64,000 bases of DNA from NCBI RefSeq assembly GCF_000807675.2, contig NZ_CP019962.1, positions 3,817,157 to 3,881,156 of the forward strand, in the 5' to 3' direction. The position numbers and the translations under genes were made by a program. This document shows positions 1-64,000 of this stretch, one piece after another. The notes below the pieces were generated by a model. It saw only the letters and a program-made list of their open reading frames with translations. It did not search any database and was not told the origin of the DNA. Source of the stretch: Eubacterium limosum. Its GTDB lineage: Bacteria; Bacillota; Clostridia; Eubacteriales; Eubacteriaceae. Positions within the stretch are counted from its first letter, which is position 1. Each line of letters begins with the position of its first letter.

Positions 1-399
1 TTTTTTTGCGAGCTCATAGGTGTTGGTATTTCCTTTAATACAATGTGTATTTCCAATACACGCTATTACATTCCGGGCTCCAATGGTGGGATATCCGTAA
101 TCGTCTGCCTCCATCTCGCAATCGCAGATTTTCACATCAACCTCTTCAATATATGATTTGATATAACGATTTACTTCAGGAATATTTTCGTATTTGACAC
201 CTGGAATATCCAGAGTCTGCCGGGTTCCCATATGAAAGGAGCCATTGCCCCAGCGCTCACAGATTTCGGCTACCGCCTTCAGATGCTTTGCCTCAATCAC
301 TGCGCCTGGCACACGCATCTGCAGCATAAATTCACCGGGTACTTTAGACTGTCTAAAGCAGTTTGTACGTACTTTTTTAACGTCGATATCATGATTCAT
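1..399 (-). CDS. asrC: Anaerobic sulfite reductase subunit C, N-terminal part (cut by window edge)
   Basis: Siroheme/iron-sulfur subunit that reduces sulfite to sulfide in the cytoplasmic AsrABC complex. Only the first 133 codons are visible; the frame runs open to the left edge and the family is normally well over 300 residues. A C-x5-C pair (C114, C120, in ACIGNTHC) matches the first half of the siroheme/[4Fe-4S] cluster site of nitrite/sulfite reductases; the second half would lie outside. The ATG at 397-399 follows a GGGAGC ribosome site. It lies 18 bases behind asrB as the last visible gene of a yeiH-asrA-asrB-asrC operon. Identity is secure from order and motif. Confidence 0.9.
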   Translation of the reverse strand, partial: MNHDIDVKKVRTNCFRQSKVPGEFMLQMRVPGAVIEAKHLKAVAEICERWGNGSFHMGTRQTLDIPGVKYENIPEVNRYIKSYIEEVDVKICDCEMEADDYGYPTIGARNVIACIGNTHCIKGNTNTYELAKK

Positions 400-417
400 T
401 TTTTGCAGCTCCCTTCA

Positions 418-1209
418 CTAATCTACCAGGTACTTAGCCTGAGTATAATTGAATACAGGACCATCCAGACAGACATAAACCTCATCAATCCGGCAATGTC
501 CGCACTTTCCTACTGCGCAGGACATACGGCGTTCAAAAGAAAGCCAGATTTTTTCATCCGGTACGCCGTTTTTGCTGCATTCAATACCTGTAAATTTCAT
601 CATTGGTGGCGGACCTACAAGTACGACTTCATAATTATCACCAAATTCTGAAAAAGGCACCTGTGAGACAAATTCTGTTACAAAACCTTTATGCCAACCA
701 TCGATTTTTTCATTGTCAAGGGTATAGAGAGTCGAAAAGGATTGACGCCAGCTTTCTAACTCCTGATGGAAAACAATCCCAGCTTCATTTTTAAAACCGC
801 AGATCAGGTTAACACTCTCAACATAATCTGGATTTTTGGTAAAAAAATGAAGCATACTGCGAACTGGCGCGAGACCAGTACCGCCAGTAATAATGACCAT
901 ATGCTTTCCCCTAAACTGGTCAATCGGCCAGCCATTGCCATAGGCGCCGCGCAGGAACAACTCATCACCAGGCTGTTTTTCGAAAATCTCATCTGTTACC
1001 TTACCAACAGAACGAATTGTAAAATCCAACCAGCCTTCTCCAAATGAGCTCACCGAAATAGGCGCTTCACCAATTTTGGGCAGTGAAAGCTGAAAAAACT
1101 GGCCATGTTTTGGGCGTATATCCGTTTTTACCTTAAATGTATACTCGTGCTGGCTCTCTCTTTTGATATCCATAATTTTACAGGCCTGTGGCTGCATAAT
1201 GTTTGCCAT
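418..1209 (-). CDS. asrB: Anaerobic sulfite reductase subunit B
   Basis: FAD/NAD(P)H-binding electron-transfer subunit of AsrABC, 263 residues, of the ferredoxin-reductase/dihydroorotate-dehydrogenase electron-transfer type. Visible are an FAD-binding beta barrel (about residues 1-95), a nucleotide-binding GGTGLAPVRS motif, and a C-terminal [2Fe-2S] cysteine cluster (SCAVGKCGHC ... VC). I chose the ATG at 1207-1209 because a perfect AGGAGG lies at the end of asrA and the stop of asrA is one base upstream. A longer frame reaching 1326 merely overlaps asrA. It passes electrons from NADH and asrA's clusters to the siroheme subunit. Confidence 0.95.
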   Translation of the reverse strand: MANIMQPQACKIMDIKRESQHEYTFKVKTDIRPKHGQFFQLSLPKIGEAPISVSSFGEGWLDFTIRSVGKVTDEIFEKQPGDELFLRGAYGNGWPIDQFRGKHMVIITGGTGLAPVRSMLHFFTKNPDYVESVNLICGFKNEAGIVFHQELESWRQSFSTLYTLDNEKIDGWHKGFVTEFVSQVPFSEFGDNYEVVLVGPPPMMKFTGIECSKNGVPDEKIWLSFERRMSCAVGKCGHCRIDEVYVCLDGPVFNYTQAKYLVD

Positions 1210-1210
1210 T

Positions 1211-2257
1211 TTAACGTACCTCCTGTGCTTTTGTTTCAGCTTGTATCTCATCAATAGCTTGGGCCATCTTATTAACTGTAGCTGTGATTGAAATAAATTC
1301 TGGACAACGGCTAATACAACGCCCACAGCCTACACACATATGGTAGTCTTTGAACCGTGCCTTATAATCATGGAATTTATGGAGTACCTTATAGCGCATT
1401 CTGTCACCAGCAGTTGGTCTGAAAGACATACCACCAGCCATATCGGTAAATCCGCTGATCTGACAGGACGCAGAAGTACGCTTTCTTTCACCGACATTTG
1501 TATTTTCATTGTAAATGACGTCAGTTGTTGTAAAGCAGGTACAGGTGCTGCATGCTAACGTACAGGCACCGCAGGAGACACATCGCTTATCGAATTCCTT
1601 CCACATGGGGTGAACTTTCAGTTTAGCCAGAACCTCCCGGTCATTAATTTCCGGAACCTCCAATGTCAGATCGTTTTTTTCAATAAATTCAGGTTTAAAA
1701 TCACAGGACGCACAGCCCTCAAAATAAGGAAGCAGCTCAGAATCCTTGATTTCAAGGCTTAAAGTATTCTGCTCCGCGCGAACAGCCGCAGCATAATCAT
1801 CTGTTTTGTTAGTCCCCATACTTACACAGAAACAGGTGTCCCATCCTTCCTTACATTCCATCAAAACAATTTTTACTCTCTCATTCATACGCTTGTAGTA
1901 GCTGTCCTCAAACCCGCCATTTTCCAGGTAGATCTTTTCCTGATGGTACTTTGCATGAACATCACAGGGACGCATGAAAATCAAAAGTTTTTTTGAGGTT
2001 TCCCTGCTTTCCATGAACGCATCCTCCGTAAAATAAAACAGCGATTCGGAAACAGGTGTCAATACCTCCTTGGCCGGGAAATCAGATTTTCCATTAAATT
2101 CAATTTCTTCAACACAGCCTACCTTATCGTAACGGATAATATCCGTATCAGAATATCGTCCTTTTCCGATAAAGCGTTTAGGCGCCCAGATTTCATACTC
2201 CTTTTGCAGTGCATTGAAAATACTGTTTGCCTCAGAAAAACTTAATGCATAACTCAC
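1211..2257 (-). CDS. asrA: Anaerobic sulfite reductase subunit A
   Basis: Ferredoxin-like electron-transfer subunit of AsrABC, 348 residues, the usual family size. Two iron-sulfur motifs are visible: a CVSCGACTLAC stretch near residue 228 followed by extra cysteines (STCTC), and a classic CVGCGRCISRCP near residue 307. The N-terminal half shares the FAD-independent hydrogenase/sulfite-reductase beta-subunit fold. It sits between the YeiH exporter and asrB, with a 42-base gap upstream and translational coupling downstream. Regulation probably comes from the divergent LysR gene at 3474. No anomaly seen. Confidence 0.95.
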   Translation of the reverse strand: MSYALSFSEANSIFNALQKEYEIWAPKRFIGKGRYSDTDIIRYDKVGCVEEIEFNGKSDFPAKEVLTPVSESLFYFTEDAFMESRETSKKLLIFMRPCDVHAKYHQEKIYLENGGFEDSYYKRMNERVKIVLMECKEGWDTCFCVSMGTNKTDDYAAAVRAEQNTLSLEIKDSELLPYFEGCASCDFKPEFIEKNDLTLEVPEINDREVLAKLKVHPMWKEFDKRCVSCGACTLACSTCTCFTTTDVIYNENTNVGERKRTSASCQISGFTDMAGGMSFRPTAGDRMRYKVLHKFHDYKARFKDYHMCVGCGRCISRCPEFISITATVNKMAQAIDEIQAETKAQEVR

Positions 2258-2299
2258 TTTGAAAACCTCCTTGATTCAAAGAAACTTAACCTTAATTTA

Positions 2300-3334
2300 T
2301 TACCATATTCCAAGAAAATGCTGCATTATTAAACTAACAAAAGTAATGCCTATCCAACAGCAAAGCCCCAGAAAAATTGGTTTCACACCTGTTTTCACCA
2401 ACTTAATGATATTGGTGTTCAAGCCAATGGCTGCCATGGCAAAAACAATAAAAAATTTACTCAGCTCTTTAAGCGGCGTGAAGAATTCTATGGGAACATG
2501 GAAGAAGGAGGTCATTACGGTTGTAATGACCGAGGCCAGAATGAAGAACAGAATAAAAAACGGAAAGACTTGTTTAAAGCTTACCTTACCGCCCTCGGCT
2601 TCCTCCTCCTTCCGTGTTCTCCAGAAAGCCAGTACCAGTGTAATCGGAATAATGGCCAGGGTTCTTGTCAGCTTCACCGTAACGGCTTTGTCGAGCGTCG
2701 CTGTTCCCAAATGATACATACTGTCCCATGTTGCAGCCGCTGCAGTAACGGACGAAGTGTCATTAATGGCTGTACCGGCGAACACACCAAAGGCTCCACC
2801 ATCAGTGGTTGAAAAGCCAAGCATGGTGCCAAAGGCCGGAAACAAAACCGCTGCCAGTACATTAAACAGAAAAATAACTGAAATGGCCTGCGCCACTTCC
2901 TCATCACTGGCCTCAATAACCGGGGCAGTCGCAGCAATGGCTGACCCGCCGCAGATTGAGGAGCCAACTCCCACCAGTGTGGAGATATTCCCCGGAATCT
3001 TCAACGCTTTGTGCAGAACAAAAGCAAGGATCAGAGAAGTCGAGATCGTCGCAATAATAATGGGCAGAGACTGCCGTCCCGTTTCAAGAACAACCGAAAG
3101 ATTTAAACCAAAACCAAGCAGGATAACCGCATATTGCAAAATCTTTTTTGAGACAAAAGTGATGCCCTCCTGTAAAGGCTCTTTATTTTTTAGTAAGAGT
3201 GTGATCACCATTCCTGCCAGAATCGCAATGACGGGGCCGCCAATAACGGGAACCGCCTGTCCTGCAAACCATGCTGGTATTGCGATAACGAGGCAGAGCA
3301 GGATACCTTTCCAGCTTCTTGTGATAAAATTCAT
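2300..3334 (-). CDS. YeiH/UPF0324 family membrane protein, putative sulfite/sulfate exporter
   Basis: Polytopic inner-membrane protein of 344 residues with about ten hydrophobic segments and the family's [18 protein letters not shown] signature (residues about 122-140). The family is annotated as a putative sulfate or sulfite exporter; in enterobacteria it neighbours the LysR regulator YeiE. Here it is the first gene of an operon with asrABC and is divergent from a LysR gene, which makes sulfite (or another sulfur oxyanion) the likely substrate; that is inference. The ATG follows a GAGG ribosome site. Transport direction cannot be read from sequence. Confidence 0.85.
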
Positions 3335-3369
3335 ATGTCTTTTCCTCTTTCGTAAATATGTTTTATGCT

Positions 3370-3412
3370 ATGATAGAAGGATATCACGTCTTATCAATAA
3401 TGAAAAATTATT
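3370..3412. promoter_or_regulatory. Divergent yeiH-asr / lysR control region
   Basis: On the minus strand TTGATA (3392-3397) and TATCAT (3370-3375) with a 16-base spacer form a good sigma-A promoter for yeiH-asrABC. A dyad, AATAAT-GAAAA-ATTATT (3396-3412), begins at the edge of the -35 box and has the T-N11-A character of LysR operators. The placement fits autoregulation of the LysR gene and control of the operon. The promoter call is moderate; the operator is a candidate only. Confidence 0.5.
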
Positions 3413-3473
3413 TATCTTTATACTGCCATAAAAATATGTTATAGTTAAACAAAAGTACAAGAAAGAGGCCGAA

Positions 3474-4385
3474 ATGTTAGATTTTAGAATCAATACCTTT
3501 TTAACAGTTTGTCAATACATGAATTATACCCGTGCCGCAGAAGCACTTAGCATAACACAACCTGCTGTTTCACAGCATATTCATTTCATCGAGGAGGATT
3601 ACGGCATTCGTCTTTTTGAATTTCATGGCAAAAAAATGGAACTGACACCTGAGGGTACTGCCCTGCTCCACACCGCTTCTGCCATGAAGCATGATGATCT
3701 GATTTTGAGAGAACATTTGAAAAACAGCCGTCTGCATATTCGATCATTAAATTTTGGAGCAACTCTTACCATTGGTGAATTCGTGGTAAGCGGTATCCTA
3801 TCACGTTGTCTGGAGCAGTATCCCAAAGCCAAAATACGTGTTTCGGTCGATAATACCCAGTCACTGCTCAAGCAGCTGGACAACAATGATCTTGATTTTG
3901 CTCTCATCGAAGGCTATTTTCCCAAAGAAAATTATGACTATGCGGTCTACTCGACCGAGCGTTTTATTGCCGTCCAAAGCGCAGACGCTGAGGCACTGCC
4001 AGCCCAATGCCCCATTGAAGCCTTATTTTTAAAACCGCTGCTAGTGCGGGAGCCTGGCTCTGGCAGCCGTAATATCCTTGAACAATACCTGAAACTGAAT
4101 AATTATGCTATTACAGATTTTTCAAAAGTTATAGAGGTTAATAATGTCAATGCTTTAAAAGAAATGGCCGAAAAAAACTGCGGAGTCACCTTTTTGTACG
4201 AAGTGGCTGCTGGCCGGGAATTGGCAGGCAAAACGCTAAGGGAAATCCCTATCCAGGGGTTTGATATCACCCATGATTTTGCATTCATCTGGAAAAAGGG
4301 CAGCATTTTCTCTAAAAATTACCGCGCATTATCTGCTTTTATGTCTGGAAAAAACGAACGGATCGTTTTGGACCAAAGGCTTTGA
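3474..4385 (+). CDS. LysR-family transcriptional regulator of the sulfite operon
   Basis: 303-residue LysR regulator: winged helix-turn-helix at residues 1-60 (NYTRAAEALSITQPAVSQHI) and a type-2 periplasmic-binding-like effector domain from about 88 onward. It is divergent from yeiH-asrABC with a 139-base shared control region, the standard LysR arrangement. YeiE of enterobacteria, beside yeiH, is reported to sense sulfite, so a sulfite-type effector is a reasonable inference. The ATG at 3474 follows a GAAAGAGG ribosome site. Confidence 0.9.
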   Translation: MLDFRINTFLTVCQYMNYTRAAEALSITQPAVSQHIHFIEEDYGIRLFEFHGKKMELTPEGTALLHTASAMKHDDLILREHLKNSRLHIRSLNFGATLTIGEFVVSGILSRCLEQYPKAKIRVSVDNTQSLLKQLDNNDLDFALIEGYFPKENYDYAVYSTERFIAVQSADAEALPAQCPIEALFLKPLLVREPGSGSRNILEQYLKLNNYAITDFSKVIEVNNVNALKEMAEKNCGVTFLYEVAAGRELAGKTLREIPIQGFDITHDFAFIWKKGSIFSKNYRALSAFMSGKNERIVLDQRL

Positions 4386-4464
4386 TTCTGTTGTTTTCTC
4401 TGTTTAAAGGGTAGATATAGAGTTGTAAGCTTACCTAACCCTATATAATAAATGGAGGATTTCT

Positions 4465-4665
4465 ATGAAAATTATTATTCAATGCAGTGTCTGCGGAAAC
4501 AAAGTCGAAATTGATAAAAAGCCAAACAGCGTGGTAGATTTTAAAAAAATTCTTAATGAACACAAATTTTCCATTGACGAGACAACCATCGAAAATAATG
4601 CACTCAAGTCTATAATAATTCAGTGTAAAAACTGTAATAAGGACCATATCGAATTAACCTTTTAA
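4465..4665 (+). CDS. Small zinc-ribbon-like protein, unknown function
   Basis: 66-residue protein with two CxxC knuckles, CSVCGN near residue 11 and CKNCNK near residue 55, separated by a beta/charged spacer. This is the geometry of a treble-clef or zinc-ribbon metal site. No recognised family. It has a good GGAGG ribosome site 10 bases before ATG and its own bidirectional terminator. It is convergent with the LytS-type kinase gene and follows the LysR gene by 79 bases, so it could be expressed by read-through or from its own promoter. Function unknown; a metal-binding adaptor or nucleic-acid binder are guesses. Confidence 0.75.
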   Translation: MKIIIQCSVCGNKVEIDKKPNSVVDFKKILNEHKFSIDETTIENNALKSIIIQCKNCNKDHIELTF

Positions 4666-4712
4666 CAAAAATATGGCAGTAAGCTCTTTTTAAACTTACT
4701 GCCATATTTTTA
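4666..4712. terminator. Bidirectional rho-independent terminator
   Basis: A 16-base perfect inverted repeat (AAAATATGGCAGTAAG and its complement) with an 11-base loop and T-runs on both sides. It ends the small zinc-ribbon gene on the plus strand and overlaps the stop of the histidine kinase on the minus strand. Confidence 0.85.
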
Positions 4713-5996
4713 TTTAGTTTTAGGAATCGTAACAACTGATATAGTTCCCTTTCCGGGCTGGCTCTCAATCTTCAACGTTCCAGCGCATTGGGCTGCAAGA
4801 CGAAAACGCACATTTTCAATACCAACATGCTGTCGTTCATCTGGAAGAAGTGCCGTTATATCAAATCCGACCCCGTCGTCTGATACTTTAATGGTATAGT
4901 TTTCGGCCGTTTCCATTGTTTCAAGACAGATAGTGCCGCCGTTTTCTTTTTTGCAGATTCCGTGTTTAACTGCATTTTCAATTAATGGCTGTATCGTCAG
5001 AGAAGGCAGCATAAAATCTGTTGTACCAATTGAGTAAACGATCTGTATGTTTTCTTCAAACCTCATTTTTTCTAACGAAAGATAGGTCTTGATATGCCTC
5101 AGTTCTCTATCAAAATGTACCATGCCTTTCTGCGTAAGAGAGTCCAAGTTCCCTCTCAGATAATTTGCAAATGCAATGGTCGCTTCGCCAGCTTTATCAG
5201 GTGTTTCCTTGCACATTTGAGCGATGGAAGTAAGTGAATTATAGAGGAAGTGGGGCTGTATCTGGCTCAACATCATCGCAATACGATTTTGGGTAAGCTC
5301 CAGTTCCTTTTCACGAAGCCGCTTGCTCTGCTCTACCTGAATATTGACATAAATGATCAAAAGAGAAACCGTAGTAGCTGGATAAGCCAGTGCAAGGCCA
5401 TTTATAAAAATCTGTACAGCAATGGCTCCAGCTGGTAAAATGCCATAGGATAAAAGCGCAAAAGTATCCTTTATGCCAAGCTTTCTGCTATGCTTGAGGA
5501 TGATTACCATGTCCAGCAAGATTATGATAATAGGGTATACCAGGCTGATCCAATGCAGCGGGCTCCGCATAAAATAACCCTTTTCGCTAAAATAAAAAAA
5601 CATATTATTAAACATTGAAATGATTACCAGCAGAACAGCCACACCACAAAGAGCAGTGATTGCCGGAACGATCTTGTCAGATACAATACTTCCCTTTCCG
5701 CGTATGTAGGTGACCATATATGCGGTAAACAGTGCTACAAGAAGATATCCTAAATTAAACACAAAAAAGTTTGCCACTTTCATCGCACATACAAGCTGTG
5801 GATGGCCGCCAGCAACCCAAATAAAAATATCACAGCCCAAAATAAAAGCATTTACGGCCAGCATCCACAAAAAAAGGCGGTTGAGTTTTGTATGCTCCCT
5901 GCTTGCAATAATACAGATTATCAGTAAAATTGAAATAACAATACTAAGGCTTTCAAGTGGAATATTTGTCGCCATCAACAGTCTTCTTCGTTCCAT
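4710..5996 (-). CDS. LytS/YehU-type sensor histidine kinase, orphan
   Basis: 428-residue membrane sensor kinase. The first ~220 residues form six or seven hydrophobic segments; then a coiled stretch leads into a His_kinase domain (PF06580 type) with QIQPHFLYNSL, His near residue 248, and a HATPase domain with N-box LIENAVKHG and DDGVGFD. LytS-type kinases normally pair with an adjacent LytTR response regulator, but none is here. It lies 37 bases behind the FUSC-HAD fusion gene on the same strand and is probably cotranscribed, hinting that kinase and membrane fusion respond to one stimulus. The ATG has an AAGGA site. Confidence 0.85.
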   Translation of the reverse strand: MERRRLLMATNIPLESLSIVISILLIICIIASREHTKLNRLFLWMLAVNAFILGCDIFIWVAGGHPQLVCAMKVANFFVFNLGYLLVALFTAYMVTYIRGKGSIVSDKIVPAITALCGVAVLLVIISMFNNMFFYFSEKGYFMRSPLHWISLVYPIIIILLDMVIILKHSRKLGIKDTFALLSYGILPAGAIAVQIFINGLALAYPATTVSLLIIYVNIQVEQSKRLREKELELTQNRIAMMLSQIQPHFLYNSLTSIAQMCKETPDKAGEATIAFANYLRGNLDSLTQKGMVHFDRELRHIKTYLSLEKMRFEENIQIVYSIGTTDFMLPSLTIQPLIENAVKHGICKKENGGTICLETMETAENYTIKVSDDGVGFDITALLPDERQHVGIENVRFRLAAQCAGTLKIESQPGKGTISVVTIPKTK

Positions 5997-6033
5997 TTAA
6001 CATTCCTTCCCTGTTTATACTGCCGGAATTGGG

Positions 6034-7359
6034 CTAAATACCCTTTTTACGGTAAAATTTTTTTTCCATCATTTTCACGACTGCGTCACTGTCGTTATTG
6101 CTGATGGTCTGGGTCGCAGCCTCCTTTAACGCACGCGCTGCATTATCCACCGCATATGCGCGATTGACGAGCTTAAAAATCGGCACGTTCAGACTTGAAC
6201 TGCCAAAGGCTACAATCTGATCCACCGACAAATCTTTTTTCATTTTAAGGATCGCGTTCTCCCTTGTAGCCTCAGCACTGTAAATATCCATAACCGTGTA
6301 ACCCTCTGCGTCATGGCTGGGTGTATTTATAATCTCGATACGGTTGCCAATTTCCAAGGCTTCAATCTTTTTCCGGATTCGATTGTTCACAGATGCTTCA
6401 TTGACCGAGGTAATGTTTACAGCCTGCTGATCCTCTGGCAAGCCGCCAAAAACATAATTTTTATGGCTTGTACGGCGCAGCCGGTGATAAAAACGTTCTT
6501 CAGCCGTATTTTTAAAATCGCCGTAATAAATGTGCATGGTCTCGTTAATGATAGCGTGCACAAAACAGTTGCGGCCCTCCTCCTCAAAGACGCTCTCGAT
6601 TGCATCACTCACCTCGCGATCCATTGGCAGTGAAAAAGAGTAAGAACGATCCTGAACGTCATAGAGTACAGCGCCATTCATCGCGATTACGGGCAGATTC
6701 AGGTTTAGATTTTCAAGAATAGGCACAAGTGTGGCTGGTGTACGGTCTGTAACAATCGTAAACCACTCTCCGTCATCAATCATGCGGTTGATATGAAATT
6801 CTGCATATGAGCTTATTTTTCCATCAGAATGCAGCAGAGTATTGTCAAGCTCTGAAACAAAAAGGACACTCCGGTTACGGTGTACCGGCAGATGAAATGC
6901 ATTAACTGCCAGAGCAACCAGGATGCCGATCAGTGTATCAATCATGCGATAAGAGGCAATGATATAAGGCGCGGTACCCGGTGTTGCGGCAATGGTTGTC
7001 CCAAGAAACACGATGCAGGTAAAAGCAGAAGCTGACGAATGATTGATGACCAGCGTCACATAGATCAGTGGAATCATGCACAATGAAACAATGATAAACT
7101 GTACCGTGGGCCACGGTACATAGCTCCGCATAAACATAAGCACAAGCATACCTGCAAGACCGCCGATCAATGTTCCCACGATTCGGTTAATGGCAATCTC
7201 TTTGGTATTTGACAAATATGGCTGCATGCAAAGTACCGCCGTAATGGTTGAATATATCGGCACACTCTCAGGTCTTATAAAGGTAATAAGCAGACAGATA
7301 AAAACTGCTACCGCTGTTTTTACCATTCGCATTCCTACTTTTGGAAATTTATACTTCAT
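6034..7359 (-). CDS. FUSC/ArAE-type membrane domain fused to a degenerate Cof-type HAD domain
   Basis: 441 residues. Residues 1-155 hold five or six membrane segments of the aromatic-acid-exporter (FUSC/ArAE_1) type, including NRIVGTLIGGLAG and RMIDTLIGILVAL. Residues 165-425 form a HAD domain of the Cof/class-IIB layout. Its catalytic motifs are damaged: motif I reads SELDNTLL with Glu170 where the Asp nucleophile belongs, motif III lacks the usual lysine context (TRENAI), and motif IV is GSSSLN (386-391) rather than GDxxND. The domain is therefore probably a non-catalytic sensor or structural module. It precedes the orphan LytS-type kinase in one transcription unit. Confidence 0.8.
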   Translation of the reverse strand: MKYKFPKVGMRMVKTAVAVFICLLITFIRPESVPIYSTITAVLCMQPYLSNTKEIAINRIVGTLIGGLAGMLVLMFMRSYVPWPTVQFIIVSLCMIPLIYVTLVINHSSASAFTCIVFLGTTIAATPGTAPYIIASYRMIDTLIGILVALAVNAFHLPVHRNRSVLFVSELDNTLLHSDGKISSYAEFHINRMIDDGEWFTIVTDRTPATLVPILENLNLNLPVIAMNGAVLYDVQDRSYSFSLPMDREVSDAIESVFEEEGRNCFVHAIINETMHIYYGDFKNTAEERFYHRLRRTSHKNYVFGGLPEDQQAVNITSVNEASVNNRIRKKIEALEIGNRIEIINTPSHDAEGYTVMDIYSAEATRENAILKMKKDLSVDQIVAFGSSSLNVPIFKLVNRAYAVDNAARALKEAATQTISNNDSDAVVKMMEKKFYRKKGI

Positions 7360-7388
7360 TTGTGGGCTCCCTTAACAATGATGAGAAC

Positions 7389-7417
7389 AGCATACGGCAT
7401 TTTGAAGCTCATGTCAA
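7389..7417 (-). promoter_or_regulatory. Promoter of the FUSC-HAD / kinase operon
   Basis: Minus-strand TTGACA (7412-7417) and TATGCT (7389-7394) separated by 17 bases, just upstream of the fusion gene start at 7359. It is a near-consensus sigma-A promoter by inspection. Confidence 0.6.
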
Positions 7418-7431
7418 GTCTGCTGTCAACC

Positions 7432-7464
7432 TAAAAAAGTACCGGCAGACAAACCCGGTACTTT
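7432..7464 (-). terminator. Terminator after the flavodoxin pair
   Basis: Inverted repeat AAAGTACCG/CGGTACTTT with an 11-base loop, followed by TTTTTT on the minus strand, directly downstream of the gene ending at 7473. Confidence 0.75.
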
Positions 7465-7472
7465 AGGATATT

Positions 7473-8099
7473 TTACTTTTTGTAAAGCTCTTTTTTCTTC
7501 AACCCATTTTTTTTAGCTTCTGTAACCCACTGATGGTTTGCAGCGGCCATATATATTTTTCTCGGAATCTTTGGGGTGATCAACAGGTCATTTTCCAGAG
7601 CCTGTCCGTTTTTAATGGCATTCGAAAGCTGAACCAGCCCTTCATAAACCGGACGTTTGGCAGAAAATTTCCACGAGATATTCGCCATACCATGAAGAAA
7701 AGGCCCTCCGCCAATCCCCAGGCCACCGCCCCAGGTTAGCTTTGCCCTGCGGCAAAAATGTGATAAAATCTCAAGCGCGTAACGATTCTGATGTCCTTCC
7801 AAAAATCCAGCATTCACGATGCCATATACGCAGATATCTGCCGGAGAAGCCTTAAGCTTTTCCTCAAAGTGTATTAAAAGACGCAAAAAGCTTGCTGGCA
7901 GACTGTCCACATACAGGGGAAACGCAAAGACCAGTGCGTCACTGCTGCAGAGATCATCGAAAAAATCATCATCCCACAGAGACATGGATAAAATTTCCGG
8001 ATCAGCCTCTGTTTTGACAAGCGGCATCAGCTCATTCAGAATGTAATTCGAAAAGCTGCCACGCTTTTTAGGGCTGGCATTTATCAGTGTTATTTTCAT
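7473..8099 (-). CDS. Flavodoxin-fold NAD(P)H:FMN oxidoreductase-like protein
   Basis: 208-residue flavodoxin-fold protein starting with a typical beta1-loop for FMN phosphate (INASPKKRGSFSNYI) and an FPLYVDSLPASF segment seen in NADPH-dependent FMN reductases. The C-terminus is basic. Substrate unknown. It overlaps the preceding flavodoxin-family gene by four bases (ATGA), so the two are translationally coupled. The pair belongs to a minus-strand group with another flavodoxin and a MarR regulator, suggesting stress-linked redox chemistry. Confidence 0.75.
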   Translation of the reverse strand: MKITLINASPKKRGSFSNYILNELMPLVKTEADPEILSMSLWDDDFFDDLCSSDALVFAFPLYVDSLPASFLRLLIHFEEKLKASPADICVYGIVNAGFLEGHQNRYALEILSHFCRRAKLTWGGGLGIGGGPFLHGMANISWKFSAKRPVYEGLVQLSNAIKNGQALENDLLITPKIPRKIYMAAANHQWVTEAKKNGLKKKELYKK

Positions 8100-8611
8100 T
8101 TCAGAGCCTCCAGTACATTTTTAATGTCCTCAGGGCTCTTTACCATAATCACACGATAGCCCTGCGTATTAAGGTTTACAGCATTGGCAGAAACCAGATT
8201 CTTAAAGGTTTCGGTTTCCTCCTCGCTAATGTCTTCCCCATAACCAATCACTGTCATTTTAAGCCGATTGGGATAGCGGTCAGCATGGTGCATCTCATTT
8301 TTACGAACCTTAAAAAAGGGCAGTAGATAGCCAATATTCCGGTCCATTACATTCTTGACAAAAGCGCTGTATCCTCCGTATTGCACTTTTGAGATAACGA
8401 TCAGCTCGTCACATTTCGCGTACAGCTTTCCAAGCTCACCGTATCCATCCTTAATAACACAGAATCCCGGTGTCTTTACCCAGCAGCCAAAACAGCCAAT
8501 GCAATGTTTGATCCGATCACTTTCGTTTGTGATTACCTGAATATTCTCAAGAGACGGCGGACAGATCGTACTGAAAGCTTCCGCCGACAAATCCTGTATA
8601 ATAACTTTCAT
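8096..8611 (-). CDS. Flavodoxin-family (iron-sulfur flavoprotein-like) protein
   Basis: 171 residues of the flavodoxin-like NAD(P)H-dependent oxidoreductase fold. Residues about 36-52 contain CIGCFGCWVKTPGFC, the cysteine pattern of iron-sulfur flavoprotein relatives; YGGYSAFVKNVMDR is typical of this family's FMN-binding loop. The family is usually an electron carrier or quinone/FMN reductase. It starts at an ATG with GAGAGGAAA and ends overlapping the next gene by four bases. It lies 76 bases downstream of the third flavodoxin gene, so one operon with the MarR gene is possible. Confidence 0.75.
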   Translation of the reverse strand: MKVIIQDLSAEAFSTICPPSLENIQVITNESDRIKHCIGCFGCWVKTPGFCVIKDGYGELGKLYAKCDELIVISKVQYGGYSAFVKNVMDRNIGYLLPFFKVRKNEMHHADRYPNRLKMTVIGYGEDISEEETETFKNLVSANAVNLNTQGYRVIMVKSPEDIKNVLEALK

Positions 8612-8687
8612 AGTATTTCCTCTCGTATGTTGGATTCTGGAAGCATTATAACATATTTATAACGATGCTGTCCCTTAAATTCTGTTT

Positions 8688-9221
8688 TTAATCTGATAGC
8701 TGCTTAACATATTCAAGGATAGGGATGATGAATTTTTTATCTTTAAAATCGGTTCTTTTCCCGTAGCTGGCAAAAAACTCTTCATTTTCCTGAATGGACT
8801 CAGGTTTTGATTTGAGCATTTTCATCATCATCGCCATCATGACACGGTGCGGCAGTGAAAGCGCTTTGTAATCGATAGCTCCCCGTAAATGAAAAAACTT
8901 AAAATCTCCCCTCTCCTCCTCTGTAAAACTATTTTTTAATATTTCACTATAGTCGGTTTTCTGCGGGTCGGCCAGCCCAACTGTAAAAATAACTACTTTT
9001 TTATTCTGAAATGTCCCACATTTTTTCTTGAACTCTTTGAGCCCTTTAATACCGCTGGCGTAAAGACCGCCACCATAAATTAAAATAGTACTTTCGCTTA
9101 ACAATTCCGGCTTCGTCTTTTTTATGGAAAGCGCCTGTACGTCAAGCTCCTGCGCCAGCCATTCTGCATATGTCTCTGCGCTTCCATATTCAGATGCATA
9201 AACCACTGCTATTTTACTCAT
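8688..9221 (-). CDS. Flavodoxin domain protein (Flavodoxin_5 / HemG-like)
   Basis: 177-residue flavodoxin with the FMN-phosphate loop YASEYGSAETYAEWLA near the N-terminus and IYGGGLYASGIKGLKEF, as in the protoporphyrinogen-oxidase HemG-like/Flavodoxin_5 group. Members occur widely in anaerobes without a heme role, so a menaquinone- or stress-linked electron carrier is as likely. Its ATG overlaps the stop of the MarR gene by four bases, so it is the direct partner, and probable target, of that regulator. Confidence 0.75.
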   Translation of the reverse strand: MSKIAVVYASEYGSAETYAEWLAQELDVQALSIKKTKPELLSESTILIYGGGLYASGIKGLKEFKKKCGTFQNKKVVIFTVGLADPQKTDYSEILKNSFTEEERGDFKFFHLRGAIDYKALSLPHRVMMAMMMKMLKSKPESIQENEEFFASYGKRTDFKDKKFIIPILEYVKQLSD

Positions 9222-9697
9222 TTTATCATCCGTTCCTTTCTAATATCCTCTGCCTTCTCCATTAATTTGACCAGAGCGCGATCAAATATTTCAAGCTCTT
9301 CATCGGACAAAGCGCTTAAAAATTTTTCGACAAAGGCGTTGTTCTCACCGCCCATTTCTGCTTCATAGGCTTCAATTTTTGTTTTGTCTGGTATGACCCG
9401 CAGGGTCCTCTTATCTTTTTTATCTTTCACAAGCTCAAGGTAACCTTTTTCCTGAAGCTTTAAGGCAATGGCCTTGGCATTCTGATGTGAGGTATCCATC
9501 TCAGCGGCCAGTGCGGACAAAGTCGGCGGCTCTCTAAAAAAAGTAATGAGATGAATAAGCAGATACCACTGCTTTGTTGTCAGTTCTCCCAGGAAATCCT
9601 GACTGTTCCCCATGACCTCCAGCCTTGTTACCAACGAAAAAAGACTTCCAAAAACTCGAAAACGAGGATCCATCGTTTCTAACTCTCTACGATACAT
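9218..9697 (-). CDS. MarR-family transcriptional regulator
   Basis: 159 residues with the MarR winged helix: LSALAAEMDTSHQNAKAIALKLQEKGYL is the recognition region and KDKRTLRVIPDK the wing. MarR repressors sense phenolics, oxidants or antibiotics. It is the first gene of the flavodoxin operon, translationally coupled to the next gene. The ATG has an AAGGAGA site. Two near-identical direct repeats lie just upstream of it and probably serve autorepression. Confidence 0.9.
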   Translation of the reverse strand: MYRRELETMDPRFRVFGSLFSLVTRLEVMGNSQDFLGELTTKQWYLLIHLITFFREPPTLSALAAEMDTSHQNAKAIALKLQEKGYLELVKDKKDKRTLRVIPDKTKIEAYEAEMGGENNAFVEKFLSALSDEELEIFDRALVKLMEKAEDIRKERMIK

Positions 9698-9712
9698 TTT
9701 TTCTCCTTATTT

Positions 9713-9747
9713 TATGTAATGTATTATCTAATATACGTAGTGTATTA
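9713..9747. promoter_or_regulatory. Candidate tandem MarR operator
   Basis: Two 14-base direct repeats, TATGTAATGTATTA (9713-9726) and TACGTAGTGTATTA (9734-9747), match at 12 positions and are offset by 21 bases, two helical turns. Each contains a near-palindromic TAATGTATTA-type core of MarR size. They sit 16 bases upstream of the marR start. Confidence 0.5.
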
Positions 9748-9867
9748 CCTTTTTGTGACTGTGTCAAGCTTTGTATGAAAAAATTAATATTAAACTGTTT
9801 TAAGATTAAGCTTTTTTCATCTTTCAAGTGCTATGATGGGAAAAATAATTTATAACTGGAGAATGCT

Positions 9868-11382
9868 ATGAACAGATATGCTTTACTGACACCTGTCTCT
9901 AAAAAAAATGGTGGAAATTTCCTGATCGTTCTCGCTTTTTTAACCACGCTTCTTCCAATTTTCTCTATCTCGATTTATGATCAGCCTTCTGCAGACGATT
10001 ATGTCTATGGGCTGCTGACACGACAAACCTGGGAGAGCACCGGCTCTGTTTTTCAGACTCTGCTCACTGCCTGGAATCAAATGGTGCACTCTTATATGAC
10101 TTGGGATGGCAATTTCTTCGCAACCTTTCTGGGCGCGCTTCAGCCATCTGTTTTCGGATTGTACCACTGGGTCCCGGTCATTATGGTATTATCTGTTATC
10201 TTCGGTACTTTTTTCTTTTTAAAAGTCTTGCTGGAAAATTATTTAAACGCAGATCGAAATACAACGCTCTTCATCGGCTGTGCACTCTTAATATTAGAGC
10301 TTCAATTTCTGCCTTCTGCTGTTCAGGGATTATACTGGTTTGACGGCGCTGTTTCCTATACCTTTATTTACGCTATGTCATTGACCCTTTTTGCGCTGCT
10401 GCTTATCTACTATCAAAAAAGACCTGTGCGACACAAATATCTTGCCCTTGCCAGCGCATGTATCCTCGGTTTTCTTATTTCCGGAGGTAACTTTATATCC
10501 TCACTGGTGAACCTTATACTTCTGGCCGCAATGGCCACCATACTATGGTACCGTAAAAACACACACTGTTTTGGCACTGTTTTGGTTTTTGTTTTTTCAC
10601 TCGTCGGCTTATTCATTTCCGCTCTTGCTCCCGGTAACGGCGTACGGCAGGCCGATACACTTAAGACCCTTGCGTCACAACCCTCTCCAATTTCTGCTAT
10701 TTTACAGTCCTTTCAATATGCTGGACAGTATTTTCTGCAGTGGATGTCTATCCCAGTTACGGCAGGTATTTTTATCCTCTCTGTCCTTCTGGTCAAACTG
10801 GCGTACAAAAGTCATTTTTCTTTCCGGTATCCCTTTGCAGTATTAATTCTCGCATTCTGTGTCTTTGCAGCCGGATTTACACCGCCTATTTATGCACTGG
10901 GAGCAGGCAGCCTAATCTGGGAAACGCGGATTATGAATATTTTGTATTTTAACTTTTTATGGCTCTGGTGCTTTATGCTTTTCTATATTTCAGGATGGAT
11001 ATTCCACCGAAGACCAAAAAATAAAAAAGCTCAAAACGGGATAAATCGCGCCCGATTAAAAAAATTAGCGCTGCGACCAGTGTACTATAGCAGTGCTGCT
11101 ATAATACTTTTCGTTTTGACTCTTCCCATGGCTAAAACACCGGTAACAAGTCTCAGTGCTCTGCAGTCACTCGTTGACGGCTCTGCATCACAGTATGCCT
11201 TAGAAGCCAATGAACGAAAGGAAATCTACCAAAATCAGTCCATTAATCATGCTGATGTACTTGCCTATACAGTAAAACCTTATGTTCTTTATTACGACGA
11301 TATCAAGACAGATAAAAATGATTGGCGGAATATCAGTGTTGCCAGGTATTACAACAAGGGTTCCGTTGCGATCCGCAATTAA
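9868..11382 (+). CDS. DUF6056-type polytopic membrane protein, possible surface-polymer enzyme
   Basis: 504 residues with about ten to twelve hydrophobic segments. The N-terminal loop contains the DUF6056 hallmark DQPSADDYVYGLLTR, then WDGNFFATFLGALQP, features resembling GT-C-type lipid-linked glycosyltransferases, whose acidic residues sit in the first large outside loop. The substrate is unknown. A cytoplasmic basic stretch (about 375-400) precedes a last membrane segment and an outside tail ending near VARYYNKGSVAIRN. It is a single-gene unit between the divergent marR gene and citrate synthase, with its own terminator. Confidence 0.65.
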   Translation: MNRYALLTPVSKKNGGNFLIVLAFLTTLLPIFSISIYDQPSADDYVYGLLTRQTWESTGSVFQTLLTAWNQMVHSYMTWDGNFFATFLGALQPSVFGLYHWVPVIMVLSVIFGTFFFLKVLLENYLNADRNTTLFIGCALLILELQFLPSAVQGLYWFDGAVSYTFIYAMSLTLFALLLIYYQKRPVRHKYLALASACILGFLISGGNFISSLVNLILLAAMATILWYRKNTHCFGTVLVFVFSLVGLFISALAPGNGVRQADTLKTLASQPSPISAILQSFQYAGQYFLQWMSIPVTAGIFILSVLLVKLAYKSHFSFRYPFAVLILAFCVFAAGFTPPIYALGAGSLIWETRIMNILYFNFLWLWCFMLFYISGWIFHRRPKNKKAQNGINRARLKKLALRPVYYSSAAIILFVLTLPMAKTPVTSLSALQSLVDGSASQYALEANERKEIYQNQSINHADVLAYTVKPYVLYYDDIKTDKNDWRNISVARYYNKGSVAIRN

Positions 11383-11416
11383 AAAAAGCATCAGGATTGT
11401 AACCTGATGCTTTTTA
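11382..11416. terminator. Bidirectional terminator
   Basis: Thirteen-base stem AAAAAGCATCAGG with its perfect complement and a 7-base loop, between the convergent DUF6056 and citrate synthase genes; T-runs on both sides. Confidence 0.85.
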
Positions 11417-11422
11417 GTATTT

Positions 11423-12784
11423 TCAACGTTCATTAATTGGAATATATTCTCTGCGCTCGTGCACATTTCTGTAAGCCGGACGGATGATTTTTCCGGCATT
11501 GAGAAGCTCTTCGATTCGGTGAGCGCTCCATCCTGAAATACGCGCGATTGCAAAAATCGGTGTATAAAGCTCAGTAGGAAGTTCCAGCATATGATAAACA
11601 AAACCGCTGTAAAAGTCAACGTTAGCGCTGACCCCCTTGTACATTTTTCTTTCATCAGAAATAATAAGCGGCGCGAGACGCTCTACATTGGAATACAGCG
11701 CAAACTCGTCCATACGTCCCTTCTCTTCCGCAAGGTTACGTACAAATTTTTTAAAAACTTCGGCTCTCGGATCAGATTTAGAGTAAATCGCATGGCCCAT
11801 CCCATAAATTAGCCCAGCTTTATCAAAGGCTTCCTTATGCAGGAGCTTTCTCAGATAAATGCTGATTTCCTCTTCATCGTTCCAATCATTGACATTTTTC
11901 TTCATGTCCTCAAACATTTCACAAACTTTAATGTTGGCCCCACCATGCTTTGGACCTTTAAGCGATCCCAGAGCTGCCGCAATGGCAGAGTAAGTATCCG
12001 TACCTGAGGATGTAACGACATGACAGGTAAAGGTTGAGTTGTTCCCACCGCCATGCTCTGCGTGAAGTACCAGGGCTATATCAAGAATTCTGGCTTCAAG
12101 CTCAGTATATTTGCTGTCTGGCCTTAAAAGATACAGAATATTTTCGGCTGTTGAAAGCTCTGGCTGCGGCGAATGGATATAAAGACTTTGTCCCAGCTCA
12201 TAATGGCAGTAAGCCTGATAACCATATACTGCGAGCAATGGAAACAAAGCAATAAGCTCCAGGCTTTGACGCAATACATTGGGGATTGACGTATCACTGG
12301 CACGGTCATCATAGGAGTAAAGTGTGAGAACGCTTCTAGCCAAAGTATTCATCATATCGCGGCTGGGTGCTTTCATGATGATATCGCGAACAAAGCTTGT
12401 TGGCAGTGTTCGGTAATGCGACAATACCTTCACAAAAATATCCAGATCCTGTTTATTAGGCAGCTCGCCAAATAAAAGCAAATAGGTCGCTTCTTCAAAG
12501 CCAAAACGTTTTTCCTTTACAAAACCTTTCACCAGATCCTGAACATTGATTCCCCTGTAGTAAAGCTGTCCGTCGCAGTTGATTCTCTGGTCTCCATCCA
12601 TAATAAAGGACATAATCTCAGAAATTTCTGTTAATCCCGTGAGAACACCGTTTCCGTTCAAGTCACGTAAACCCCTGTTTACCTTGTATTTATCGAACAA
12701 TTCCGGATCAATATGATTGTTTTTCTCTAATTTTTCAATATAGTCGAGCACTTCGGGTTTTTCTTCTGAAAATACATTTGTCAT
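11423..12784 (-). CDS. Citrate synthase
   Basis: 453-residue citrate/2-methylcitrate synthase-fold enzyme that condenses acetyl-CoA with oxaloacetate. Catalytic landmarks are present: HAEHGGGNNSTF, GPKHGGAN, GMGHAIYSKSDPRA and NVDFYSGFVYHML, which supplies the catalytic Asp. A ~50-residue N-terminal extension precedes the core, as in clostridial forms. In an acetogen it would supply glutamate precursors through a partial TCA pathway; 2-methylcitrate activity cannot be excluded. It is monocistronic with an SD of GGGAGAG before the ATG. Confidence 0.9.
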   Translation of the reverse strand: MTNVFSEEKPEVLDYIEKLEKNNHIDPELFDKYKVNRGLRDLNGNGVLTGLTEISEIMSFIMDGDQRINCDGQLYYRGINVQDLVKGFVKEKRFGFEEATYLLLFGELPNKQDLDIFVKVLSHYRTLPTSFVRDIIMKAPSRDMMNTLARSVLTLYSYDDRASDTSIPNVLRQSLELIALFPLLAVYGYQAYCHYELGQSLYIHSPQPELSTAENILYLLRPDSKYTELEARILDIALVLHAEHGGGNNSTFTCHVVTSSGTDTYSAIAAALGSLKGPKHGGANIKVCEMFEDMKKNVNDWNDEEEISIYLRKLLHKEAFDKAGLIYGMGHAIYSKSDPRAEVFKKFVRNLAEEKGRMDEFALYSNVERLAPLIISDERKMYKGVSANVDFYSGFVYHMLELPTELYTPIFAIARISGWSAHRIEELLNAGKIIRPAYRNVHERREYIPINER

Positions 12785-12863
12785 TTTTTCACTCTCCCTC
12801 GTCTATTTATCAGATTATAATATATCTATTATAACCTCCAAACCTTAAAATAAGATAAAAAAT

Positions 12864-12896
12864 AAAACAACAGATGAATCTTTATCTGTTGTTTTT
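12864..12896. terminator. Terminator in a 258-base intergenic region
   Basis: Perfect 12-base stem AAAACAACAGAT and complement with an 8-base loop, T-rich on both sides. It can end the DUF1905 gene (minus strand) about 150 bases past its stop. The rest of 12785-13042 is AT-rich; I see only the likely citrate synthase promoter region in it. Confidence 0.65.
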
Positions 12897-13042
12897 GCAT
12901 ATTTCTTAAGTTTTTATGAATTTTTGAAATTTTTAAACCTAAATTTGAAAGACTATTTTTCAAATCCTTCAAACACAAAAGTTTATTTTGGCACTTTAAA
13001 TCGTTAAAACTTTTCGTATTTTAAAGCAAATTATTTTATTTT

Positions 13043-13315
13043 CTATTTGTTCTCTCGTTCCTCGAGCGTTACGTGGACGATATCACCAGGCTGTTTCCCA
13101 ATTTTTTCACGAATATCCTTTCGAACACCAAGGATGTGACAAGGTGTTTTCATGCGTACCAGGCTTCCATCATAAGTTTCGCCATCAAAAGTAGCATGCA
13201 CTTTCACCTTCCCACGGCCAAAAGTTTCTTTAACATCGAATGGTATTTCAATATAAGCACCATTGATATCGGGTACTTTCTTAATCTCTGCCTCAAACTC
13301 GTACAATTCTTTCAC
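13043..13315 (-). CDS. DUF1905 domain protein
   Basis: 90-residue DUF1905 protein, a small beta-barrel-like domain with the signature [22 protein letters not shown] and [22 protein letters not shown], which resembles swapped-hairpin AbrB-like beta folds. Function unknown; in other bacteria the domain is often joined to a YdeI-type C-terminal segment, absent here. It uses GTG as start with AAGGAG seven bases upstream. It lies 67 bases behind the broken metallopeptidase gene on the same strand and may share its message. Confidence 0.85.
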
Positions 13316-13382
13316 TATTACTCTCCTTAAAATAATTTTCTGTTGATATACCTGGGAGCAAATTCCTTAAACACAATGATGA

Positions 13383-14053
13383 TCAGACCTCCCAGTTTTG
13401 TGTACTCAACAGAATCCCTAATTCTTTAAGAATACTTTGCTGCATTTTATAATCCGGTATGAATGCAGCGACAATGTTCCAAAAAGCTGCCGAATGATTA
13501 TGCTCAAAGGTATGGGCTAGTTCGTGGATCACCACATAGTCGATGGCACTTTCGGGAGCCATTATAAGCTTCCATGAAAAATTCAGACTGTTTTTTCCAG
13601 AGCATGAGCCCCATCGTGTACGGGCGTTATTAATTTTTACACTCGTTGGTCTCGCATGCATCTGCTCGGCATAATAATGGACCTTCTCATTTAAAACCCT
13701 TTTGGCTTCGGAGCGATATAATTTCACAACGGCCTCTTTAATCTTTTCTTCTGCGAATCTATCGGGTATGTAAAAGCACTCCTCATCAAAAAGAGGTTTT
13801 TTGAGTTCACAGCATACCAGTGGCAGTTTTTCTCCCATATAAAGCAGTGAACAGCCATCTTTTAATATAAATGCCTGGCGTTTTTCATGCCTTTTTCGGG
13901 CCTCTGCGCTGGCCATTTCAATCCACTCTGACTTTTCCATCACAAAACGGTCCAGAAATGCTTTGGGTGTCTTTAACGGCGCCCTGACTTCCACCTGTCC
14001 ATCGGGATCGCCATTGTTTTACGACGGCTTTTTTGTACTCTATAGGGCGTCAT
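13383..14053 (-). pseudogene. YgjP-type (M48-like) metallopeptidase, frameshifted near the N-terminus
   Basis: The main frame (13383-13994, about 203 codons from a GTG) encodes the YgjP/WLM zinc peptidase core with HELAHTFEHNHSAAFW and a SWKLIMAP strand. Its N-terminus starts abruptly at GQVEVRAPLKTPK. The missing start is in another frame: an ATG at 14051-14053, with GAGGAA upstream, gives MTPYRVQKSRRKTMAI, exactly the family's usual opening (xYxxxRSxRKTxxI), then runs into unrelated residues and a stop after 26 codons. The frames meet near 14001-14008, so a net loss of bases equal to 1 modulo 3 split the gene. The start overlaps the crp-like stop by 14 bases. Sequencing error is the alternative. 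Confidence 0.7.
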
Positions 14054-14732
14054 TCTCGATATTCCTCAGATAAAAATGACTGCGTTTAAACCGAAGAATT
14101 CCTTCATCTCTCAGCCTGCCAAGCTCTCTCGACATCGCGCTTCGGTCAACGCACAGATAATCTGCCAGCTGTACCCGGTTCATAGGGATCGTGAAGGGGT
14201 TAGTCCCGGCTCGGCGCTGCTGGTCATTTAAATATCCTAAAAGCTTTTCGCGTGTAGTTCTCAAACTCAGATAATCCAGTTTTCGATTCAGATTCAGATT
14301 TTTTCTGGCAATAATCTTAAGAAGGTTATTGATAATCTGCTTGTGAAAGCTGCATTCATTACTGCAGACATCAATGATTTTATTAACCTGAACAAAAAGG
14401 ACCACACAGCTTTCAAGGGCCACGACGGTTACAGGACTTTCCTTTATACCCGCACAGACAAAGGATTCTGCGAAAAGCTCGCCCCCTTCTATCTCGCCGA
14501 TAATATTGCGGTTCCCCATGGCATCCTCTTTGATAAGCTGGGCATGCCCTTTAGCCAGAATTCCCACACCAATGACTTCATCCCCGCTGTTGAGGATACG
14601 CTCATTTTTATCATAGTGCTTTGAAACAGCGCCCAGACACTTGAGCACAGCAGAAAGATTATCCCTCTGAACGGATTTAAAAAGTGCACTTTTTTCCAGA
14701 TTTTCCATGTATTCTTCCATGTATTCTTCCAT
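14040..14732 (-). CDS. Crp/Fnr-family transcriptional regulator
   Basis: 230 residues: an N-terminal cyclic-nucleotide-binding-like beta barrel (about 15-130), a long dimerisation helix, and a C-terminal HTH_Crp winged helix (NRVQLADYLCVDRSAMSREL). It lacks the N-terminal cysteine cluster of FNR, so oxygen sensing through an iron-sulfur cluster is unlikely; the effector is unknown. The start lies 18 bases behind the SNF2 helicase stop with an AAAGGAAG site. The N-terminus repeats MEEY twice because of a 12-base tandem duplication. Confidence 0.85.
   Translation of the reverse strand: MEEYMEEYMENLEKSALFKSVQRDNLSAVLKCLGAVSKHYDKNERILNSGDEVIGVGILAKGHAQLIKEDAMGNRNIIGEIEGGELFAESFVCAGIKESPVTVVALESCVVLFVQVNKIIDVCSNECSFHKQIINNLLKIIARKNLNLNRKLDYLSLRTTREKLLGYLNDQQRRAGTNPFTIPMNRVQLADYLCVDRSAMSRELGRLRDEGILRFKRSHFYLRNIENDAL
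14706..14732. repeat. 12-base tandem duplication at the crp-like start codon
   Basis: The unit CATGTATTCTTC occurs twice in perfect tandem (14706-14717, 14718-14729) followed by CAT. On the coding strand this creates three in-frame ATGs at codons 1, 5 and 9. Copy-number change would move the start relative to the ribosome site without breaking the frame. Confidence 0.85.
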
Positions 14733-14750
14733 ATGAACTTCCTTTCTAAG

Positions 14751-17700
14751 CTATTCGAAAAGTCCGACAATCTCATCTTTAGACATACTGGCAATGGCTC
14801 CTTCACCCTCACGGATAATCGAATCTGCCAGTTCAGCTTTAGCCTGCTGCATTTTTTGTATTTTTTCTTCAATACTGTCTTTTGCGATAAGGTTATAAAC
14901 CTGGACGCTGCTTGTCTGGCCTATACGGTGGGCACGGTCAGTCGCCTGATTTTGTGCGCTGAGATTCCACCACGGATCGTAATGGATAACTACATCAGCG
15001 CCCGTCAGGTTGAGGCCTGTCCCCCCAGCTTTAAGGGAGATTAAAAATACTGGCGTATTATCCTCGTTAAAGGCATTGACTTGACGCAGTCTCTCCTGAG
15101 CCTTTGTTCGTCCTGTAATCTTGTAAAAACCAATTTCCCGTTTAACAAGCTCCCTTTCAATGATCTCCAGCATCGAGGTAAACTGTGAAAACAAAAGCAC
15201 CTTGTGTCCAGAAGCTAAAGAGGTTTCGAGTATTTCCAGACAGAGCTCAAGCTTGGCACTTACATCTGTATAATCTTCATAGACAAGTGACGGATCACAG
15301 CAAATCTGGCGAAGCCGAGTCAGCATTGCCAGAATGATAAGCTTCCGGCGTTCAAAATTTCCTCCGTCCAGCTCATATGCAAGGTCCTCTCTGCTTTTTG
15401 CCAAATTTGCCAGATAGAGCTTTTTCTGTTCACCATCCATAGATGCGTACATGGTCGTCTCAGTCTTTTCAGGGAGCTCCTTGAGAACATCACTTTTCAA
15501 ACGGCGTAAAATAAAGGGCGACACTAGCTTATTAAGCCGTTCCAGAATTTTTTTATCCTGTTCGCGGACAATGGGTATTTCAAACTTTTCACGGAACTTC
15601 CGATAGGTATAAAGATATCCCGGCATTAAAAAATCATAGATGGACCAGAGCTCTGCCAGGCTGTTTTCTACCGGCGTACCTGTCAAAGCAAACCGAATCT
15701 CACTGTTAATCACCTTAACAGATTTAGCATTCTGCGTATTATGATTTTTAATGTACTGGGCCTCATCGATGATTTCATAATGAAAATGCAAATCTTCATA
15801 ATACAAAATATCTCTTTTGAGCAGATCATATGAGGTAATAAGCACATCTGCCTCAGCCGCCCCGGCGATTTTATCTCGGCGCTCCGCAGCAGTTCCCATG
15901 ACCACAATTGCTTTAAGTTCAGGTGCAAAACGTGCGATTTCACTTTCCCAGTTTAATACCAGCGAGGATGGGCAAATGACCAGAGATATCGTCTGAACCC
16001 CGCTTTCTTTCTGAGACAGCAGCAGAGAAATTACTTCCAGCGTTTTTCCAAGCCCCATATCGTCCGCTAAGATACCACCAAATCCATATGCCGCAATGGT
16101 TTTAAGCCATCTGAAACCTGTTTTCTGGTAATTTCGCAAAATGGGCTTCAGCGTGGCTGGCACTTCAAAGTCAGAATCAGAAACATCCTTGATATCTCTG
16201 ACAATCTGCTTGAAAACAGTATCCCGATTATATTTAATTCCCTCGCTCTGCTTAAACAGAGCATCCAGATACAGCGCTCGGAACTTCGGAACCGACACGG
16301 TCCCCCGCTCAATCTCCTTTGCGCTCAAGTTTAATACATCTGCCAGCTCTGAAAACTCGCCTAAAGCATTATCTTGAATATTAATAAAACTGCCATCCCT
16401 TAACCGGTGGTACTTTTTAGCCTGGCGATACGAATTCAGCACCTCGGTCAACTCATGTATGTCCAATCCGTCCAAATCAAATTCCAGATCAAGCAGATCG
16501 CCGCTTACTTTTATGCCTACACGGACAGAAGCAGGCGGCTTGATTTTAAAGCCTTTAAACTGATCCGTCGCAAAAATTTCAGCAGTTGAGGATATAGTCT
16601 CCAGTCCCTCACTAAAAAGATCAAAGATTTTATTCTCATCACCGTCAATATACGCAAAATTACCGATGGCATCATAACTGTCCAGATATTTTTTTATAAG
16701 CTGTTCTACCCGATACTCACCGCGCAGATCCTGGCTTTTAATCAGGTCTTTGGGTTTAAATGCTTCATGCTCCTCATCGCCATAGCTAAAAAATACCTTT
16801 CCCATTACAAAGTCCTCCTGTGGCGCATCAAAATAGACCTTAGTCACCAGAGGTTTAGGCTCATAGGCACTCATGTCACAATCTGAAATAAAGGAGAAAT
16901 ACTGTTCAAGATTGGATAAAACCGTATTATAGAACCCCTTCATATCCTCTTTCATCACAGTCATCGTCAGCTTATTGCGGATAATAGCCTTCAGAAAATC
17001 TCTCGTATTGCGGCTGTAGGAAGGGTCACAATAATAAAGCTTTCCTTTTTCGAAAATATAGAGCCTTTCCTGCCCATCTAATACCAGTGCCTCATCATTT
17101 AAAAGCTCGATGGTGTAGGACTTACCTGTATCTGAAATCCGAATGCTGATCTGTGCGTTAGAATGAACAATCGTGGCGGACATAGCCGAGCCTTCAATAT
17201 CAACGGGAATCTCTGGGTCCTCGTCCCAGATTGCCATATATGCGTCAAGCGTTGGTCCGTTAAGGTACATGTACTTTACGTTATCATTAAAGCTCTTTTT
17301 GTAAACGGCTAAAGCCCGGTTGTTGCTCTCGTTATAAAAGCTTTTGAGAAAATGAAGATACTTTCTGCCGCGCTCATCAAAATTTTCTTCAAAATGGCGT
17401 AATATCAGGGATTTACCATACCTAATTTCATCTCCATTTTCAAAAGCCGCCATAAAAGCACTCAAATCTTTTACAACGTAAAGCCGGTCTTCACCAATCT
17501 TAAAAGCTAGCTTGGCGGACGAGCCATACCAATAGCTGTCAGTAATCATCAGCGTGGGCTCAAGGCGAACGTTCTGCCCGGAGCCGGCCTCCAGAGCGGC
17601 ATTTTTCGATTTTTCCGCGTAACGGTCCATCAGTCTGAGAGCTGCTGAGTCGGTCATCTGCCGAACCCGGGGCTCCTCTTTTTCACTGCTTAATTTCCAT

Positions 17701-17840
17701 CTGAATGTTTCTTTAACTTGCTTTTTATTTTTTTCAGAGTTACCTTCCTGAGGATACAATAAGTCATCCATATCCTCAGGTGTAATTTCTCCAGAAAAGA
17801 TTTTATTTTCTTCCGGTTTTTTCAATAGCTCATCATCCAT
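14751..17840 (-). CDS. SNF2-family DEAD/DEAH-box helicase (bacterial SNF2-associated type)
   Basis: 1029-residue SWI2/SNF2 ATPase. The N-terminal ~570 residues match the bacterial SNF2_assoc region; the motor has Walker A DDMGLGKT near residue 592, DEAQ (DEAQYIKNHN) near 690, and motif VI ATDRAHRIGQ near 970. I chose the ATG at 17838-17840 because AAGGAGG lies eight bases upstream; the longer frame overlaps the regulator gene. Bacterial homologues (RapA/HepA-like and SNF2_assoc proteins) act on DNA or RNA polymerase; the role here is unknown. No zinc-binding SWIM motif is evident. It follows the NarL-type regulator by 13 bases and precedes the Crp/Fnr gene. Confidence 0.9.
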   Translation of the reverse strand: MDDELLKKPEENKIFSGEITPEDMDDLLYPQEGNSEKNKKQVKETFRWKLSSEKEEPRVRQMTDSAALRLMDRYAEKSKNAALEAGSGQNVRLEPTLMITDSYWYGSSAKLAFKIGEDRLYVVKDLSAFMAAFENGDEIRYGKSLILRHFEENFDERGRKYLHFLKSFYNESNNRALAVYKKSFNDNVKYMYLNGPTLDAYMAIWDEDPEIPVDIEGSAMSATIVHSNAQISIRISDTGKSYTIELLNDEALVLDGQERLYIFEKGKLYYCDPSYSRNTRDFLKAIIRNKLTMTVMKEDMKGFYNTVLSNLEQYFSFISDCDMSAYEPKPLVTKVYFDAPQEDFVMGKVFFSYGDEEHEAFKPKDLIKSQDLRGEYRVEQLIKKYLDSYDAIGNFAYIDGDENKIFDLFSEGLETISSTAEIFATDQFKGFKIKPPASVRVGIKVSGDLLDLEFDLDGLDIHELTEVLNSYRQAKKYHRLRDGSFINIQDNALGEFSELADVLNLSAKEIERGTVSVPKFRALYLDALFKQSEGIKYNRDTVFKQIVRDIKDVSDSDFEVPATLKPILRNYQKTGFRWLKTIAAYGFGGILADDMGLGKTLEVISLLLSQKESGVQTISLVICPSSLVLNWESEIARFAPELKAIVVMGTAAERRDKIAGAAEADVLITSYDLLKRDILYYEDLHFHYEIIDEAQYIKNHNTQNAKSVKVINSEIRFALTGTPVENSLAELWSIYDFLMPGYLYTYRKFREKFEIPIVREQDKKILERLNKLVSPFILRRLKSDVLKELPEKTETTMYASMDGEQKKLYLANLAKSREDLAYELDGGNFERRKLIILAMLTRLRQICCDPSLVYEDYTDVSAKLELCLEILETSLASGHKVLLFSQFTSMLEIIERELVKREIGFYKITGRTKAQERLRQVNAFNEDNTPVFLISLKAGGTGLNLTGADVVIHYDPWWNLSAQNQATDRAHRIGQTSSVQVYNLIAKDSIEEKIQKMQQAKAELADSIIREGEGAIASMSKDEIVGLFE

Positions 17841-17853
17841 GGAGAGAACCTCC

Positions 17854-18474
17854 TTATTTATGGTTGAAATAAAAGATGGCCAACTGGGTTCTGTCACGCA
17901 GCTCCAGTTTATCTAAAATATTGCTGATGTAATTGCGCACTGTCCCCTCACTCAGAAAAAGGGTTTCTGAAATTTCCCGGTTGCTCAGTCCCTGAGCCAC
18001 TCCCTCAATAATTTCCAGATCTCGTTCGCTGATGCTGTAAGCGGAAAAATTTACAGCCGCTTTGCCGCCAAGAAGTGTAGGGATTTTCGTCACAATTTCA
18101 TCGCCAAACACACTCTGTCCACTGTAAACTGCTTTTATCGCCGGCACAATACTCTCAAAGGCCTGTTTGAGCAAATAACCCTTTGCACCTATTTTGAGCG
18201 CTTTGATAATATATTCATCGTCTAAAAAAGTGGTGAGATATAAAATACGGGCATCCCTGTCCTCAGCGAGGATAAGCTCACCGGCCTCAAGACCGGTCAT
18301 ACCGTCCATCCGTATATCCATGAGCAGGATATCCGGTTTATGCTCATCGTATAAAGCGATGGCCTCTCCTCCGCTGTTTCCCAGCGCTACAACCTCGATT
18401 TCAGGATCTGCCTCCAAAATAGTTCTAAGGGATACTGATACCAGACGGTCATCATCAATGACGATTACTTTCAT
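17854..18474 (-). CDS. NarL/LuxR-type response regulator
   Basis: 206 residues: receiver domain (IDDDRLV acidic pocket, phospho-acceptor in DILLMDIRMDG, Lys in YLLKQ) and a C-terminal GerE/LuxR helix-turn-helix (LSNREISETLFLSEGTVRNYISNIL). The ATG at 18472-18474 has AGGAGG and overlaps the kinase gene by 20 bases. Paired with that kinase, it probably activates the divergent ABC exporter, as LnrK does for lnrLMN in Bacillus; that is inference from arrangement. Confidence 0.9.
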   Translation of the reverse strand: MKVIVIDDDRLVSVSLRTILEADPEIEVVALGNSGGEAIALYDEHKPDILLMDIRMDGMTGLEAGELILAEDRDARILYLTTFLDDEYIIKALKIGAKGYLLKQAFESIVPAIKAVYSGQSVFGDEIVTKIPTLLGGKAAVNFSAYSISERDLEIIEGVAQGLSNREISETLFLSEGTVRNYISNILDKLELRDRTQLAIFYFNHK

Positions 18475-19537
18475 GGGGTTCCTCCTTTGGAATAGAAATA
18501 AAAATGTGAAAGCCACGCTCTTTTCGAATGTTCAGATTTCCGTTTAGAGCCTCTACCCGGTCTGCGATATTCTGCAGGCCTATTCCGCTGTGGCCTGAGA
18601 CCATTTTAGTGCCATTATCCTCGATAATAAGCTGATACAATGCTGGGTGCTCTCTCAAAGAGATCTTTACCCTGCTGGCGTCCGAGTGGCGCATAACATT
18701 TGAAAGGGCCTCCTTTACGATCGTAATAAAGGCATAACGCTGCTCCTTCGAGGGATTCCCTTCGATTCCGTAATCAAGGAAAACCTCACAGAAATCAAAA
18801 TCATCGATCAGTGAGCATATCTGTGTCTGGCAGTCAATGGATTCATCGTGAAGGTCGTGCACCGAATCCCGGATACTGTCCATAGCCTGGGAAAGCGTAT
18901 CCTTGATTTCAACCAGATTTTCCTGAAGCGGCTCCTCTGGATGGACTGCCATAAGCGCCCCCACTTGTAAAATAGAACGTGATAACAGATGACCAACATT
19001 ATCATGTATTTCACGAGCGATACGGTTTCGTTCATTTAAAGTCGCCAGATTGATCTCATAATCCTGTTTTTCCATCAGGTCTTTGTTCTTACTTTCTAAC
19101 AGCATTGCATTTTCACGCGTCGTGTCCCGAAGTGTCCGGTAATCTCGGTTCATCCGGTTGACCAGCTCCTCATTTCTGCGAAGCAGGCCTGACAGACCAA
19201 AGAGAATAATCAGGATCAGCCCAATATTAAAGGGCAAGCTTTTCAAATTAACCACAAGGGCTGTACCGGCCAGAAAAAACAATCCAATGCCGCTCTTGCT
19301 GAAAGCATCATAATATACAAGCGGATAATAAAAGAAAAAATCTGTACAGTAAAAGGAAGCAATTGTAAATACGCCGATAGCCGCAATTTTAAAGTATCGG
19401 TTTGAAAAATAATAGTTCAGTGCCGAAACTGTCACTGCAGCCAAAAAAGAAGCGACTGAAAGGATACTAATCCTGCCGAGAGCGACCAGCGCGCAGGAAC
19501 AAACCAATAGCGTAACACGGTTAAACAGGCTGTTCAT
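18455..19537 (-). CDS. NarL-type sensor histidine kinase (HisKA_3)
   Basis: 360 residues. About five hydrophobic segments occupy residues 5-125, followed by a coiled coil and a HisKA_3 dimerisation domain with ERNRIAREIHDNVGHLLSRS (phospho-His) and a HATPase domain with NVMRHSDASRV and IGLQNIADRV. The short extracytoplasmic loops suggest sensing within the membrane (LnrJ/DesK-like). The ATG at 19535-19537 has GAGGAGG upstream; a longer TTG start is less likely. It is divergent from the exporter genes at 19706. Confidence 0.9.
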   Translation of the reverse strand: MNSLFNRVTLLVCSCALVALGRISILSVASFLAAVTVSALNYYFSNRYFKIAAIGVFTIASFYCTDFFFYYPLVYYDAFSKSGIGLFFLAGTALVVNLKSLPFNIGLILIILFGLSGLLRRNEELVNRMNRDYRTLRDTTRENAMLLESKNKDLMEKQDYEINLATLNERNRIAREIHDNVGHLLSRSILQVGALMAVHPEEPLQENLVEIKDTLSQAMDSIRDSVHDLHDESIDCQTQICSLIDDFDFCEVFLDYGIEGNPSKEQRYAFITIVKEALSNVMRHSDASRVKISLREHPALYQLIIEDNGTKMVSGHSGIGLQNIADRVEALNGNLNIRKERGFHIFISIPKEEPHESNRH

Positions 19538-19705
19538 AAACTTCCTCCTCAATAAAATTCTTAATACTTTACTATACCACTCTTTTAGTTTTTACACAAA
19601 TTTATTTTCTTAATTACATTTGTCATACGTTTTATTGATGTAAGACACTACCGAAAGCCGATACAGCAGCGTAAAATAAAAGCATCACATACAGGAGGCA
19701 CCATC

Positions 19706-20638
19706 ATGGTCATCAATGTTCAAAATTTAGTTAAGCGTTACGGTGAACTCGTCGCCGTTGATCATCTTAATCTTCAGGTAAGAGAAGGCGAAATTTTCGG
19801 TTTGCTCGGGCCAAACGGATCGGGAAAGTCCACCACCATCAATTGTATTTTATCCTTACTCAAATACGACAAAGGCAGCATTGAGGTTTTTGGAAAGCCC
19901 ATGACTCCCACCTCTTATGCACTCAAGAGGGACATTGGAATTGTCATGCAGAACGTCGCGGTGTTTAACGAGCTGACCGTTTATGAAAACATTAATTACT
20001 TTTGCGGTCTCTACATTAAGGATAAAGAAGAACGCCGAGCTTTGGTCGAGGAGGCAATCCGTTTTGTCGGCCTTGAGGACTTCAAACGCTTTCTGCCAAA
20101 AAAACTCAGCGGAGGCTTGCTCAGGCGTTTAAATATTGCCTGCGGTATTGCACATAAGCCAAAGCTCATCATTCTGGATGAACCGACCGTTGCTGTCGAC
20201 CCCCAGAGCCGAAATGCTATTCTGGAAGGTATCCAAAAGCTCAATGCGGAGGGTGCAACCATCGTCTATACCTCACATTATATGGAAGAAGTCGAGCAGA
20301 TATGCACCCGCATTGCCATTATGGACAAAGGGAAAACCTTGGCCATGGGCACAAAGGAAGAGTTGAAAGCCATGATTCGATCAGCAGAAACCGTACATGT
20401 CGAAATTTTTGATCTTTCTGACGCGCACCTTCGCATCATTGAGGCGCAAGACTCTGTTTCAAAGGTACACTATCAGAACAATTTTCTGGAAATCCATTAT
20501 TCCGGTGGGAAAAATAATCTGATGCAGCTGCTTAACTATCTGCAAAATAATGGGATCAGCTTTGGCCGTGTCACTTCTGAGGAGCCAACACTCAACGACG
20601 TATTCCTCGAAATCACGGGTAAAGAGCTGAGAGATTAG
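19706..20638 (+). CDS. ABC transporter ATP-binding protein (LnrL-like)
   Basis: 310 residues: Walker A GPNGSGKST, Q-loop VMQN, signature LSGGLLRRL, Walker B LIILDEPT with D-loop VAVDPQSR. A C-terminal ~80-residue domain follows the ATPase core, as in DrrA/LnrL-type exporters. The ATG has GGAGG. It is the first gene of a three-gene plus-strand unit with two ABC-2 permeases and is divergent from the two-component pair. Bacillus LnrLMN with LnrJK, which protects against linearmycin-type polyenes, has the same arrangement; the substrate here is unknown. Confidence 0.9.
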   Translation: MVINVQNLVKRYGELVAVDHLNLQVREGEIFGLLGPNGSGKSTTINCILSLLKYDKGSIEVFGKPMTPTSYALKRDIGIVMQNVAVFNELTVYENINYFCGLYIKDKEERRALVEEAIRFVGLEDFKRFLPKKLSGGLLRRLNIACGIAHKPKLIILDEPTVAVDPQSRNAILEGIQKLNAEGATIVYTSHYMEEVEQICTRIAIMDKGKTLAMGTKEELKAMIRSAETVHVEIFDLSDAHLRIIEAQDSVSKVHYQNNFLEIHYSGGKNNLMQLLNYLQNNGISFGRVTSEEPTLNDVFLEITGKELRD

Positions 20639-20648
20639 GAGGCCTTAC

Positions 20649-21794
20649 ATGTTTTCCTTTTTATATACCAACCGTATAAAATGCCTTTTACGGGACAAGG
20701 CACTGGTCTTCTGGACCCTCCTCTTCCCGCTGATACTAGCTACCCTGTTTCATTTTGCATTCAGCAACATTTTCTCAGGTCATAATTTCAAGGCAATTCC
20801 TGTTGCTGTGATTGATAATGAAGATTATCAAAACAGCGAAAGTTTCAAGGAAACCATGAAAGCTGTGTCCAGTGAGGAGGAGTCTATTTTAAAGATCTCA
20901 CTGACCTCAGATACCAGCAAAGCACTGGAATGGCTCTCTGATGGTACAGTATCCGGCATCATTGCCATGACCGGGGATAAACCTGAGCTCACAGTGACTG
21001 AATCTGGTGTCGATCAGACGATTATCAAAAATGTGCTAGACCAGTATATTCGGGTTTACCACACAGTTGCTGATGTTGCTCAGTCAAATCCACAGGCCTT
21101 TGCTCAGGGATTTATGGATGAGATTGGCAGCACCAAAGACTACACTGTCGCTGGGTCTCTGACAGACAAAAGCCTGAACACACTTCTCATCAGCTATTAC
21201 GCGCTCTTGGCAATGGCCTGCTTTTACGGTGCATTTCTGGGACTTCAGGATATGGTTGATATTCAGGCAAATTTATCCGACAAGGCTTCTCGTCTGGCCG
21301 TCGCTCCCACACATAAGCTCAAATTACTGGGCATCAACTTCTGCGCGACACTGACTATCCACTTTGTTGAGATACTTATCCTTATCGCCTACATGGTCTT
21401 TATGCTGGATGTTGAGATGGGAAATCATATTCCTGAAATCCTTCTGATCAGCTTGGTCGGATCGGTCTGCGGCATTACCTTCGGCACAATGATCGGTGTT
21501 CTGGTAAAAGGAAGCGAAGGCCTTAAGACCGGCATCCTCGTAGCAATCACCATGCTCATGTCGTTTCTGGCTGGTATGATGTCGCCAGATATCAAGTACA
21601 GCATTCGTCTGAGTGCTCCTTGGGCTGAAGTGGTTAACCCTGTCAGTCAGATTACCAACGCATTTTACAGTATTTATTACTATGACGGTGGGCCAAAGTT
21701 TTATACCTGCATCGCTATTCTGTGCATGTTTGCAGTGATTTTTTCTACCGTTACATACTATGTTACCCGGAGGCAGCAATATGCAAGTCTTTAG
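20649..21794 (+). CDS. ABC-2 type permease (LnrM-like)
   Basis: 381 residues with the ABC-2 exporter layout: one N-terminal membrane helix (about 20-40), a large outside domain of ~150 residues, then five C-terminal helices. It starts 10 bases after the ATPase stop with an AGGAGG site, and the next permease gene overlaps its end by 14 bases. The pair probably forms a heterodimeric membrane channel. Confidence 0.9.
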   Translation: MFSFLYTNRIKCLLRDKALVFWTLLFPLILATLFHFAFSNIFSGHNFKAIPVAVIDNEDYQNSESFKETMKAVSSEEESILKISLTSDTSKALEWLSDGTVSGIIAMTGDKPELTVTESGVDQTIIKNVLDQYIRVYHTVADVAQSNPQAFAQGFMDEIGSTKDYTVAGSLTDKSLNTLLISYYALLAMACFYGAFLGLQDMVDIQANLSDKASRLAVAPTHKLKLLGINFCATLTIHFVEILILIAYMVFMLDVEMGNHIPEILLISLVGSVCGITFGTMIGVLVKGSEGLKTGILVAITMLMSFLAGMMSPDIKYSIRLSAPWAEVVNPVSQITNAFYSIYYYDGGPKFYTCIAILCMFAVIFSTVTYYVTRRQQYASL

Positions 21795-22950
21795 AACCTA
21801 TTTTAAAATCATTAAAAGCAATCTCATGCAGATGATGATCTATATCGTTATTTTTATCGGTCTGGCTGTTTTATTTTCAATAATGTCACAGACAAGTAGC
21901 AGTACGAGTTTTACACCTCAAAAACCATTGATGGCCGTTATCAATCACGATGAAAACAGCGAGCTTCTCCGTGGCTTTACCGATTATCTCGACCAGAATG
22001 CTGACATTGTCCCATTGAAGGATGATCCGTCAACACTCAAGGATGCACTTTTTTTCAGAGAGGTCGTCTATATCGCAACTATTCCTGAAGGGTTTACTCA
22101 GGCCTTTATGGCAGGAGAAAAACCCGAAATCATTGAAAGCACAGTTCCCGACAGTGATTTTGAGTATCAGACGGGTCAGCTTGTCAACCAATATTTTAAT
22201 ACGGCCCAGCTCTATCTAAAAGGGATTCCGGATATCAGCCAGTCAGAGCTATCAAAAAAGACAGCCGCCAGTATGGATGATCAGACAACTGTCACTCTGG
22301 ATCAAATTTCCATTGAGGAGGGGATTCCAAGCTATTCCTATTACTTTAATTATCTGGCCTATGCCCTGCTGGCTGTTTTGATTCTTGGTATCTCATCGAT
22401 TATGATGGTCTTTAATAATCAGGATATCAAACGCCGTAACAGCTGTGCTCCTATGCGCCTTAAAAATTTTAATGCTCAGCTGGCAATCGCCAGCACGATT
22501 TTTGGTATCATTGTCTGGGGTTTTATGCTTCTGGTTGCTTTTGTGCTTTACGACATTACGACAGACAATCTGCCGCTGGTTTTGCTCTGTAGTGTCAATG
22601 CTCTGCTCATGACCTTTACTGCACTTGGCATTGCCTTTCTGACAGGCCAGTTTATAAAAAGCTATAATATTCAAAGCGCCGTTGCCAATGTGGTCTCACT
22701 CGGGCTCTGCTTCCTAAGCGGTGTTTTTGTTCCTCAATACCTGTTGGGCGACTCGGTTAAGGCCATCGCAAGCTTTACTCCAACCTACTGGTACATTAAA
22801 GCAAACAATGCCATTATTGGTCTGAAGAGCTTCAGCATGGAAGCCTTGTCCCCTATTTTGGCCGATATGCTGGTTCTGACAGGTTTTATCGTTGCTATCT
22901 TCGCAGTTGGCCTGATGATCAGCCGATACCGCCAACTCAGCCGAAATTAA
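21781..22950 (+). CDS. ABC-2 type permease (LnrN-like)
   Basis: 389-residue ABC-2 permease with one N-terminal helix, a ~160-residue outside domain and five C-terminal helices (ALLAVLILGISSIMMVF is the second). The ATG at 21781 follows CCGGAGG and overlaps the preceding permease by 14 bases; an upstream in-frame ATG at 21760 has no such site. Last gene of the LnrLMN-like exporter unit. Confidence 0.9.
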   Translation: MQVFRTYFKIIKSNLMQMMIYIVIFIGLAVLFSIMSQTSSSTSFTPQKPLMAVINHDENSELLRGFTDYLDQNADIVPLKDDPSTLKDALFFREVVYIATIPEGFTQAFMAGEKPEIIESTVPDSDFEYQTGQLVNQYFNTAQLYLKGIPDISQSELSKKTAASMDDQTTVTLDQISIEEGIPSYSYYFNYLAYALLAVLILGISSIMMVFNNQDIKRRNSCAPMRLKNFNAQLAIASTIFGIIVWGFMLLVAFVLYDITTDNLPLVLLCSVNALLMTFTALGIAFLTGQFIKSYNIQSAVANVVSLGLCFLSGVFVPQYLLGDSVKAIASFTPTYWYIKANNAIIGLKSFSMEALSPILADMLVLTGFIVAIFAVGLMISRYRQLSRN

Positions 22951-22991
22951 AAAGAAGGCGCCGGATTTTTTATTCCGGTGCCTTCTTTTTT
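22950..22991. terminator. Bidirectional terminator
   Basis: Long GC-rich stem (AAGAAGGCGCCGG / CCGGTGCCTTCTT) with T-runs on both sides, between the convergent exporter operon and the fmdE-like gene. Confidence 0.85.
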
Positions 22992-23519
22992 TTACCAGCC
23001 TCTGATGTAAGGCTTGAAGCAGTCCTCACAGACAATTTTTCCTTCCTGTAAATGCATTTTATGCTCTGGAGCACCTTCGCCGCAAAGTTCACAAAAGACA
23101 GTAGTGAAAAGCCGGGCTTTTTCGGGAAGTTCAAATTTTGGCGTTGAATACTCAAACAGATCATCGAGCGAAGCGTTTAACAGGTACTCCTGATATTCAG
23201 GCTTACTCATTAACCCTTTTTTGCGGGCTTTCAGATAAATACGCACCTTTTCACCTGTGGCACGGTTAAAAAACGAAAAAGCCTGTTTTCCGGTATTTCT
23301 GTACAATAGATTTCCTTTTCCAAAAGTACAGCCAAGCAAAGCCTGTACCGCATCCACACTGCAAGAGTCATTTTCAGCAACGCATACAATCTCTTCATCT
23401 TCCGATGAACCGATGCGCAGCATTTCTTTTGCCGCATCGCTGACACGGACGCCAATGGCCAGCCCGGGACATTCGTGTCCGTGAAATTCAACAGCCTTTA
23501 TCCATAATTCATTATTCAT
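22992..23519 (-). CDS. FmdE-family protein with C-terminal zinc ribbon
   Basis: 175 residues. The FmdE domain (about 1-135) begins with the metal-binding FHGHECPGLAIGVR motif and contains NDSCSVDAVQALLGCTFGKGN, the cysteines that mark this family; a zinc-ribbon-like tail (CELCGEGAPEHKMH ... CEDC) follows. FmdE was named from methanogen formylmethanofuran dehydrogenase clusters, but its role in bacteria is unknown; links to molybdenum or tungsten enzymes have been proposed. No molybdoenzyme gene lies in this window. The ATG at 23517-23519 is preferred over a longer frame because of a GGGA site upstream. Confidence 0.85.
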   Translation of the reverse strand: MNNELWIKAVEFHGHECPGLAIGVRVSDAAKEMLRIGSSEDEEIVCVAENDSCSVDAVQALLGCTFGKGNLLYRNTGKQAFSFFNRATGEKVRIYLKARKKGLMSKPEYQEYLLNASLDDLFEYSTPKFELPEKARLFTTVFCELCGEGAPEHKMHLQEGKIVCEDCFKPYIRGW

Positions 23520-23579
23520 AACAATCACATCCCTTTTAGTTTTATAATAATTATACAATATTTTACTCAAAAATTGATT

Positions 23580-23594
23580 AAGATAGGTTATCTT
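23580..23594. promoter_or_regulatory. Palindrome upstream of the fmdE-like promoter
   Basis: Perfect six-base arms AAGATA-GGT-TATCTT, upstream of a minus-strand TATAAT (about 23552-23557) that lacks a good -35 box. The position would suit an activator; the regulator is unknown. The rest of 23520-23700 is AT-rich and holds no gene I can support. Confidence 0.3.
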
Positions 23595-23701
23595 GCAAAT
23601 AGCAAATAGTATATAACAATATTACTTTATTATTCTGACGATAAAATTTTTTCGCTCTTACCTTTTCCAGACTATCTGCATTGTAAATGGTCTTCTTACA
23701 A

Positions 23702-23732
23702 TAAAAAAACCGCATTCTAAAAAAATGCGGTA
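23702..23732 (-). terminator. Terminator after the ECF S-component gene
   Basis: Seven-base stem CCGCATT/AATGCGG followed by seven T on the minus strand, 15 bases past the stop of the S-component gene. Confidence 0.75.
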
Positions 23733-23746
23733 AATAAAATAATTTA

Positions 23747-24367
23747 TTACTTTTTAACACCATATTTTAAAAGCGCTTTGCAAATAGCCAACGTCAATAC
23801 CCCGGCAACAATTGCCTCTGGAACACCGTTAATACCGATAACTGCCAGAATGGCCCCATAAAGCGCTGAGATGTCCATTTCCTTTGCAGATGCATAGCTC
23901 TGTCCAAAAAAGAAATAAATCATGTTCATAACAAGCAGTGTGTTGGTGAGCGAGCCGCCAACGCCGGCACAAGCCAAAGCCAGTGCATCGCTGTCCTTTA
24001 CCTTCTTCAATCCCTTGTAAATATAATAAGGAATAACCCCCACTAAAATTCTGGGTACAAAACAAATAACAAGACTCCAGAAATTACCATCATAAGTTCC
24101 CAGTGAATAAAATGGGGTAAATACAAAAGAGGTTACCGTTGGGTTAAAAGTATTGTTCACGAGACTGGTGAGACCAAAAACAAATCCTAAAAATGCTCCG
24201 TATTTTGGACCGAGTATGATACTTCCAATGATTACGGGTATATGGATAATGGTCGCACGGGTGAAACCCAGCGGAATGTATCCCAAAAATGGGACAACTG
24301 CCATCAGGACAATGATTGCCACAAAAAGTGACAATTGGACCAATTCCTTGGTCGTTCGTGTTTTCAT
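23747..24367 (-). CDS. ECF transporter S component, probably for pantothenate
   Basis: 206-residue membrane protein with about six helices and the S-component landmark PVIIGSIILGPKYGAFLGFVFGLTSL. It binds a vitamin and docks on the shared ECF AAT module, encoded elsewhere. Specificity is not visible directly, but the PanT-type loop motif and the divergent coaBC gene (CoA synthesis from pantothenate) make pantothenate the best guess. The ATG at 24365-24367 has AGGAGG; a longer frame has no site. Own promoter in the 175-base divergent region. Confidence 0.75.
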   Translation of the reverse strand: MKTRTTKELVQLSLFVAIIVLMAVVPFLGYIPLGFTRATIIHIPVIIGSIILGPKYGAFLGFVFGLTSLVNNTFNPTVTSFVFTPFYSLGTYDGNFWSLVICFVPRILVGVIPYYIYKGLKKVKDSDALALACAGVGGSLTNTLLVMNMIYFFFGQSYASAKEMDISALYGAILAVIGINGVPEAIVAGVLTLAICKALLKYGVKK

Positions 24368-24477
24368 ATTCGATTTTCCTCCTGCTATCGTTCCAGTCAA
24401 GCCGGATACAATGCTTAATCGTGACTATTTTAACATGAAAAAAGATCAGCTTTCAAGTCTTTTTTACCCAAACTGCA

Positions 24478-24506
24478 TTTACGGAAGGTTCTATTTTTGA
24501 TATAAT
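24478..24506 (+). promoter_or_regulatory. coaBC promoter
   Basis: TTTACG (24478-24483), 17-base spacer, TATAAT (24501-24506) preceded by TG (extended -10, TGATATAAT). The -35 match is weak, which the extended -10 can offset. Confidence 0.5.
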
Positions 24507-24542
24507 CTCCTAGTAAATTTGAACGAAGGAAGTACATAAAAG

Positions 24543-25739
24543 ATGAACTTAAAAAATAAAACAGTTATCCTTGGTGTCAGTGGCAGTATTGCAGCCTACA
24601 AAATGGCAAATGTCGCCAGTACTCTGGCAAAATGGGGATGTGACGTCCATGTTATCATGACACCCAACGCAACAGAAATTATTGCGCCAATGACCTTCTC
24701 CACCCTGACAGGCAACAATTGTATCGTCGATACCTTTGATAAAAACATCAACTACAATGTTGCACACGTCTCGCTGGCCAAACGCGCTGATCTGCTCATG
24801 ATCGCTCCAGCCACAGCCAATGTGCTTGCAAAGCTGGCACATGGCCTGGCAGACGATATGCTGACCACAACCGCCTTGGCCTGCACCTGCAAAAAAATCG
24901 TCTCACCAGCTATGAACACAAACATGTTTCACAATCCGGTCGTCCAGGACAATCTGGATATTTTAAGAAAATATAACTTTGAAATCGTTCAGCCAGACAG
25001 CGGTGTTCTCGCCTGTAAGGATATCGGCGATGGCAAGCTCCCTAAGGAAGAAGTCCTGATCGATCATATTCTAAAGGAAATCGCTTTTGAAAAAGATCTT
25101 GCTGGAAAAAAAGTACTGATAACTGCTGGGCCTACCTGTGAAGCCATTGATCCGGTCCGCTACATTACCAACCATTCAAGTGGTAAAATGGGCTATGCTT
25201 TGGCGCGCAATGCCATGCTTCGTGGGGCTGAGGTCACCCTTGTCAGCGGCCCAACCGCGCTGCCTCCAGTCCCTTTTGTAAATATGGTCGATATCGTTTC
25301 CGCAAAAGATATGTTTGAGGCGGTCACCAGCCGGTCGGAACAACAGGATATTATCATCAAAGCTGCGGCTGTAGCAGATTATACCCCTTCCGACTATTCT
25401 GATGAAAAGGTAAAGAAAAAAGAAGGTGCCATGAACATTGCTCTCAACCGCACCCAGGACATTCTGGCCTGGCTGGGCGCAAACAGACGACCGGGGCAGT
25501 TTCTCTGCGGCTTTTCCATGGAAACACAAAATCTCCTGGAAAACTCTCAAGCCAAACTGATACGCAAAAATGTTGACATGATGATCGCAAACAATCTAAA
25601 GGTAGAAGGCGCTGGATTCAGTGGGGATACAAATGTCGTAACTGTTATCACAAAAGACCGTGCTACAGAACTTCCAAAGCAGACAAAGGAGAATGTTGCG
25701 GGACAGATTCTTGACACAATTTTGGAATGCCTGCCATGA
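24543..25739 (+). CDS. coaBC: Bifunctional phosphopantothenoylcysteine decarboxylase / phosphopantothenate-cysteine ligase
   Basis: 398 residues catalysing two consecutive steps of coenzyme A synthesis in the cytoplasm. The CoaC half (1-185) is an FMN-dependent decarboxylase: GVSGSIAAYKMANV, the active-site His in NYNVAHVSLA, and the PAMNTNM motif. The CoaB half (190-398) has the synthetase ITAGPTCEAIDPVRYITNHS motif and the KKEGAMNIAL/KxKK dimerisation segment. Normal length and complete. Its stop overlaps the next gene start, and it is divergent from a pantothenate-type transporter. Confidence 0.95.
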   Translation: MNLKNKTVILGVSGSIAAYKMANVASTLAKWGCDVHVIMTPNATEIIAPMTFSTLTGNNCIVDTFDKNINYNVAHVSLAKRADLLMIAPATANVLAKLAHGLADDMLTTTALACTCKKIVSPAMNTNMFHNPVVQDNLDILRKYNFEIVQPDSGVLACKDIGDGKLPKEEVLIDHILKEIAFEKDLAGKKVLITAGPTCEAIDPVRYITNHSSGKMGYALARNAMLRGAEVTLVSGPTALPPVPFVNMVDIVSAKDMFEAVTSRSEQQDIIIKAAAVADYTPSDYSDEKVKKKEGAMNIALNRTQDILAWLGANRRPGQFLCGFSMETQNLLENSQAKLIRKNVDMMIANNLKVEGAGFSGDTNVVTVITKDRATELPKQTKENVAGQILDTILECLP

Positions 25740-26500
25740 CACCTACACATCTCATCACAGTGGCCATGGAAATCGGCGATATGCTTTTGGAAAGCGGTGC
25801 GGAAATCTACCGTGTTGAGGACTCCATGCGCCGTATCTGCCAGGCTTATGGCGTTGATAACGCCGAGATTTTCGCGGTTCCTACAACTATTATCATTACG
25901 ATCCGTGTCGGCGACAATCCCCCATTGACGCTGACTAAGCGGATCTTCAGCCGTGGAACCGACCTGTATAAGGTCGAGCGCCTGAATTCACTATCCCGCG
26001 AAATGTGTGCGACTATCCCGCCTTACGAAGAGGTTCAGAGGCGCATTGAGGCGATCCGCCGTTTTCCTCCTTACTCTCTTATCAAGCAGGTACTGGCTTT
26101 CTCCTTTGTAGCCTTCTTTTTCACTCTGCTTTTTAAAGGAACGCTGTCAGACGCCTTTGCCGCATTTTTTATCAGCGCTCTAACAAAGGTGATTTTTAAC
26201 GCTTTGGAGAAAATCAAAACCAACGCTTTTTTTGAAAATGTCATCTGCGGCGCAATGATTGCTCTGTGCGCTCTGGGGTTCGTCCGCTCTGGTTTTGCCG
26301 CTAATATGGACAAAATCATTATTGGCACCATCATGACTCTGGTACCCGGACTGGCTATCACGAACTCCATGCGGGATATTATCGCTGGTGATCTGCTGGC
26401 CGGTGTGACAAAAACGACAGAGGCTCTGCTGATCGGAGCCGGAATTGCTGTAGGCGCCGCTATTCCCTTAACCTTCCTGCGTCCTTTTCTGGGGGTATAG
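25736..26500 (+). CDS. Threonine/serine exporter ThrE-like, N-terminal subunit
   Basis: About 254 residues. The cytoplasmic ThrE domain (1-105) contains GAEIYRVEDSMRRICQAYG and VPTTIIIT, the DUF1212 hallmark; five membrane helices follow. ThrE exporters in Clostridia are split into this subunit and a small partner, encoded next. The ATG at 25736 overlaps the coaBC stop (ATGA); an in-frame ATG at 25727 is the alternative. Substrate threonine/serine is family knowledge; succinate-export activity is known for related YjjPB. Confidence 0.85.
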   Translation: MTPTHLITVAMEIGDMLLESGAEIYRVEDSMRRICQAYGVDNAEIFAVPTTIIITIRVGDNPPLTLTKRIFSRGTDLYKVERLNSLSREMCATIPPYEEVQRRIEAIRRFPPYSLIKQVLAFSFVAFFFTLLFKGTLSDAFAAFFISALTKVIFNALEKIKTNAFFENVICGAMIALCALGFVRSGFAANMDKIIIGTIMTLVPGLAITNSMRDIIAGDLLAGVTKTTEALLIGAGIAVGAAIPLTFLRPFLGV

Positions 26501-26503
26501 ATT

Positions 26504-26977
26504 ATGGAAAGCAGTCTTTTACTTCAATGCTTCTATGCCTTTGCCGCTACGGTCGCCTTTGGTGTCGTCTTTAATATCCGCGGTCGGGCACTGGTCATCG
26601 CTGGATTTGGCGGTGCCTTAGGTTGGTTTTTGTATATGGGTCTGCAGGGCTTTTTTATCAACGATATTCCTCAGTATTTTATTGCGACATTAGCTGTGTC
26701 GCTTTACGCCGAAATCATGGCAAGGCGTTTCAAAGCTCCAGCCACCATTTATCTGGCAGCAGCCCTTATCCCTCTTGTTCCCGGAGGCGGCATCTACTAT
26801 ACAATGGAACATTTCATCAATGGACGTGTGGATGATGCCATCAATACAGGCCTGCATACCCTTGGCATTGCCGGCGCACTCGCCATGGGGATCATTATCG
26901 TCTCCTCAAGTATCCGTATCTGGCTGAACATACGAAAAGAATTAAAAAAGCGTAGAAAAAAAGACTCTGTCCATTAA
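26504..26977 (+). CDS. Threonine/serine exporter ThrE-like, C-terminal subunit (ThrE_2/YjjB-like)
   Basis: 157 residues with four or five helices, including the conserved ALIPLVPGGGIYYTMEHFINGR loop, the signature of the ThrE_2/DUF3815 half. It lies three bases after the larger subunit. The lysine-rich tail (KELKKRRKKD) is cytoplasmic. It completes a coaBC-thrE-like unit that ends at a strong terminator. Confidence 0.85.
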   Translation: MESSLLLQCFYAFAATVAFGVVFNIRGRALVIAGFGGALGWFLYMGLQGFFINDIPQYFIATLAVSLYAEIMARRFKAPATIYLAAALIPLVPGGGIYYTMEHFINGRVDDAINTGLHTLGIAGALAMGIIIVSSSIRIWLNIRKELKKRRKKDSVH

Positions 26978-27000
26978 AGAAAAACAGAGTCTTTTTATTT
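26956..27000. terminator. Bidirectional terminator
   Basis: Stem AAAAAGACTCTGT with its complement and a ~13-base loop, between the convergent exporter and P-type ATPase genes. Confidence 0.8.
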
Positions 27001-29693
27001 TATGCTGTTTTAAACAGTTTTCTCTTGATAAGCTTAAAGGATTCAGAAACAACAATAACCGATAAACCTAAAGTAACGATCTTAACCCACATGCCTAAGG
27101 ATAACGGCACGGTATTATAAAGAATTCCACCAAACTGAGTGATGACCACCTGCAGCATGAAAGTCAGACCAAAAACCAGCAGCATCAGACGATTGCTGAA
27201 GAAGTTTGAAAAGACACTGGTGTCGGTAAGTTCACGGCTGTTAAAGGCATTGAACAGGTGCATGACCACAAAGAGTGTAAATAAAATGGTATACTGTTCT
27301 CCCTCGGCGCCGCCCAGAATATTGAACAGGGCCTGCATCATAAAAACAATCGATACAAAAATCCCATTACAGGCAATGCGTGAGAGCATACCTTTACTCA
27401 CAATATTGGAATCCCGGGAGATGGGCCGACGGTTCATGAGGTCATCACGGATCGGTTCAAGGCCAAGCGTAAGGGCTGGCGGTCCGTCCATAATAATGTT
27501 AATCCATAAAAGCTGAAGTGCGGTAAATGGTGATTTTAATCCAAGCAAAATACAGGATAACACCACGATAACCGATGAGAGGTTCACAGTAAGCTGAAAC
27601 TGGATGAAACGCTGGAAATTCTCGTAGATCCCACGTCCCCACTGAACAGCCTTGACAATAGTGGAAAAGGAATCGTCAAGCAACACAATATCACTGGCTT
27701 CTTTTGAAACCTCAGTTCCGGTAATCCCCATAGCGATGCCCACATCAGCGTTTTTAATGGCCGGTGCGTCATTGATACCGTCACCGGTTACAGCGACCAC
27801 ATTCCCCATTTTCTTTAAGGCGTTTACCACTCGCATTTTAACGACAGGAGTGCTTCTGGCAATAACTTTGATCCTTGGCAGAAGCTCAATGAGGCGTTCT
27901 TCGCTCAGATCCTCGAGCTTGTGGGCCTCGGCCGCTGCGTCTCCAGGTTTCAGAAGGCCCAGCTCATCGGCAATGGCACGGGCTGTTACAATATTGTCCC
28001 CTGTCAGAATTTTTAACTCGATTCCCGCCTTACGGCAGCGGTTAACCGCTTCATAGACATCCTCGCGCAGTGGGTCTGTAATAGCGACAAAACCATCAAA
28101 GATCATATTAGACTCGATATGTGTACGGCGTTCCTCGTACTCGGTTATTGTCCGAACACCAGAAAGCGATTTGTGTGAAAAAGCAAGCACACGGCGGGCT
28201 TTTTTCTCAAAACCAGTCATTTCTTTTTCAATCTGCTGGATGTGCTCTTCCGAAAAAGGAACAGGCTGTCCATCAATCATAATATGACTACACTGGCTGA
28301 TGATCTTTTCAGGACTTCCCTTGGAGTAGGCTACACTTCCCTCATCCCGTTCTACAATGGTCGTCATATTTTTTGTCTCCGAAGAAAATGGGAAAACAAA
28401 GTTAATCTTTGCATTTTTTCGCAGATCGCTGTAAGATGCACGGTGCGCATCTGCTTTTTCATAGGCCATGATCAACGCACATTCTGTCGGGTTTCCAATA
28501 AATTTTGGCTGGTCCCCCTGCTCTATATCCGCTGTGCTATTGATGGTAAAATTCTGGATCAAAGCATCATTGTCGAGAATCTTTGGTGTGATCAGGTGTC
28601 CATCTGAGTAAATATCTGTAACCGTCATGCGATTCTCAGTCAGCGTGCCTGTTTTATCCGAACAGATCACATTGATACAGCCAATAGTTTCACAGGCGAT
28701 CAGTTTTTTAACCAGAGCGTTTTGTCTGGCCATTTTAATAATATTAATGGACAGTGAAACCGCCACAATGGTCGGAAGCCCCTCAGGTACCGCTGCAACG
28801 ATCAGAACGATACTGGTAATAAAAGCTTCAGATACTGTATCCAGATTAAAGGTACCTGTTGAAGCAAAAATGATCAGCTGAATAACAAAAACAATCGCTG
28901 CCGCAGTCGCACCCAGAATTGTAATGAGCTTCCCCAATCGGTCCATTTTCTCCTGAAGTGGTGTAGAACCTTTTTCAGTTTTGGATAGCTCACGTGCAAT
29001 ACTTCCAAACTCAGTACCATCCCCAACCTCAGTCACAACCATGGTACCGCTGCCTCCGGTTATAAAGCATCCAGAGTAGAGCATGTTGGCACGTTCGGCT
29101 ACCGGAGTCTTAGGATTACCATAAACCAATCCGGCTTCTTTTTTAACCGGAAGGCTCTCTCCCGTCAAAGAGGATTCATCAACTCTCAGCCCCAGCGACT
29201 CGATCACACGGCCGTCAGCAGGGATCATATCACCGGTGGCTACCTCCATAATATCCCCGACCACCAGATCTTTTTGGGATATCAGGGTGACGCTGCCCCC
29301 CCGCATGACCTTGACCTGCACATCCTCATTAATCTGGTTTAACGCCTCGAACGCTTTTTCGCTCCGCCCTTCCATAATGACGGTAACGCCGACCGCCAGA
29401 AAAATAGCGGCAAAAATACCAATACATTCAATGAATTCGGTTTGTCCTCCGGTAAAATAGCGGACAAAATTAACACCCAGAGTAATTGCAGCTGCCACCA
29501 ACAGCATAACAATCATGGGTTCTGTTGCCGCATCCCATATCTTTTTGAAAACAGATTTTGGTTTTCCTTTGGTGAACGCATTAACCCCATGCTTTAAACG
29601 GCTTTCCTTGATCTGGTTTTTGCTTAGCCCCAATTCCGGATCAACATTTAACCGTTCAAGCGTCTGACTTGTCGTTTCTTGAAATGCTTTCAT
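27000..29693 (-). CDS. Calcium/manganese-type cation-transporting P-type ATPase
   Basis: 897-residue P2-type ATPase with an N-terminal cation-ATPase domain, TGES actuator motif (SSLTGESLPV), phosphorylation site CSDKTGTLT, hinge GDGINDAP, ten predicted helices, and PEGLP in helix 4 as in Ca2+ pumps. P-type ATPases of this group in Firmicutes export Ca2+ or Mn2+. A yybP-ykoY riboswitch in the leader argues for Mn2+-linked expression and thus Mn2+ (or Ca2+/Mn2+) efflux. ATG at 29691-29693 has AAGGAGT; a TTG one codon upstream is less likely. Confidence 0.9.
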   Translation of the reverse strand: MKAFQETTSQTLERLNVDPELGLSKNQIKESRLKHGVNAFTKGKPKSVFKKIWDAATEPMIVMLLVAAAITLGVNFVRYFTGGQTEFIECIGIFAAIFLAVGVTVIMEGRSEKAFEALNQINEDVQVKVMRGGSVTLISQKDLVVGDIMEVATGDMIPADGRVIESLGLRVDESSLTGESLPVKKEAGLVYGNPKTPVAERANMLYSGCFITGGSGTMVVTEVGDGTEFGSIARELSKTEKGSTPLQEKMDRLGKLITILGATAAAIVFVIQLIIFASTGTFNLDTVSEAFITSIVLIVAAVPEGLPTIVAVSLSINIIKMARQNALVKKLIACETIGCINVICSDKTGTLTENRMTVTDIYSDGHLITPKILDNDALIQNFTINSTADIEQGDQPKFIGNPTECALIMAYEKADAHRASYSDLRKNAKINFVFPFSSETKNMTTIVERDEGSVAYSKGSPEKIISQCSHIMIDGQPVPFSEEHIQQIEKEMTGFEKKARRVLAFSHKSLSGVRTITEYEERRTHIESNMIFDGFVAITDPLREDVYEAVNRCRKAGIELKILTGDNIVTARAIADELGLLKPGDAAAEAHKLEDLSEERLIELLPRIKVIARSTPVVKMRVVNALKKMGNVVAVTGDGINDAPAIKNADVGIAMGITGTEVSKEASDIVLLDDSFSTIVKAVQWGRGIYENFQRFIQFQLTVNLSSVIVVLSCILLGLKSPFTALQLLWINIIMDGPPALTLGLEPIRDDLMNRRPISRDSNIVSKGMLSRIACNGIFVSIVFMMQALFNILGGAEGEQYTILFTLFVVMHLFNAFNSRELTDTSVFSNFFSNRLMLLVFGLTFMLQVVITQFGGILYNTVPLSLGMWVKIVTLGLSVIVVSESFKLIKRKLFKTA

Positions 29694-29824
29694 CAACGAT
29701 ACTCCTTTTTAAATTTTTACCCTGTTAAAAGAGCGTATAGGGATCACAAATTTCTTGGAAATCTGCATTTGTTTCGTTACTATTCCTATTCGCTGCCATT
29801 TTTCCAAAAAAATAAGCTCAACAT

Positions 29825-29870
29825 CAAAAAAGAGACCTCCAGCGTATTCTAAAAATACGCTAAAAGTCTC
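29825..29870 (-). terminator. Riboswitch expression-platform terminator
   Basis: Nested stem: GAGAC pairs with GTCTC, and the inner AGCGTATT pairs with AATACGCT, followed by TTTTTT on the minus strand. Its 5' arm overlaps the 3' strand of aptamer helix P1 (29861-29866), so the two structures exclude each other. This is the layout of a transcriptional ON switch. Confidence 0.8.
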
Positions 29871-29955
29871 ATTACCTTTGAATAAATAAAGGCGGTAAAA
29901 CCAGATGCTCTGCACCAGTATGTTGACTTTACCGTTTCAACTACTCCCTTTTAAC
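29861..29955 (-). promoter_or_regulatory. yybP-ykoY (Mn2+-sensing) riboswitch
   Basis: The minus strand carries the conserved parts of the yybP-ykoY aptamer: AAAAGGGAGTAG at the 5' side, GTCAACATACTGG in the second lobe, GCAGAGCATCTGG, and a closing ACCGCC helix. Helix P1 can form from TAAAAG (29948-29953) and CTTTTA (29861-29866). Mn2+ binding is established for this class. It directs a P-type ATPase, the class's classic target. Confidence 0.9.
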
Positions 29956-29962
29956 AATATCA

Positions 29963-29991
29963 ATTATATCGGAGGTCTCAAATACTGTCAA
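29963..29991 (-). promoter_or_regulatory. Consensus promoter of the Mn2+ riboswitch-ATPase unit
   Basis: TTGACA (29986-29991), 17-base spacer, TATAAT (29963-29968): a perfect sigma-A promoter on the minus strand. It overlaps the last codons and stop of bioD, so the ATPase has its own promoter at the end of the biotin operon. Confidence 0.8.
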
Positions 29992-30667
29992 GTAAATTTG
30001 CAAGTAAAATTTTTTTAATTGACAAAATATCAAGGCTCCCCTGAGTTTCGCAGACCAGCACCTCCAAGCCGGTCATCGCTTCAAGCACCTTTTTATTATC
30101 GCAGTGTATGGTCGAGTTTTTATCAAACCGGTTCAGCACAATGCAGCGTGTATTTATTTTCAAGCTTCTGGCATATTCCAGAGTTAAGAGCGTACTGTTA
30201 ATGGTCCCAAGTCCCGCATCTGCGACAATCACAATATCCAATGCCAAAGCGTTTATTACATCCGTCAGCATAAGCGTCGATCCCTCCAGGTTTAAGGGGC
30301 AGATAATACCACCACTCCCCTCCATAACCACATAGTCATAAACTGAGGCTGCTTTGTCAAAATCCTGTAGAATAGGCGCCAGTGTGATACTTTTATTCTC
30401 CATCTGTGCCGCCAGATGTGGTGACGCTGGATAATCAAGCAATGTCGTCACTGCCTGGTTAGGATCACCCTTAAGCCCGGCAAAGCGGAATACATAGGCC
30501 GCGTCGCCTGCGATCCTCGTTCCAGTTTCAAATTCTGTGCCGCTGATCGCGGCTTTATAATATCCGGCGTTTATCCCCTGCGCGATGAGCCCCTTAATAA
30601 TTCTGGCCGTGATATAGGTTTTTCCTACATCAGTACCGGTAGCTGTGATAAAAATCCCCTTACACAT
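29978..30667 (-). CDS. bioD: Dethiobiotin synthetase
   Basis: 229-residue ATP-dependent synthetase that closes the ureido ring of dethiobiotin from DAPA and CO2. The P-loop [13 protein letters not shown], the SGTE..TRIAGDA switch and [10 protein letters not shown] are present. The ATG has GAGGTGA and overlaps bioB's stop by eight bases. Last gene of bioY-bioB-bioD. No bioF, bioA or pimeloyl genes are nearby, so the cell may start from an imported precursor or encode them elsewhere. Confidence 0.95.
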
Positions 30668-31631
30668 TTGCTTTCACCTCAAATCCAAGGGTCTTAATCA
30701 TAGCAATATCTTCATGCGTGGCAATCCCGGCTGTGGTAAGCATATCTCCTGAAATCGCTGCATTCACACCGCTTTTCATCAGGCGCTTTCCCTTATCTGG
30801 AAACAGTGCACGCCCCCCGGCCAGACGGAGTTGTGCTTTTGGTAAAATAAAGCGGAAAATGGCGGCTGTACGGACTATTTCATCATAGGCAAGGGTTGTC
30901 TTACCTTCAAGAGGCGTCCCGGGGATCGGGCTTAATACATTGAGCGGCACCGAGCTCACACTGAGCTGTTTCAGAGTAAAAGCCATGTCAATACGATCCT
31001 CCATGGATTCACCAAGGCCAATGATTCCCCCGCTGCATACTTCAAGGCCTGCTCTCTGGGCATCCCTGATGACAGCCTTTTTCTCCGAATAAGTATGTGT
31101 TGTGCAGATTTTTCCAAAAAATCTCTCTGAGGTTTCAAGATTATTATGATAACGTGTTACACCGGCTTTTTTGAGCTTCAACAGCGCTTCATAGCTCAGA
31201 AGACCATGAGATGCGCAGAGCCCCATTGGGGTGGTCTTTGCAAGCTTTCTATATATACGGCAGACTGCGTCCACTTCCTCATCCTCAAGCCGTTTTCCAG
31301 AGGTCACAATCGAAAAACGATGAACACCCTGGCGGTAATTTGACCTAGCGCTTTCCACCACGGTTTTCTCTGGAAGTAAAGGATATTCCTCCACACAGGT
31401 GTTAAACCATGCAGACTGGGCACAATAAGCGCAGTTTTCACTGCAGCGGCCACTCTTTCCATTGATGATGGTGCACAGATTAAAATCTCTGCCACAAAAT
31501 TGTTCTCTAAGCTCGCCTGCGTATGTACTCAGTGCTTCAGTACTGGAACTGTACGCCAGTTCCAGTGTTTCCTCCCTGCTGATCTCATAACCGTATTTTA
31601 TTTTCTCTGCTAAATCACCAATATTCATCAT
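30660..31631 (-). CDS. bioB: Biotin synthase
   Basis: 323-residue radical-SAM enzyme inserting sulfur into dethiobiotin. [11 protein letters not shown] (the CxxxCxxC [4Fe-4S] site) lies near residue 62; [12 protein letters not shown] and [15 protein letters not shown] follow. Length is normal. The first ATG overlaps the bioY stop (ATGA), with GAGGAGA just upstream; the second ATG is the next codon and better spaced. It is coupled to bioY and bioD. Confidence 0.95.
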
Positions 31632-32185
31632 ATTCTCCTCAATAATGGTTTTATCCTGCGCACCAGCCCCGCGCCAATAAAACAGAGCAGAATATCTCCG
31701 GGAAGATCAAGGGGAAAACAGGACAAAAAAACAATGCTCCACGGTGTCGGCTCTGCCATGTAGAAATTAAGGATCATATACTTATAAACCAAACCGATAG
31801 CATAGGTGGCCAAAAGTCCACCAAAGGCAGCCAAAAGAAAGCGGCCATAGTTCTGTTTCTGCCCTCTCTGGATGATAAAGCCTGCAACCCACGCCGCAAG
31901 GATAAAACCGAGCAGATAGCCAAAGCTCGGCCTGAAAATATATTGGATGCCGCCGCCTGCCGCAAACACCGGAAATCCCACAAGGCCCACCAATACATAA
32001 ACACTTACCGATAAGGCGCCTCGAGCAGAACCCAAAAGCATACCTGCAAGCAGCACAAACAAAAACTGCAGCGTAAAATAATCCATATAGGGCACCGGAA
32101 CCTGTATGAAGGCGCCGATCGCCACTAACGCAGCAAACAATGCACACTGCACCATAGACCGGGTTTTTGTCAACGTTGTTTCCAT
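31628..32185 (-). CDS. bioY: Biotin ECF transporter S component
   Basis: 185-residue six-helix vitamin-binding membrane protein with the BioY features [27 protein letters not shown] and [18 protein letters not shown]. It imports biotin, alone or with the shared ECF module. First gene of the operon, with an AGGAGATTAAG site before ATG, downstream of a consensus promoter overlapping a BirA-like dyad. Its position ahead of bioB and bioD supports assignment to biotin. Confidence 0.95.
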
Positions 32186-32213
32186 CTTAATCTCCTAAGC
32201 TTTAATTAAAAAA

Positions 32214-32268
32214 AGTATAAAAGAAAAAGTCTCCATTGTCAACCTTATTTTAAAATATAGTCGACATT
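32214..32268 (-). promoter_or_regulatory. bioY promoter overlapping a BirA-like operator
   Basis: Minus-strand TTGACA (32237-32242), 17-base spacer, TATACT (32214-32219). The -35 box lies inside GGTTGACAAT (32235-32244), one half of a dyad whose other half is AATGTCGACT (32259-32268), 14 bases apart. This matches the two-half-site form of BirA operators. The dyad extends to 18-base arms and also follows the flavin reductase stop, so it can double as that gene's terminator. Confidence 0.7.
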
Positions 32269-32280
32269 GAAGACTTTCTG

Positions 32281-32874
32281 CTATTTTTTTACATTCTTTT
32301 TTCGGATTTTTTTCTTTTTCTTCCGAACGGTGTAGCCAAAGCTGCCCAGTTTTTTCCCAAGTTCAAAATATTCACCGTGGGCATAGCTGATGAGTTGCGC
32401 CTTATCCAAATGAAGCTTGCCTCTTTCATCCAGATATTGTTCATCCACATTAACTGCCAGAATATCCGCTAAAAACATATCATGAGAGCCCAAAGGGATT
32501 ATCTCTGTCACACGGCACTCCAGATTCACAGGGCTTTCCTCAATCATGGGGCAGTTCAGATGCACCGCAGACTCCTTTGTCAGCGCCATTTTTTCAAACT
32601 TATCGAAATCCCGGCCCGAGCGCACACCGCAGAAATCCGTAGCTCTCACCAGTGATGAAGTGGTCAGGTTGATAACAAATTCCCCGGTTTCTTTTATGAC
32701 CTTATAGGAATGGCGCTCTGGCCTTATGGAAATATAGGTTTTAGGTGGATTCGAATTGATAATGCCTGTCCAGGCTATGGTTAAAATGTTGGATTCCTCC
32801 ATAGTACCACAGGATACCATTACGGCCGGTACCGGCGCCAGCAGGGTAGCACCCCGCCATTGTGCTTTACTCAT
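32281..32874 (-). CDS. Flavin reductase family protein (flavoredoxin-like)
   Basis: 197 residues of the FMN-binding split-barrel fold: PVPAVMVSCGTMEESNILTIAWTG and INSNPPKTYISIRP bind FMN, and VINLTTSSLVRATDFCG is typical of flavoredoxins. Acts as FMN reductase or electron carrier in the cytoplasm. The C-terminus carries an unusually basic tail (residues about 183-197, mostly Lys/Arg), not typical of the family; it could bind nucleic acid or membranes. It lies upstream of the bio operon on the same strand but behind a terminator-like dyad. Confidence 0.85.
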   Translation of the reverse strand: MSKAQWRGATLLAPVPAVMVSCGTMEESNILTIAWTGIINSNPPKTYISIRPERHSYKVIKETGEFVINLTTSSLVRATDFCGVRSGRDFDKFEKMALTKESAVHLNCPMIEESPVNLECRVTEIIPLGSHDMFLADILAVNVDEQYLDERGKLHLDKAQLISYAHGEYFELGKKLGSFGYTVRKKKKKIRKKNVKK

Positions 32875-32963
32875 CTTTAAAAATGTCCTTTCACTCTGTT
32901 GTATTTTTAAGTATAACTATCCGGTCACTGAAAAGTCAATCCATGTTCATAAAAATCCAAAAA

Positions 32964-35042
32964 TTAACGCGCCAGCATCTCAAAGGCTGTCTTAACCTTG
33001 GGGACAACATAATGGCTGCCGCCGCGGTCCTTAACATCCTCGACCATACTGATAACCATAAGCTGCTGTGGGCTTGAAGGGTCGGCTGTAAAGGCATTAA
33101 ACCAGCCAAGCTCTGTCCCGGAGGTATCTTCCTGAGACGCTTTGATTTCCGCAGTTCCCGTTTTACCGGCAATGCTCAAGCCCTCAATTAGAGCTTCATG
33201 GCCTGTGCCCGCCGGATTTTCCACTACCTGTACCAGGTCATCGCGGATGGTATTGCTCACATCCTTTGACAGAACCTGTGTTTTCCAATACTCAGCCTGC
33301 GCATTGTCCCTGTATTCAATGTAAGGCTTGACCATACTACCGTCATTGACAAAAGCCGAATAGATTGAAGCCATATGCAGCGGGTTCACCAGAACCTGTC
33401 CCTGTCCAAATCCGCTTGCAGCCAGCTGAGCTTCACTGTCAAAGGTGCCACTTTCAGAAATCTGGGAGGCAGTCATATCAAGCTCAAAGGGAAGAGCCTC
33501 ACCAAAGCCCATTTTTTTCAGTTCTTCAGCAAAACGGTCTCCTCCGATTTTTAAAGCTGCTTTAGCAAAATAAATATTATCCGAATAGACAAAGGCATTT
33601 TCCAGATTTGCCGATCCGCTGTATTCTTCCAGCGTGGTGATATTAAAGTCTCCCCAACTGCTGTCCTTCTGCCATACAAGACCGCTTGCGCCAAAGTCCT
33701 CATCCGCCGTAAAGGCACCGGTTTGCAGGCCAGTGGCGCCAGTCACCGGCTTGAAGGAGGAACCTGGCGCGTAAGTGGCTTCAAAGCGGTTGAGCAGCGG
33801 ATTGGCCGGGTCGGCATTCATGCTCTGCCACTGCTCATCGCTGAGCCCCAGAATAAAGGCGTTGGCGTCGTAGCTCGGTGTGCTGACAAGAGCCAGCACT
33901 TCGCCTGTTTTGGGATTAATGGCCGCAGATGCGCTCTTATCCCCTGCAAACTGATCATAAAGTGTACTCTGTAAATTCACATCGATGGTAGTTTTGATAT
34001 TCTCTCCACTGATAGCTGCTTTTTCCAGCAAAACAATATCCTTTACTTCACCGTTATTTTCAGTATGATTAATAGAGATGGTCGCTCCTTCCTGACCTCT
34101 CAGCCGCTTATCATACAGCCTTTCAAGACCACTTTTTCCGATAACACTGGCCTCAGTATAGCCCTGGTCCTTTTTCTCCTCAAGCTCTTCGGCGCTGATC
34201 CCTTGTATATAACCTGTAAGCTGTGATGTCTTTTCTCCGTAAGGATAAACCCGGACCGTTTTATCATTGATCATAACGCCCGGTATCTGCAGCAGTGCAG
34301 CTTCAAGCTCCGCATTGCCAGCAGTCACGGTTTTTATGGGGACAAAGGTCTCATCGGTTACCCATCCCGCAGAAAGAGCGGTCTGGACATTTTCAGTTGT
34401 TACACCGAGAAGCTCTGCAACCTTTGCCAGGTCCGCGTCCCTCGTCTCTGTACTTATTTTCCCTGGAACCAACCCTACAGAAGAAGCTACACCGGTTGTT
34501 GCCAGAAGATTTCCATTACGATCCTCAATATTTCCACGGTCTGCGGCATTCGTGTCCACACTAACCTTATCACCATCCTGCAGTGCTGGCAGAATGACCG
34601 AAGAATCCCAGACAATCTGGTAAGGTTTAAACATGCCGTTCTTTTTAAAATTCACAAAATTCAGATCCTTGAGTGTCCCTGCCACTGTATCCATTGAAGA
34701 ATCGTAAGTGACTCTCATATATTCGGAATCAATTTTTTCGGTGTTTTGTATCTTTGTAACGGTCAGATTCTGTGCTTCAATACCCTCGTATATATTTTTG
34801 TTCCGCTCAATAAACGTTTCTTTAGAATAGCTATTTTGGCTTTCGTCACTGATCAGACTGTACATTTTTTCATAATCCCGTTGATTGACTGCCTCGACAT
34901 AAGTGTTTAAAGCCTTTTCAGGTGTATTATTTACATTAAAAATGATCACTGCCGCAATACACAGTATAAGCACCGCAGCGATAAGCCCCAACAGCATCCA
35001 AAGCTTCTTTTTGTCCATTGTTTTTTTGTATTCCGCATTCAT
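32964..35042 (-). CDS. Class B penicillin-binding protein (MecA N-domain type transpeptidase)
   Basis: 692 residues: N-terminal membrane anchor (about 15-37), an NTF2-like MecA_N domain (to ~150), a PBP dimerisation domain, and a C-terminal transpeptidase with Ser in PGSSFKPVTG, SxN as YSDNIY, and KTG in AGKTGTAEI. It cross-links peptidoglycan outside the membrane. PBP2a-like architecture is common in Clostridia and does not by itself indicate beta-lactam resistance. The ATG at 35040-35042 follows GAAGGG. A TGATATAAT extended -10 lies about 75 bases upstream. Monocistronic. Confidence 0.9.
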   Translation of the reverse strand: MNAEYKKTMDKKKLWMLLGLIAAVLILCIAAVIIFNVNNTPEKALNTYVEAVNQRDYEKMYSLISDESQNSYSKETFIERNKNIYEGIEAQNLTVTKIQNTEKIDSEYMRVTYDSSMDTVAGTLKDLNFVNFKKNGMFKPYQIVWDSSVILPALQDGDKVSVDTNAADRGNIEDRNGNLLATTGVASSVGLVPGKISTETRDADLAKVAELLGVTTENVQTALSAGWVTDETFVPIKTVTAGNAELEAALLQIPGVMINDKTVRVYPYGEKTSQLTGYIQGISAEELEEKKDQGYTEASVIGKSGLERLYDKRLRGQEGATISINHTENNGEVKDIVLLEKAAISGENIKTTIDVNLQSTLYDQFAGDKSASAAINPKTGEVLALVSTPSYDANAFILGLSDEQWQSMNADPANPLLNRFEATYAPGSSFKPVTGATGLQTGAFTADEDFGASGLVWQKDSSWGDFNITTLEEYSGSANLENAFVYSDNIYFAKAALKIGGDRFAEELKKMGFGEALPFELDMTASQISESGTFDSEAQLAASGFGQGQVLVNPLHMASIYSAFVNDGSMVKPYIEYRDNAQAEYWKTQVLSKDVSNTIRDDLVQVVENPAGTGHEALIEGLSIAGKTGTAEIKASQEDTSGTELGWFNAFTADPSSPQQLMVISMVEDVKDRGGSHYVVPKVKTAFEMLAR

Positions 35043-35211
35043 TGTTTTTTCCCTTCTTTGAAAAATACAATACATATGTTTCCATATGAAGCCGATTACC
35101 TCTTCCTGAAATGATTATATCACATTTTATGGTTAAGTTTAAGGATTTTCGGTATAATAATAAGCATAATGCCTTTTGGCATTAATAAACCATCCCAAGG
35201 AGGTCTTTACA

Positions 35212-35484
35212 ATGACGTATCAACTGGAAGAAAATCGTATTCTGGCAACTGATGAACACGGCACCGAATTGGGTGAATTGAATTTTACTCAAAATGGTGA
35301 CGAATGGATCATTACGCATGTAGGCGTATCTGTTGCCGCGCGCAGAAGAGGACTCGGCGGCGCTTTGGTGGAAAAGGCCGTTCAGTACGCCAGAGACAGG
35401 CGTAAAAAAATTACACCGCTCTGTTCCTTTGCCGTATCCGAATTCGCAAACAACCCATCCTATAAGAATGTTTTAGCCGAATGA
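35212..35484 (+). CDS. Small GNAT-fold N-acetyltransferase (YjdJ-like)
   Basis: 90-residue minimal GCN5-related acetyltransferase of the YjdJ/Gcn5-related type. It has the acetyl-CoA loop VSVAARRRGLGGALVEKAV and the family's C-terminal CSFAVSEFANNPSYKN motif with the conserved cysteine. Substrate unknown. The ATG has AAGGAGG. A hairpin (TAATGCC-TTTT-GGCATTA) lies about 30 bases upstream in the leader. It ends at a shared bidirectional terminator. Confidence 0.85.
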   Translation: MTYQLEENRILATDEHGTELGELNFTQNGDEWIITHVGVSVAARRRGLGGALVEKAVQYARDRRKKITPLCSFAVSEFANNPSYKNVLAE

Positions 35485-35490
35485 TACATA

Positions 35491-35530
35491 AAAAGCCTGC
35501 CGCTGTAAGATTCTACAGCAGCAGGCTTTT
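35491..35530. terminator. Bidirectional terminator
   Basis: Stem AAAAGCCTGC / GCAGGCTTTT with an inner GCTGTA/TACAGC extension, between two convergent GNAT genes. Confidence 0.85.
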
Positions 35531-35540
35531 GTATTAACAA

Positions 35541-36086
35541 TCACGGTTTTAATGATTTGTGATAAACGGTATCCATTAAAACACTTTTACAGTACTCGAA
35601 ACGTTCCTCATCAATTGGGTCCGGATAGGTCATGACATAGAGCGGCAGCTCAGGCATGCCTGATCTCAAAGGCGGTTGATAGTACTCATACTGGTTAAGA
35701 TGAAAACCAAGATTTTTATAAAACTTGATCCTGCGTTTAGCATCCTCCTCGTTGGGATGCTCTACCTCTAAAAAAATCATCCGGTCATTTTCCTTAAAGT
35801 ATTCCTTGAATATCCGGCTTCCGATGCCACCGCCTCTTGCCTTCTCAGACACTGCAGCATGCTCGATAAAATCAAAATCGTCAAAAACCCAGACGCCCAA
35901 CAGCGCAATGGTTCTGCCCATATCGGTTCGTTTAATCAAAAGCTTATAATCAGGCTGCTCTAAAAGTGCTTTCTGCCCCTCATAGGAGCGTTTTTCAGTA
36001 TCTGGAAACGAAGCATCTAATATCTCAAAGGCTTCGTCAAAGGATGTCTCATCGGCTGTTTCAAAAAAGCTTTCTTCAGTCATCAT
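35541..36086 (-). CDS. GNAT-family N-acetyltransferase
   Basis: 181-residue acetyltransferase with the acetyl-CoA motif AVSEKARGGGIGSRIFKEY near residue 78 and a C-terminal IKFYKNLGFHLN strand. A ~35-residue tail (PDPIDEERFEYCKSV...) follows the fold. Substrate unknown. Two adjacent ATGs (36086, 36083) follow an AAGGGGAAA site; the second is better spaced. Monocistronic. Confidence 0.85.
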   Translation of the reverse strand: MMTEESFFETADETSFDEAFEILDASFPDTEKRSYEGQKALLEQPDYKLLIKRTDMGRTIALLGVWVFDDFDFIEHAAVSEKARGGGIGSRIFKEYFKENDRMIFLEVEHPNEEDAKRRIKFYKNLGFHLNQYEYYQPPLRSGMPELPLYVMTYPDPIDEERFEYCKSVLMDTVYHKSLKP

Positions 36087-36197
36087 TTTCCCCTTATGTA
36101 TTCACAAAATTTTAACACTTGTTACAGTATAACGAGGGATTATTAAAAACCCCTTAAATCCAATAGGATATACAGCATTCAAATTTTAGTGTGACTA

Positions 36198-36206
36198 TGA
36201 TATAAT
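36198..36206 (+). promoter_or_regulatory. Extended -10 promoter of the barnase-barstar genes
   Basis: TGATATAAT (36198-36206) is an extended -10 element about 30 bases before the barnase start; the -35 region is weak. The same element type precedes coaBC and the PBP gene. Confidence 0.45.
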
Positions 36207-36237
36207 TGATGCAAACTTTAAAGAAAGGAAATCATTA

Positions 36238-36699
36238 ATGCTAAAGCGTTTATTTAGAGCACTCCTGCCGCTATTGATGATCGCACTTCTGATAACAGGC
36301 TGCAGCAGCACATCATCAACAGGTACAGGCACTACCAGCGGCAATACCCCGCAAATTACAGAAAACGGCACCTACACCTCCAAGGAGGACGTCGCGCTTT
36401 ATATACACACATATCAGAAGCTACCCTCCAACTTCATTACTAAAAAAGAAGCTCAAAAGCTGGGCTGGGACAGCCAGAAAGGAAATCTGGATAAGGTAGC
36501 AAAGGGCAAAAGCATCGGCGGTGACCGGTTTGGAAACTATGATAAAAAACTTCCTGACGCTAAAAGCCGCAACTGGAAAGAGTGCGACATCAACTATGAA
36601 GGCGGCTACCGGGGCGCGGAACGGATCATTTACTCAAACGATGGTTTGATTTATTATACCGATGATCATTACAACAGCTTTGATGAAATTACATTTTAA
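36238..36699 (+). CDS. Barnase-family ribonuclease with a lipoprotein signal
   Basis: 153 residues. Residues 1-22 form a lipoprotein signal (LLITGC, lipidation Cys22); a Ser/Thr/Gly-rich linker (23-45) leads into a barnase domain (46-153). All catalytic residues of barnase have counterparts: Lys69 (K27), Glu115 (E73), Arg125 (R83), Arg129 (R87) and His144 (H102). It should cleave single-stranded RNA with purine preference. Classic barnase is secreted free; here the enzyme would stay anchored outside the cell. A barstar-like gene follows 14 bases later, supplying cytoplasmic immunity. Confidence 0.9.
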   Translation: MLKRLFRALLPLLMIALLITGCSSTSSTGTGTTSGNTPQITENGTYTSKEDVALYIHTYQKLPSNFITKKEAQKLGWDSQKGNLDKVAKGKSIGGDRFGNYDKKLPDAKSRNWKECDINYEGGYRGAERIIYSNDGLIYYTDDHYNSFDEITF

Positions 36700-36713
36700 A
36701 GGAGTGATTGAGC

Positions 36714-36983
36714 ATGAAAACTATTACCCTTGACGGTCAGCACATGGTTACCATCCAGGACACCCATACTTATATTGAAAAAAAGCTTAAAATTCATGAT
36801 TATTACGGCAAAAACCTTGATGCTCTCTGGGACGCCCTCACAGGCATCGGTACCAGCACCAGACTTGAAATAATTCATTTCAATGCCGCCGAAGCCCATC
36901 TGGGCCCTTATGCCGAAAAGCTGCGACAGGTATTGATGGACGCCGCTGTGGAAAACATATTTTTACAGGTTGTTTTTTTATAA
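36714..36983 (+). CDS. Barstar-family ribonuclease inhibitor
   Basis: 89-residue barstar fold, close to the 90 residues of the Bacillus protein. The binding helix YYGKNLDALWDALTG keeps the Asp/Trp/Asp residues equivalent to D35, W38 and D39, of which the two Asp plug the barnase active site. It has no signal and acts in the cytoplasm against mis-targeted barnase. The ATG at 36714 has GGAG; the gene follows the barnase with 14 bases between, so toxin and inhibitor share a message. Confidence 0.9.
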   Translation: MKTITLDGQHMVTIQDTHTYIEKKLKIHDYYGKNLDALWDALTGIGTSTRLEIIHFNAAEAHLGPYAEKLRQVLMDAAVENIFLQVVFL

Positions 36984-37000
36984 AGAAAGGTCACTAAAAC

Positions 37001-37414
37001 ATGAATTGGAATGACAATGTAGAACTTTTTATTCCTTCTAACATCACCTCAGCCATCGTCAATATTGACGGCACTGTTGAAACGCCAGAGCCTCCTGAAT
37101 ACACTGCGGAAACCCTGCCCAGGAAAAGCCGGAACGGCCGCGATTATATCATGGTCACTCTGCGTGACCACAGCATGTTTGACCGTTACTATAAAGACGA
37201 TATTCTAAATGTCTGCCTTCAGGAAACCTGCAGCGATGGCCAGGACGCACTGGTTCTTCTCGAAAATGGAAGCGTGCGGCTGCGCCGGATATGCATTACA
37301 GAGGATACGATCATCCTAAAGCCGCTCAACACCGAGTTTTATGAAGATGAGACCTACCCCAAAGAGACTATACAAATTTTAGGCGTTGTGGAAGGCGCCG
37401 TCCGTATCAATTAA
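37001..37414 (+). CDS. Orphan S24/LexA-like C-terminal domain protein without HTH
   Basis: 137 residues. From about residue 48 the sequence follows the S24 (LexA/CI repressor) fold: VTLRDHSMFDRYYKDDILNV contains the catalytic-Ser motif (Ser58), LVLLENGSVRLRRI the strand that normally bears the Lys, LKPLNTEFYED and ILGVVEGAVR the closing strands. The general-base Lys is replaced by Arg95, so self-cleavage is doubtful. There is no DNA-binding domain; residues 1-45 are of unknown fold. It follows barstar by 17 bases with an AAAGG site and may be cotranscribed. A non-enzymatic dimerisation or sensory role is inference. Confidence 0.7.
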   Translation: MNWNDNVELFIPSNITSAIVNIDGTVETPEPPEYTAETLPRKSRNGRDYIMVTLRDHSMFDRYYKDDILNVCLQETCSDGQDALVLLENGSVRLRRICITEDTIILKPLNTEFYEDETYPKETIQILGVVEGAVRIN

Positions 37415-37441
37415 AAAAGGCCGTTTGAAACGGTCCTGCGG

Positions 37442-37471
37442 GAGATGTGCAGCTGAGTACATCTCTTTTTT
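37442..37471 (+). terminator. Terminator after the barnase-barstar-S24 unit
   Basis: Stem GAGATGT/ACATCTC with a 10-base loop and TTTTTT, 28 bases past the stop of the S24-like gene. Confidence 0.75.
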
Positions 37472-37473
37472 AT

Positions 37474-37770
37474 CTAGTCTAAGGCTTTTTTTATTTCTTT
37501 AATCATCGCCATGGGCAATTCTGTAATATTGTTGACCTCCAGTTCGTTATGTGCGTTTTTAAACAGATACCGTGCAATGCAGATCTTATCATCCTCAGAC
37601 GCCCTCTGGATACGCTCAATCACCGGTGTTGTTGTAAAGGCGGCATATGCGGGATACGGAATGATTTCACCGGATCTTATAATAGCCATCATTTCGCCAT
37701 AATAACGTTCAGGATCAATGCAAGCTTTCTTCATAGGCTTGTCAACAAATTCATAATCTTTTTTATCCAT
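37474..37770 (-). CDS. Hypothetical protein, 98 residues
   Basis: I do not recognise a family. The protein is soluble, mixed alpha, with a hydrophobic core segment EIIPYPAYAAFTTTPVIERI and two likely C-terminal helices (KICIARYLFKNAHNELE; AMIKEIKKAL). The ATG has a strong GGAGGAAGGG site, which supports real translation. Monocistronic, convergent with the S24-like gene; its downstream hairpin is shared. Confidence 0.6.
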   Translation of the reverse strand: MDKKDYEFVDKPMKKACIDPERYYGEMMAIIRSGEIIPYPAYAAFTTTPVIERIQRASEDDKICIARYLFKNAHNELEVNNITELPMAMIKEIKKALD

Positions 37771-38007
37771 TACCCTTCCTCCACACTTCGTAATGATTAT
37801 AAATTATATCATAAATTCGCTTACTGGGCAAGGTCTCTGCGACACAACCCTTTTAAACGGTTTCTAAGCCCAGCTATTATTTTCTTTTTAAACCTTAATA
37901 AATTCTTAAGCAGCCATTAGACCTTCGCTTTATGGGTAAATCTATTCTTACATGATGTATTCATTACGGAATACAAATGATTTTAAACCACGAAAGCAGG
38001 TGTTTTT

Positions 38008-38853
38008 ATGTCAGAACGTAAAATAACCAAAACAGTAAAAGGGCAGCACGCCATTGACGGCGCAGGTGTTCATCTGGTAAGAGTATTGGGTAACAATGAC
38101 GTCCAGGATTTTGATCCTTTTTTAATGTTGGATTCCTTTGATTCAAAAAATCCGGACGATTATATAAAAGGTTTTCCCTTCCATCCCCACAGAGGCATTG
38201 AAACGGTCACCTATCTTATCGAAGGAGATATTGAGCATCAGGACAGCCTTGGCAATAAAGGCTCAATCAAATCTGGTCAAAGCCAGTGGATGACTGCGGG
38301 AAGTGGTATTCTTCATCAGGAAATGCCACAGCCTTCAGATCACATGCTTGGGCTTCAACTCTGGATTAACCTTCCGAAAGATGAAAAAATGGCCGATCCC
38401 GCTTATTTTGATATCACAGGCGACATGATCAGAATAAAGGAAAGTGATACAGCAGTGATCCGTGTGATTTCCGGTGAATATGAAGGTGTCAAAGGCGTAG
38501 AACCCCGTCACATTCAGGCAACTCTTTACGATGTTACAGTAAAGGCGGGAAAATCACTTACCCTTCCCACTAAAACGGAAGACAATGTCTTTATTTTCCT
38601 GATTCAAGGTGACGCAGTGATCGAAGGGAAAAATATTGATGAAAAGACGGCCGTACTGTTTGGCTCTGGTGATGCCATCACAGTTAAAGCTCCAGATGGA
38701 CAGGATTCCCGGTTTGTCTTTTTCTCCGGCAAACGTCTTGATGAGCCAGTCGCCTGGGGCGGCCCCATTGTTATGAATACCCGCGATGAGCTTATGCATG
38801 CTTTTGAGGAGCTGGAAGAAGGTACCTTTATTAAGCATAAAGCTATCCGTTAA
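38008..38853 (+). CDS. Pirin family protein
   Basis: 281-residue bicupin. The N-terminal cupin keeps the metal ligands in FHPHRGIETVTYLIEG and SGILHQE (His, His, His, Glu); the C-terminal cupin (about 170-275) lacks ligands, as in other pirins. Bacterial pirins act as quercetinases or as redox/metabolic modulators; the role here is unknown. The ATG follows AGCAGGTG. The 237-base region upstream (37771-38007) holds no other gene I can support. Confidence 0.9.
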   Translation: MSERKITKTVKGQHAIDGAGVHLVRVLGNNDVQDFDPFLMLDSFDSKNPDDYIKGFPFHPHRGIETVTYLIEGDIEHQDSLGNKGSIKSGQSQWMTAGSGILHQEMPQPSDHMLGLQLWINLPKDEKMADPAYFDITGDMIRIKESDTAVIRVISGEYEGVKGVEPRHIQATLYDVTVKAGKSLTLPTKTEDNVFIFLIQGDAVIEGKNIDEKTAVLFGSGDAITVKAPDGQDSRFVFFSGKRLDEPVAWGGPIVMNTRDELMHAFEELEEGTFIKHKAIR

Positions 38854-38864
38854 TCTGAAATCTG

Positions 38865-38902
38865 AAAAGGTGCTGGCAGCGCTTAAATGCCGGCACCTTT
38901 TT
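38865..38902. terminator. Bidirectional terminator
   Basis: Stem AAAAGGTGC/GCACCTTTT with an inner GGCA/TGCC pairing, between pirin and the convergent ABC operon. Confidence 0.8.
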
Positions 38903-38906
38903 GGGT

Positions 38907-39650
38907 TTAAAAGTCCTTTTTCCGCTTCCCTGTCCTGCGTACCATGATCACAGTGAAGAGCAAAACAAGACTCAGAACCATCGTGGAAACGATGGGATTA
39001 TAATAATCATATTTTGCCCCAGAGCTCCGATAATCAATGAGACTTAGGCCTGTGGTCAACGGCCACAAATTTACAAAGGTGGGGCTGTTTGCTGCCATAA
39101 TTCCCAGAAAGCCCATAAAAAAAGCCACGATGGTGCTGCCCAGATACCCTTTTCTAAAATAAGCTGTGACAACAAAAAGGGGCAGCACTGCGATGAAAGT
39201 AGTAATCCCGATGAGCATAAATTTAGAAAAATAGCTGAGCAGCAGTATACCTGTGATACTCCCGCCAACGCCCAGCATAAAAGCCGCGCCAATGGTCATG
39301 ATGTACTCAAAAAGCACTAAAAACTCAGTGACAATAGCGGTAATAATAAGCTTAGCTGCCAGCAGCTTTGATTCTGAAACCGGCACCATCAATACAGCGG
39401 GCATAGTGTGGTCTGTGAGTTCTCGCTTCAAAATAAAACCACCGATGAGTGTAATTGTAAAGGGCATTAACAGGGTCAGCCCATCCCAGAGCACAAAATC
39501 GGCTATCCCAGAAAAATCCATACCATAAAAACGCATACTCCATGCTTGGTATACTGCGATCATCACAGTTCCGAAGGTGGTAAATACTCCCAAAATTAAA
39601 ATATCATAGCGCTTAAGCTTGAGAATTTCTACCTTTATTAAAGTACTCAT
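38907..39650 (-). CDS. ABC-2 permease, lantibiotic-immunity type (CprC/MutG-like)
   Basis: 247 residues, six membrane helices of the ABC-2 type without a large outside domain, starting LIKVEILKLKRYDILILG, the amphipathic coupling helix typical of lantibiotic-protection permeases. Last gene of a five-gene minus-strand unit: response regulator, kinase, ATPase, two permeases. It follows its sister permease by 10 bases with AGGAGGG. CprABC of Clostridioides difficile has the same order; the substrate here is inferred to be a cationic peptide. Confidence 0.85.
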   Translation of the reverse strand: MSTLIKVEILKLKRYDILILGVFTTFGTVMIAVYQAWSMRFYGMDFSGIADFVLWDGLTLLMPFTITLIGGFILKRELTDHTMPAVLMVPVSESKLLAAKLIITAIVTEFLVLFEYIMTIGAAFMLGVGGSITGILLLSYFSKFMLIGITTFIAVLPLFVVTAYFRKGYLGSTIVAFFMGFLGIMAANSPTFVNLWPLTTGLSLIDYRSSGAKYDYYNPIVSTMVLSLVLLFTVIMVRRTGKRKKDF

Positions 39651-39660
39651 ATAATCCCTC

Positions 39661-40419
39661 CTAAACTTCCTGTCGTTTATAAATAAAGACGGCCAGCCCG
39701 ATCGAGGCCAGAGCTACTGCAATCAAACAGGCAAGCGATACCCCGGTTGGATACATAAGATAATGGTAAAATTCAATACTCTCCTGTGGCAGTCTTTCGA
39801 TATTCAAATTATGCTGCATGATAACAAGCTGAAAAACCGCCATCATGGGAAACATAATTTTTACACCGATTAAAAGAAGCGAAAAGCTGACGATGGCGTA
39901 AATAAAGGATATGATTACCGCAAAGATATATCCTTTTTTAAACAGCAGCATGATTGTAATCATAGGGGTGATGGCCAAAAATACAAACACAGCCAGCATC
40001 AGCGTATCCTGCACCGCTGTTATTCTGAACTCTGACAGTCCGCTGTTCAGCAGAAAAAAACTCAGAAGAATGCAGACCAACAGCCCTAAAAAACAGTAGA
40101 CCGCAGATAAGACCAGCAGTACTGTCATCTTGGATAGAACAAGAGAGGTTTTACTCACTGGCACCATTAAAATATTTTTGAGGGTGTCATAATCTTCCTC
40201 TCTGTAAAACAAAGTGGCCGCCGCAATACAAAGCACGCATGGCAGAAACAGCAAACCTCCGTAAACCAGCATACCCTGAAAAAGGTTTTGAAAGCCCAGG
40301 TTGTCACGAATACACACTATGCACCACGGAAACGGCACCAAAAGCGATGCCAGCAGGGTCAAAATAATAAATTTCTGCCGTTTGATTTTCATAAATTCGA
40401 CCTGTATCAGTCTAAGCAA
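39661..40419 (-). CDS. ABC-2 permease, lantibiotic-immunity type (CprB/MutE-like)
   Basis: 252 residues, six helices, opening with LLRLIQVEFMKIKRQKFIILTLL (coupling helix, then helix 1). I place the start at the TTG at 40417-40419 because GGAGGTGAG lies at the right distance within the end of the ATPase gene, giving an eight-base overlap. The longer frame would overlap the ATPase gene by about 60 bases. Forms the membrane part of the exporter with the next gene product. Confidence 0.85.
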   Translation of the reverse strand: MLRLIQVEFMKIKRQKFIILTLLASLLVPFPWCIVCIRDNLGFQNLFQGMLVYGGLLFLPCVLCIAAATLFYREEDYDTLKNILMVPVSKTSLVLSKMTVLLVLSAVYCFLGLLVCILLSFFLLNSGLSEFRITAVQDTLMLAVFVFLAITPMITIMLLFKKGYIFAVIISFIYAIVSFSLLLIGVKIMFPMMAVFQLVIMQHNLNIERLPQESIEFYHYLMYPTGVSLACLIAVALASIGLAVFIYKRQEV

Positions 40420-41335
40420 TCCCCTCACCTCCAGTAATTTTTTTAAAATAATCCTCGAGGGTTTCCTCACACAGATCCGACCGGCTCACTGCGATTTCAT
40501 TCATTATAAAGGCTTTATTAATCTCTGCGATATCCATGCTCGTGTCCAGCACCCTCATATTGTGGTCGTTCTCTATAACATAACATGTGATTCCGAAAAA
40601 CTCCTCCAGCACTCTGGCGGCTTTGGCAGTCGAGGAGACTCTAAAGGCAATGTAGCATTCGTTCTTTTTCTGCAAAGTAGCCAGACTGCTTTCCTCCAGA
40701 AGCACACCATTATGGAGTATGCCAATATCATCGGCCAGAAGCGCGATTTCTGACAAAATATGGCTTGATATCAAAATGGTTTTTCCACGTTCCTCACTTA
40801 GAAAACGGATAAACTTCCGGATTTCAGTAATGCCGATGGGGTCCAGTCCATTAGTTGGCTCATCGAGAATCAGCAGCTCGGGATCGTGTATGATGGCATT
40901 TGCGATTCCGAGGCGCTGTTTCATGCCCAGTGAGTATTTTGAAAAAAGCTTCTTATCATTATAGGGAAGCCCCACAAGCTCCAGCGCTTCCTTAACTGCA
41001 TTCAGACTTACTGTTCCTCTAAGCCTGGCAAACACATTAAGGTTTTCTGCTCCTGTAAGATTTGGATAAAAGCCTGGGGCTTCAATGATCGCACCAATAC
41101 GGGGATAAATGTCTTTCTGATGCGTCTCAACTCTTTGGCCGAAAATTTCAATTTCTCCTTTCGTTATACGGGTAAGGCCCATCATCATTTTCATAATCGT
41201 AGTTTTGCCCGCACCATTTCGGCCTAAAAGGCCATAAATCTTGCCCTGTCTTATATGAAGGTTGACACGATCTGCTACGGTTTGCTCCCCATAGATTTTG
41301 GTTAAATCTTTTGTTTGAATGATCAGTTTTTGCAT
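40412..41335 (-). CDS. ABC transporter ATP-binding protein, lantibiotic-protection type (CprA-like)
   Basis: 307 residues: Walker A GRNGAGKTT, Q-loop IIEAPGFYPNLTG (the Glu at this position is typical of lantibiotic-protection ATPases), signature YSLGMKQRL, Walker B LLILDEPT, H-loop LISSH. A ~90-residue C-terminal domain follows. The ATG at 41333-41335 has GAGGAGG; a longer frame has no such site. It is 87 bases downstream of the kinase gene. Confidence 0.9.
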   Translation of the reverse strand: MQKLIIQTKDLTKIYGEQTVADRVNLHIRQGKIYGLLGRNGAGKTTIMKMMMGLTRITKGEIEIFGQRVETHQKDIYPRIGAIIEAPGFYPNLTGAENLNVFARLRGTVSLNAVKEALELVGLPYNDKKLFSKYSLGMKQRLGIANAIIHDPELLILDEPTNGLDPIGITEIRKFIRFLSEERGKTILISSHILSEIALLADDIGILHNGVLLEESSLATLQKKNECYIAFRVSSTAKAARVLEEFFGITCYVIENDHNMRVLDTSMDIAEINKAFIMNEIAVSRSDLCEETLEDYFKKITGGEGIA

Positions 41336-41422
41336 CTGCTTTCCTCCTCGTTTTTTTCTACTTATCAGTATAGGAAAAACAGCTTGTATAACCATTGCCA
41401 AAACCTTGCTTTTTTCTAACTT

Positions 41423-42340
41423 TTAACACAAGGGCAGAGTAACAGTAAAAATGGTTCCCTGGCATAAAGCGCTGTCTGCCTGAATGGTTCCCCCGTTTGC
41501 CTGAACCAGTTCTTTTGTGATGGCCAGTCCAAGGCAGCTGCCCCCACCACTCCTCGATGTGTCACATTTGTACAGTCTTTCAAAAATATAGGGAAGCTGG
41601 TCGGGGACAATGCCGCTTCCATCATCTTTTACCCATAGCTTTATGCTGTTTTGAGTTCGCTCAACGCCGATTTCCAGCGCGGAACAGCCGCTGTGCTTTA
41701 CAGCATTTTGAATAAGATTATTCAGAATACGATTCCAAGAGCGTGCATCAATCCAAACCTTGTATTCTTCATCTGGAATATGAAACGTGTAATCAAGGCC
41801 GTTTTCCTCAAACAACGGAATCCAGCCAATGATCCCATCTCGGGTGAGCTCACATATGCCGCGCTCTTCAAAATAAAAATGATATTCCTTTGATTCCAGC
41901 TTGAACCAGTCAAAGAGAATGTCCACATAGTCCTTGAGATCATAAGCCTTTGACCAGACAATACCCAGATATCTTTTTCGCTCCTCTGCTTCTACCTTTC
42001 CGCTGTTCAGTACGTCTAAATAGCCGATAAGGGAAGTGAGAGGGGTACGGACATCGTGGGACAAACTGGTCATCAGCTGCCTGTTTGCCTTTTCATTTTT
42101 CTTCAGCGAAGCAATCTCACATTCACTGTTTTTGACAATTTTATTGATTTTATAGCACAGCTCTGCGGTCATATCCCCTTTTCTTGCTAAAATTCGTCGG
42201 TTAAAGTTGCCTACCTCGACCTCCTCAAGAATGGCACAGGCTTTTATCAAGCGCTTTTTAACTTTAAGTAGCAGGTTACACAGAATCAAAACAACCGCGG
42301 CAAGTACCAGACACAGGATGGTTAAAGCTGTGACGCTCAT
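41423..42340 (-). CDS. Sensor histidine kinase with a single membrane anchor
   Basis: 305 residues. One N-terminal hydrophobic helix (about 5-25) and almost no outside domain, then a linker, HisKA with SLSHDVRTPLTSLIGY and HATPase with N-box NLIQNAVKHS and DDGSGI. Such minimal kinases usually sense through the associated ABC exporter (BceS/CprK-like behaviour), which fits the downstream genes. Start overlaps the regulator stop by four bases. Confidence 0.9.
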   Translation of the reverse strand: MSVTALTILCLVLAAVVLILCNLLLKVKKRLIKACAILEEVEVGNFNRRILARKGDMTAELCYKINKIVKNSECEIASLKKNEKANRQLMTSLSHDVRTPLTSLIGYLDVLNSGKVEAEERKRYLGIVWSKAYDLKDYVDILFDWFKLESKEYHFYFEERGICELTRDGIIGWIPLFEENGLDYTFHIPDEEYKVWIDARSWNRILNNLIQNAVKHSGCSALEIGVERTQNSIKLWVKDDGSGIVPDQLPYIFERLYKCDTSRSGGGSCLGLAITKELVQANGGTIQADSALCQGTIFTVTLPLC

Positions 42341-43044
42341 AAAACAGCCCCTTTGTTAAAACGGTAACCCACCCCCCAGATAGTTTGGATATAAGCTGTC
42401 TCCTGCTCTTTTTTCTCAATTTTTCTTCGCAGCTTGCTGATATAAGCCATCATATTTCCATCATCAAAGGCATAATCCTCCTGCCATATCTGTGTGTATA
42501 GCTGTTTCTTCGTAAAAACCTGTCCAGGGTTTTTTGCCAGAAAATAAAGCAAGTCAAATTCTTTGTTCGTCAGCTCGATTCCTTTTTCCTGTACGCTGAC
42601 GCTTCTCTCCACCGGATTGATCAACAAACCGCCTTTAAAGATAAGGCTCTTTTCTTTGCAGGGATTTTCACGATTTAAGACAGTAAACCGCCGGATCAGG
42701 GATTCTACGCGGGCCATGAATTCATTGATGGAAAAGGGTTTTGTCAGATAATCATCTGCGCCGGTTTTCAGGCCCTGCACCTTATCATTCTCACTATCCC
42801 TGGCCGTCAGCATTAATACCGGAATACTTTTTGTTTTTCGGAGCTCGGAGAGAACAGCAAACCCGCTCATCTCGGGCAGCATCACATCCAGAATAACCAA
42901 TACGGCTTCTTTCTCATCCAGACGGTTTAGTCCCGCAGCCCCGGTATGGGCAGCACACACCTCGTAGCCCTCGCGCTCAAGGCATCTTAAAAGCAGGGAA
43001 CAAAGCTCCACATCATCATCAATTATCAATATTCTCTCTCGCAT
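42337..43044 (-). CDS. OmpR-family response regulator
   Basis: 235 residues: receiver (IDDDVEL acidic pair, phospho-Asp in VILDVMLPE, Lys in DYLTKPFS) and winged-helix output domain (TNKEFDLLYFLAKNPGQVFTKKQLYTQIW). The ATG at 43042-43044 has a GGAAG site; longer frames have none. It leads the unit with kinase and ABC exporter. Targets probably include the exporter genes. Confidence 0.9.
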   Translation of the reverse strand: MRERILIIDDDVELCSLLLRCLEREGYEVCAAHTGAAGLNRLDEKEAVLVILDVMLPEMSGFAVLSELRKTKSIPVLMLTARDSENDKVQGLKTGADDYLTKPFSINEFMARVESLIRRFTVLNRENPCKEKSLIFKGGLLINPVERSVSVQEKGIELTNKEFDLLYFLAKNPGQVFTKKQLYTQIWQEDYAFDDGNMMAYISKLRRKIEKKEQETAYIQTIWGVGYRFNKGAVL

Positions 43045-43226
43045 TTTTTCTTCCTCATTCATTAAGTTTAATTTCAGTATAATCCTGTCTCTCACGACAG
43101 ACAACTTAAAAATTCTTAAATTTAACCAACAGATTTATTAAGATTTTAACGCTGTTTGACTAGAAATTTCTGTTAATTTTAAACTAAATTGGTTATACTA
43201 AAATCAAACGTTAGAAGGAGGTCCCT

Positions 43227-43508
43227 ATGAAGGATCAAGAAATGGAAAAAGCCCAACAGGAAAAAGAGCCTGAAAAGAAAAACAACTTTAAAACAAAGAT
43301 TATTTTATATGTTGTAGGAATCGCCATTATTTTTGTCATTGGCATGGTTGTCGGCATTCGCTTTAGTTTTGCTGTTCAGTCCTCTGTTTTTTATCTGCAG
43401 CGAGCATTTACCTGGCTTATCTTTATTTTAATCATTCTGGCCATTATTGCCATCCCCATTGGCTGGAAGGTTTATAAATATCAGAAAGAAAAAGAGAAAA
43501 ACCAATAA
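43227..43508 (+). CDS. Small membrane protein with two helices, unknown
   Basis: 93 residues. A very charged N-terminus (residues 1-27, Lys/Glu-rich, including QQEKEPEKKN) precedes two hydrophobic helices (about 29-50 and 58-80) and a basic tail. No family recognised. The ATG has AGAAGGAGG, a strong site. It is divergent from the regulator gene at 43044 and could be a target or accessory of that two-component system, by position only. Confidence 0.65.
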   Translation: MKDQEMEKAQQEKEPEKKNNFKTKIILYVVGIAIIFVIGMVVGIRFSFAVQSSVFYLQRAFTWLIFILIILAIIAIPIGWKVYKYQKEKEKNQ

Positions 43509-43582
43509 TACCTGACTCGTCTGCTTTGTTCTCACCTGTTTTGGGTATGATTTATTTATACTTGAAAAAGGAGTGTTTGAAC

Positions 43583-43795
43583 ATGGACAAAACTACATTT
43601 TTAAAAGAATACCTCTCCGACCAGATGGTAAAAAACGCATTTAACGAAAATGGGCAGATAGAGGTAAATATTTTTGAGATTTTCTCGCAAAAGGATGTTC
43701 AGCAGGCAGCCGAAGCCCTTGGCTGTCAGGTTGATAACAATAATACGCCTATCGGCAGCTTTTGGATTTATGATCCTCAGCAAAAGAAGTCCTGA
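43583..43795 (+). CDS. Small hypothetical protein, 70 residues
   Basis: Unrecognised. Acidic, soluble, with an alternating helix and a short C-terminal strand (TPIGSFWIYDP). The ATG at 43583 has AAAGGAG; a longer frame through MFSPVL has no site. It has its own terminator immediately after the stop, which supports a real gene. Confidence 0.6.
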   Translation: MDKTTFLKEYLSDQMVKNAFNENGQIEVNIFEIFSQKDVQQAAEALGCQVDNNNTPIGSFWIYDPQQKKS

Positions 43796-43810
43796 CAGAC
43801 TTCTTTTTTT
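43784..43810 (+). terminator. Terminator of the 70-residue protein gene
   Basis: AAGAAGTC/GACTTCTT stem with a six-base loop overlapping the stop codon, followed by TTTTT. Confidence 0.75.
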
Positions 43811-43814
43811 GTAT

Positions 43815-43842
43815 CAAAAAAGCTGCGCAGCCGCGCAGCTTG
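43815..43842 (-). terminator. Terminator of the acidic repeat protein gene
   Basis: GC-rich stem AAGCTGCGC/GCGCAGCTT with a four-base loop and T-rich tail on the minus strand, 14 bases past the stop at 43856. Confidence 0.75.
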
Positions 43843-43855
43843 TATCTCTTAAGAA

Positions 43856-44023
43856 TTATTCCTTTTCGTCTTCTTCTAAGGCTCTCGCGCCAAAGAATTT
43901 TTTATCCTTGTCATTGCCTTCCATACCCTTACCATCATTGGTCGGGCGTTCCTTTTCACCGGCACGCTGTTCAATTACACCTTCGCCGTCATTGGTTGGT
44001 TCAATTCTTTTATCATCTTTCAT
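43856..44023 (-). CDS. Small, highly charged repeat protein
   Basis: 55 residues, almost no hydrophobics, so probably disordered. It contains a duplicated element: EPTNDGEG near residue 8 and RPTNDGKG near residue 26. The start ATG (44021-44023) follows TGGAGG. No family recognised; such hydrophilic Asp/Glu/Lys/Gly-rich proteins are often stress or desiccation proteins (inference). It is divergent from a stress-type dehydrogenase gene. Confidence 0.6.
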   Translation of the reverse strand: MKDDKRIEPTNDGEGVIEQRAGEKERPTNDGKGMEGNDKDKKFFGARALEEDEKE

Positions 44024-44223
44024 AATAAGTTCCTCCATTAATAATTGTTAACTATTGTTTACCCGAATTTCATGTCCTTTTATCATTTCTTACAAATGTT
44101 CAAGCTTTTATTCAGAAACGGAAAAGCTTTAGTGAATCTAAAATCAAAAAACTTTATTGTCGCTTTAAAAGGTGAATCGGGTATCCAATTAATATAAATA
44201 TCTTAAAAGAAAGGCATACTATT

Positions 44224-45108
44224 ATGAAAAAAGAAAATGAAAATCATGTAAACATACAAACTCAGGTACCTCAAAAGGGCTATTATATCGACGATTCTAC
44301 AAAAAATGTTTTCCCTGAGCCTTTAATGGAAAACCCGGAATATCAGGGCTGCGGAAAGCTAAAAAACAAAGTCGCTGTCATTACTGGCGGAGACAGTGGA
44401 ATCGGCGGTGCTGTAGCCATTGCTTTTGCCAAGGAAGGCGCCAATCTCGCCATTCTATATCTGGACTCTGATGATGACGCAGCAGCCATTGTCAGGCGGG
44501 TGAAGGAGCTGGGAGCAGAGTGTTTTTCAATAAAGGGCGATGTCGGTGATGATACCTTTGCACAGAAAGCCGTCCAGCAGATCGTTGACCAGTATGGCCG
44601 TATTGATGTCCTGGTAAACAACGCGGGTGAACAGCACGTGGCAGAAAGTATTACTGACATTACGCCAGCCCAGCTTGACCGAACCTTTCGAACAAACATT
44701 TTCAGCATGTTTTACATGGTTAAGGCTGCACTTCCCCATCTCAGCAAAGGGGCAGCCATTGTAAACACAACCTCTGTGACTGCTTATCGCGGGAGTTCTA
44801 CCCTTCTGGATTATTCTTCCACAAAGGGGGCTATCGTCTCCTTTACCCGTGCGCTGTCAGGTAATCAGGAGATTCTGGATAAATCGATCCGCGTAAATGG
44901 CGTTGCCCCTGGGCCCATCTGGACGCCGCTTATCCCCGCTACCTTCAGCCAAGAGCACGTTGAACGGTTCGGCAAAGATGTTCCTCTTGAGCGCCCTGGA
45001 CAGCCTTACGAGCTGGCGCCGGCTTATGTCTACCTTGCCAGCAGTGACTCAAGCTATGTAACTGGGCAGGTGATTCATGTAAACGGCGGAGAAGTCGTTA
45101 ATGGATAG
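44224..45108 (+). CDS. Short-chain dehydrogenase/reductase (YghA/GSP39-like)
   Basis: 294-residue SDR. A ~45-residue N-terminal extension (QVPQKGYYIDDSTKN...) precedes the Rossmann domain with the NAD(P) motif TGGDSGIG, NNAGEQ, catalytic Ser (TTSVTAYRG), and YSSTKGA (Tyr and Lys). This extended form matches YghA and general-stress-protein-39-like dehydrogenases, often stress induced. Substrate unknown. The ATG has AAAGAAAGG. Confidence 0.9.
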   Translation: MKKENENHVNIQTQVPQKGYYIDDSTKNVFPEPLMENPEYQGCGKLKNKVAVITGGDSGIGGAVAIAFAKEGANLAILYLDSDDDAAAIVRRVKELGAECFSIKGDVGDDTFAQKAVQQIVDQYGRIDVLVNNAGEQHVAESITDITPAQLDRTFRTNIFSMFYMVKAALPHLSKGAAIVNTTSVTAYRGSSTLLDYSSTKGAIVSFTRALSGNQEILDKSIRVNGVAPGPIWTPLIPATFSQEHVERFGKDVPLERPGQPYELAPAYVYLASSDSSYVTGQVIHVNGGEVVNG

Positions 45109-45124
45109 ACTTTTCCGATTATAG

Positions 45125-45149
45125 AAGCCAGCCTAAGCTGGCTTTTTTC
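45125..45149 (+). terminator. Terminator of the SDR gene
   Basis: GCCAGC-CTAA-GCTGGC followed by TTTTTT, 18 bases past the stop. Confidence 0.85.
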
Positions 45150-45152
45150 ACG

Positions 45153-45184
45153 AAAAAATACCCCTCAGTCACACTGAAGGGTAT
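45153..45184 (-). terminator. Terminator of panE-like gene
   Basis: On the minus strand ATACCC-TTCAG / CTGAG-GGGTAT with a five-base loop and TTTTTT, about 70 bases past the stop at 45252. Confidence 0.7.
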
Positions 45185-45251
45185 CCCAGAGATCTCTTCG
45201 ATCCCGCCGCGTTTTAAACGGCTGCTTTTATTTTACCCCTATGAAGGCTTT

Positions 45252-46169
45252 TTAATCATATGATGCTTCTATTTTAAGTATTTGCTCATAAAGAAAATCA
45301 TTGACTGGCGTCTCAAAGCCATATTTTTTCCCAAGCCTGCAGATAGTTCCCGAAAATAAATCCACCTCAGTTTTACGGTGTGCCTTGGTATCCTGCCGCA
45401 TAGAGGGCATTCCCTCAGGATTCAGGGTGTCCAAAACCCGCATCCACTCTGTAATATCCGATTCTGTCAGGCGAACTCCCTCGTACGCTGCCGCTGTTCT
45501 TACCTCTTCCATGGCTTTCAGCATAAGTTTTCTGGCCTCGCCCTCTTTTTGCAGCCCTCCATAATTTGTCGCAAAAACCGCCGCAATCTGGTTGACACCA
45601 GTGTTCAGCATGAGCTTATTCCATAGGCAATAGTGAATATCCTGAGGAATTTTATAAGGAATATCTGCTTCTTCCAATATCTCTGCGACGGCCTCCAAAT
45701 GCGCTGTTTTAGTATTATCCTGGCTCCCAAGCAATAGAATACCGCCGTTATCATAGTGTAGATGCGGCCCTTCCTTCACCGCATCCATCCCTTGGGCTAC
45801 ACAGTAAAGCAGATGCTCCTGCCCAAAGGACTCGGCGATCACCTTCTCGCTGGCAATACCGTTGAGCAGAGAAATAATCACGGTTTCCTCACCAACAAAA
45901 TTACGGATACTTTTTACTGCATTGTCAATGCCGGTATATTTTACCGCAATAATAATAAGATCCGCAGTTTCATTCTTTACAGCATCCTCAACATAGCGAA
46001 AGTCACATATCCTTCCATTGCAAGTAAAAGGATTTTTCTGATAACGCGCTGCACGCTCATGATCAGCGATAAAATAAACACGTTCATTTCCAAAAGCTTC
46101 GGTCAAACGGTTTCCATACAGGACACCCAGCGCGCCAGCGCCGATTAATGCGATTTTATTTATTCTCAT
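45252..46169 (-). CDS. panE: 2-dehydropantoate 2-reductase (ketopantoate reductase)
   Basis: 305 residues that reduce ketopantoate to pantoate with NADPH in the pantothenate pathway. N-terminal Rossmann domain opens with ALIGAGALGVLYGNRL; the catalytic Lys is in LWNKLMLNTGVNQIAA, and a helical C-terminal domain follows with SMRQDTKAHRKTEVD. A full-length family member. Some clostridial paralogues act on other 2-keto acids, so the symbol is probable rather than proven. ATG follows GAGGCAG; a TTGGAC/GATAAT pair lies upstream. Confidence 0.85.
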   Translation of the reverse strand: MRINKIALIGAGALGVLYGNRLTEAFGNERVYFIADHERAARYQKNPFTCNGRICDFRYVEDAVKNETADLIIIAVKYTGIDNAVKSIRNFVGEETVIISLLNGIASEKVIAESFGQEHLLYCVAQGMDAVKEGPHLHYDNGGILLLGSQDNTKTAHLEAVAEILEEADIPYKIPQDIHYCLWNKLMLNTGVNQIAAVFATNYGGLQKEGEARKLMLKAMEEVRTAAAYEGVRLTESDITEWMRVLDTLNPEGMPSMRQDTKAHRKTEVDLFSGTICRLGKKYGFETPVNDFLYEQILKIEASYD

Positions 46170-46231
46170 TTCTGCCTCGTGATGTTTTTATTTATTATCC
46201 CATATTCCTGCGGCTAAGTCCAATTTTGTGC

Positions 46232-46265
46232 AAAAAAACAGAAGCAGTCCATCTGCTTCTGTTTT
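46232..46265 (-). terminator. Terminator of the 35-residue membrane protein gene
   Basis: AAACAGAAGCAG/CTGCTTCTGTTT with a six-base loop and seven T on the minus strand, 15 bases past the stop at 46280. Confidence 0.8.
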
Positions 46266-46279
46266 CTATATAGTATAAA

Positions 46280-46387
46280 TTAAAACCGTTTGCGATTACT
46301 TTGTCCTGAGACGACCATTAATGATGTAATTACAATACCGGCAAAAACGCCAGCTAAAAAAATTCCTGATCCGATCAATATATACAT
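46280..46387 (-). CDS. Single-helix membrane micropeptide (DUF3789-like)
   Basis: 35 residues: MYILIGSGIFLAGVFAGIVI opens one transmembrane helix, followed by a polar basic tail ending SNRKRF. ATG has a GGAAGAG site eight bases upstream and the gene has its own terminator. The helix-plus-basic-tail form resembles DUF3789 micropeptides found near mobile or conserved regions of Firmicutes; the match is by appearance only. It lies divergent from tspO. Confidence 0.55.
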   Translation of the reverse strand: MYILIGSGIFLAGVFAGIVITSLMVVSGQSNRKRF

Positions 46388-46487
46388 GCTCTTCCACTCG
46401 CTTTCTATTTACTTTCTTTACTATATATACCTTTTGCGCTCAGGATAACTCATGCTTTAGTAAAACTTCAGATTATTAGTACGTTTA

Positions 46488-46512
46488 GTTTTACTGGAAA
46501 GACTCGGGGTAA
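46488..46512 (+). promoter_or_regulatory. Candidate stress-sigma-type promoter of tspO
   Basis: GTTTTA (46488-46493), 13-base spacer, GGGTAA (46507-46512) matches the sigma-B pattern (GTTT-N12-15-GGGWAW). No equally good sigma-A pair is seen before tspO. Whether this organism has such a sigma factor is not visible here. Confidence 0.35.
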
Positions 46513-46547
46513 ATTATTTATAAACATTATCGAAAGGATTGATTATC

Positions 46548-47033
46548 ATGTCTGAATTACTAAAAAAAACAAACACAAAACGCCTGGCTGCCTGTTTAGC
46601 TGTCCCTCTGGCAATTGGTTCTGTAGTTGGGAAGGCCATATCTAAAGATGTCAAAGAGTACTCTGAGTTGGATAAACCTAATTTCGCACCGCCTAAATGG
46701 GCATTTCCAGTTGCCTGGACAACGCTTTATACACTGATGGGACTTGCCAAATACAAAGCTCTCGAAGCCGCTGATGAAGAACAGGAAACAACTGTTCAAA
46801 AAGCCGACGGACTTCAGCTCAGTCTTAATTTCATCTGGTCTTTTTTGTTTTTCAAGTTTCATTTAAGGGGCACAGCTTTGATAGAAATGACCATCCTTCT
46901 CCTGACAATTCTCTATACTTCTAAAGAATACGCTAAGATAAGCAAAACGGCCGCAAAACTCATGATTCCCTACATTCTCTGGGTTTCTTTTGCACTCTGC
47001 CTGAATGCCTCTGTCTGGTACAAAAACAAATAA
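46548..47033 (+). CDS. tspO: TspO/MBR (peripheral benzodiazepine receptor-like) family protein
   Basis: 161-residue five-helix membrane protein with the family core FAPPKWAFPVAWTTLYTLMGLA and, in helices 4-5, LSLNFIWSFLFF. TspO proteins bind porphyrins and other hydrophobic ligands and are tied to stress or porphyrin handling. The ATG at 46548 has AAAGGA. The N-terminus is longer and more basic than usual (SELLKKTNTKR). Own terminator follows. Confidence 0.9.
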   Translation: MSELLKKTNTKRLAACLAVPLAIGSVVGKAISKDVKEYSELDKPNFAPPKWAFPVAWTTLYTLMGLAKYKALEAADEEQETTVQKADGLQLSLNFIWSFLFFKFHLRGTALIEMTILLLTILYTSKEYAKISKTAAKLMIPYILWVSFALCLNASVWYKNK

Positions 47034-47049
47034 CTCTCGTGATAAAGTA

Positions 47050-47090
47050 AAAAACAAGGTGCCGGATTTTATCCAGTACCTTGTTTTTTA
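47050..47090. terminator. Bidirectional terminator
   Basis: AAAAAACAAGGT ... ACCTTGTTTTTT with inner CCGGA/TCCAG-type pairing, between tspO and the convergent cell-wall hydrolase gene. Confidence 0.8.
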
Positions 47091-47101
47091 TTGTTGTCTT
47101 A

Positions 47102-48376
47102 TTACCAGTGCATATAGTTTAATGGATCAACATAGTTCCCATTGACCAGAAAACTTAAATGAAGGTGATTACCGGTTGAATTGCCTGTTGTGCCGACACC
47201 GCCGACATGTTCACCCTGACGTACAAACTGACCTTCAGAAACAGCAATGCTGCTTAAATGACCAAGCAAAACGGTTCCGCCGTCCACAGCAATCATAACG
47301 CATTTACCATAGCCACCATTCCAGTCAGCATAGGTCACAATACCATCGCCTGGTGCAAAGACAGAGGTTCCCTCAGGCGCTGCCATATCGTAACCGCTGT
47401 GCCATGTCCAAACGCCTGTAATTGGGTGAATTCGATCGCCGTACATATCATCCCATTCAATGGGGTGGTATTGCGAAGCAATAGGCCAGATAAGACCAAC
47501 AGACGGGGCAGGACCTGGAGCCGGCGCAGGCTCTTCCGTTGAACCGGAGCCCTCGTTTGTATTACCGGATTCATTGCCGCTGCCACTGTTGTTACCGCCG
47601 TTCTGGCTGTTTTTCCATTCCTCCAGTTTCCTCTGTGCTTCAGCTTCTTTTTCAGCCGCAATGGCAGCTAAACTGTTATCCGCAGCAGCATAGACTGCCT
47701 GTTCAGCATCTGCTTTAGCCTGCAGTTCATCAAGCACATGCTGGTTTTCAGCTAAGAGCTTCTTTTCCTGTTCCTTAATATCATTCTGGCTGGCTAAGGC
47801 AATTTCCTGCTCTTGTTTCAAGGATTCCAACTTCTGCTTATCAGCTTTTATCTCTTCCTGCTGGGTCTTGACCTGTTTTACGGTGGTCTCCAGAGCGTTG
47901 ACGGCGTTTCGGTCAGCCTGGGCAATCAGGCGAACCATATCCGCCTTGGCGATAAAATCTGTAAAGCTGGTTGAAGAGAAGAGAACGCTGGCATATCCCT
48001 CATTGCCAAACATATACATGACTCTCAGGCGTTCCTCCAGGTCTTTTTCCTGTTCAGCCTGCTTTGCCTGAGTACCAGCGAGCTGCTGGTTTTTCGCTTC
48101 CAGATTTGTATTGATCTCGCTGATCTGGCCGTCAAAGCTGTTCACCTTTTCTGTAATGGTCTTAATCTTTTCCTCGGCCTTATTGATCTCATTTTCGATT
48201 CCTTCGGCAGTATTCTGCTTCATATCAATTTGATACTCGTATTCTGCCTTCTTCTGACTGGCTTCTGCCTTTTTTTTCTGAAGCTCTTCCTCAGATTCAG
48301 CATAAACCGGCGAAAGAACGGTTGATACAAAAAATAATAATACCAATGTCAAAGAGAAAATTGACTTCTTTTTCAT
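47102..48376 (-). CDS. Secreted M23-family peptidoglycan hydrolase with coiled coil
   Basis: 424 residues: signal peptide (about 1-26, ending PVYA), a long coiled coil (28-245, Lys/Glu/Gln heptads) of the CwlO/EnvC type, a Gly/Asn/Ser linker (255-285), a Pro/Ala spacer, and a C-terminal M23 domain with HSGYDMAAPEG and the NHLHLSF zinc motif. It cuts peptide cross-links in the wall; coiled-coil forms are usually controlled by FtsEX-like partners, not seen here. ATG at 48374-48376 has AGGAGG. Monocistronic. Confidence 0.9.
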   Translation of the reverse strand: MKKKSIFSLTLVLLFFVSTVLSPVYAESEEELQKKKAEASQKKAEYEYQIDMKQNTAEGIENEINKAEEKIKTITEKVNSFDGQISEINTNLEAKNQQLAGTQAKQAEQEKDLEERLRVMYMFGNEGYASVLFSSTSFTDFIAKADMVRLIAQADRNAVNALETTVKQVKTQQEEIKADKQKLESLKQEQEIALASQNDIKEQEKKLLAENQHVLDELQAKADAEQAVYAAADNSLAAIAAEKEAEAQRKLEEWKNSQNGGNNSGSGNESGNTNEGSGSTEEPAPAPGPAPSVGLIWPIASQYHPIEWDDMYGDRIHPITGVWTWHSGYDMAAPEGTSVFAPGDGIVTYADWNGGYGKCVMIAVDGGTVLLGHLSSIAVSEGQFVRQGEHVGGVGTTGNSTGNHLHLSFLVNGNYVDPLNYMHW

Positions 48377-48538
48377 GTTTTCCTCCTGGCTTTCAAATAG
48401 TATTTCCATTATAACACAAAACAGCAGATTTATAGATTGAGCCGTGCTTATAAAAGCAAAAAAGATCTATTTGAATTCAGCTTTTTGTTTTATAGATTCT
48501 TACCCTTAACGTTTAAAAATATCCTTAATAAACAAAAA

Positions 48539-48582
48539 TAAAAACGCACTCCTGATCTACAACAGTTCATGAGTGCGTTTTA
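48539..48582. terminator. Hairpin terminator in the 48377-48592 gap
   Basis: Eleven-base stem AAAACGCACTC/GAGTGCGTTTT with a long loop, T-rich on both sides. It can end the CarD-like operon on the minus strand. The rest of 48377-48592 is AT-rich and shows no other gene. Confidence 0.65.
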
Positions 48583-48592
48583 ACCTTAATTT

Positions 48593-48691
48593 TTAGTTCA
48601 TATAATCGCCAACGGCATAGGCATTATACGGTCTCTTAAGCTTTAGGATAACAGAGCCGTCTTTCTGGTTGCCTACATTACCATAAATCAT
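48593..48691 (-). other. 32-codon open frame overlapping the second CarD-like gene
   Basis: ATG at 48689-48691, stop at 48593. It overlaps the CarD-like stop by 14 bases out of frame and has no clear ribosome site, though coupling is possible. The product ends NAYAVGDYMN, which resembles the first strand of the neighbouring CarD-like protein (YAAGDYIILE), so it may be a remnant of a third copy. Weak evidence. Confidence 0.25.
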
Positions 48692-49160
48692 CCGCAATGG
48701 CCGATGCAATATAATCTTCCACCTTATCAAAAGGAATGTCCATAATCACAGAAATCTCCAAATGAAAATAATTTTTGGCCTGACGGCTGTATTTTTCCTC
48801 AAAGGGCATCTGCCTACCCTCCTCTTTTCTCAGATATGCCGTTTTGATCACACGGATCCATTCCAGTTCATCGTAGGCCGCCATGGCTGTCTCGTATAGC
48901 TCTTCACGAATTTTATTGTTTGGCGCCTGAATGGTTCGAGTATATGGGATTCTGCTCAGAATATCTGTCAAATCATCCTTTGAAATTACCTTTCTGAGCA
49001 GCATTTTGGAGTCCGCTTTAATATTTTTAGTATTGTCTGGTTCCTTTGGGCTTTTGAGGATGTAGCGTAGTACCTCGCCGCTTTTAGCATCTGTCTCAAG
49101 CTTTGACACCTGCCAGATTCCATCTTTTTCAAGTATTATATAATCGCCGGCTGCATACAT
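48678..49160 (-). CDS. CarD-like/CdnL-type RNA polymerase-binding protein, copy 2
   Basis: 160 residues. Residues 1-60 look like the CarD_TRCF RNA-polymerase-interaction barrel (MYAAGDYIILEKDGIWQVSKL), and 65-160 form the helical CarD C-terminal domain (SKDDLTDILSRIPYTRTI; YETAMAAYDELEWIRVIKTAYLRK). CarD proteins bind the polymerase beta subunit and stabilise open complexes. It overlaps the upstream CarD-like gene by 25 bases. Sequence similarity between the two is limited, which suggests specialised roles. Confidence 0.75.
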   Translation of the reverse strand: MYAAGDYIILEKDGIWQVSKLETDAKSGEVLRYILKSPKEPDNTKNIKADSKMLLRKVISKDDLTDILSRIPYTRTIQAPNNKIREELYETAMAAYDELEWIRVIKTAYLRKEEGRQMPFEEKYSRQAKNYFHLEISVIMDIPFDKVEDYIASAIADDLW

Positions 49161-49708
49161 TGGCCTTTCTCCTTTTTTGAATATTCAATCTGTTTGATAA
49201 TAAGGGGTAAAACCTGGTTTGGCTTTACATTTAAGACAAGTGCAAACTCATCATAAAGAAGCTTCTCAGCCTCTTTTAAAAAACGTTCGTCGATAACGTA
49301 GGGTTTTTTCTTCTGTTCTTTGCGATTTTTCTGACGAAGATAAATGGTTTTGATCAGCTTCACAACAGCTCTGCGGTCACCGCTGTTAATAATTTCCTGA
49401 TATTTTATTTCTCGCTCACTCTCATCCTCAATGCTCAGCAGCTCTTCTTCCGGCATGGTAAGGATAATTTTCTCAATTTCTTCTCTGGATAAAACCCGGC
49501 GCATCTTTGAAATTAAATGATCATTGCCCGTATGGACAAAGATCATAAGACTGTCCTTATATATTGGCTGTAAAACATAATATTCCATTATTCCTTCGCC
49601 AAAGTTTTCTTTGGTGATGTCTTTTATTTTACAAACGCCTTCTGCCTCATACAAAACAATGTCATTAATTTTAAGCAATATCCTCTCATCCTTTCTGTTA
49701 AATCGCAT
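49136..49708 (-). CDS. CarD-like/CdnL-type RNA polymerase-binding protein, copy 1
   Basis: Up to 190 residues: N-terminal barrel (INDIVLYEAEGVCKIKDI ... EYYVLQPIYKDSLMIFVHT), then CarD-type helices with RRVLSREEIEKIILTMPEEE and DRRAVVKLIKTIYLRQKNRKEQ. The ATG at 49706-49708 has no ribosome site; a TTG at 49676-49678 lies after GAGAGG/AAGGA and gives 180 residues beginning at the barrel, which I find more likely. It overlaps the second copy by 25 bases. The 170 bases upstream are AT-rich promoter region. Confidence 0.75.
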   Translation of the reverse strand: MRFNRKDERILLKINDIVLYEAEGVCKIKDITKENFGEGIMEYYVLQPIYKDSLMIFVHTGNDHLISKMRRVLSREEIEKIILTMPEEELLSIEDESEREIKYQEIINSGDRRAVVKLIKTIYLRQKNRKEQKKKPYVIDERFLKEAEKLLYDEFALVLNVKPNQVLPLIIKQIEYSKKEKGQCMQPAII

Positions 49709-49881
49709 TAGATATAATCTGTTTTTTTAATCTTTATGATTTTCACTCAGTTCAGGCTTTTTATTGTCGTTTGTATGATCTTTAGTTATATTTTAACATT
49801 CACAGAAAATTATTGTCAGTTCTTTTTTTAAGAGAATATTTGTTTTGTGTTTAACACCAGTCATCTTTTTAATTTTATACT

Positions 49882-50029
49882 TTACGGACGTTGAATGCTC
49901 TCCGCAAGATTCACGATGATATCGACACATTTACCAATGCCGAATTCCCCGCTGTCTAAAGATAGGTGGTAATTCTGGGACATTCCTCACGCCTGCTCAG
50001 GCACGGCTGATCGTAGTAATTTTTTTCAT
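49882..50029 (-). pseudogene. Remnant of a cytidylate-kinase-like protein gene
   Basis: An ATG at 50027-50029 with AGGAGA encodes MKKITTISRA then a stop; cytidylate-kinase-like proteins typically open MKKIITISREFGSGG. About 60 bases on, in another frame, NYHLSLDSGEFGIGKCVDII reads to a stop at 49882 and matches the usual C-terminal part (YHLxLxSxxLGIxxCVDLI). The whole middle is gone, leaving start and end fused by a large internal deletion. It follows the MATE gene by 13 bases, so it was probably the second gene of that operon. Confidence 0.65.
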
Positions 50030-50042
50030 GATTCTTCTCCTG

Positions 50043-51440
50043 TCAATATTTTTTTGGTATCACATTTATTTTTTCTTTCGCAACGCCTTTCATAAAAACC
50101 AATGCCACCAAAAGTGCGATCCCCTCAGCTATTGGGAATGCCCACCAGATTACATCCTGTGCATTTGGAAACGTCGTAAGATAGTAGGCCAAGGGAAGGA
50201 CAACCACCATTAAACGGATCAACGAGATGATCAGCGAGCGCACACCATTGCCAAACGCCTGAAAAATCCCTTGAAAAGCAACGTTCGCACCCACAAAAAG
50301 ATACCCGAACGTAATAATGCGGATAGCACGGATGCACAGGCCCTGAGTCTCTGCAGACAGCGCAAAAACTCCGATTAGTGGATAGGCAAAAATCTGGAGA
50401 CAGACTGCCCCAATGAGCATAATAACGATAGTATAAAGCATTCCGTATTTTATGCCCTCCTTTATTCTCTGCCTGTCCTGCATACCATAGTTAAAAGCAA
50501 TGATAGGAATAAGTGCATTATTCAGACCAAAGGCAGCAAAGAATACAAATTGCTGTATTTTATAATATACCCCATAAGCCGTTACAACTGAACTTGATAC
50601 ACGGCCAAAAATAATATTGACTCCATAGGTCATAAAGGACATCAAAGCCTGCATCAATATCGCAGGAATACCAATTTTATAGATTTCCAAGATGATCTTT
50701 CCCTCCGGCTTCAGATATTTAAGGCCAGGATCCACATCCTTATTAAAACCATACTGAAAGATACACCCCAGGACCAGTGAAACCATCTGACCAATAACCG
50801 TTGCGTAGGCAGCCCCGTCGATTCCCATGGCCGGTACGCCAAAATAGCCAAAAATAAAAATCGGATCAAGAATAATATTGGTTACCGCGCCAACGATCTG
50901 CGCAATTGTTGAAAGTCCCGTTCTGCCGACGGCCTGCAGCAACTTTTCATAAATCATAAACAAAATCGAACCAAAGGATAAAATCGTACAGATTTTAAGA
51001 TAGCCAACCCCCATTTCCAGAATAACCGGATCGCTTGTTTGGGATTTCATATAGGCCTCAATGCCAAATAACCCTACCGATAAGAATACCGCGTAGGTAC
51101 AAAAACCCAAAAACACGGCATTCCCTGCAATTTTACTCGCTCTCTCCCTGTTTCCTTCCCCAAGATAACGGGATAACAGGGCATTGATCCCTACACCCGT
51201 TCCCACACCAATACCGACCATCAGCATTTGTATTGGAAATGCCAGAGTCAGCGCGTTGACACCATATTCCCCCATTCCTGTAATGCCGGCTGTATCACTC
51301 ATACAGCTCACAAAATAGCTGTCAACAATATTATAAAAGGCCTGCAATACCATGGATAAAATCATGGGAACACCCATTGTTAACATCAGCCTGCCAATTG
51401 GCGCCACACCCATTTTATTTTCTGTAATCTCTGCTTTCAA
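50043..51440 (-). CDS. MATE-family multidrug efflux transporter
   Basis: 465 residues, twelve helices in two similar halves (GVPMILSMVLQAFYNIVDSYFVS; GIPAILMQALMSFMTYGVNIIF). MATE pumps expel cationic drugs using Na+ or H+. The start is TTG with CAGGAGG at good spacing. A decayed kinase-like gene follows directly on the same strand. Substrate unknown. Confidence 0.9.
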   Translation of the reverse strand: MKAEITENKMGVAPIGRLMLTMGVPMILSMVLQAFYNIVDSYFVSCMSDTAGITGMGEYGVNALTLAFPIQMLMVGIGVGTGVGINALLSRYLGEGNRERASKIAGNAVFLGFCTYAVFLSVGLFGIEAYMKSQTSDPVILEMGVGYLKICTILSFGSILFMIYEKLLQAVGRTGLSTIAQIVGAVTNIILDPIFIFGYFGVPAMGIDGAAYATVIGQMVSLVLGCIFQYGFNKDVDPGLKYLKPEGKIILEIYKIGIPAILMQALMSFMTYGVNIIFGRVSSSVVTAYGVYYKIQQFVFFAAFGLNNALIPIIAFNYGMQDRQRIKEGIKYGMLYTIVIMLIGAVCLQIFAYPLIGVFALSAETQGLCIRAIRIITFGYLFVGANVAFQGIFQAFGNGVRSLIISLIRLMVVVLPLAYYLTTFPNAQDVIWWAFPIAEGIALLVALVFMKGVAKEKINVIPKKY

Positions 51441-51520
51441 AGCAACCTCCTGTTTTGAGCTCTGCTCATATTTTGGAGACTTTTAAGAAAAGCTGCCATA
51501 AACTCTTAATCCGTTGCAAC

Positions 51521-51557
51521 AAAAAATGCGTAAATCCAATCCTGGATTTACGCATTT
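51521..51557 (-). terminator. Terminator of the GNAT gene
   Basis: Perfect 15-base stem AAATGCGTAAATCCA and complement with a four-base loop; TTTTTT on the minus strand, about 60 bases past the stop at 51616. Confidence 0.8.
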
Positions 51558-51615
51558 GCCACTCGGTAGCTTTATTCTATCATATTTTTTCTGCCAAAAT
51601 CAAGTATGATTTTAT

Positions 51616-52059
51616 TTACTTGATACACAGCCAGTCCGATTCCTCGACAAAACCATATTTTTTGTAGACGGGCATTCCAAATTTTGATGCTCGAAGACGT
51701 ATTATGGTAACACCGCTGCTTTTTACTTCCCTTACCATCATATCTAATATTTTTGTGGCAATGCCTTGTCCTCTGTATGCGGGGTCTGTAAACATGTTCG
51801 TAATGTAGGCAGACATTCCAGTCTTATTTGAATAGCTCGGAGGGTAATCATAAAAAATGACTGCACCTGTAGCGACAATTTTTTCATCCTCCACTGCCAG
51901 TATCTCGATCATTGTATTGTCCTCAAAGCTCTTTTTGAAAAAGGCCTGAAGTTCATCATCAATATTGACTGCAGGATCCAGTCCCTCATGAATTAACTGT
52001 GTCTTTCGGATTTCACATAAGAGGTCAATATCCTCAATCGTCGCTTTTCGATAGTACAA
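51616..52059 (-). CDS. GNAT-family N-acetyltransferase
   Basis: 147 residues. Acetyl-CoA loop MFTDPAYRGQGIATKILDMM and a C-terminal ASKFGMPVYKKYGF strand place it with confidence in the GNAT fold. Substrate unknown. The start codon is TTG, supported by GGAGG eight bases upstream. Monocistronic, divergent from the deformylase-like gene. Confidence 0.85.
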   Translation of the reverse strand: MYYRKATIEDIDLLCEIRKTQLIHEGLDPAVNIDDELQAFFKKSFEDNTMIEILAVEDEKIVATGAVIFYDYPPSYSNKTGMSAYITNMFTDPAYRGQGIATKILDMMVREVKSSGVTIIRLRASKFGMPVYKKYGFVEESDWLCIK

Positions 52060-52197
52060 AATTCTTTCCTCCCCAAGGCTTTCATTTTTAACCTTATTAT
52101 AGCATACTTTTCATTTTTATCACGCAAAGGGGAAACATTGACAGCATTGATCCCTCGGTATACAATATTTTCAGAATAACTGCCAAAGGAGACCATC

Positions 52198-52644
52198 ATG
52201 CCAAAACTTCCGCTTCACTATAACGATGATCCTGTTTTAAAGAAAAAATGCCAAAAGGTTCAGGTAGTCGATGACTCAATCCGAGGTCTGCTGAATGCCA
52301 TGATGGACACCCTGCAGCTCACCCCTGGCGCTGCCGCCTTAGCCGCTAATCAGGCTGGTATTCTTCTCCAGCTTATCGTCATTAATTACGCAGGCTACCA
52401 CCTGAAGCTTGTAAACCCTGAAATTCTGGGCACAGAGGGATCACAGGAATGCATGGAATCCTGCCTGAGCTTCCCAGGGCGTCACATAAGGACACTGCGG
52501 CCCAGGGCTGTCAAGGTGCGCGCGCAGGATGAAAACGGCGTCGTAATCCATTTGGATGTCAGCGGTGAAATGGCAAAATGCCTTTGTCATGAAATCGACC
52601 ATTTACAGGGAATTGTGTTTGCTGACCGCGCTCTTTCCTATTAA
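52198..52644 (+). CDS. Divergent peptide deformylase
   Basis: 148 residues of the peptide deformylase fold, which removes formyl from nascent proteins. The zinc/iron ligands are intact: Cys89 in ESCLS and the HEIDH helix (131-135). Motif I is altered: GAAALAANQ (44-52) where GxGxAAxQ is usual, and motif II has Ser in place of Gly (ESCLS for EGCLS). The protein is shorter than typical deformylases, with a tail ending at 148. It may be a secondary deformylase paralogue. The ATG follows AAGGAGA. Confidence 0.8.
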   Translation: MPKLPLHYNDDPVLKKKCQKVQVVDDSIRGLLNAMMDTLQLTPGAAALAANQAGILLQLIVINYAGYHLKLVNPEILGTEGSQECMESCLSFPGRHIRTLRPRAVKVRAQDENGVVIHLDVSGEMAKCLCHEIDHLQGIVFADRALSY

Positions 52645-52706
52645 TCACTGCCCATAAAAAAGAGCACCGTGAAGGCTTCTCGGCCTGCCGATACTCAGAT
52701 AATTAC

Positions 52707-53186
52707 TTATTCAATTTCTTCAGCCAGCTGCTTTCTGAACAACCTTCCGAAAACGAAACGCACAATAGGTCCTGCAAAAAAAATTTGCCAGAACAGAGCC
52801 ATTGGAAAGTTCATGACGGTTGTCTGAAACCATGCGGCAATAATCTCACTTCCGAGATTTTTGAACAAAATAGTCGCAATCAGGCTCATCATCGGGCACA
52901 TTAGACAAACCGTCACTGCTGATATGGCAAGAATGATAAAAAACGGTTCAGCGGATTCAGTGGCAATAACCTGAAATGCCAGTTTCTGCGCCAGTTTTTC
53001 AACCACAAACAACTCAAGAACTACTGCGATGGGCCACATGATTATCAGCTCGTGAAAAGCGAGCAGGAATACCTCATTGCTCAGACCGCCTTTGTCCAGC
53101 GAAATATTGTAGCAGATCAGGGCATAGACCATAACCAGGGCCATTAAAAGTGTAAAAATAATGTTCTGTAATTTTGTTTTTGGCAT
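52707..53186 (-). CDS. DUF2798-like membrane protein
   Basis: 159 residues, four helices arranged as two similar pairs: LQNIIFTLLMALVMVYALICYN and the later AVTVCLMCPMMSLIATILF with MNFPMALFWQIFFAGP. The duplicated DUF2798 layout fits; function unknown, often found next to TetR regulators. ATG has AAGGAGA. A 7-base-arm dyad lies about 65 bases upstream and could bind such a repressor, which is not in this window. Confidence 0.7.
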   Translation of the reverse strand: MPKTKLQNIIFTLLMALVMVYALICYNISLDKGGLSNEVFLLAFHELIIMWPIAVVLELFVVEKLAQKLAFQVIATESAEPFFIILAISAVTVCLMCPMMSLIATILFKNLGSEIIAAWFQTTVMNFPMALFWQIFFAGPIVRFVFGRLFRKQLAEEIE

Positions 53187-53250
53187 TTAAATTTCTCCTT
53201 TTCTGACAAAACGAAAAAAGTTTGAAAACGACAGCTGTGTTGTTCGTTGT

Positions 53251-53271
53251 CATCTGTCAATTTTACAGATG
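53251..53271. promoter_or_regulatory. Dyad upstream of the DUF2798-like gene
   Basis: CATCTGT-CAATTTT-ACAGATG, perfect seven-base arms with a seven-base spacer, TetR-operator-like. No T-run follows, so it is not an obvious terminator. Confidence 0.35.
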
Positions 53272-53407
53272 TGTCGTTTCCAATTAAATACCAAAAAGTT
53301 TCAACTCTTATTCAATTGTTTTACAGAACCATACTAACATAAAAAACAATGTGATGTAATAAATTTTTTATGTAACGGATATCTTTTTGTGAATTTTTAA
53401 CCCTGAA

Positions 53408-53566
53408 TCAGCTGATCATGTTTACTTTCTTTTTAAACTCTCTTATGACCTCTTCAAAGGTAAGTCCCTGAAGTTCTTCCTCAGTCTGCTGGATAATTCC
53501 ATTAACTAATCCATCGGTGTAAAAAATATCCAAATAATAACCTTTATACTCTTGTGCATTTCTCAT
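53408..53566 (-). CDS. Small hypothetical protein, 52 residues
   Basis: Opens MRNAQEYKGYYLDIFYTDGL and continues with an acidic helix (QQTEEELQGLTFEEVIREFKK). GAAGGA lies at usable distance from the ATG at 53564-53566; an ATG three codons upstream is too close. Composition and periodicity look coding. No family recognised. It lies between the DUF2798 and riboflavin genes with short AT-rich flanks. Confidence 0.55.
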   Translation of the reverse strand: MRNAQEYKGYYLDIFYTDGLVNGIIQQTEEELQGLTFEEVIREFKKKVNMIS

Positions 53567-53652
53567 AAATAACATTCCTTCTTTCTTAGATTTTTATTAT
53601 AACAGATTCCCGATTGAAAATGCACATCAATTTGAATATCTTAATTTTCAGG

Positions 53653-54336
53653 TTAAGTACAGAGACTCACTGTCTCTTTTATGGCTGTATAAAGAGCCGT
53701 ACAATCATTCACAATTCTGGCGGCGCCAATAAGCTCATCTCTGTTTCCATACCCGTAGGCACAGCCAATGGCTGGCAGTCCATTTTTCTGCGCCGCCTCC
53801 ATATCCTGCAGCCGGTCCCCGATTACAACAGCTTTGCCTTTTTCGGCGTTATTTCGGATCGTCCAGAGGATTTTCCATTTAGGGATAAAATGATATTCCT
53901 CCGCACAGTGGAAGTCATCGAAATATTTATCCAGATCAAAGCAGCGGCGGTGCGCTTCCATGTATCGCCGTTTACAGTTGCTCAACAGAATGAGTCGATA
54001 GTCTGCTTTTAGCTGCTCCAGCATATTTAGGGCTCCAGGGTACAAAAGAGCTTTGTCCTCTTCTGTAAGACGAACCATTTCCTCACCGATCATCTGACTG
54101 CATTCTTTCCTGAACTCTTGCGGCATCTCTGGCATAAAGAGCTGCCACATTTCCTGAGCTGAGAAGCCCAGCCATCGGCTGAGCTCCATATCTGTAAACT
54201 GTTTTTCCGGTACGCATCCCCGTCTTTCCAGTGTCTTATAGCTTCTTCGGAATGCTGGTGCATAGATCTCAATACTGTCATGCAGGGTACCGTCATAATC
54301 AAAGATGAGCAGCGGGGCTTCAGTTTTCAATTTCAT
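53653..54336 (-). CDS. HAD-family phosphatase, last gene of the riboflavin operon
   Basis: 227 residues with all four HAD motifs: DYDGTLHDS (nucleophile Asp), LLSNCK, the motif III Lys near IPKWKILW, and [10 protein letters not shown]. The cap is the alpha-helical, phosphoglycolate-phosphatase type (about 20-90). It overlaps ribH by 17 bases, so it is translationally coupled to riboflavin synthesis. The pathway needs a phosphatase for 5-amino-6-(ribitylamino)uracil 5'-phosphate, usually encoded apart; this gene is a good candidate by context (inference). Other phosphomonoesters are possible. Confidence 0.85.
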
Positions 54337-54787
54337 GAATCAGATTAACCATCTCGATGGCGCCGGTGGCACAGTCAAAGCCTTTATTCCCTGCCTTTGT
54401 ACCGGCTCGTTCAATGGCCTGTTCAATATTTTCAGTGGTGAGTACGCCAAACATTACAGGAATTTCACTGTTTAGGGATACATGGGCAATGCCCTTGGAT
54501 ACTTCATTACAGACATAGTCATAATGGGATGTACTGCCTCTGATAACGGAGCCCACACAGATTACCGCATCGTACTTACCGCAGCCTGCCATTTTAGACG
54601 CAATGAGCGGGATTTCAAATGCACCCGGCACCCAGGCAACATCAATGTCCTCATCCTTAACTTCGTGCCGCCTTAACCCATCCAACGCGCCTGAAAGAAG
54701 CTTCGATGTTATAAATTCATTAAAACGTGATGCCACAATGCCCACCTTGATTTCTTTTGATACTAATTTTCCTTCAAATACATTCAT
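54320..54787 (-). CDS. ribH: 6,7-dimethyl-8-ribityllumazine synthase
   Basis: 155-residue lumazine synthase, which joins 3,4-dihydroxy-2-butanone 4-phosphate with the ribitylaminouracil and forms icosahedral shells. Motifs: [42 protein letters not shown] (catalytic His) and [19 protein letters not shown] has AAAGGAG. It lies 20 bases behind ribBA and overlaps the HAD gene. Confidence 0.95.
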
Positions 54788-54807
54788 TGTTTTTCTCCTT
54801 TAATATT

Positions 54808-56007
54808 TTAGTAATTTAATAAATGTCCCATTTTGGTCTGCTTGGTCTTTAGATACCGCAAATCATAATCTGTGGCGGCGATCTGGATTGGTACGCGTTC
54901 AATAATATCCATACCAAAATCCGAAAGCTGATAGATTTTATCCGGGTTGTTGGTCAAAAGCCGTAAGGTTTTTGCGCCAAGGTCACGCAGTATCTGTGCC
55001 CCGATAAAATACTCCCGCATATCACCGGCAAACCCCAGGGCCAGATTGGCTTCAAGGGTGTCCATTCCCCGGTCCTGCAGCTCGTAGGCCTTTAACTTGT
55101 TGATCAGACCAATGCCTCTTCCCTCCTGTCTCATATAGAGCAGAATACCGCGTCCTTCTTTTTCGATCTGTGTCATGGCTGCCGCAAATTGCTGCCCACA
55201 GTCACAGCGTATTGATCCAAAGGCATCCCCTGTCAGACATTCAGAGTGTACACGGCAGAGAAGCTCTCTGCCATCCCCGATATCGCCCTTAACCAGCGCA
55301 ATATGATGCTCACCGTTCATCCTGTTCACATATCCAAAAGCTCTGAAATCACCATATTTTGTGGGCATGTCTGTGGAGGTGACGCACTCTACCAGCCTGT
55401 CATGTCTTTTTCGATAAGCCTGCAGAGCTTTAATGGTTATGAACTTCATATTCCACTTCCCGGCCAGCTCAGCCAGCTCTTTTGTACGCATCATAGAGCC
55501 ATCATCCTTCATGATTTCACAGCAGAGTCCGCATTCCTTCAGTCCTGCCAGGCGCATTAAATCAACAGTGGCCTCAGTATGTCCATTGCGTTCCAGTACA
55601 CCATTTTTCTTTGCCATGAGTGGAAACATATGCCCTGGCCTTCGAAAATCCTCGGGCCTTGCTTCATCACACACACATCGGCGTGCAGTAAATCCCCGCT
55701 CTTCAGCTGAGATACCTGTGGTCGTATCAATATGGTCAACGGATACCGTAAAGGCTGTCTCATGGTTGTCAGAATTATCAGAAACCATCTGTGGAAACTG
55801 AAGTTTTTTGCACAGCTCAATACCCATTGGCATACAGATCAGCCCTTTACCGTACACTGCCATAAAATTGACATTCTCTGTTGTCGCAAATTCTGCGGCA
55901 CATACAAAATCGCCTTCATTTTCTCTGTCCTCATCGTCTGTCACTAAGATAATTTTGCCCTGACGCAGATCCTCCAACGCCTCTTCAACCGTATTAAATT
56001 CAATCAT
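54808..56007 (-). CDS. ribBA: Bifunctional DHBP synthase / GTP cyclohydrolase II
   Basis: 399 residues. RibB half (1-200) makes 3,4-dihydroxy-2-butanone 4-phosphate: [16 protein letters not shown] acidic loop and GHTEATVDL. RibA half (205-399) opens GTP: zinc cysteines in [18 protein letters not shown] and the ENL-type [10 protein letters not shown] motif. Fusion is normal in Firmicutes. ATG has AGGAGG. Third gene after the FMN riboswitch. Confidence 0.95.
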
Positions 56008-56017
56008 TTTCTGCCTC

Positions 56018-56656
56018 CTAATAGCCGAATTTCATTATAAAATCTTTTGTAATGCCGCTCTGTTGGGGCGCTGTGCCCAGCAGCTTTTCAACATATTTTC
56101 CGATACAGTCATTCTCAAGATTCACGCAATCTCCAGCGCCTTTTTGAGATAATGTGGTATTTTTTACGGTGTGTGGGATGACCGAGACACTGAACTGCTT
56201 CCCGGTTATGCCCGCAACGGTCAGGCTGATACCATCCACTGCAATGGAGCCTTTTTCAACGATATAGCGTAAAAGATCACTACTGGCCTGAATGGTATAC
56301 CAAATGGCGTTATCATCCTCTTTAACGGCTGTTATCTTACCGGTTCCGTCGATATGTCCCGCTACAATATGACCACCAAACCGTCCCAACGCGGGCATGG
56401 CGCGTTCCAGATTAACAGCATCTCCGGGACACAGGCTGCTGAGCGAGGAACGTTTCAGCGTCTCATGCATGACGTCTACTGTAAAGTATGAATCTGAAAA
56501 GTCTGTTATCGTCAGGCAGACACCGTTTACCGCAATACTGTCACCATCCTGAGCATCCTCCAAAACAGTCCTGGCCCCAAGCGTCAGTAAGCTTGAGGCT
56601 GCACCCCGGCGGATAGACTGGACTGTGCCCATTTCCTCTATAATTCCTGTGAACAT
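56018..56656 (-). CDS. ribE: Riboflavin synthase
   Basis: 212-residue riboflavin synthase alpha chain, which dismutates two lumazines. Two lumazine-binding barrels are visible, starting [12 protein letters not shown] and [12 protein letters not shown], with [11 protein letters not shown] and [11 protein letters not shown] as the paired substrate loops. Start overlaps ribD by 19 bases; site GAGGTGG. Complete. Confidence 0.95.
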
Positions 56657-57741
56657 GAAACCACCTCACTTTCTAAAAGAATATCCTCTCCAAGCTTTGT
56701 CATTACTGGTGCGGATAAACGCCACGCTGCCTCCGGTGAATCGACCCCTGTTCCTCCAACTGGCGTTTTTGCCTGCTGTCCTCCAAATAGTTTTGGGGCA
56801 ACGTAGGCCTGTATTTTATTGACGATCCCACTTTTTAAGGCTGCGCTGTTCAACTGTGGCCCACCTTCTAACAAAATACTGTCAATATTCATTTCACCGA
56901 GCCGTCTCACCAGAGCTTTTAAGTCAATTCTGCCGTTTTCTATTGTCACCGTGAGCACCTCACACCCTGCCTGATTAAGAAGCAATCTTTTTTTATCATC
57001 ACCACTTCCTGTCACAATAATGGTTTTTGTTTTCTCAGCCGTTTTTACTATCTTCGCTGTCAATGGGATGCGCAGTCTTGTATCACAGACGATACGAATG
57101 GGGTTCCGACCTCCTGGTATACGGCAGGTGAGCAGCGGGTCATCTGCTAAAACTGTTCCAATGCCTGTCATAATCGCCGTGTAACGCTTGCGGTCCAGAT
57201 GTACTCTCTCCCTTGCCAACTCACCAGTGATCCATTTCGATTTTCCAGAAGCAGTTGCGGCCTTCCCATCCATGGTCATTGCGTATTTCATGACAACGTA
57301 GGGCCTATGTGTTCTGATAAAATGGAAAAAAGCGTCATTCAGCGCGTCACATTCCTGCTGTAAAATCCCGGTCGTTACCTCAACGCCATGCTGCCGAAGG
57401 ATCTCTATACTTTTTTCCGCCACCAGAGGATTAGGGTCATGAGAGCCGATCACTACACGCCTGATGCCGTTTTCTAAAACAACATCGGTACAAGGCGGCG
57501 TTTTCCCAAAATGGCCGCATGGGGTAAGGGTCACATAAAGGGTGGCGTCCTGTAAATTCTCAGTGCAGTGAGCAATGGCGTTGCGCTCTGCATGGGGGCC
57601 GCCATAGCGCTCATGGGCACCTCTCCCAATGACGCGGCCATTTTTTACAATCACTGCACCCACCATAGGATTGGGGTTTACAAAACCACAGCCCTTCCAA
57701 GCCTCCTCAAGAGCCAGCCGCATGTAATCCTGGTCGTTCAA
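56638..57741 (-). CDS. ribD: Bifunctional deaminase/reductase RibD
   Basis: 367 residues performing the second and third steps after GTP opening. Deaminase half (1-145): zinc site HAERNAIAH and PCGHFGKTPPC. Reductase half (148-367): GKSKWITGELAR and DSILLEGGPQLNSA. I place the start at the TTG 57739-57741, eight bases after GGAGG; an in-frame GTG three codons upstream overlaps that site. First gene of the operon, behind the FMN riboswitch and two terminators. Confidence 0.95.
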   Translation of the reverse strand: MNDQDYMRLALEEAWKGCGFVNPNPMVGAVIVKNGRVIGRGAHERYGGPHAERNAIAHCTENLQDATLYVTLTPCGHFGKTPPCTDVVLENGIRRVVIGSHDPNPLVAEKSIEILRQHGVEVTTGILQQECDALNDAFFHFIRTHRPYVVMKYAMTMDGKAATASGKSKWITGELARERVHLDRKRYTAIMTGIGTVLADDPLLTCRIPGGRNPIRIVCDTRLRIPLTAKIVKTAEKTKTIIVTGSGDDKKRLLLNQAGCEVLTVTIENGRIDLKALVRRLGEMNIDSILLEGGPQLNSAALKSGIVNKIQAYVAPKLFGGQQAKTPVGGTGVDSPEAAWRLSAPVMTKLGEDILLESEVVSCSQEL

Positions 57742-57758
57742 ATATAACACCTCCTAAA

Positions 57759-57795
57759 AAGAAAAATGCCTTGAATAAAATCATTCAAGGCATTT
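57759..57795 (-). terminator. Second, ribD-proximal terminator of the riboflavin leader
   Basis: Thirteen-base perfect stem AAATGCCTTGAAT and complement, six-base loop, followed by TTTTTCTTTTT on the minus strand, ending about 15 bases before the ribD start. Confidence 0.8.
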
Positions 57796-57829
57796 GATGT
57801 CAATTTCCTGTACTCAAGGTATATTTAAA

Positions 57830-57866
57830 ATTAAAAAGCTCTGAAATGATAAAATCATTCCAGAGC
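57830..57866 (-). terminator. First terminator of the riboflavin leader
   Basis: Stem GCTCTG-AAATGAT with complement (one mismatch) and a three-base loop, then TTTTTAATTTT on the minus strand. It lies 22 bases past the aptamer and is the natural expression platform. Confidence 0.75.
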
Positions 57867-57888
57867 AAATAAAACATAACCATCGTTT

Positions 57889-57996
57889 ATCTTCTTTCAT
57901 CCAGACTGTACTGTCGGCTTCGGAGTTTCACCGAATCATGCCTTACGGCTCGTGGGCTGTACCACCGGTAGGGAATTGCACCCTGCCCTGAAGATT
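57889..57996 (-). promoter_or_regulatory. FMN riboswitch (RFN element)
   Basis: The minus strand shows the RFN core almost to the letter: CAGGGCAGGGTGCAATTCCC, ACCGGTGGTACAGCC, CACGAGCC, GGTGAAACTCC, GCCGACAGTACAGTC and GGATGAAAGAAGAT. The P1 helix forms from ATCTTC and GAAGAT. FMN binding should favour termination and shut off ribDE-ribBA-ribH-HAD. Confidence 0.97.
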
Positions 57997-58015
57997 GCTT
58001 ATTCAATTGCTTTGT

Positions 58016-58044
58016 AGTATAGCACGGTTTATTTTGACTGTCAA
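58016..58044 (-). promoter_or_regulatory. Riboflavin operon promoter
   Basis: TTGACA (58039-58044), 17-base spacer, TATACT (58016-58021) on the minus strand, about 15 bases before the FMN aptamer. Consensus sigma-A promoter. The remainder of 57997-58154 holds no other feature I can support. Confidence 0.8.
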
Positions 58045-58154
58045 TAGCCTGATTGCTATTCCAGCGGTTTTTTGCGGATACTATTGGATATTCTTTATCC
58101 AGTTATGAATATCTGAAAGAGATGTCTCTAATCTCGCGCTGTGTTTCTTTTTTC

Positions 58155-58562
58155 TCAAAGCTTTTCGTATTCTTCGTCCTCCACTGGCTCAAGCCATTCG
58201 TTTGCCGCGTCCTCTGCCGGAACCTCAATGGCTAAATGGGAAAACCAGCTGTCCTTTGCCGCTCCATGCCAATGTTTAACCTCTGGCGGAATGCTCACAA
58301 CATCTCCTGGATTTAATTTCTGCGCGGGTTCTCCCCATGCCTGGTACCATCCCTTACCACCGGTGACCAGAAGAATCTGGCCTCCCCCATGATGGATATG
58401 CCAGTTATTTCTGCAGCCTGGCTCAAAGGTAACATTTCCAATCACTACACCCGATGTCGACAGCATACTCAGATAGCTTTGGCCAACAAAGTATTCCGCA
58501 AAGACGTCATTCTTTTCTCCAATTGGAAATATACCTGGATTTTTATAATCATTTTCGTTCAT
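58155..58562 (-). CDS. Single-domain cupin protein
   Basis: 135 residues with cupin motif 1 (NNWHIHHGGGQILLVTGGKGWYQ) and motif 2 (PGDVVSIPPEVKHWHGA), giving His, His and Gln/His metal ligands. Members of this TehB/carboxymuconolactone-associated cupin group are often next to MerR regulators and carboxymuconolactone decarboxylases; function unknown. ATG has AAGGAG. A promoter with a 19-base spacer and MerR-type dyad lies upstream. Confidence 0.85.
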   Translation of the reverse strand: MNENDYKNPGIFPIGEKNDVFAEYFVGQSYLSMLSTSGVVIGNVTFEPGCRNNWHIHHGGGQILLVTGGKGWYQAWGEPAQKLNPGDVVSIPPEVKHWHGAAKDSWFSHLAIEVPAEDAANEWLEPVEDEEYEKL

Positions 58563-58619
58563 TTTTTACACTCCTTATAAAATTTCTAACGTCAACCTGT
58601 GCTTTCAGGCCTCTATATT

Positions 58620-58650
58620 ACTTTAACACTTGAAGTGAACTCCAAGTCAA
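58620..58650 (-). promoter_or_regulatory. MerR-type promoter of the cupin gene
   Basis: TTGACT (58645-58650) and TAAAGT (58620-58625) with a 19-base spacer. A dyad, ACTTGGAGT-TC-ACTTCAAGT (8 of 9 arm positions), straddles the -35 edge and fills most of the spacer. Over-long spacers holding a dyad are the hallmark of MerR-activated promoters. Confidence 0.65.
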
Positions 58651-58697
58651 GCTCATGTTGAAAATATCTATTCTGTTTATCGTTATTATTTTAAACA

Positions 58698-58732
58698 AAA
58701 AAGAACGTGCATATTAAAAATACACGCTCAAT
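58698..58732 (-). terminator. Terminator of the ferredoxin gene
   Basis: GAGCGTGTAT/ATATGCACGTTC imperfect stem with TTTTTT on the minus strand, 19 bases past the ferredoxin stop at 58751. Confidence 0.65.
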
Positions 58733-58750
58733 CATTTTTTATTACGCGAT

Positions 58751-58939
58751 TTAACGCGATGATGCTTCCAACTCAGATATAATCGCGCCAGTAGGACAGG
58801 TTTCCTCACACACACCGCAATCTACACATTCATCTGTGTTAATGACATATCTGTCATCCCCTTTTGATATTGCCTCGACTGGACACTCTGTCACACATCC
58901 GCCGCAGGCTATACACTCGCCTGAAATAATATACGCCAT
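58751..58939 (-). CDS. 2[4Fe-4S] ferredoxin
   Basis: 62-residue clostridial-type ferredoxin with two CxxCxxCxxxCP clusters: CIACGGCVTECP and CVDCGVCEETCP. Low-potential electron carrier in the cytoplasm. The ATG has AAGGAG. It follows DUF4180 by 53 bases and may share its message; own terminator follows. The tail after the second cluster (TGAIISELEASSR) is slightly longer than the shortest forms. Confidence 0.95.
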   Translation of the reverse strand: MAYIISGECIACGGCVTECPVEAISKGDDRYVINTDECVDCGVCEETCPTGAIISELEASSR

Positions 58940-58992
58940 TAGCCACTCCTTAGGTTTAAGTTCTCTAAAAAATCTGGAATTTGCACTTAATA

Positions 58993-59361
58993 CTATAATT
59001 TTTCCTTTAACCGGTCAACGGCTTCTTCCCGTGTTGCCACGAAAAAGAAATCTCTGCCATGGTTACTTTCATAAATAAAATCTTTCAAAGGCTTACTCGT
59101 ATATTTTGAGTAATCGCCAAATATCGCTGCTTTGATATGATAATTAATAAATTTCTGAAGGATCTCACCGGCAATTCCTGTACTCAGTATAAAAAATTCT
59201 TCTGAAACAGCATCTTTATCAATCGCAATTCTGTCCGCACCGGTTTCGTATTGTACCGTCATGATTAAATCAAGTGCGGAGTTCGTATCTACAATGATCC
59301 TCTCTTCACTGGAAACAACTGCAATATTCGCTTCATCTGTCATAATCTTTTCAATTTTCAT
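58993..59361 (-). CDS. DUF4180 domain protein
   Basis: 122 residues of DUF4180: DTNSALDLIMTVQYETGADRIAID and AAIFGDYSKYTSKPLKDFIYESN with the closing NHGRDFFFVATREEAVDRL. Alpha/beta, soluble, reminiscent of STAS/SpoIIAA folds; function unknown. ATG at 59359-59361 has AGGAGG. Two promoters lie upstream, one sigma-A consensus and one with a 19-base spacer. Confidence 0.85.
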   Translation of the reverse strand: MKIEKIMTDEANIAVVSSEERIIVDTNSALDLIMTVQYETGADRIAIDKDAVSEEFFILSTGIAGEILQKFINYHIKAAIFGDYSKYTSKPLKDFIYESNHGRDFFFVATREEAVDRLKEKL

Positions 59362-59411
59362 AAATTTCCTCCTAAAACTAAATTTGCAGTACAAATTCCA
59401 GCTAGCTAGAG

Positions 59412-59440
59412 AGTATACTATGATTTTTCGTTTTTGTCAA
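59412..59440 (-). promoter_or_regulatory. Proximal promoter of DUF4180-ferredoxin
   Basis: TTGACA (59435-59440), 17-base spacer, TATACT (59412-59417) on the minus strand, about 50 bases before the DUF4180 start. Confidence 0.75.
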
Positions 59441-59528
59441 ATGCCTGCCTCTGTCCCGCTTTAATTGAGACATTTTATATAATAGAACTTAATTCCATAA
59501 TTCAAAAGAAAAAGAAAAACTTTTCGTC

Positions 59529-59559
59529 ATTATATCGCTGAGCATTCACTTCAAGTCAA
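59529..59559 (-). promoter_or_regulatory. Distal promoter with 19-base spacer
   Basis: TTGACT (59554-59559), 19-base spacer, TATAAT (59529-59534). The -35 side shares TTGACTTGAAGTGA with the cupin promoter's repeat family. The opposite dyad arm is poorly conserved, so a MerR-type activator is plausible but less certain than at 58620. Confidence 0.45.
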
Positions 59560-59593
59560 GAGAAGAATACCGCTATAACCTCACACTGCCAGC

Positions 59594-61522
59594 CTAACGG
59601 ATCTTATCCAGAAGCATATTGTACTGGCGGTTTTCTGCATTGATTCCCAGTGATTTGATGCCTCCCTGCACACCAGTGTTCTTTTTGATCATCGACTCGA
59701 TATAATCGGAGTGCTGAGGCCCTGTTCGGAATATTTCCTCTGCACGGTGGTCTTCATCAATGCGGAAGCAGGACATAGTGCGGATAGTATGGTGGTCCTC
59801 CCCACGGACCGTAACACGGCCGCCTGGGCCATCAAAAAACACATTTCCGCTCTCAAGTGCTGAGATAACCGCTTCGGTTTCTGTTGTCCCGGCCATCTCC
59901 ACAGCCCGTTTATACAGGTACATGGCCGTATAGGCGGTTTCGGTATCCATGTTCATGTATGGTACATTCTGATGGTTGTAGACAGAGCGGAATTTCTTTA
60001 CATACTGCTGCGCTTTTGGGGTTTTTAATTCTTCAATGAACGATGCCATCACGTACATATTCTCAAGGACTGGCGCTTTCAGTTCAACATTCAATGGGTA
60101 CTCTGCGGCGACCTGTGTGGTTGCGTTGGGAATATAATTCAGTCCGCGCTCATGCCATTGGAGATAAAAACGATCCTGGTTGGGGTAAACGCACATAGAA
60201 AACAGAACATCGGTCTGTACCTGGAGAATACGATCAATGACTGATGTAAAATCCATCATTTTTTCATCGAGATATTCGATACCAACAACCTCTCCCCCCA
60301 GTTTGGGCACAAGGTATTTCACCCACTCAGCAGATAAAATACCATAATTATAATCTGCTGCCACAATATAGCATTTTGAACCATACTTTTTAAACAGGTA
60401 AGTCAGCATTTTTTCCATTTGCTGCTCCGGCATGGCCGATAAGCAGAAAACATAGTGCCCTGAAACACCACCCTCGGTCTGCTGGGTATTGAGATAGAGC
60501 GTCTTTGTCTGCTGAGCACAGCGCTGCATGATATCTCGTGAGGGAGACAGTGTTGACCCCATCAGTACATCCACATGCTTCTGTTGAGTGAGCTCGAGAG
60601 CCGCCCTGTTTGTCAGGTCAGACTGAGAACGGTCGTCACGAATCAATAATTGAATCTGTTTTCCATCGATGCCGCCTGCCTCATTAATCTCCTTTACTGC
60701 CAGCTGATAGGCCGCCTGCTTGCTCCGTTCTTCCTTTGAGGCGATGCCTGTCAAATCTCCGATAATGCCAATTTTAACCACAGGGCTGTCCTGTCCGATT
60801 TTTATATCCAGGTAAGTCATTTCTTCTGGAAAACAAATGGTCACCTCACAGCCCTTTTCAGGCTGTCCTATAATCGACGCCTTTCCATGAAACCGCTCTG
60901 CAATCCTGCGAACAGTCGCCAGACCGATACCATTTCCCTCGTAGGTTTCATTGCTCTCAAGCCGTTCAAATGCTTCAAAGACGCGATCCGCATAGTTCAT
61001 ATCAAAACCAATGCCGTTATCACGAAAATGAAACGCCACACCGCCATCACGTACTGTGGCAAAAACCCTGATCTGCGCTTTTGTTCTGTTTCTTGTAAAC
61101 TTAATACTATTTGAAAGAATATTCACGATCATCAGCTTGATCAGAAACAGATCGCCTGTAATCTCCGGCAAATCTTCCATACTTAGGATAACCTTCCGTT
61201 CCGGCTCTGCCCGCATCAATTCCTCAAAACACTGGCGGATGAGCAGTTGTGTATTAATGCGTATCCGATCAATATTTTTAAGATCGGCTTTAGAGTACTC
61301 CATCAGTCGTTTCACCATATCAGTCATTCCCTCACAGGTTCTGCGAATGGCATGAAGGTCCTCAATGGACTGCGGCGCAAGCCGGTCTCTGTTATCTTCT
61401 TCAATAAACTCAGCATATAGGCTGATTTCGCGGGCTGGTGTTTTCAACTCGTGGGCAACGGTATAGATAAAAGAATTGAGCTGCTCAGCCGTTTTTTCTT
61501 CCATTTGTTTTTTATCTTCCAT
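59594..61522 (-). CDS. Soluble histidine kinase fused to a urea/amide-type periplasmic-binding-protein domain
   Basis: 642 residues. HisKA at 10-80 with VAHELKTPAREISLY (phospho-His about 24) and HATPase at about 115-235 (NILSNSIKFTRN, DNGIGFD, GNGIGLATVRR). From about 247 a type-1 periplasmic-binding fold runs to the end: VVKIGIIGDLTG, KYGSKCYIVAADYNYG, MDFTSVIDRIL and EDHHTIRTMSCFRID match Peripla_BP_5 proteins (UrtA/AmiC/FmdD type). No signal or membrane helix separates the parts, so both should be cytoplasmic. ATG at 61520-61522 is chosen for GGAG nine bases upstream. No response regulator is adjacent. Confidence 0.85.
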   Translation of the reverse strand: MEDKKQMEEKTAEQLNSFIYTVAHELKTPAREISLYAEFIEEDNRDRLAPQSIEDLHAIRRTCEGMTDMVKRLMEYSKADLKNIDRIRINTQLLIRQCFEELMRAEPERKVILSMEDLPEITGDLFLIKLMIVNILSNSIKFTRNRTKAQIRVFATVRDGGVAFHFRDNGIGFDMNYADRVFEAFERLESNETYEGNGIGLATVRRIAERFHGKASIIGQPEKGCEVTICFPEEMTYLDIKIGQDSPVVKIGIIGDLTGIASKEERSKQAAYQLAVKEINEAGGIDGKQIQLLIRDDRSQSDLTNRAALELTQQKHVDVLMGSTLSPSRDIMQRCAQQTKTLYLNTQQTEGGVSGHYVFCLSAMPEQQMEKMLTYLFKKYGSKCYIVAADYNYGILSAEWVKYLVPKLGGEVVGIEYLDEKMMDFTSVIDRILQVQTDVLFSMCVYPNQDRFYLQWHERGLNYIPNATTQVAAEYPLNVELKAPVLENMYVMASFIEELKTPKAQQYVKKFRSVYNHQNVPYMNMDTETAYTAMYLYKRAVEMAGTTETEAVISALESGNVFFDGPGGRVTVRGEDHHTIRTMSCFRIDEDHRAEEIFRTGPQHSDYIESMIKKNTGVQGGIKSLGINAENRQYNMLLDKIR

Positions 61523-61577
61523 GGCTTGTATCTCCATATACTTTGTTAATTGCACAAACAAACCGACCAAATACAAA

Positions 61578-61605
61578 CAAAAAAATGCCGGCTCAACACC
61601 GGCAC
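61578..61605 (-). terminator. Terminator of the glycerate kinase gene
   Basis: GTGCCGG-TGTTGA-GCCGGCA then seven T on the minus strand, about 70 bases past the stop at 61674 and just before the kinase-fusion gene. Confidence 0.8.
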
Positions 61606-61673
61606 TGCTTTTTCAGGCTGTTAAGTCCTGATGATACTGTATCACGCTTCATGCTTCCAGGCAACAGCTTATC

Positions 61674-62909
61674 TTAACGTTTTACCAAAACCATTGCAAC
61701 ATCATTGACATTCGTACCTGTCGCCCCGGTCATCACTAAGCTTCCACAAGCCTTAAGGGCGTTATAAGCATCGTTCTCCTGAAGGGTATCGAATATCGAA
61801 ATTCCCAATTCGGATAACGCTGATTTTGTGTTTTCATCCACAAATCCACCTGCGGCATCTGTCGGCCCATCTGTACCGTCAGAGCCGACGCTGAAAACAG
61901 CCGTATCAAGACAATCTGAAATCTTATCAGCTGCCGCCAGAGCAATCTCCTGGTTGCGACCTCCTTTTCCTTTACCTGTCAGTCGGACAACAGTCTCTCC
62001 ACCAACGATCCAGGCACAGCTTTTTGTTGTCTCCTGGTGTGTCAGGGCAATATCCCCCAGCAGTGTTCCAGCTTCCCGCGCAACGCAATCGAGATGATCT
62101 GTTAAAAGCTCTGTTTTATAGCCGAGCTCTTCTGCAGCATTTCTGGCCGCTGTACAGAGTTCACGCACACTTCCGGTTATCACTGTCTCAACATTGTCAA
62201 GCTGCTTTGGTGTCTCCCGTTCCAAAGCATCCCATGCAGCTGATGAAAGCTTCAGCCCATACTTCCGTGCTACGTGCTTAGCGTCATCGGCTGTTGAGGA
62301 ATCCGGGTAAGCTGGTCCGCTGGCAATCATATCCAGCGGATCACCCACAATATCACTCAGAACAATACAGTATACCTGGGCAGGCTTACAGGCGAGGGCG
62401 AATCGCCCGCCTTTCACCCTGCTCATACGCTTGCGAAGCGTGTTCATCTCAACGATGTCCGCACCACTGGCCAGCAGCTGTTCTGTCAAATCAGCCAGTT
62501 CTCTTCCTGGAATCACTGGATCCTCGAACAATGCCGATCCACCTCCTGAGAGTAAAAACAGTACGGTGTCCTCCTGACTTAAGCCCTTAACCAGCTCAAG
62601 GGCTGCCTGTGTGCCTTTAAAAGAATTCTCATCCGGGACAGGATGTCCCGCCTCAATGCAGGTATAATCGGCGACAGGGCCTTTATTATAGCCGTATTTT
62701 GTCACAATTACGCCAGCCTCAATGCGTTTTCCTAACACCTTATCTGCTGCCTGCGCCATTTGCCAAGCCGCCTTACCTACCGCTACCAACCGCACCCGGC
62801 CATTTCCAAAATTTTTATTTTCAAGAGCCCTTTTGACTGCTTCATCCGGCAAAACGGCGTCAATTGATTTTTTTATAATATAATCTGCGTCTTCTCTGAT
62901 ACTTGGCAT
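61674..62909 (-). CDS. Glycerate 2-kinase (GckA / MOFRL family)
   Basis: 411 residues converting D-glycerate to 2-phosphoglycerate. The DUF4147 N-terminal domain has VAVGKAAWQMAQAA, EAGHPVPDENS and LLSGGGSALF; the MOFRL C-terminal domain has GGETVVRLTGKGKGGRNQEIAL and SVGSDGTDGPTDAAGG. I prefer the ATG at 62907-62909 (GAGG nine bases upstream) over one seven codons earlier without a site. Clusters with a C69 peptidase upstream; possible cotranscription. Confidence 0.9.
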   Translation of the reverse strand: MPSIREDADYIIKKSIDAVLPDEAVKRALENKNFGNGRVRLVAVGKAAWQMAQAADKVLGKRIEAGVIVTKYGYNKGPVADYTCIEAGHPVPDENSFKGTQAALELVKGLSQEDTVLFLLSGGGSALFEDPVIPGRELADLTEQLLASGADIVEMNTLRKRMSRVKGGRFALACKPAQVYCIVLSDIVGDPLDMIASGPAYPDSSTADDAKHVARKYGLKLSSAAWDALERETPKQLDNVETVITGSVRELCTAARNAAEELGYKTELLTDHLDCVAREAGTLLGDIALTHQETTKSCAWIVGGETVVRLTGKGKGGRNQEIALAAADKISDCLDTAVFSVGSDGTDGPTDAAGGFVDENTKSALSELGISIFDTLQENDAYNALKACGSLVMTGATGTNVNDVAMVLVKR

Positions 62910-62990
62910 TTTCTTAACCTCTGTTTTCATTTTGGATATTTCCGGATCGCTATGCTTATCCTGCTATTCCACAGATCTTAGAATCTGTTT

Positions 62991-64000
62991 TTAAACGCGG
63001 AACATCTTTTTAGCACGCTCAATAGCTGCCTGCGCTTCCGCAACACATTTTTCGGTATAAGCATAAAGCATATCTGCCGCTTCCTGCACTTTTCCATCAT
63101 TTTTCAATGCCGCCGCTCTCATCTCAACAGCATCGACCTCGGTCAGCCATTTACTTTCCAGTTCATCAAATAAGCTTCTTACAATCATATGGCGCTGTTC
63201 GTAGGTTTCTCCATCTGCGTCACCGTTGATTTCATCCAGCAGTGAACGCATATCCCACCAGAATGAACCTTCCTTATGGGTGTCTTCACGGTCGACATCT
63301 GACGGTGCACACATGGTTTTTCCAAAGGTTCCTGCCTTCTGTAAATATTCCGGCAAGCCTCTGGCGTCAATAAACAATGGGATATAAATGCTGCAGCATG
63401 GAACCACTGGCGCCCACCACATAACAGGCAGCTTCTTGCCATCATCGGGTAAAACCGCTACCATCGAGGAGGCAGTATTCCCCCAGGTGAATCCTGCCGG
63501 AGAATCGTGCATACAGATCGTAAGAAAATCCGGTGACGACGCATTGAAATATGGCCCTTCTAAAAAGGTGTCCTCATAGTGGTCGCGCAGAATACGTTTC
63601 ATATCTGTAACACCAATTTTTTCATCACGGCCTGCTGCCTGTGAAAGTAATTGCCGGGCACGCTGAACGCGGATATGAGAAAGCTGGCGTGGGTTGTTCT
63701 GATTGATATATGCCTTTGCAAAATCAAAAGCATCTCGTTTTTCCTCTGGCCACCAGCCCTTTTCAATCGCGTGGTCAATAAGATCACTGCAGCCGCTTGT
63801 CATATCTGTGCGAATACTGACCTCATTTGAAATGGCAGCATAGCCTTTTTCAATTTTACGTACAGCCCAACGGTTACCAGCGGTTTCAAGAATGTAGGCC
63901 TCTTTTTTATCTGCGATAATATAAGAATTATTGTAAGAGCCCGAAACCGTGTCCGACATCGGCACGCCAGAGCCCCACTGCCCGTACGCTTCAACCAGTT
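62991..64000 (-). CDS. C69-family dipeptidase, C-terminal part (cut by window edge)
   Basis: The frame is open from the right edge (reading LVEAYGQWGSGVPMSDT at the edge) to the stop at 62991, 336 codons visible. The sequence matches secernin-like/C69 (PepD-type) Ntn-hydrolases: SYIIADKKEAYILETAGNRWAV, AISNEVSIR and CMHDSPAGFTWGNTASSMVAVLP. The N-terminal nucleophile Cys lies outside the window, so activity cannot be judged. A 24-residue acidic/basic helical tail ends at KKMFRV. Confidence 0.85.
   Translation of the reverse strand, partial: LVEAYGQWGSGVPMSDTVSGSYNNSYIIADKKEAYILETAGNRWAVRKIEKGYAAISNEVSIRTDMTSGCSDLIDHAIEKGWWPEEKRDAFDFAKAYINQNNPRQLSHIRVQRARQLLSQAAGRDEKIGVTDMKRILRDHYEDTFLEGPYFNASSPDFLTICMHDSPAGFTWGNTASSMVAVLPDDGKKLPVMWWAPVVPCCSIYIPLFIDARGLPEYLQKAGTFGKTMCAPSDVDREDTHKEGSFWWDMRSLLDEINGDADGETYEQRHMIVRSLFDELESKWLTEVDAVEMRAAALKNDGKVQEAADMLYAYTEKCVAEAQAAIERAKKMFRV

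Follow-up and report, generated by a model that had tools for sequence, protein, structure and literature searches.

Near the end of a 64,000-nucleotide stretch of Eubacterium limosum DNA (the window; contig NZ_CP019962.1, with positions counted from its first letter) lies a minus-strand gene whose product, here called the kinase-sensor, begins as a histidine kinase and ends as a substrate-binding-type domain of the flytrap kind. It is the last of a block of four minus-strand genes, in the order REC-AraC regulator, C69-type hydrolase, glycerate-kinase-type enzyme and kinase-sensor, and the same order and strand recur in four of four genomes. The features of this region are the following:

64627-65676 (the position that it would have, wholly past the window end; L141:9783-10832), minus strand: REC-AraC response regulator of 349 residues, first gene of the block and probable partner of the kinase-sensor (domain search)
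62991..64000, minus strand, running past the window end to what would be 64409: C69-type hydrolase/dipeptidase, block gene (above the Pfam cut-off, below the NCBIfam cut-off)
61674..62930, minus strand: glycerate 2-kinase type enzyme (DUF4147 and MOFRL), block gene (above the Pfam cut-offs, below the NCBIfam equivalog cut-offs)
61584..61606, minus strand: terminator-like hairpin and T run between the glycerate-kinase-type and kinase-sensor genes (largely kept in four genomes, by eye)
61532..61535, minus strand: GGAG ribosome-binding site (kept in four genomes)
59594..61522, minus strand: kinase-sensor gene, soluble histidine kinase with a C-terminal substrate-binding-type sensor domain, 642 residues (open reading frame and Pfam)
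61283..61480, minus strand: HisKA, residues 15-80, with phosphoacceptor His24 (Pfam and motif positions)
60821..61144, minus strand: HATPase_c, residues 127-234, with N138, D168 and G196 (Pfam and motif positions)
59729..60778, minus strand: Peripla_BP_6/5 sensor domain, residues 249-598, placed on the FmdD side of the AmiC/UrtA/FmdD superfamily (Pfam, alignments and tree)
59597..59716, minus strand: conserved 40-residue C-terminal tail, residues 603-642 (90-100% identity between pairs of the four genomes)
L141:10917-11005, L142:11115-11203, L143:10517-10605 and L144:14328-14416: tRNA-Ser (cga) near the regulator

The kinase-sensor frame is exact, running from an ATG at 61522 to a stop at 59594-59596 as one intact frame of 642 residues. 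All three of the domains that the earlier note had proposed scored above their curated Pfam cut-offs: HisKA over residues 15-80 (E 2.4e-8, 34.3 bits against a cut-off of 26.9), HATPase_c over 127-234 (E 2.1e-20, 73.7 bits against 26.4) and Peripla_BP_5 over 249-598 (E 1.3e-56, 192.7 bits against 27). Peripla_BP_6 did better than Peripla_BP_5 (residues 249-591, E 4.3e-68, 230.9 bits against 31.7), and both of these models were covered nearly in full. The kinase half has the histidine kinase boxes H24, N138, D168 and G196, which we take to be the phosphoacceptor, the N-box, G1 and G2, respectively. Judged by its HisKA and HATPase_c scores and by its H, N, D and G boxes, this half is predicted to be a HisKA-type histidine kinase; its solved matches in a PDB sequence search include 8f71, the 2c2a/3dge group and bacteriophytochromes. 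The other half is predicted to adopt the Peripla_BP_5/6 ligand-binding fold. Only 14 residues stand ahead of the HisKA match, and the linker between HATPase_c and the flytrap is about as short (some 14 residues, 235-248). Full-length copies occur in four of the five Eubacterium genomes, at 100% identity in the genome itself and at 95, 92 and 90% in the others, the best named match being Eubacterium callanderi strain FD (95%); the genome without a copy, G004, is 80% complete and 2.2 Mb in size. Hence the kinase-first, single-polypeptide fusion that had been proposed is borne out by the intact frame, the Pfam domains and these copies.

The same note had stated that no partner regulator lay nearby, which proved to be an effect of the window edge: a conserved REC-AraC regulator stands in the same block just past that edge, 3.1 kb upstream of the kinase-sensor with two enzyme genes between. 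It consists of a REC domain (residues 4-115) and an AraC-type HTH (266-344), with D8/D9, D57 and K107 in place. A search for it in 40 genomes of the family, in which at most 52 candidates per genome were scored, gave five matches at E 1e-30 or better, namely the same four Eubacterium genomes (76-100%) and one other at 29%, and this last match lies among molybdopterin, NMT1-type and ABC transport genes. In the genome G003 the four-gene block is kept though both of its flanks differ. Downstream, the 20-kb stretch of G003 yielded none of the riboflavin, cupin and DUF4180 genes that follow elsewhere and has a MoxR-type AAA gene in their place; upstream, its regulator is separated from tRNA-Ser by a glyoxalase gene, an HbpS-like gene and an ABC-2 transporter. 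The conserved block itself has no transporter gene. Within the 20-kb stretch there is one further kinase, a neighbouring membrane kinase of 479 residues, and it directly adjoins an OmpR-type regulator. With a complete REC domain (D, D, K), a DNA-binding domain and a conserved linkage, the kinase-sensor and the REC-AraC regulator would by sequence criteria constitute a two-component system.

Several further features of the surroundings can be recorded. The tRNA-Ser (cga) gene adjoins the regulator upstream in G000-G002 and is separated from it by about 3.7 kb of other genes in G003, so that the tRNA could be the site of an insertion. A near-consensus promoter, TTGACA-17-TATACT, stands at 59440-59412 ahead of the DUF4180 gene (58993-59440) that follows the kinase-sensor; as the G003 stretch yielded no such gene, it is probably not a part of the block. 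Just beyond the end of the window, the four genomes strongly conserve the 3' part of the spacer between regulator and C69-type gene (L141:9566-9782), a candidate promoter/operator for the AraC-type regulator. An 8-mer common to the upstream regions of the C69-type and kinase-sensor genes was discarded as uninformative, with about 0.3 chance matches expected by a rough estimate.

The affinities of the sensor half can be described more closely. Its best solved relatives by sequence are 8tg1, UrtA (7s6e, 8hic and 7s6f) and AmiC (1qnl and 1pea). Among NCBIfam models the best is TIGR03669, an archaeal urea-binder model, which gives 292 bits where the cut-off is 494.8, and TIGR03407 gives 164.6 bits against 492.75; by these scores the sensor would be a relative, not a member, of the UrtA urea-binder models. 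When the whole protein was compared with plasmids by tblastn, there were at least 5000 matching records; among the 5000 listed none had a single match spanning 80% of the protein, and those ranked highest were free binders of up to 36.6% identity. Two of these plasmid relatives were inspected, one from Klebsiella (36.6%) and one from Paraburkholderia (33.0%), and the operon of each also encodes two permeases, two ATPases, an acetamidase/formamidase, an ANTAR protein and a second binder. We take this layout to be that of an amide-uptake operon and assume the name FmdD for its binder. A tree of 34 sensor domains, whose root is arbitrary and whose program warned of long rows, including two of the six intracellular ones discussed below (L109 and L136), grouped the four Eubacterium sensors with 12 FmdD-side rows (support 84/74, not starred) and apart from a joint group of UrtA and AmiC-like rows (98/92), the Eubacterium branch being long (2.11). 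With moderate support, then, the sensor appears nearest to the FmdD-type amide-binding branch. The proposed affiliation to a UrtA/AmiC-like Peripla_BP_5 group is thus sound at the level of the AmiC/UrtA/FmdD superfamily and needs amendment within it, in favour of Peripla_BP_6 and the FmdD side.

For Prochlorococcus UrtA (PDB 8HIC), the structural report names nine pocket residues, W120, S122, Y141, Q144, E146, Y190, F192, N246 and S274, and gives S122, Q144, Y190 and N246 as the residues that hydrogen-bond urea (PMC10392092). Set against these, the aligned Eubacterium sensor keeps S122 (S326), Q144 (Q348), E146 (E350) and Y190 (Y391), whereas W120, Y141 and N246 are replaced by T324, N345 and V445, and F192 is Y393; outside the nine named, Y145 is T349, and the place of S274 differs between alignments and is not surely assignable. 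Three of the four hydrogen-bond residues listed there are thus kept, with V445 at the place of N246. The four Eubacterium proteins agree with one another at every pocket position compared. The six UrtA-like rows have W, Y and N at the W120, Y141 and N246 positions; in the 11 FmdD-side rows the first is F, Y or once I, the second Y (11/11) and the third V (11/11); AmiC also has V at the N246 position. The resemblance to FmdD-type binders of short-chain amides resides in the identity of the best-ranked plasmid match, the moderately supported tree grouping and this valine. These binders are, in contrast, free proteins of ABC transporter operons with Y at the Y141 position, and the Eubacterium sensor has N345 there, no export signal and no ABC transporter operon. 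Of the proposed amide/urea type, urea is unlikely as the ligand, given the substitutions at W120, Y141 and N246, and an amide-like ligand is plausible. The pocket lacks aromatics seen in the aligned amide-side and urea binders, so that the amide reading is weak; as a tentative suggestion, the ligand might be some small metabolite of the cell interior that ends in a carboxamide-like group and probably exceeds formamide and urea in size or polarity.

To see how rare the kinase-first order is, one must survey many genomes, and the sets used here are samples, some overlapping, in which a few candidates per genome were scored and distant copies can be missed. Of 40 genomes of the family four had a sensor match at E 1e-20, all of them Eubacterium. 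Of 391 genomes of the class four had one at 1e-25, the three matches besides the protein itself being free frames of 418-434 residues, and 121 of 398 genomes of the phylum had a match at 1e-15, of which those listed were looked at (four candidates scored per genome in both searches). With six candidates scored per genome, a Pfam search found Peripla_BP_5 matches in 113 of 291 genomes of the class, and a sensor match at 1e-20 was found in 84 of 299 genomes of the phylum of a Pseudomonas abyssi locus; seven of 148 genomes of the phylum of a Methanoregulaceae locus had one at 1e-15. A scan of contigs, by a method that finds close relatives only, gave 46 related loci, among which only that of E. 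callanderi covers the whole protein.

In the Pseudomonas abyssi phylum 19 of the listed matches lie in frames of at least 900 residues; seven were fetched (L123-L125 and L133-L136; the other 12 were left out) and all seven have the sensor first. Seven of the 12 listed frames of 500-900 residues (L126-L132, the other five being left out) gave nothing at 1e-5 when compared by blastp with the kinase half. Judged by eye, L126-L130 are exported binders whose frames read in from far upstream, L131 and L132 start with a membrane or lipoprotein leader, and none of them was retained as a fusion; G632:C12 (L108), G022 (L139), G563 (L140) and G1190 (L137) look like ordinary exported binders and were likewise rejected. 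The survey extended to the listed phylum and class Pfam matches, without the rows beyond them and without G608 (510 residues, phylum search). A domain scan of six proteins, five of the seven and one from a Pseudanabaena genome, found the sensor (SBP) first in all:

L124: SBP-PAS-HisKA-HATPase-REC-Hpt
L136: SBP-PAS-HisKA-HATPase-REC
L133 and L134: SBP-PAS-GGDEF-EAL
L135: SBP-PAS-GGDEF-EAL with BLUF
L109: SBP-PAS-PAS-cyclase, ending at the end of the locus

None of the six has a signal-peptide-like start, and the starred branches of the sensor tree indicate at least two origins for them. Flytrap domains inside the cell are thus a known kind in sequence space, and of all the frames inspected only those of Eubacterium put the kinase first. 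A literature search at the level of titles and the opening lines of abstracts brought up, among the papers listed, no kinase-first fusion of this kind. Like the Eubacterium protein, the six carry a Peripla_BP_5/6 domain in a signalling protein that has no signal-peptide-like start and no strong membrane segment. They differ from it in that their sensors stand ahead of PAS and then of REC/Hpt, c-di-GMP or cyclase modules, whereas the Eubacterium protein is kinase first and minimal, without PAS or REC; their sensors also occupy other branches of the tree, with L109 and L136 as long rows of unsure place. With five cysteines, the sensor domain of the kinase-sensor resembles the six intracellular fused relatives, which have 5-8 (counted over their first 370 residues), more than 14 free relatives, which have 0-4.

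Three other architectures were met in passing. A frame of 1520 residues in a deltaproteobacterial MAG (L101 and L106; G809:C168, about 3646-7980) has UrtA-like domains at both ends; what separates them looks by eye like repeats, membrane segments and a P-loop NTPase. The BLUF-containing protein (L135:1176-4532) brings together an intracellular flytrap and a blue-light domain, two inputs to one c-di-GMP enzyme. At L124 there are two PAS-HisKA-HATPase-REC-Hpt hybrid kinases (4072-6261 and 818-4075), whose genes overlap by four bases and of which only the second has an intracellular flytrap.

Before a function can be considered, two more trivial explanations of the protein must be weighed. It might be a sequencing or assembly artefact in which a kinase gene and a binding-protein gene were joined, but the chance of this is negligible: nothing was found in its favour, the orthologues already refute it, and the junction is intact in all four genomes, which also disposes of the frameshift or missing base that the earlier note had named as a refutation. 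The dN/dS values (NG86, six pairs; rough, as some dS values exceed 1) are 0.085-0.127 for the kinase half (residues 1-240) and 0.010-0.052 for the sensor half (247-602); purifying selection acts on both halves and more strongly on the sensor half, and the least conserved part of the protein is residues 236-250 (50-75% identical in the four genomes). It might also be supposed that the C-terminal part is exported or tethered to the membrane, as free relatives of the sensor bear signal peptides or lipoprotein leaders (five inspected by eye). This seems to us scarcely credible, because the kinase-sensor has no signal peptide and no membrane-like segment in its 642 residues, between the domains or elsewhere. 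Averaged over 19 residues, its Kyte-Doolittle hydropathy peaks at 1.52, beside and within the HATPase domain, and on the same scale the neighbouring membrane kinase, as a control, reaches 2.64. An in-frame stop lies two codons 5' of the ATG in G002 and G003, and the GGAG ahead of the ATG is kept in all four genomes; there is thus no leader frame upstream in those two genomes, and the start is fixed there at 61522. With these stops and the hydropathy, a hidden leader or membrane segment was rejected, in agreement with the absence of both that had been noted at the outset.

The alternatives that concern function are less easily dismissed. The kinase-sensor could be intracellular and have its partner elsewhere in the genome, the REC-AraC regulator being a syntenic passenger or answering another kinase; we regard this as unlikely, yet a genuine contender. 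The genome has 68 REC matches, and the regulator lies 3.1 kb off behind two enzyme genes. With the hairpin at 61584-61606 between the genes, the kinase-sensor gene may be transcribed from a promoter of its own, and not necessarily together with the regulator. The usual partners of AraC-type regulators are membrane kinases of the YesM type. The kinase-sensor is of another type, and the pairing draws on four related genomes only, both of which would speak against it. For the pairing there are the persistence of the four genes together in G003 when both flanks change, the presence of the regulator in the same four of 40 genomes, and the possession by the only other kinase of the 20-kb stretch of an adjoining OmpR-type regulator of its own. 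It is also conceivable, if rather improbable, that the flytrap no longer senses a ligand and serves as a scaffold or dimerisation module, or that it holds a regulator by contact in the manner of AmiC, with kinase activity unchanged. The replacement of UrtA W120, Y141 and Y145 by T, N and T would suit such a loss of sensing, and contact control has a precedent: AmiR of the Pseudomonas amidase operon, a pseudo-REC with an ANTAR output, is controlled through direct contact with AmiC (PMC8934654). Both systems combine an amide-type flytrap with a REC-type regulator, and V445 matches the pocket valine of AmiC. AmiC, however, is without a kinase, whereas the Eubacterium sensor has one built in and is no stand-alone flytrap beside an ANTAR regulator; its neighbour is a REC-AraC protein with a complete REC domain that retains the phosphoacceptor, in contrast to the pseudo-REC of AmiR. 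The stronger conservation of the sensor half and the identity of the compared pocket positions in all four genomes argue further against a flytrap that has ceased to sense.

The reading that we prefer, with a rough probability of 0.6, is a soluble intracellular sensor kinase that carries its flytrap behind the catalytic domain and is paired with the REC-AraC regulator of the block. In histidine kinases as a rule, the sensor lies ahead of the HisKA helices and the signal is passed through those helices. Bacteriophytochrome-like kinases have their sensors in front of HisKA as well, and the kinase half is 28-34% identical to the 17 kinase rows aligned with it. In the Eubacterium protein the sensor comes after the catalytic domain and only 14 residues precede HisKA, so a route along an N-terminal coiled coil is closed to the signal. 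The P5 domain of CheA is a precedent for C-terminal control, and control from that side would be more likely here than N-terminal coiled-coil signalling. In the mechanism that we propose, a ligand would close the flytrap, thereby changing the freedom of the adjacent ATP-binding domain and altering autophosphorylation at His24; the phosphate would pass to D57 of the REC-AraC regulator, as synteny and co-occurrence suggest; and the phosphorylated regulator would control the block, that is, the C69-type hydrolase, the glycerate-kinase-type enzyme and the kinase-sensor itself. Judging from the enzymes encoded in the block, the signal may arise in peptide/amide or glycerate metabolism.

Most likely, as far as sequence can indicate, the locus encodes an intracellular two-component system of unusual geometry. 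The suggestion of a one-piece intracellular ligand-to-phosphate switch would accordingly hold for the intracellular device, which is the best reading, and not for its being in one piece, as the protein is better read as the sensor half of a pair. The proposed survey of the architecture across genomes set this kinase-first arrangement, seen only in Eubacterium, against sensor-first relatives elsewhere. It is possible, though we are inclined to doubt it, that the protein is a separate evolutionary invention, an intracellular flytrap kinase whose sensor steers the ATP-binding domain from the C-terminal side and does not drive the HisKA helices. If that were true, it would represent a new signalling geometry for histidine kinases, in which the signal is a metabolite from within the cell and the output is a regulator that governs a hydrolase/glycerate-kinase module. 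A soluble kinase with a flytrap behind its catalytic domain offers a compact and testable case of control from the other end, since small size and solubility seem to be shared by sensor, kinase and likely partner regulator. It is also a further sign that, on more than one occasion, flytrap binders were brought inside cells and became parts of signalling proteins.
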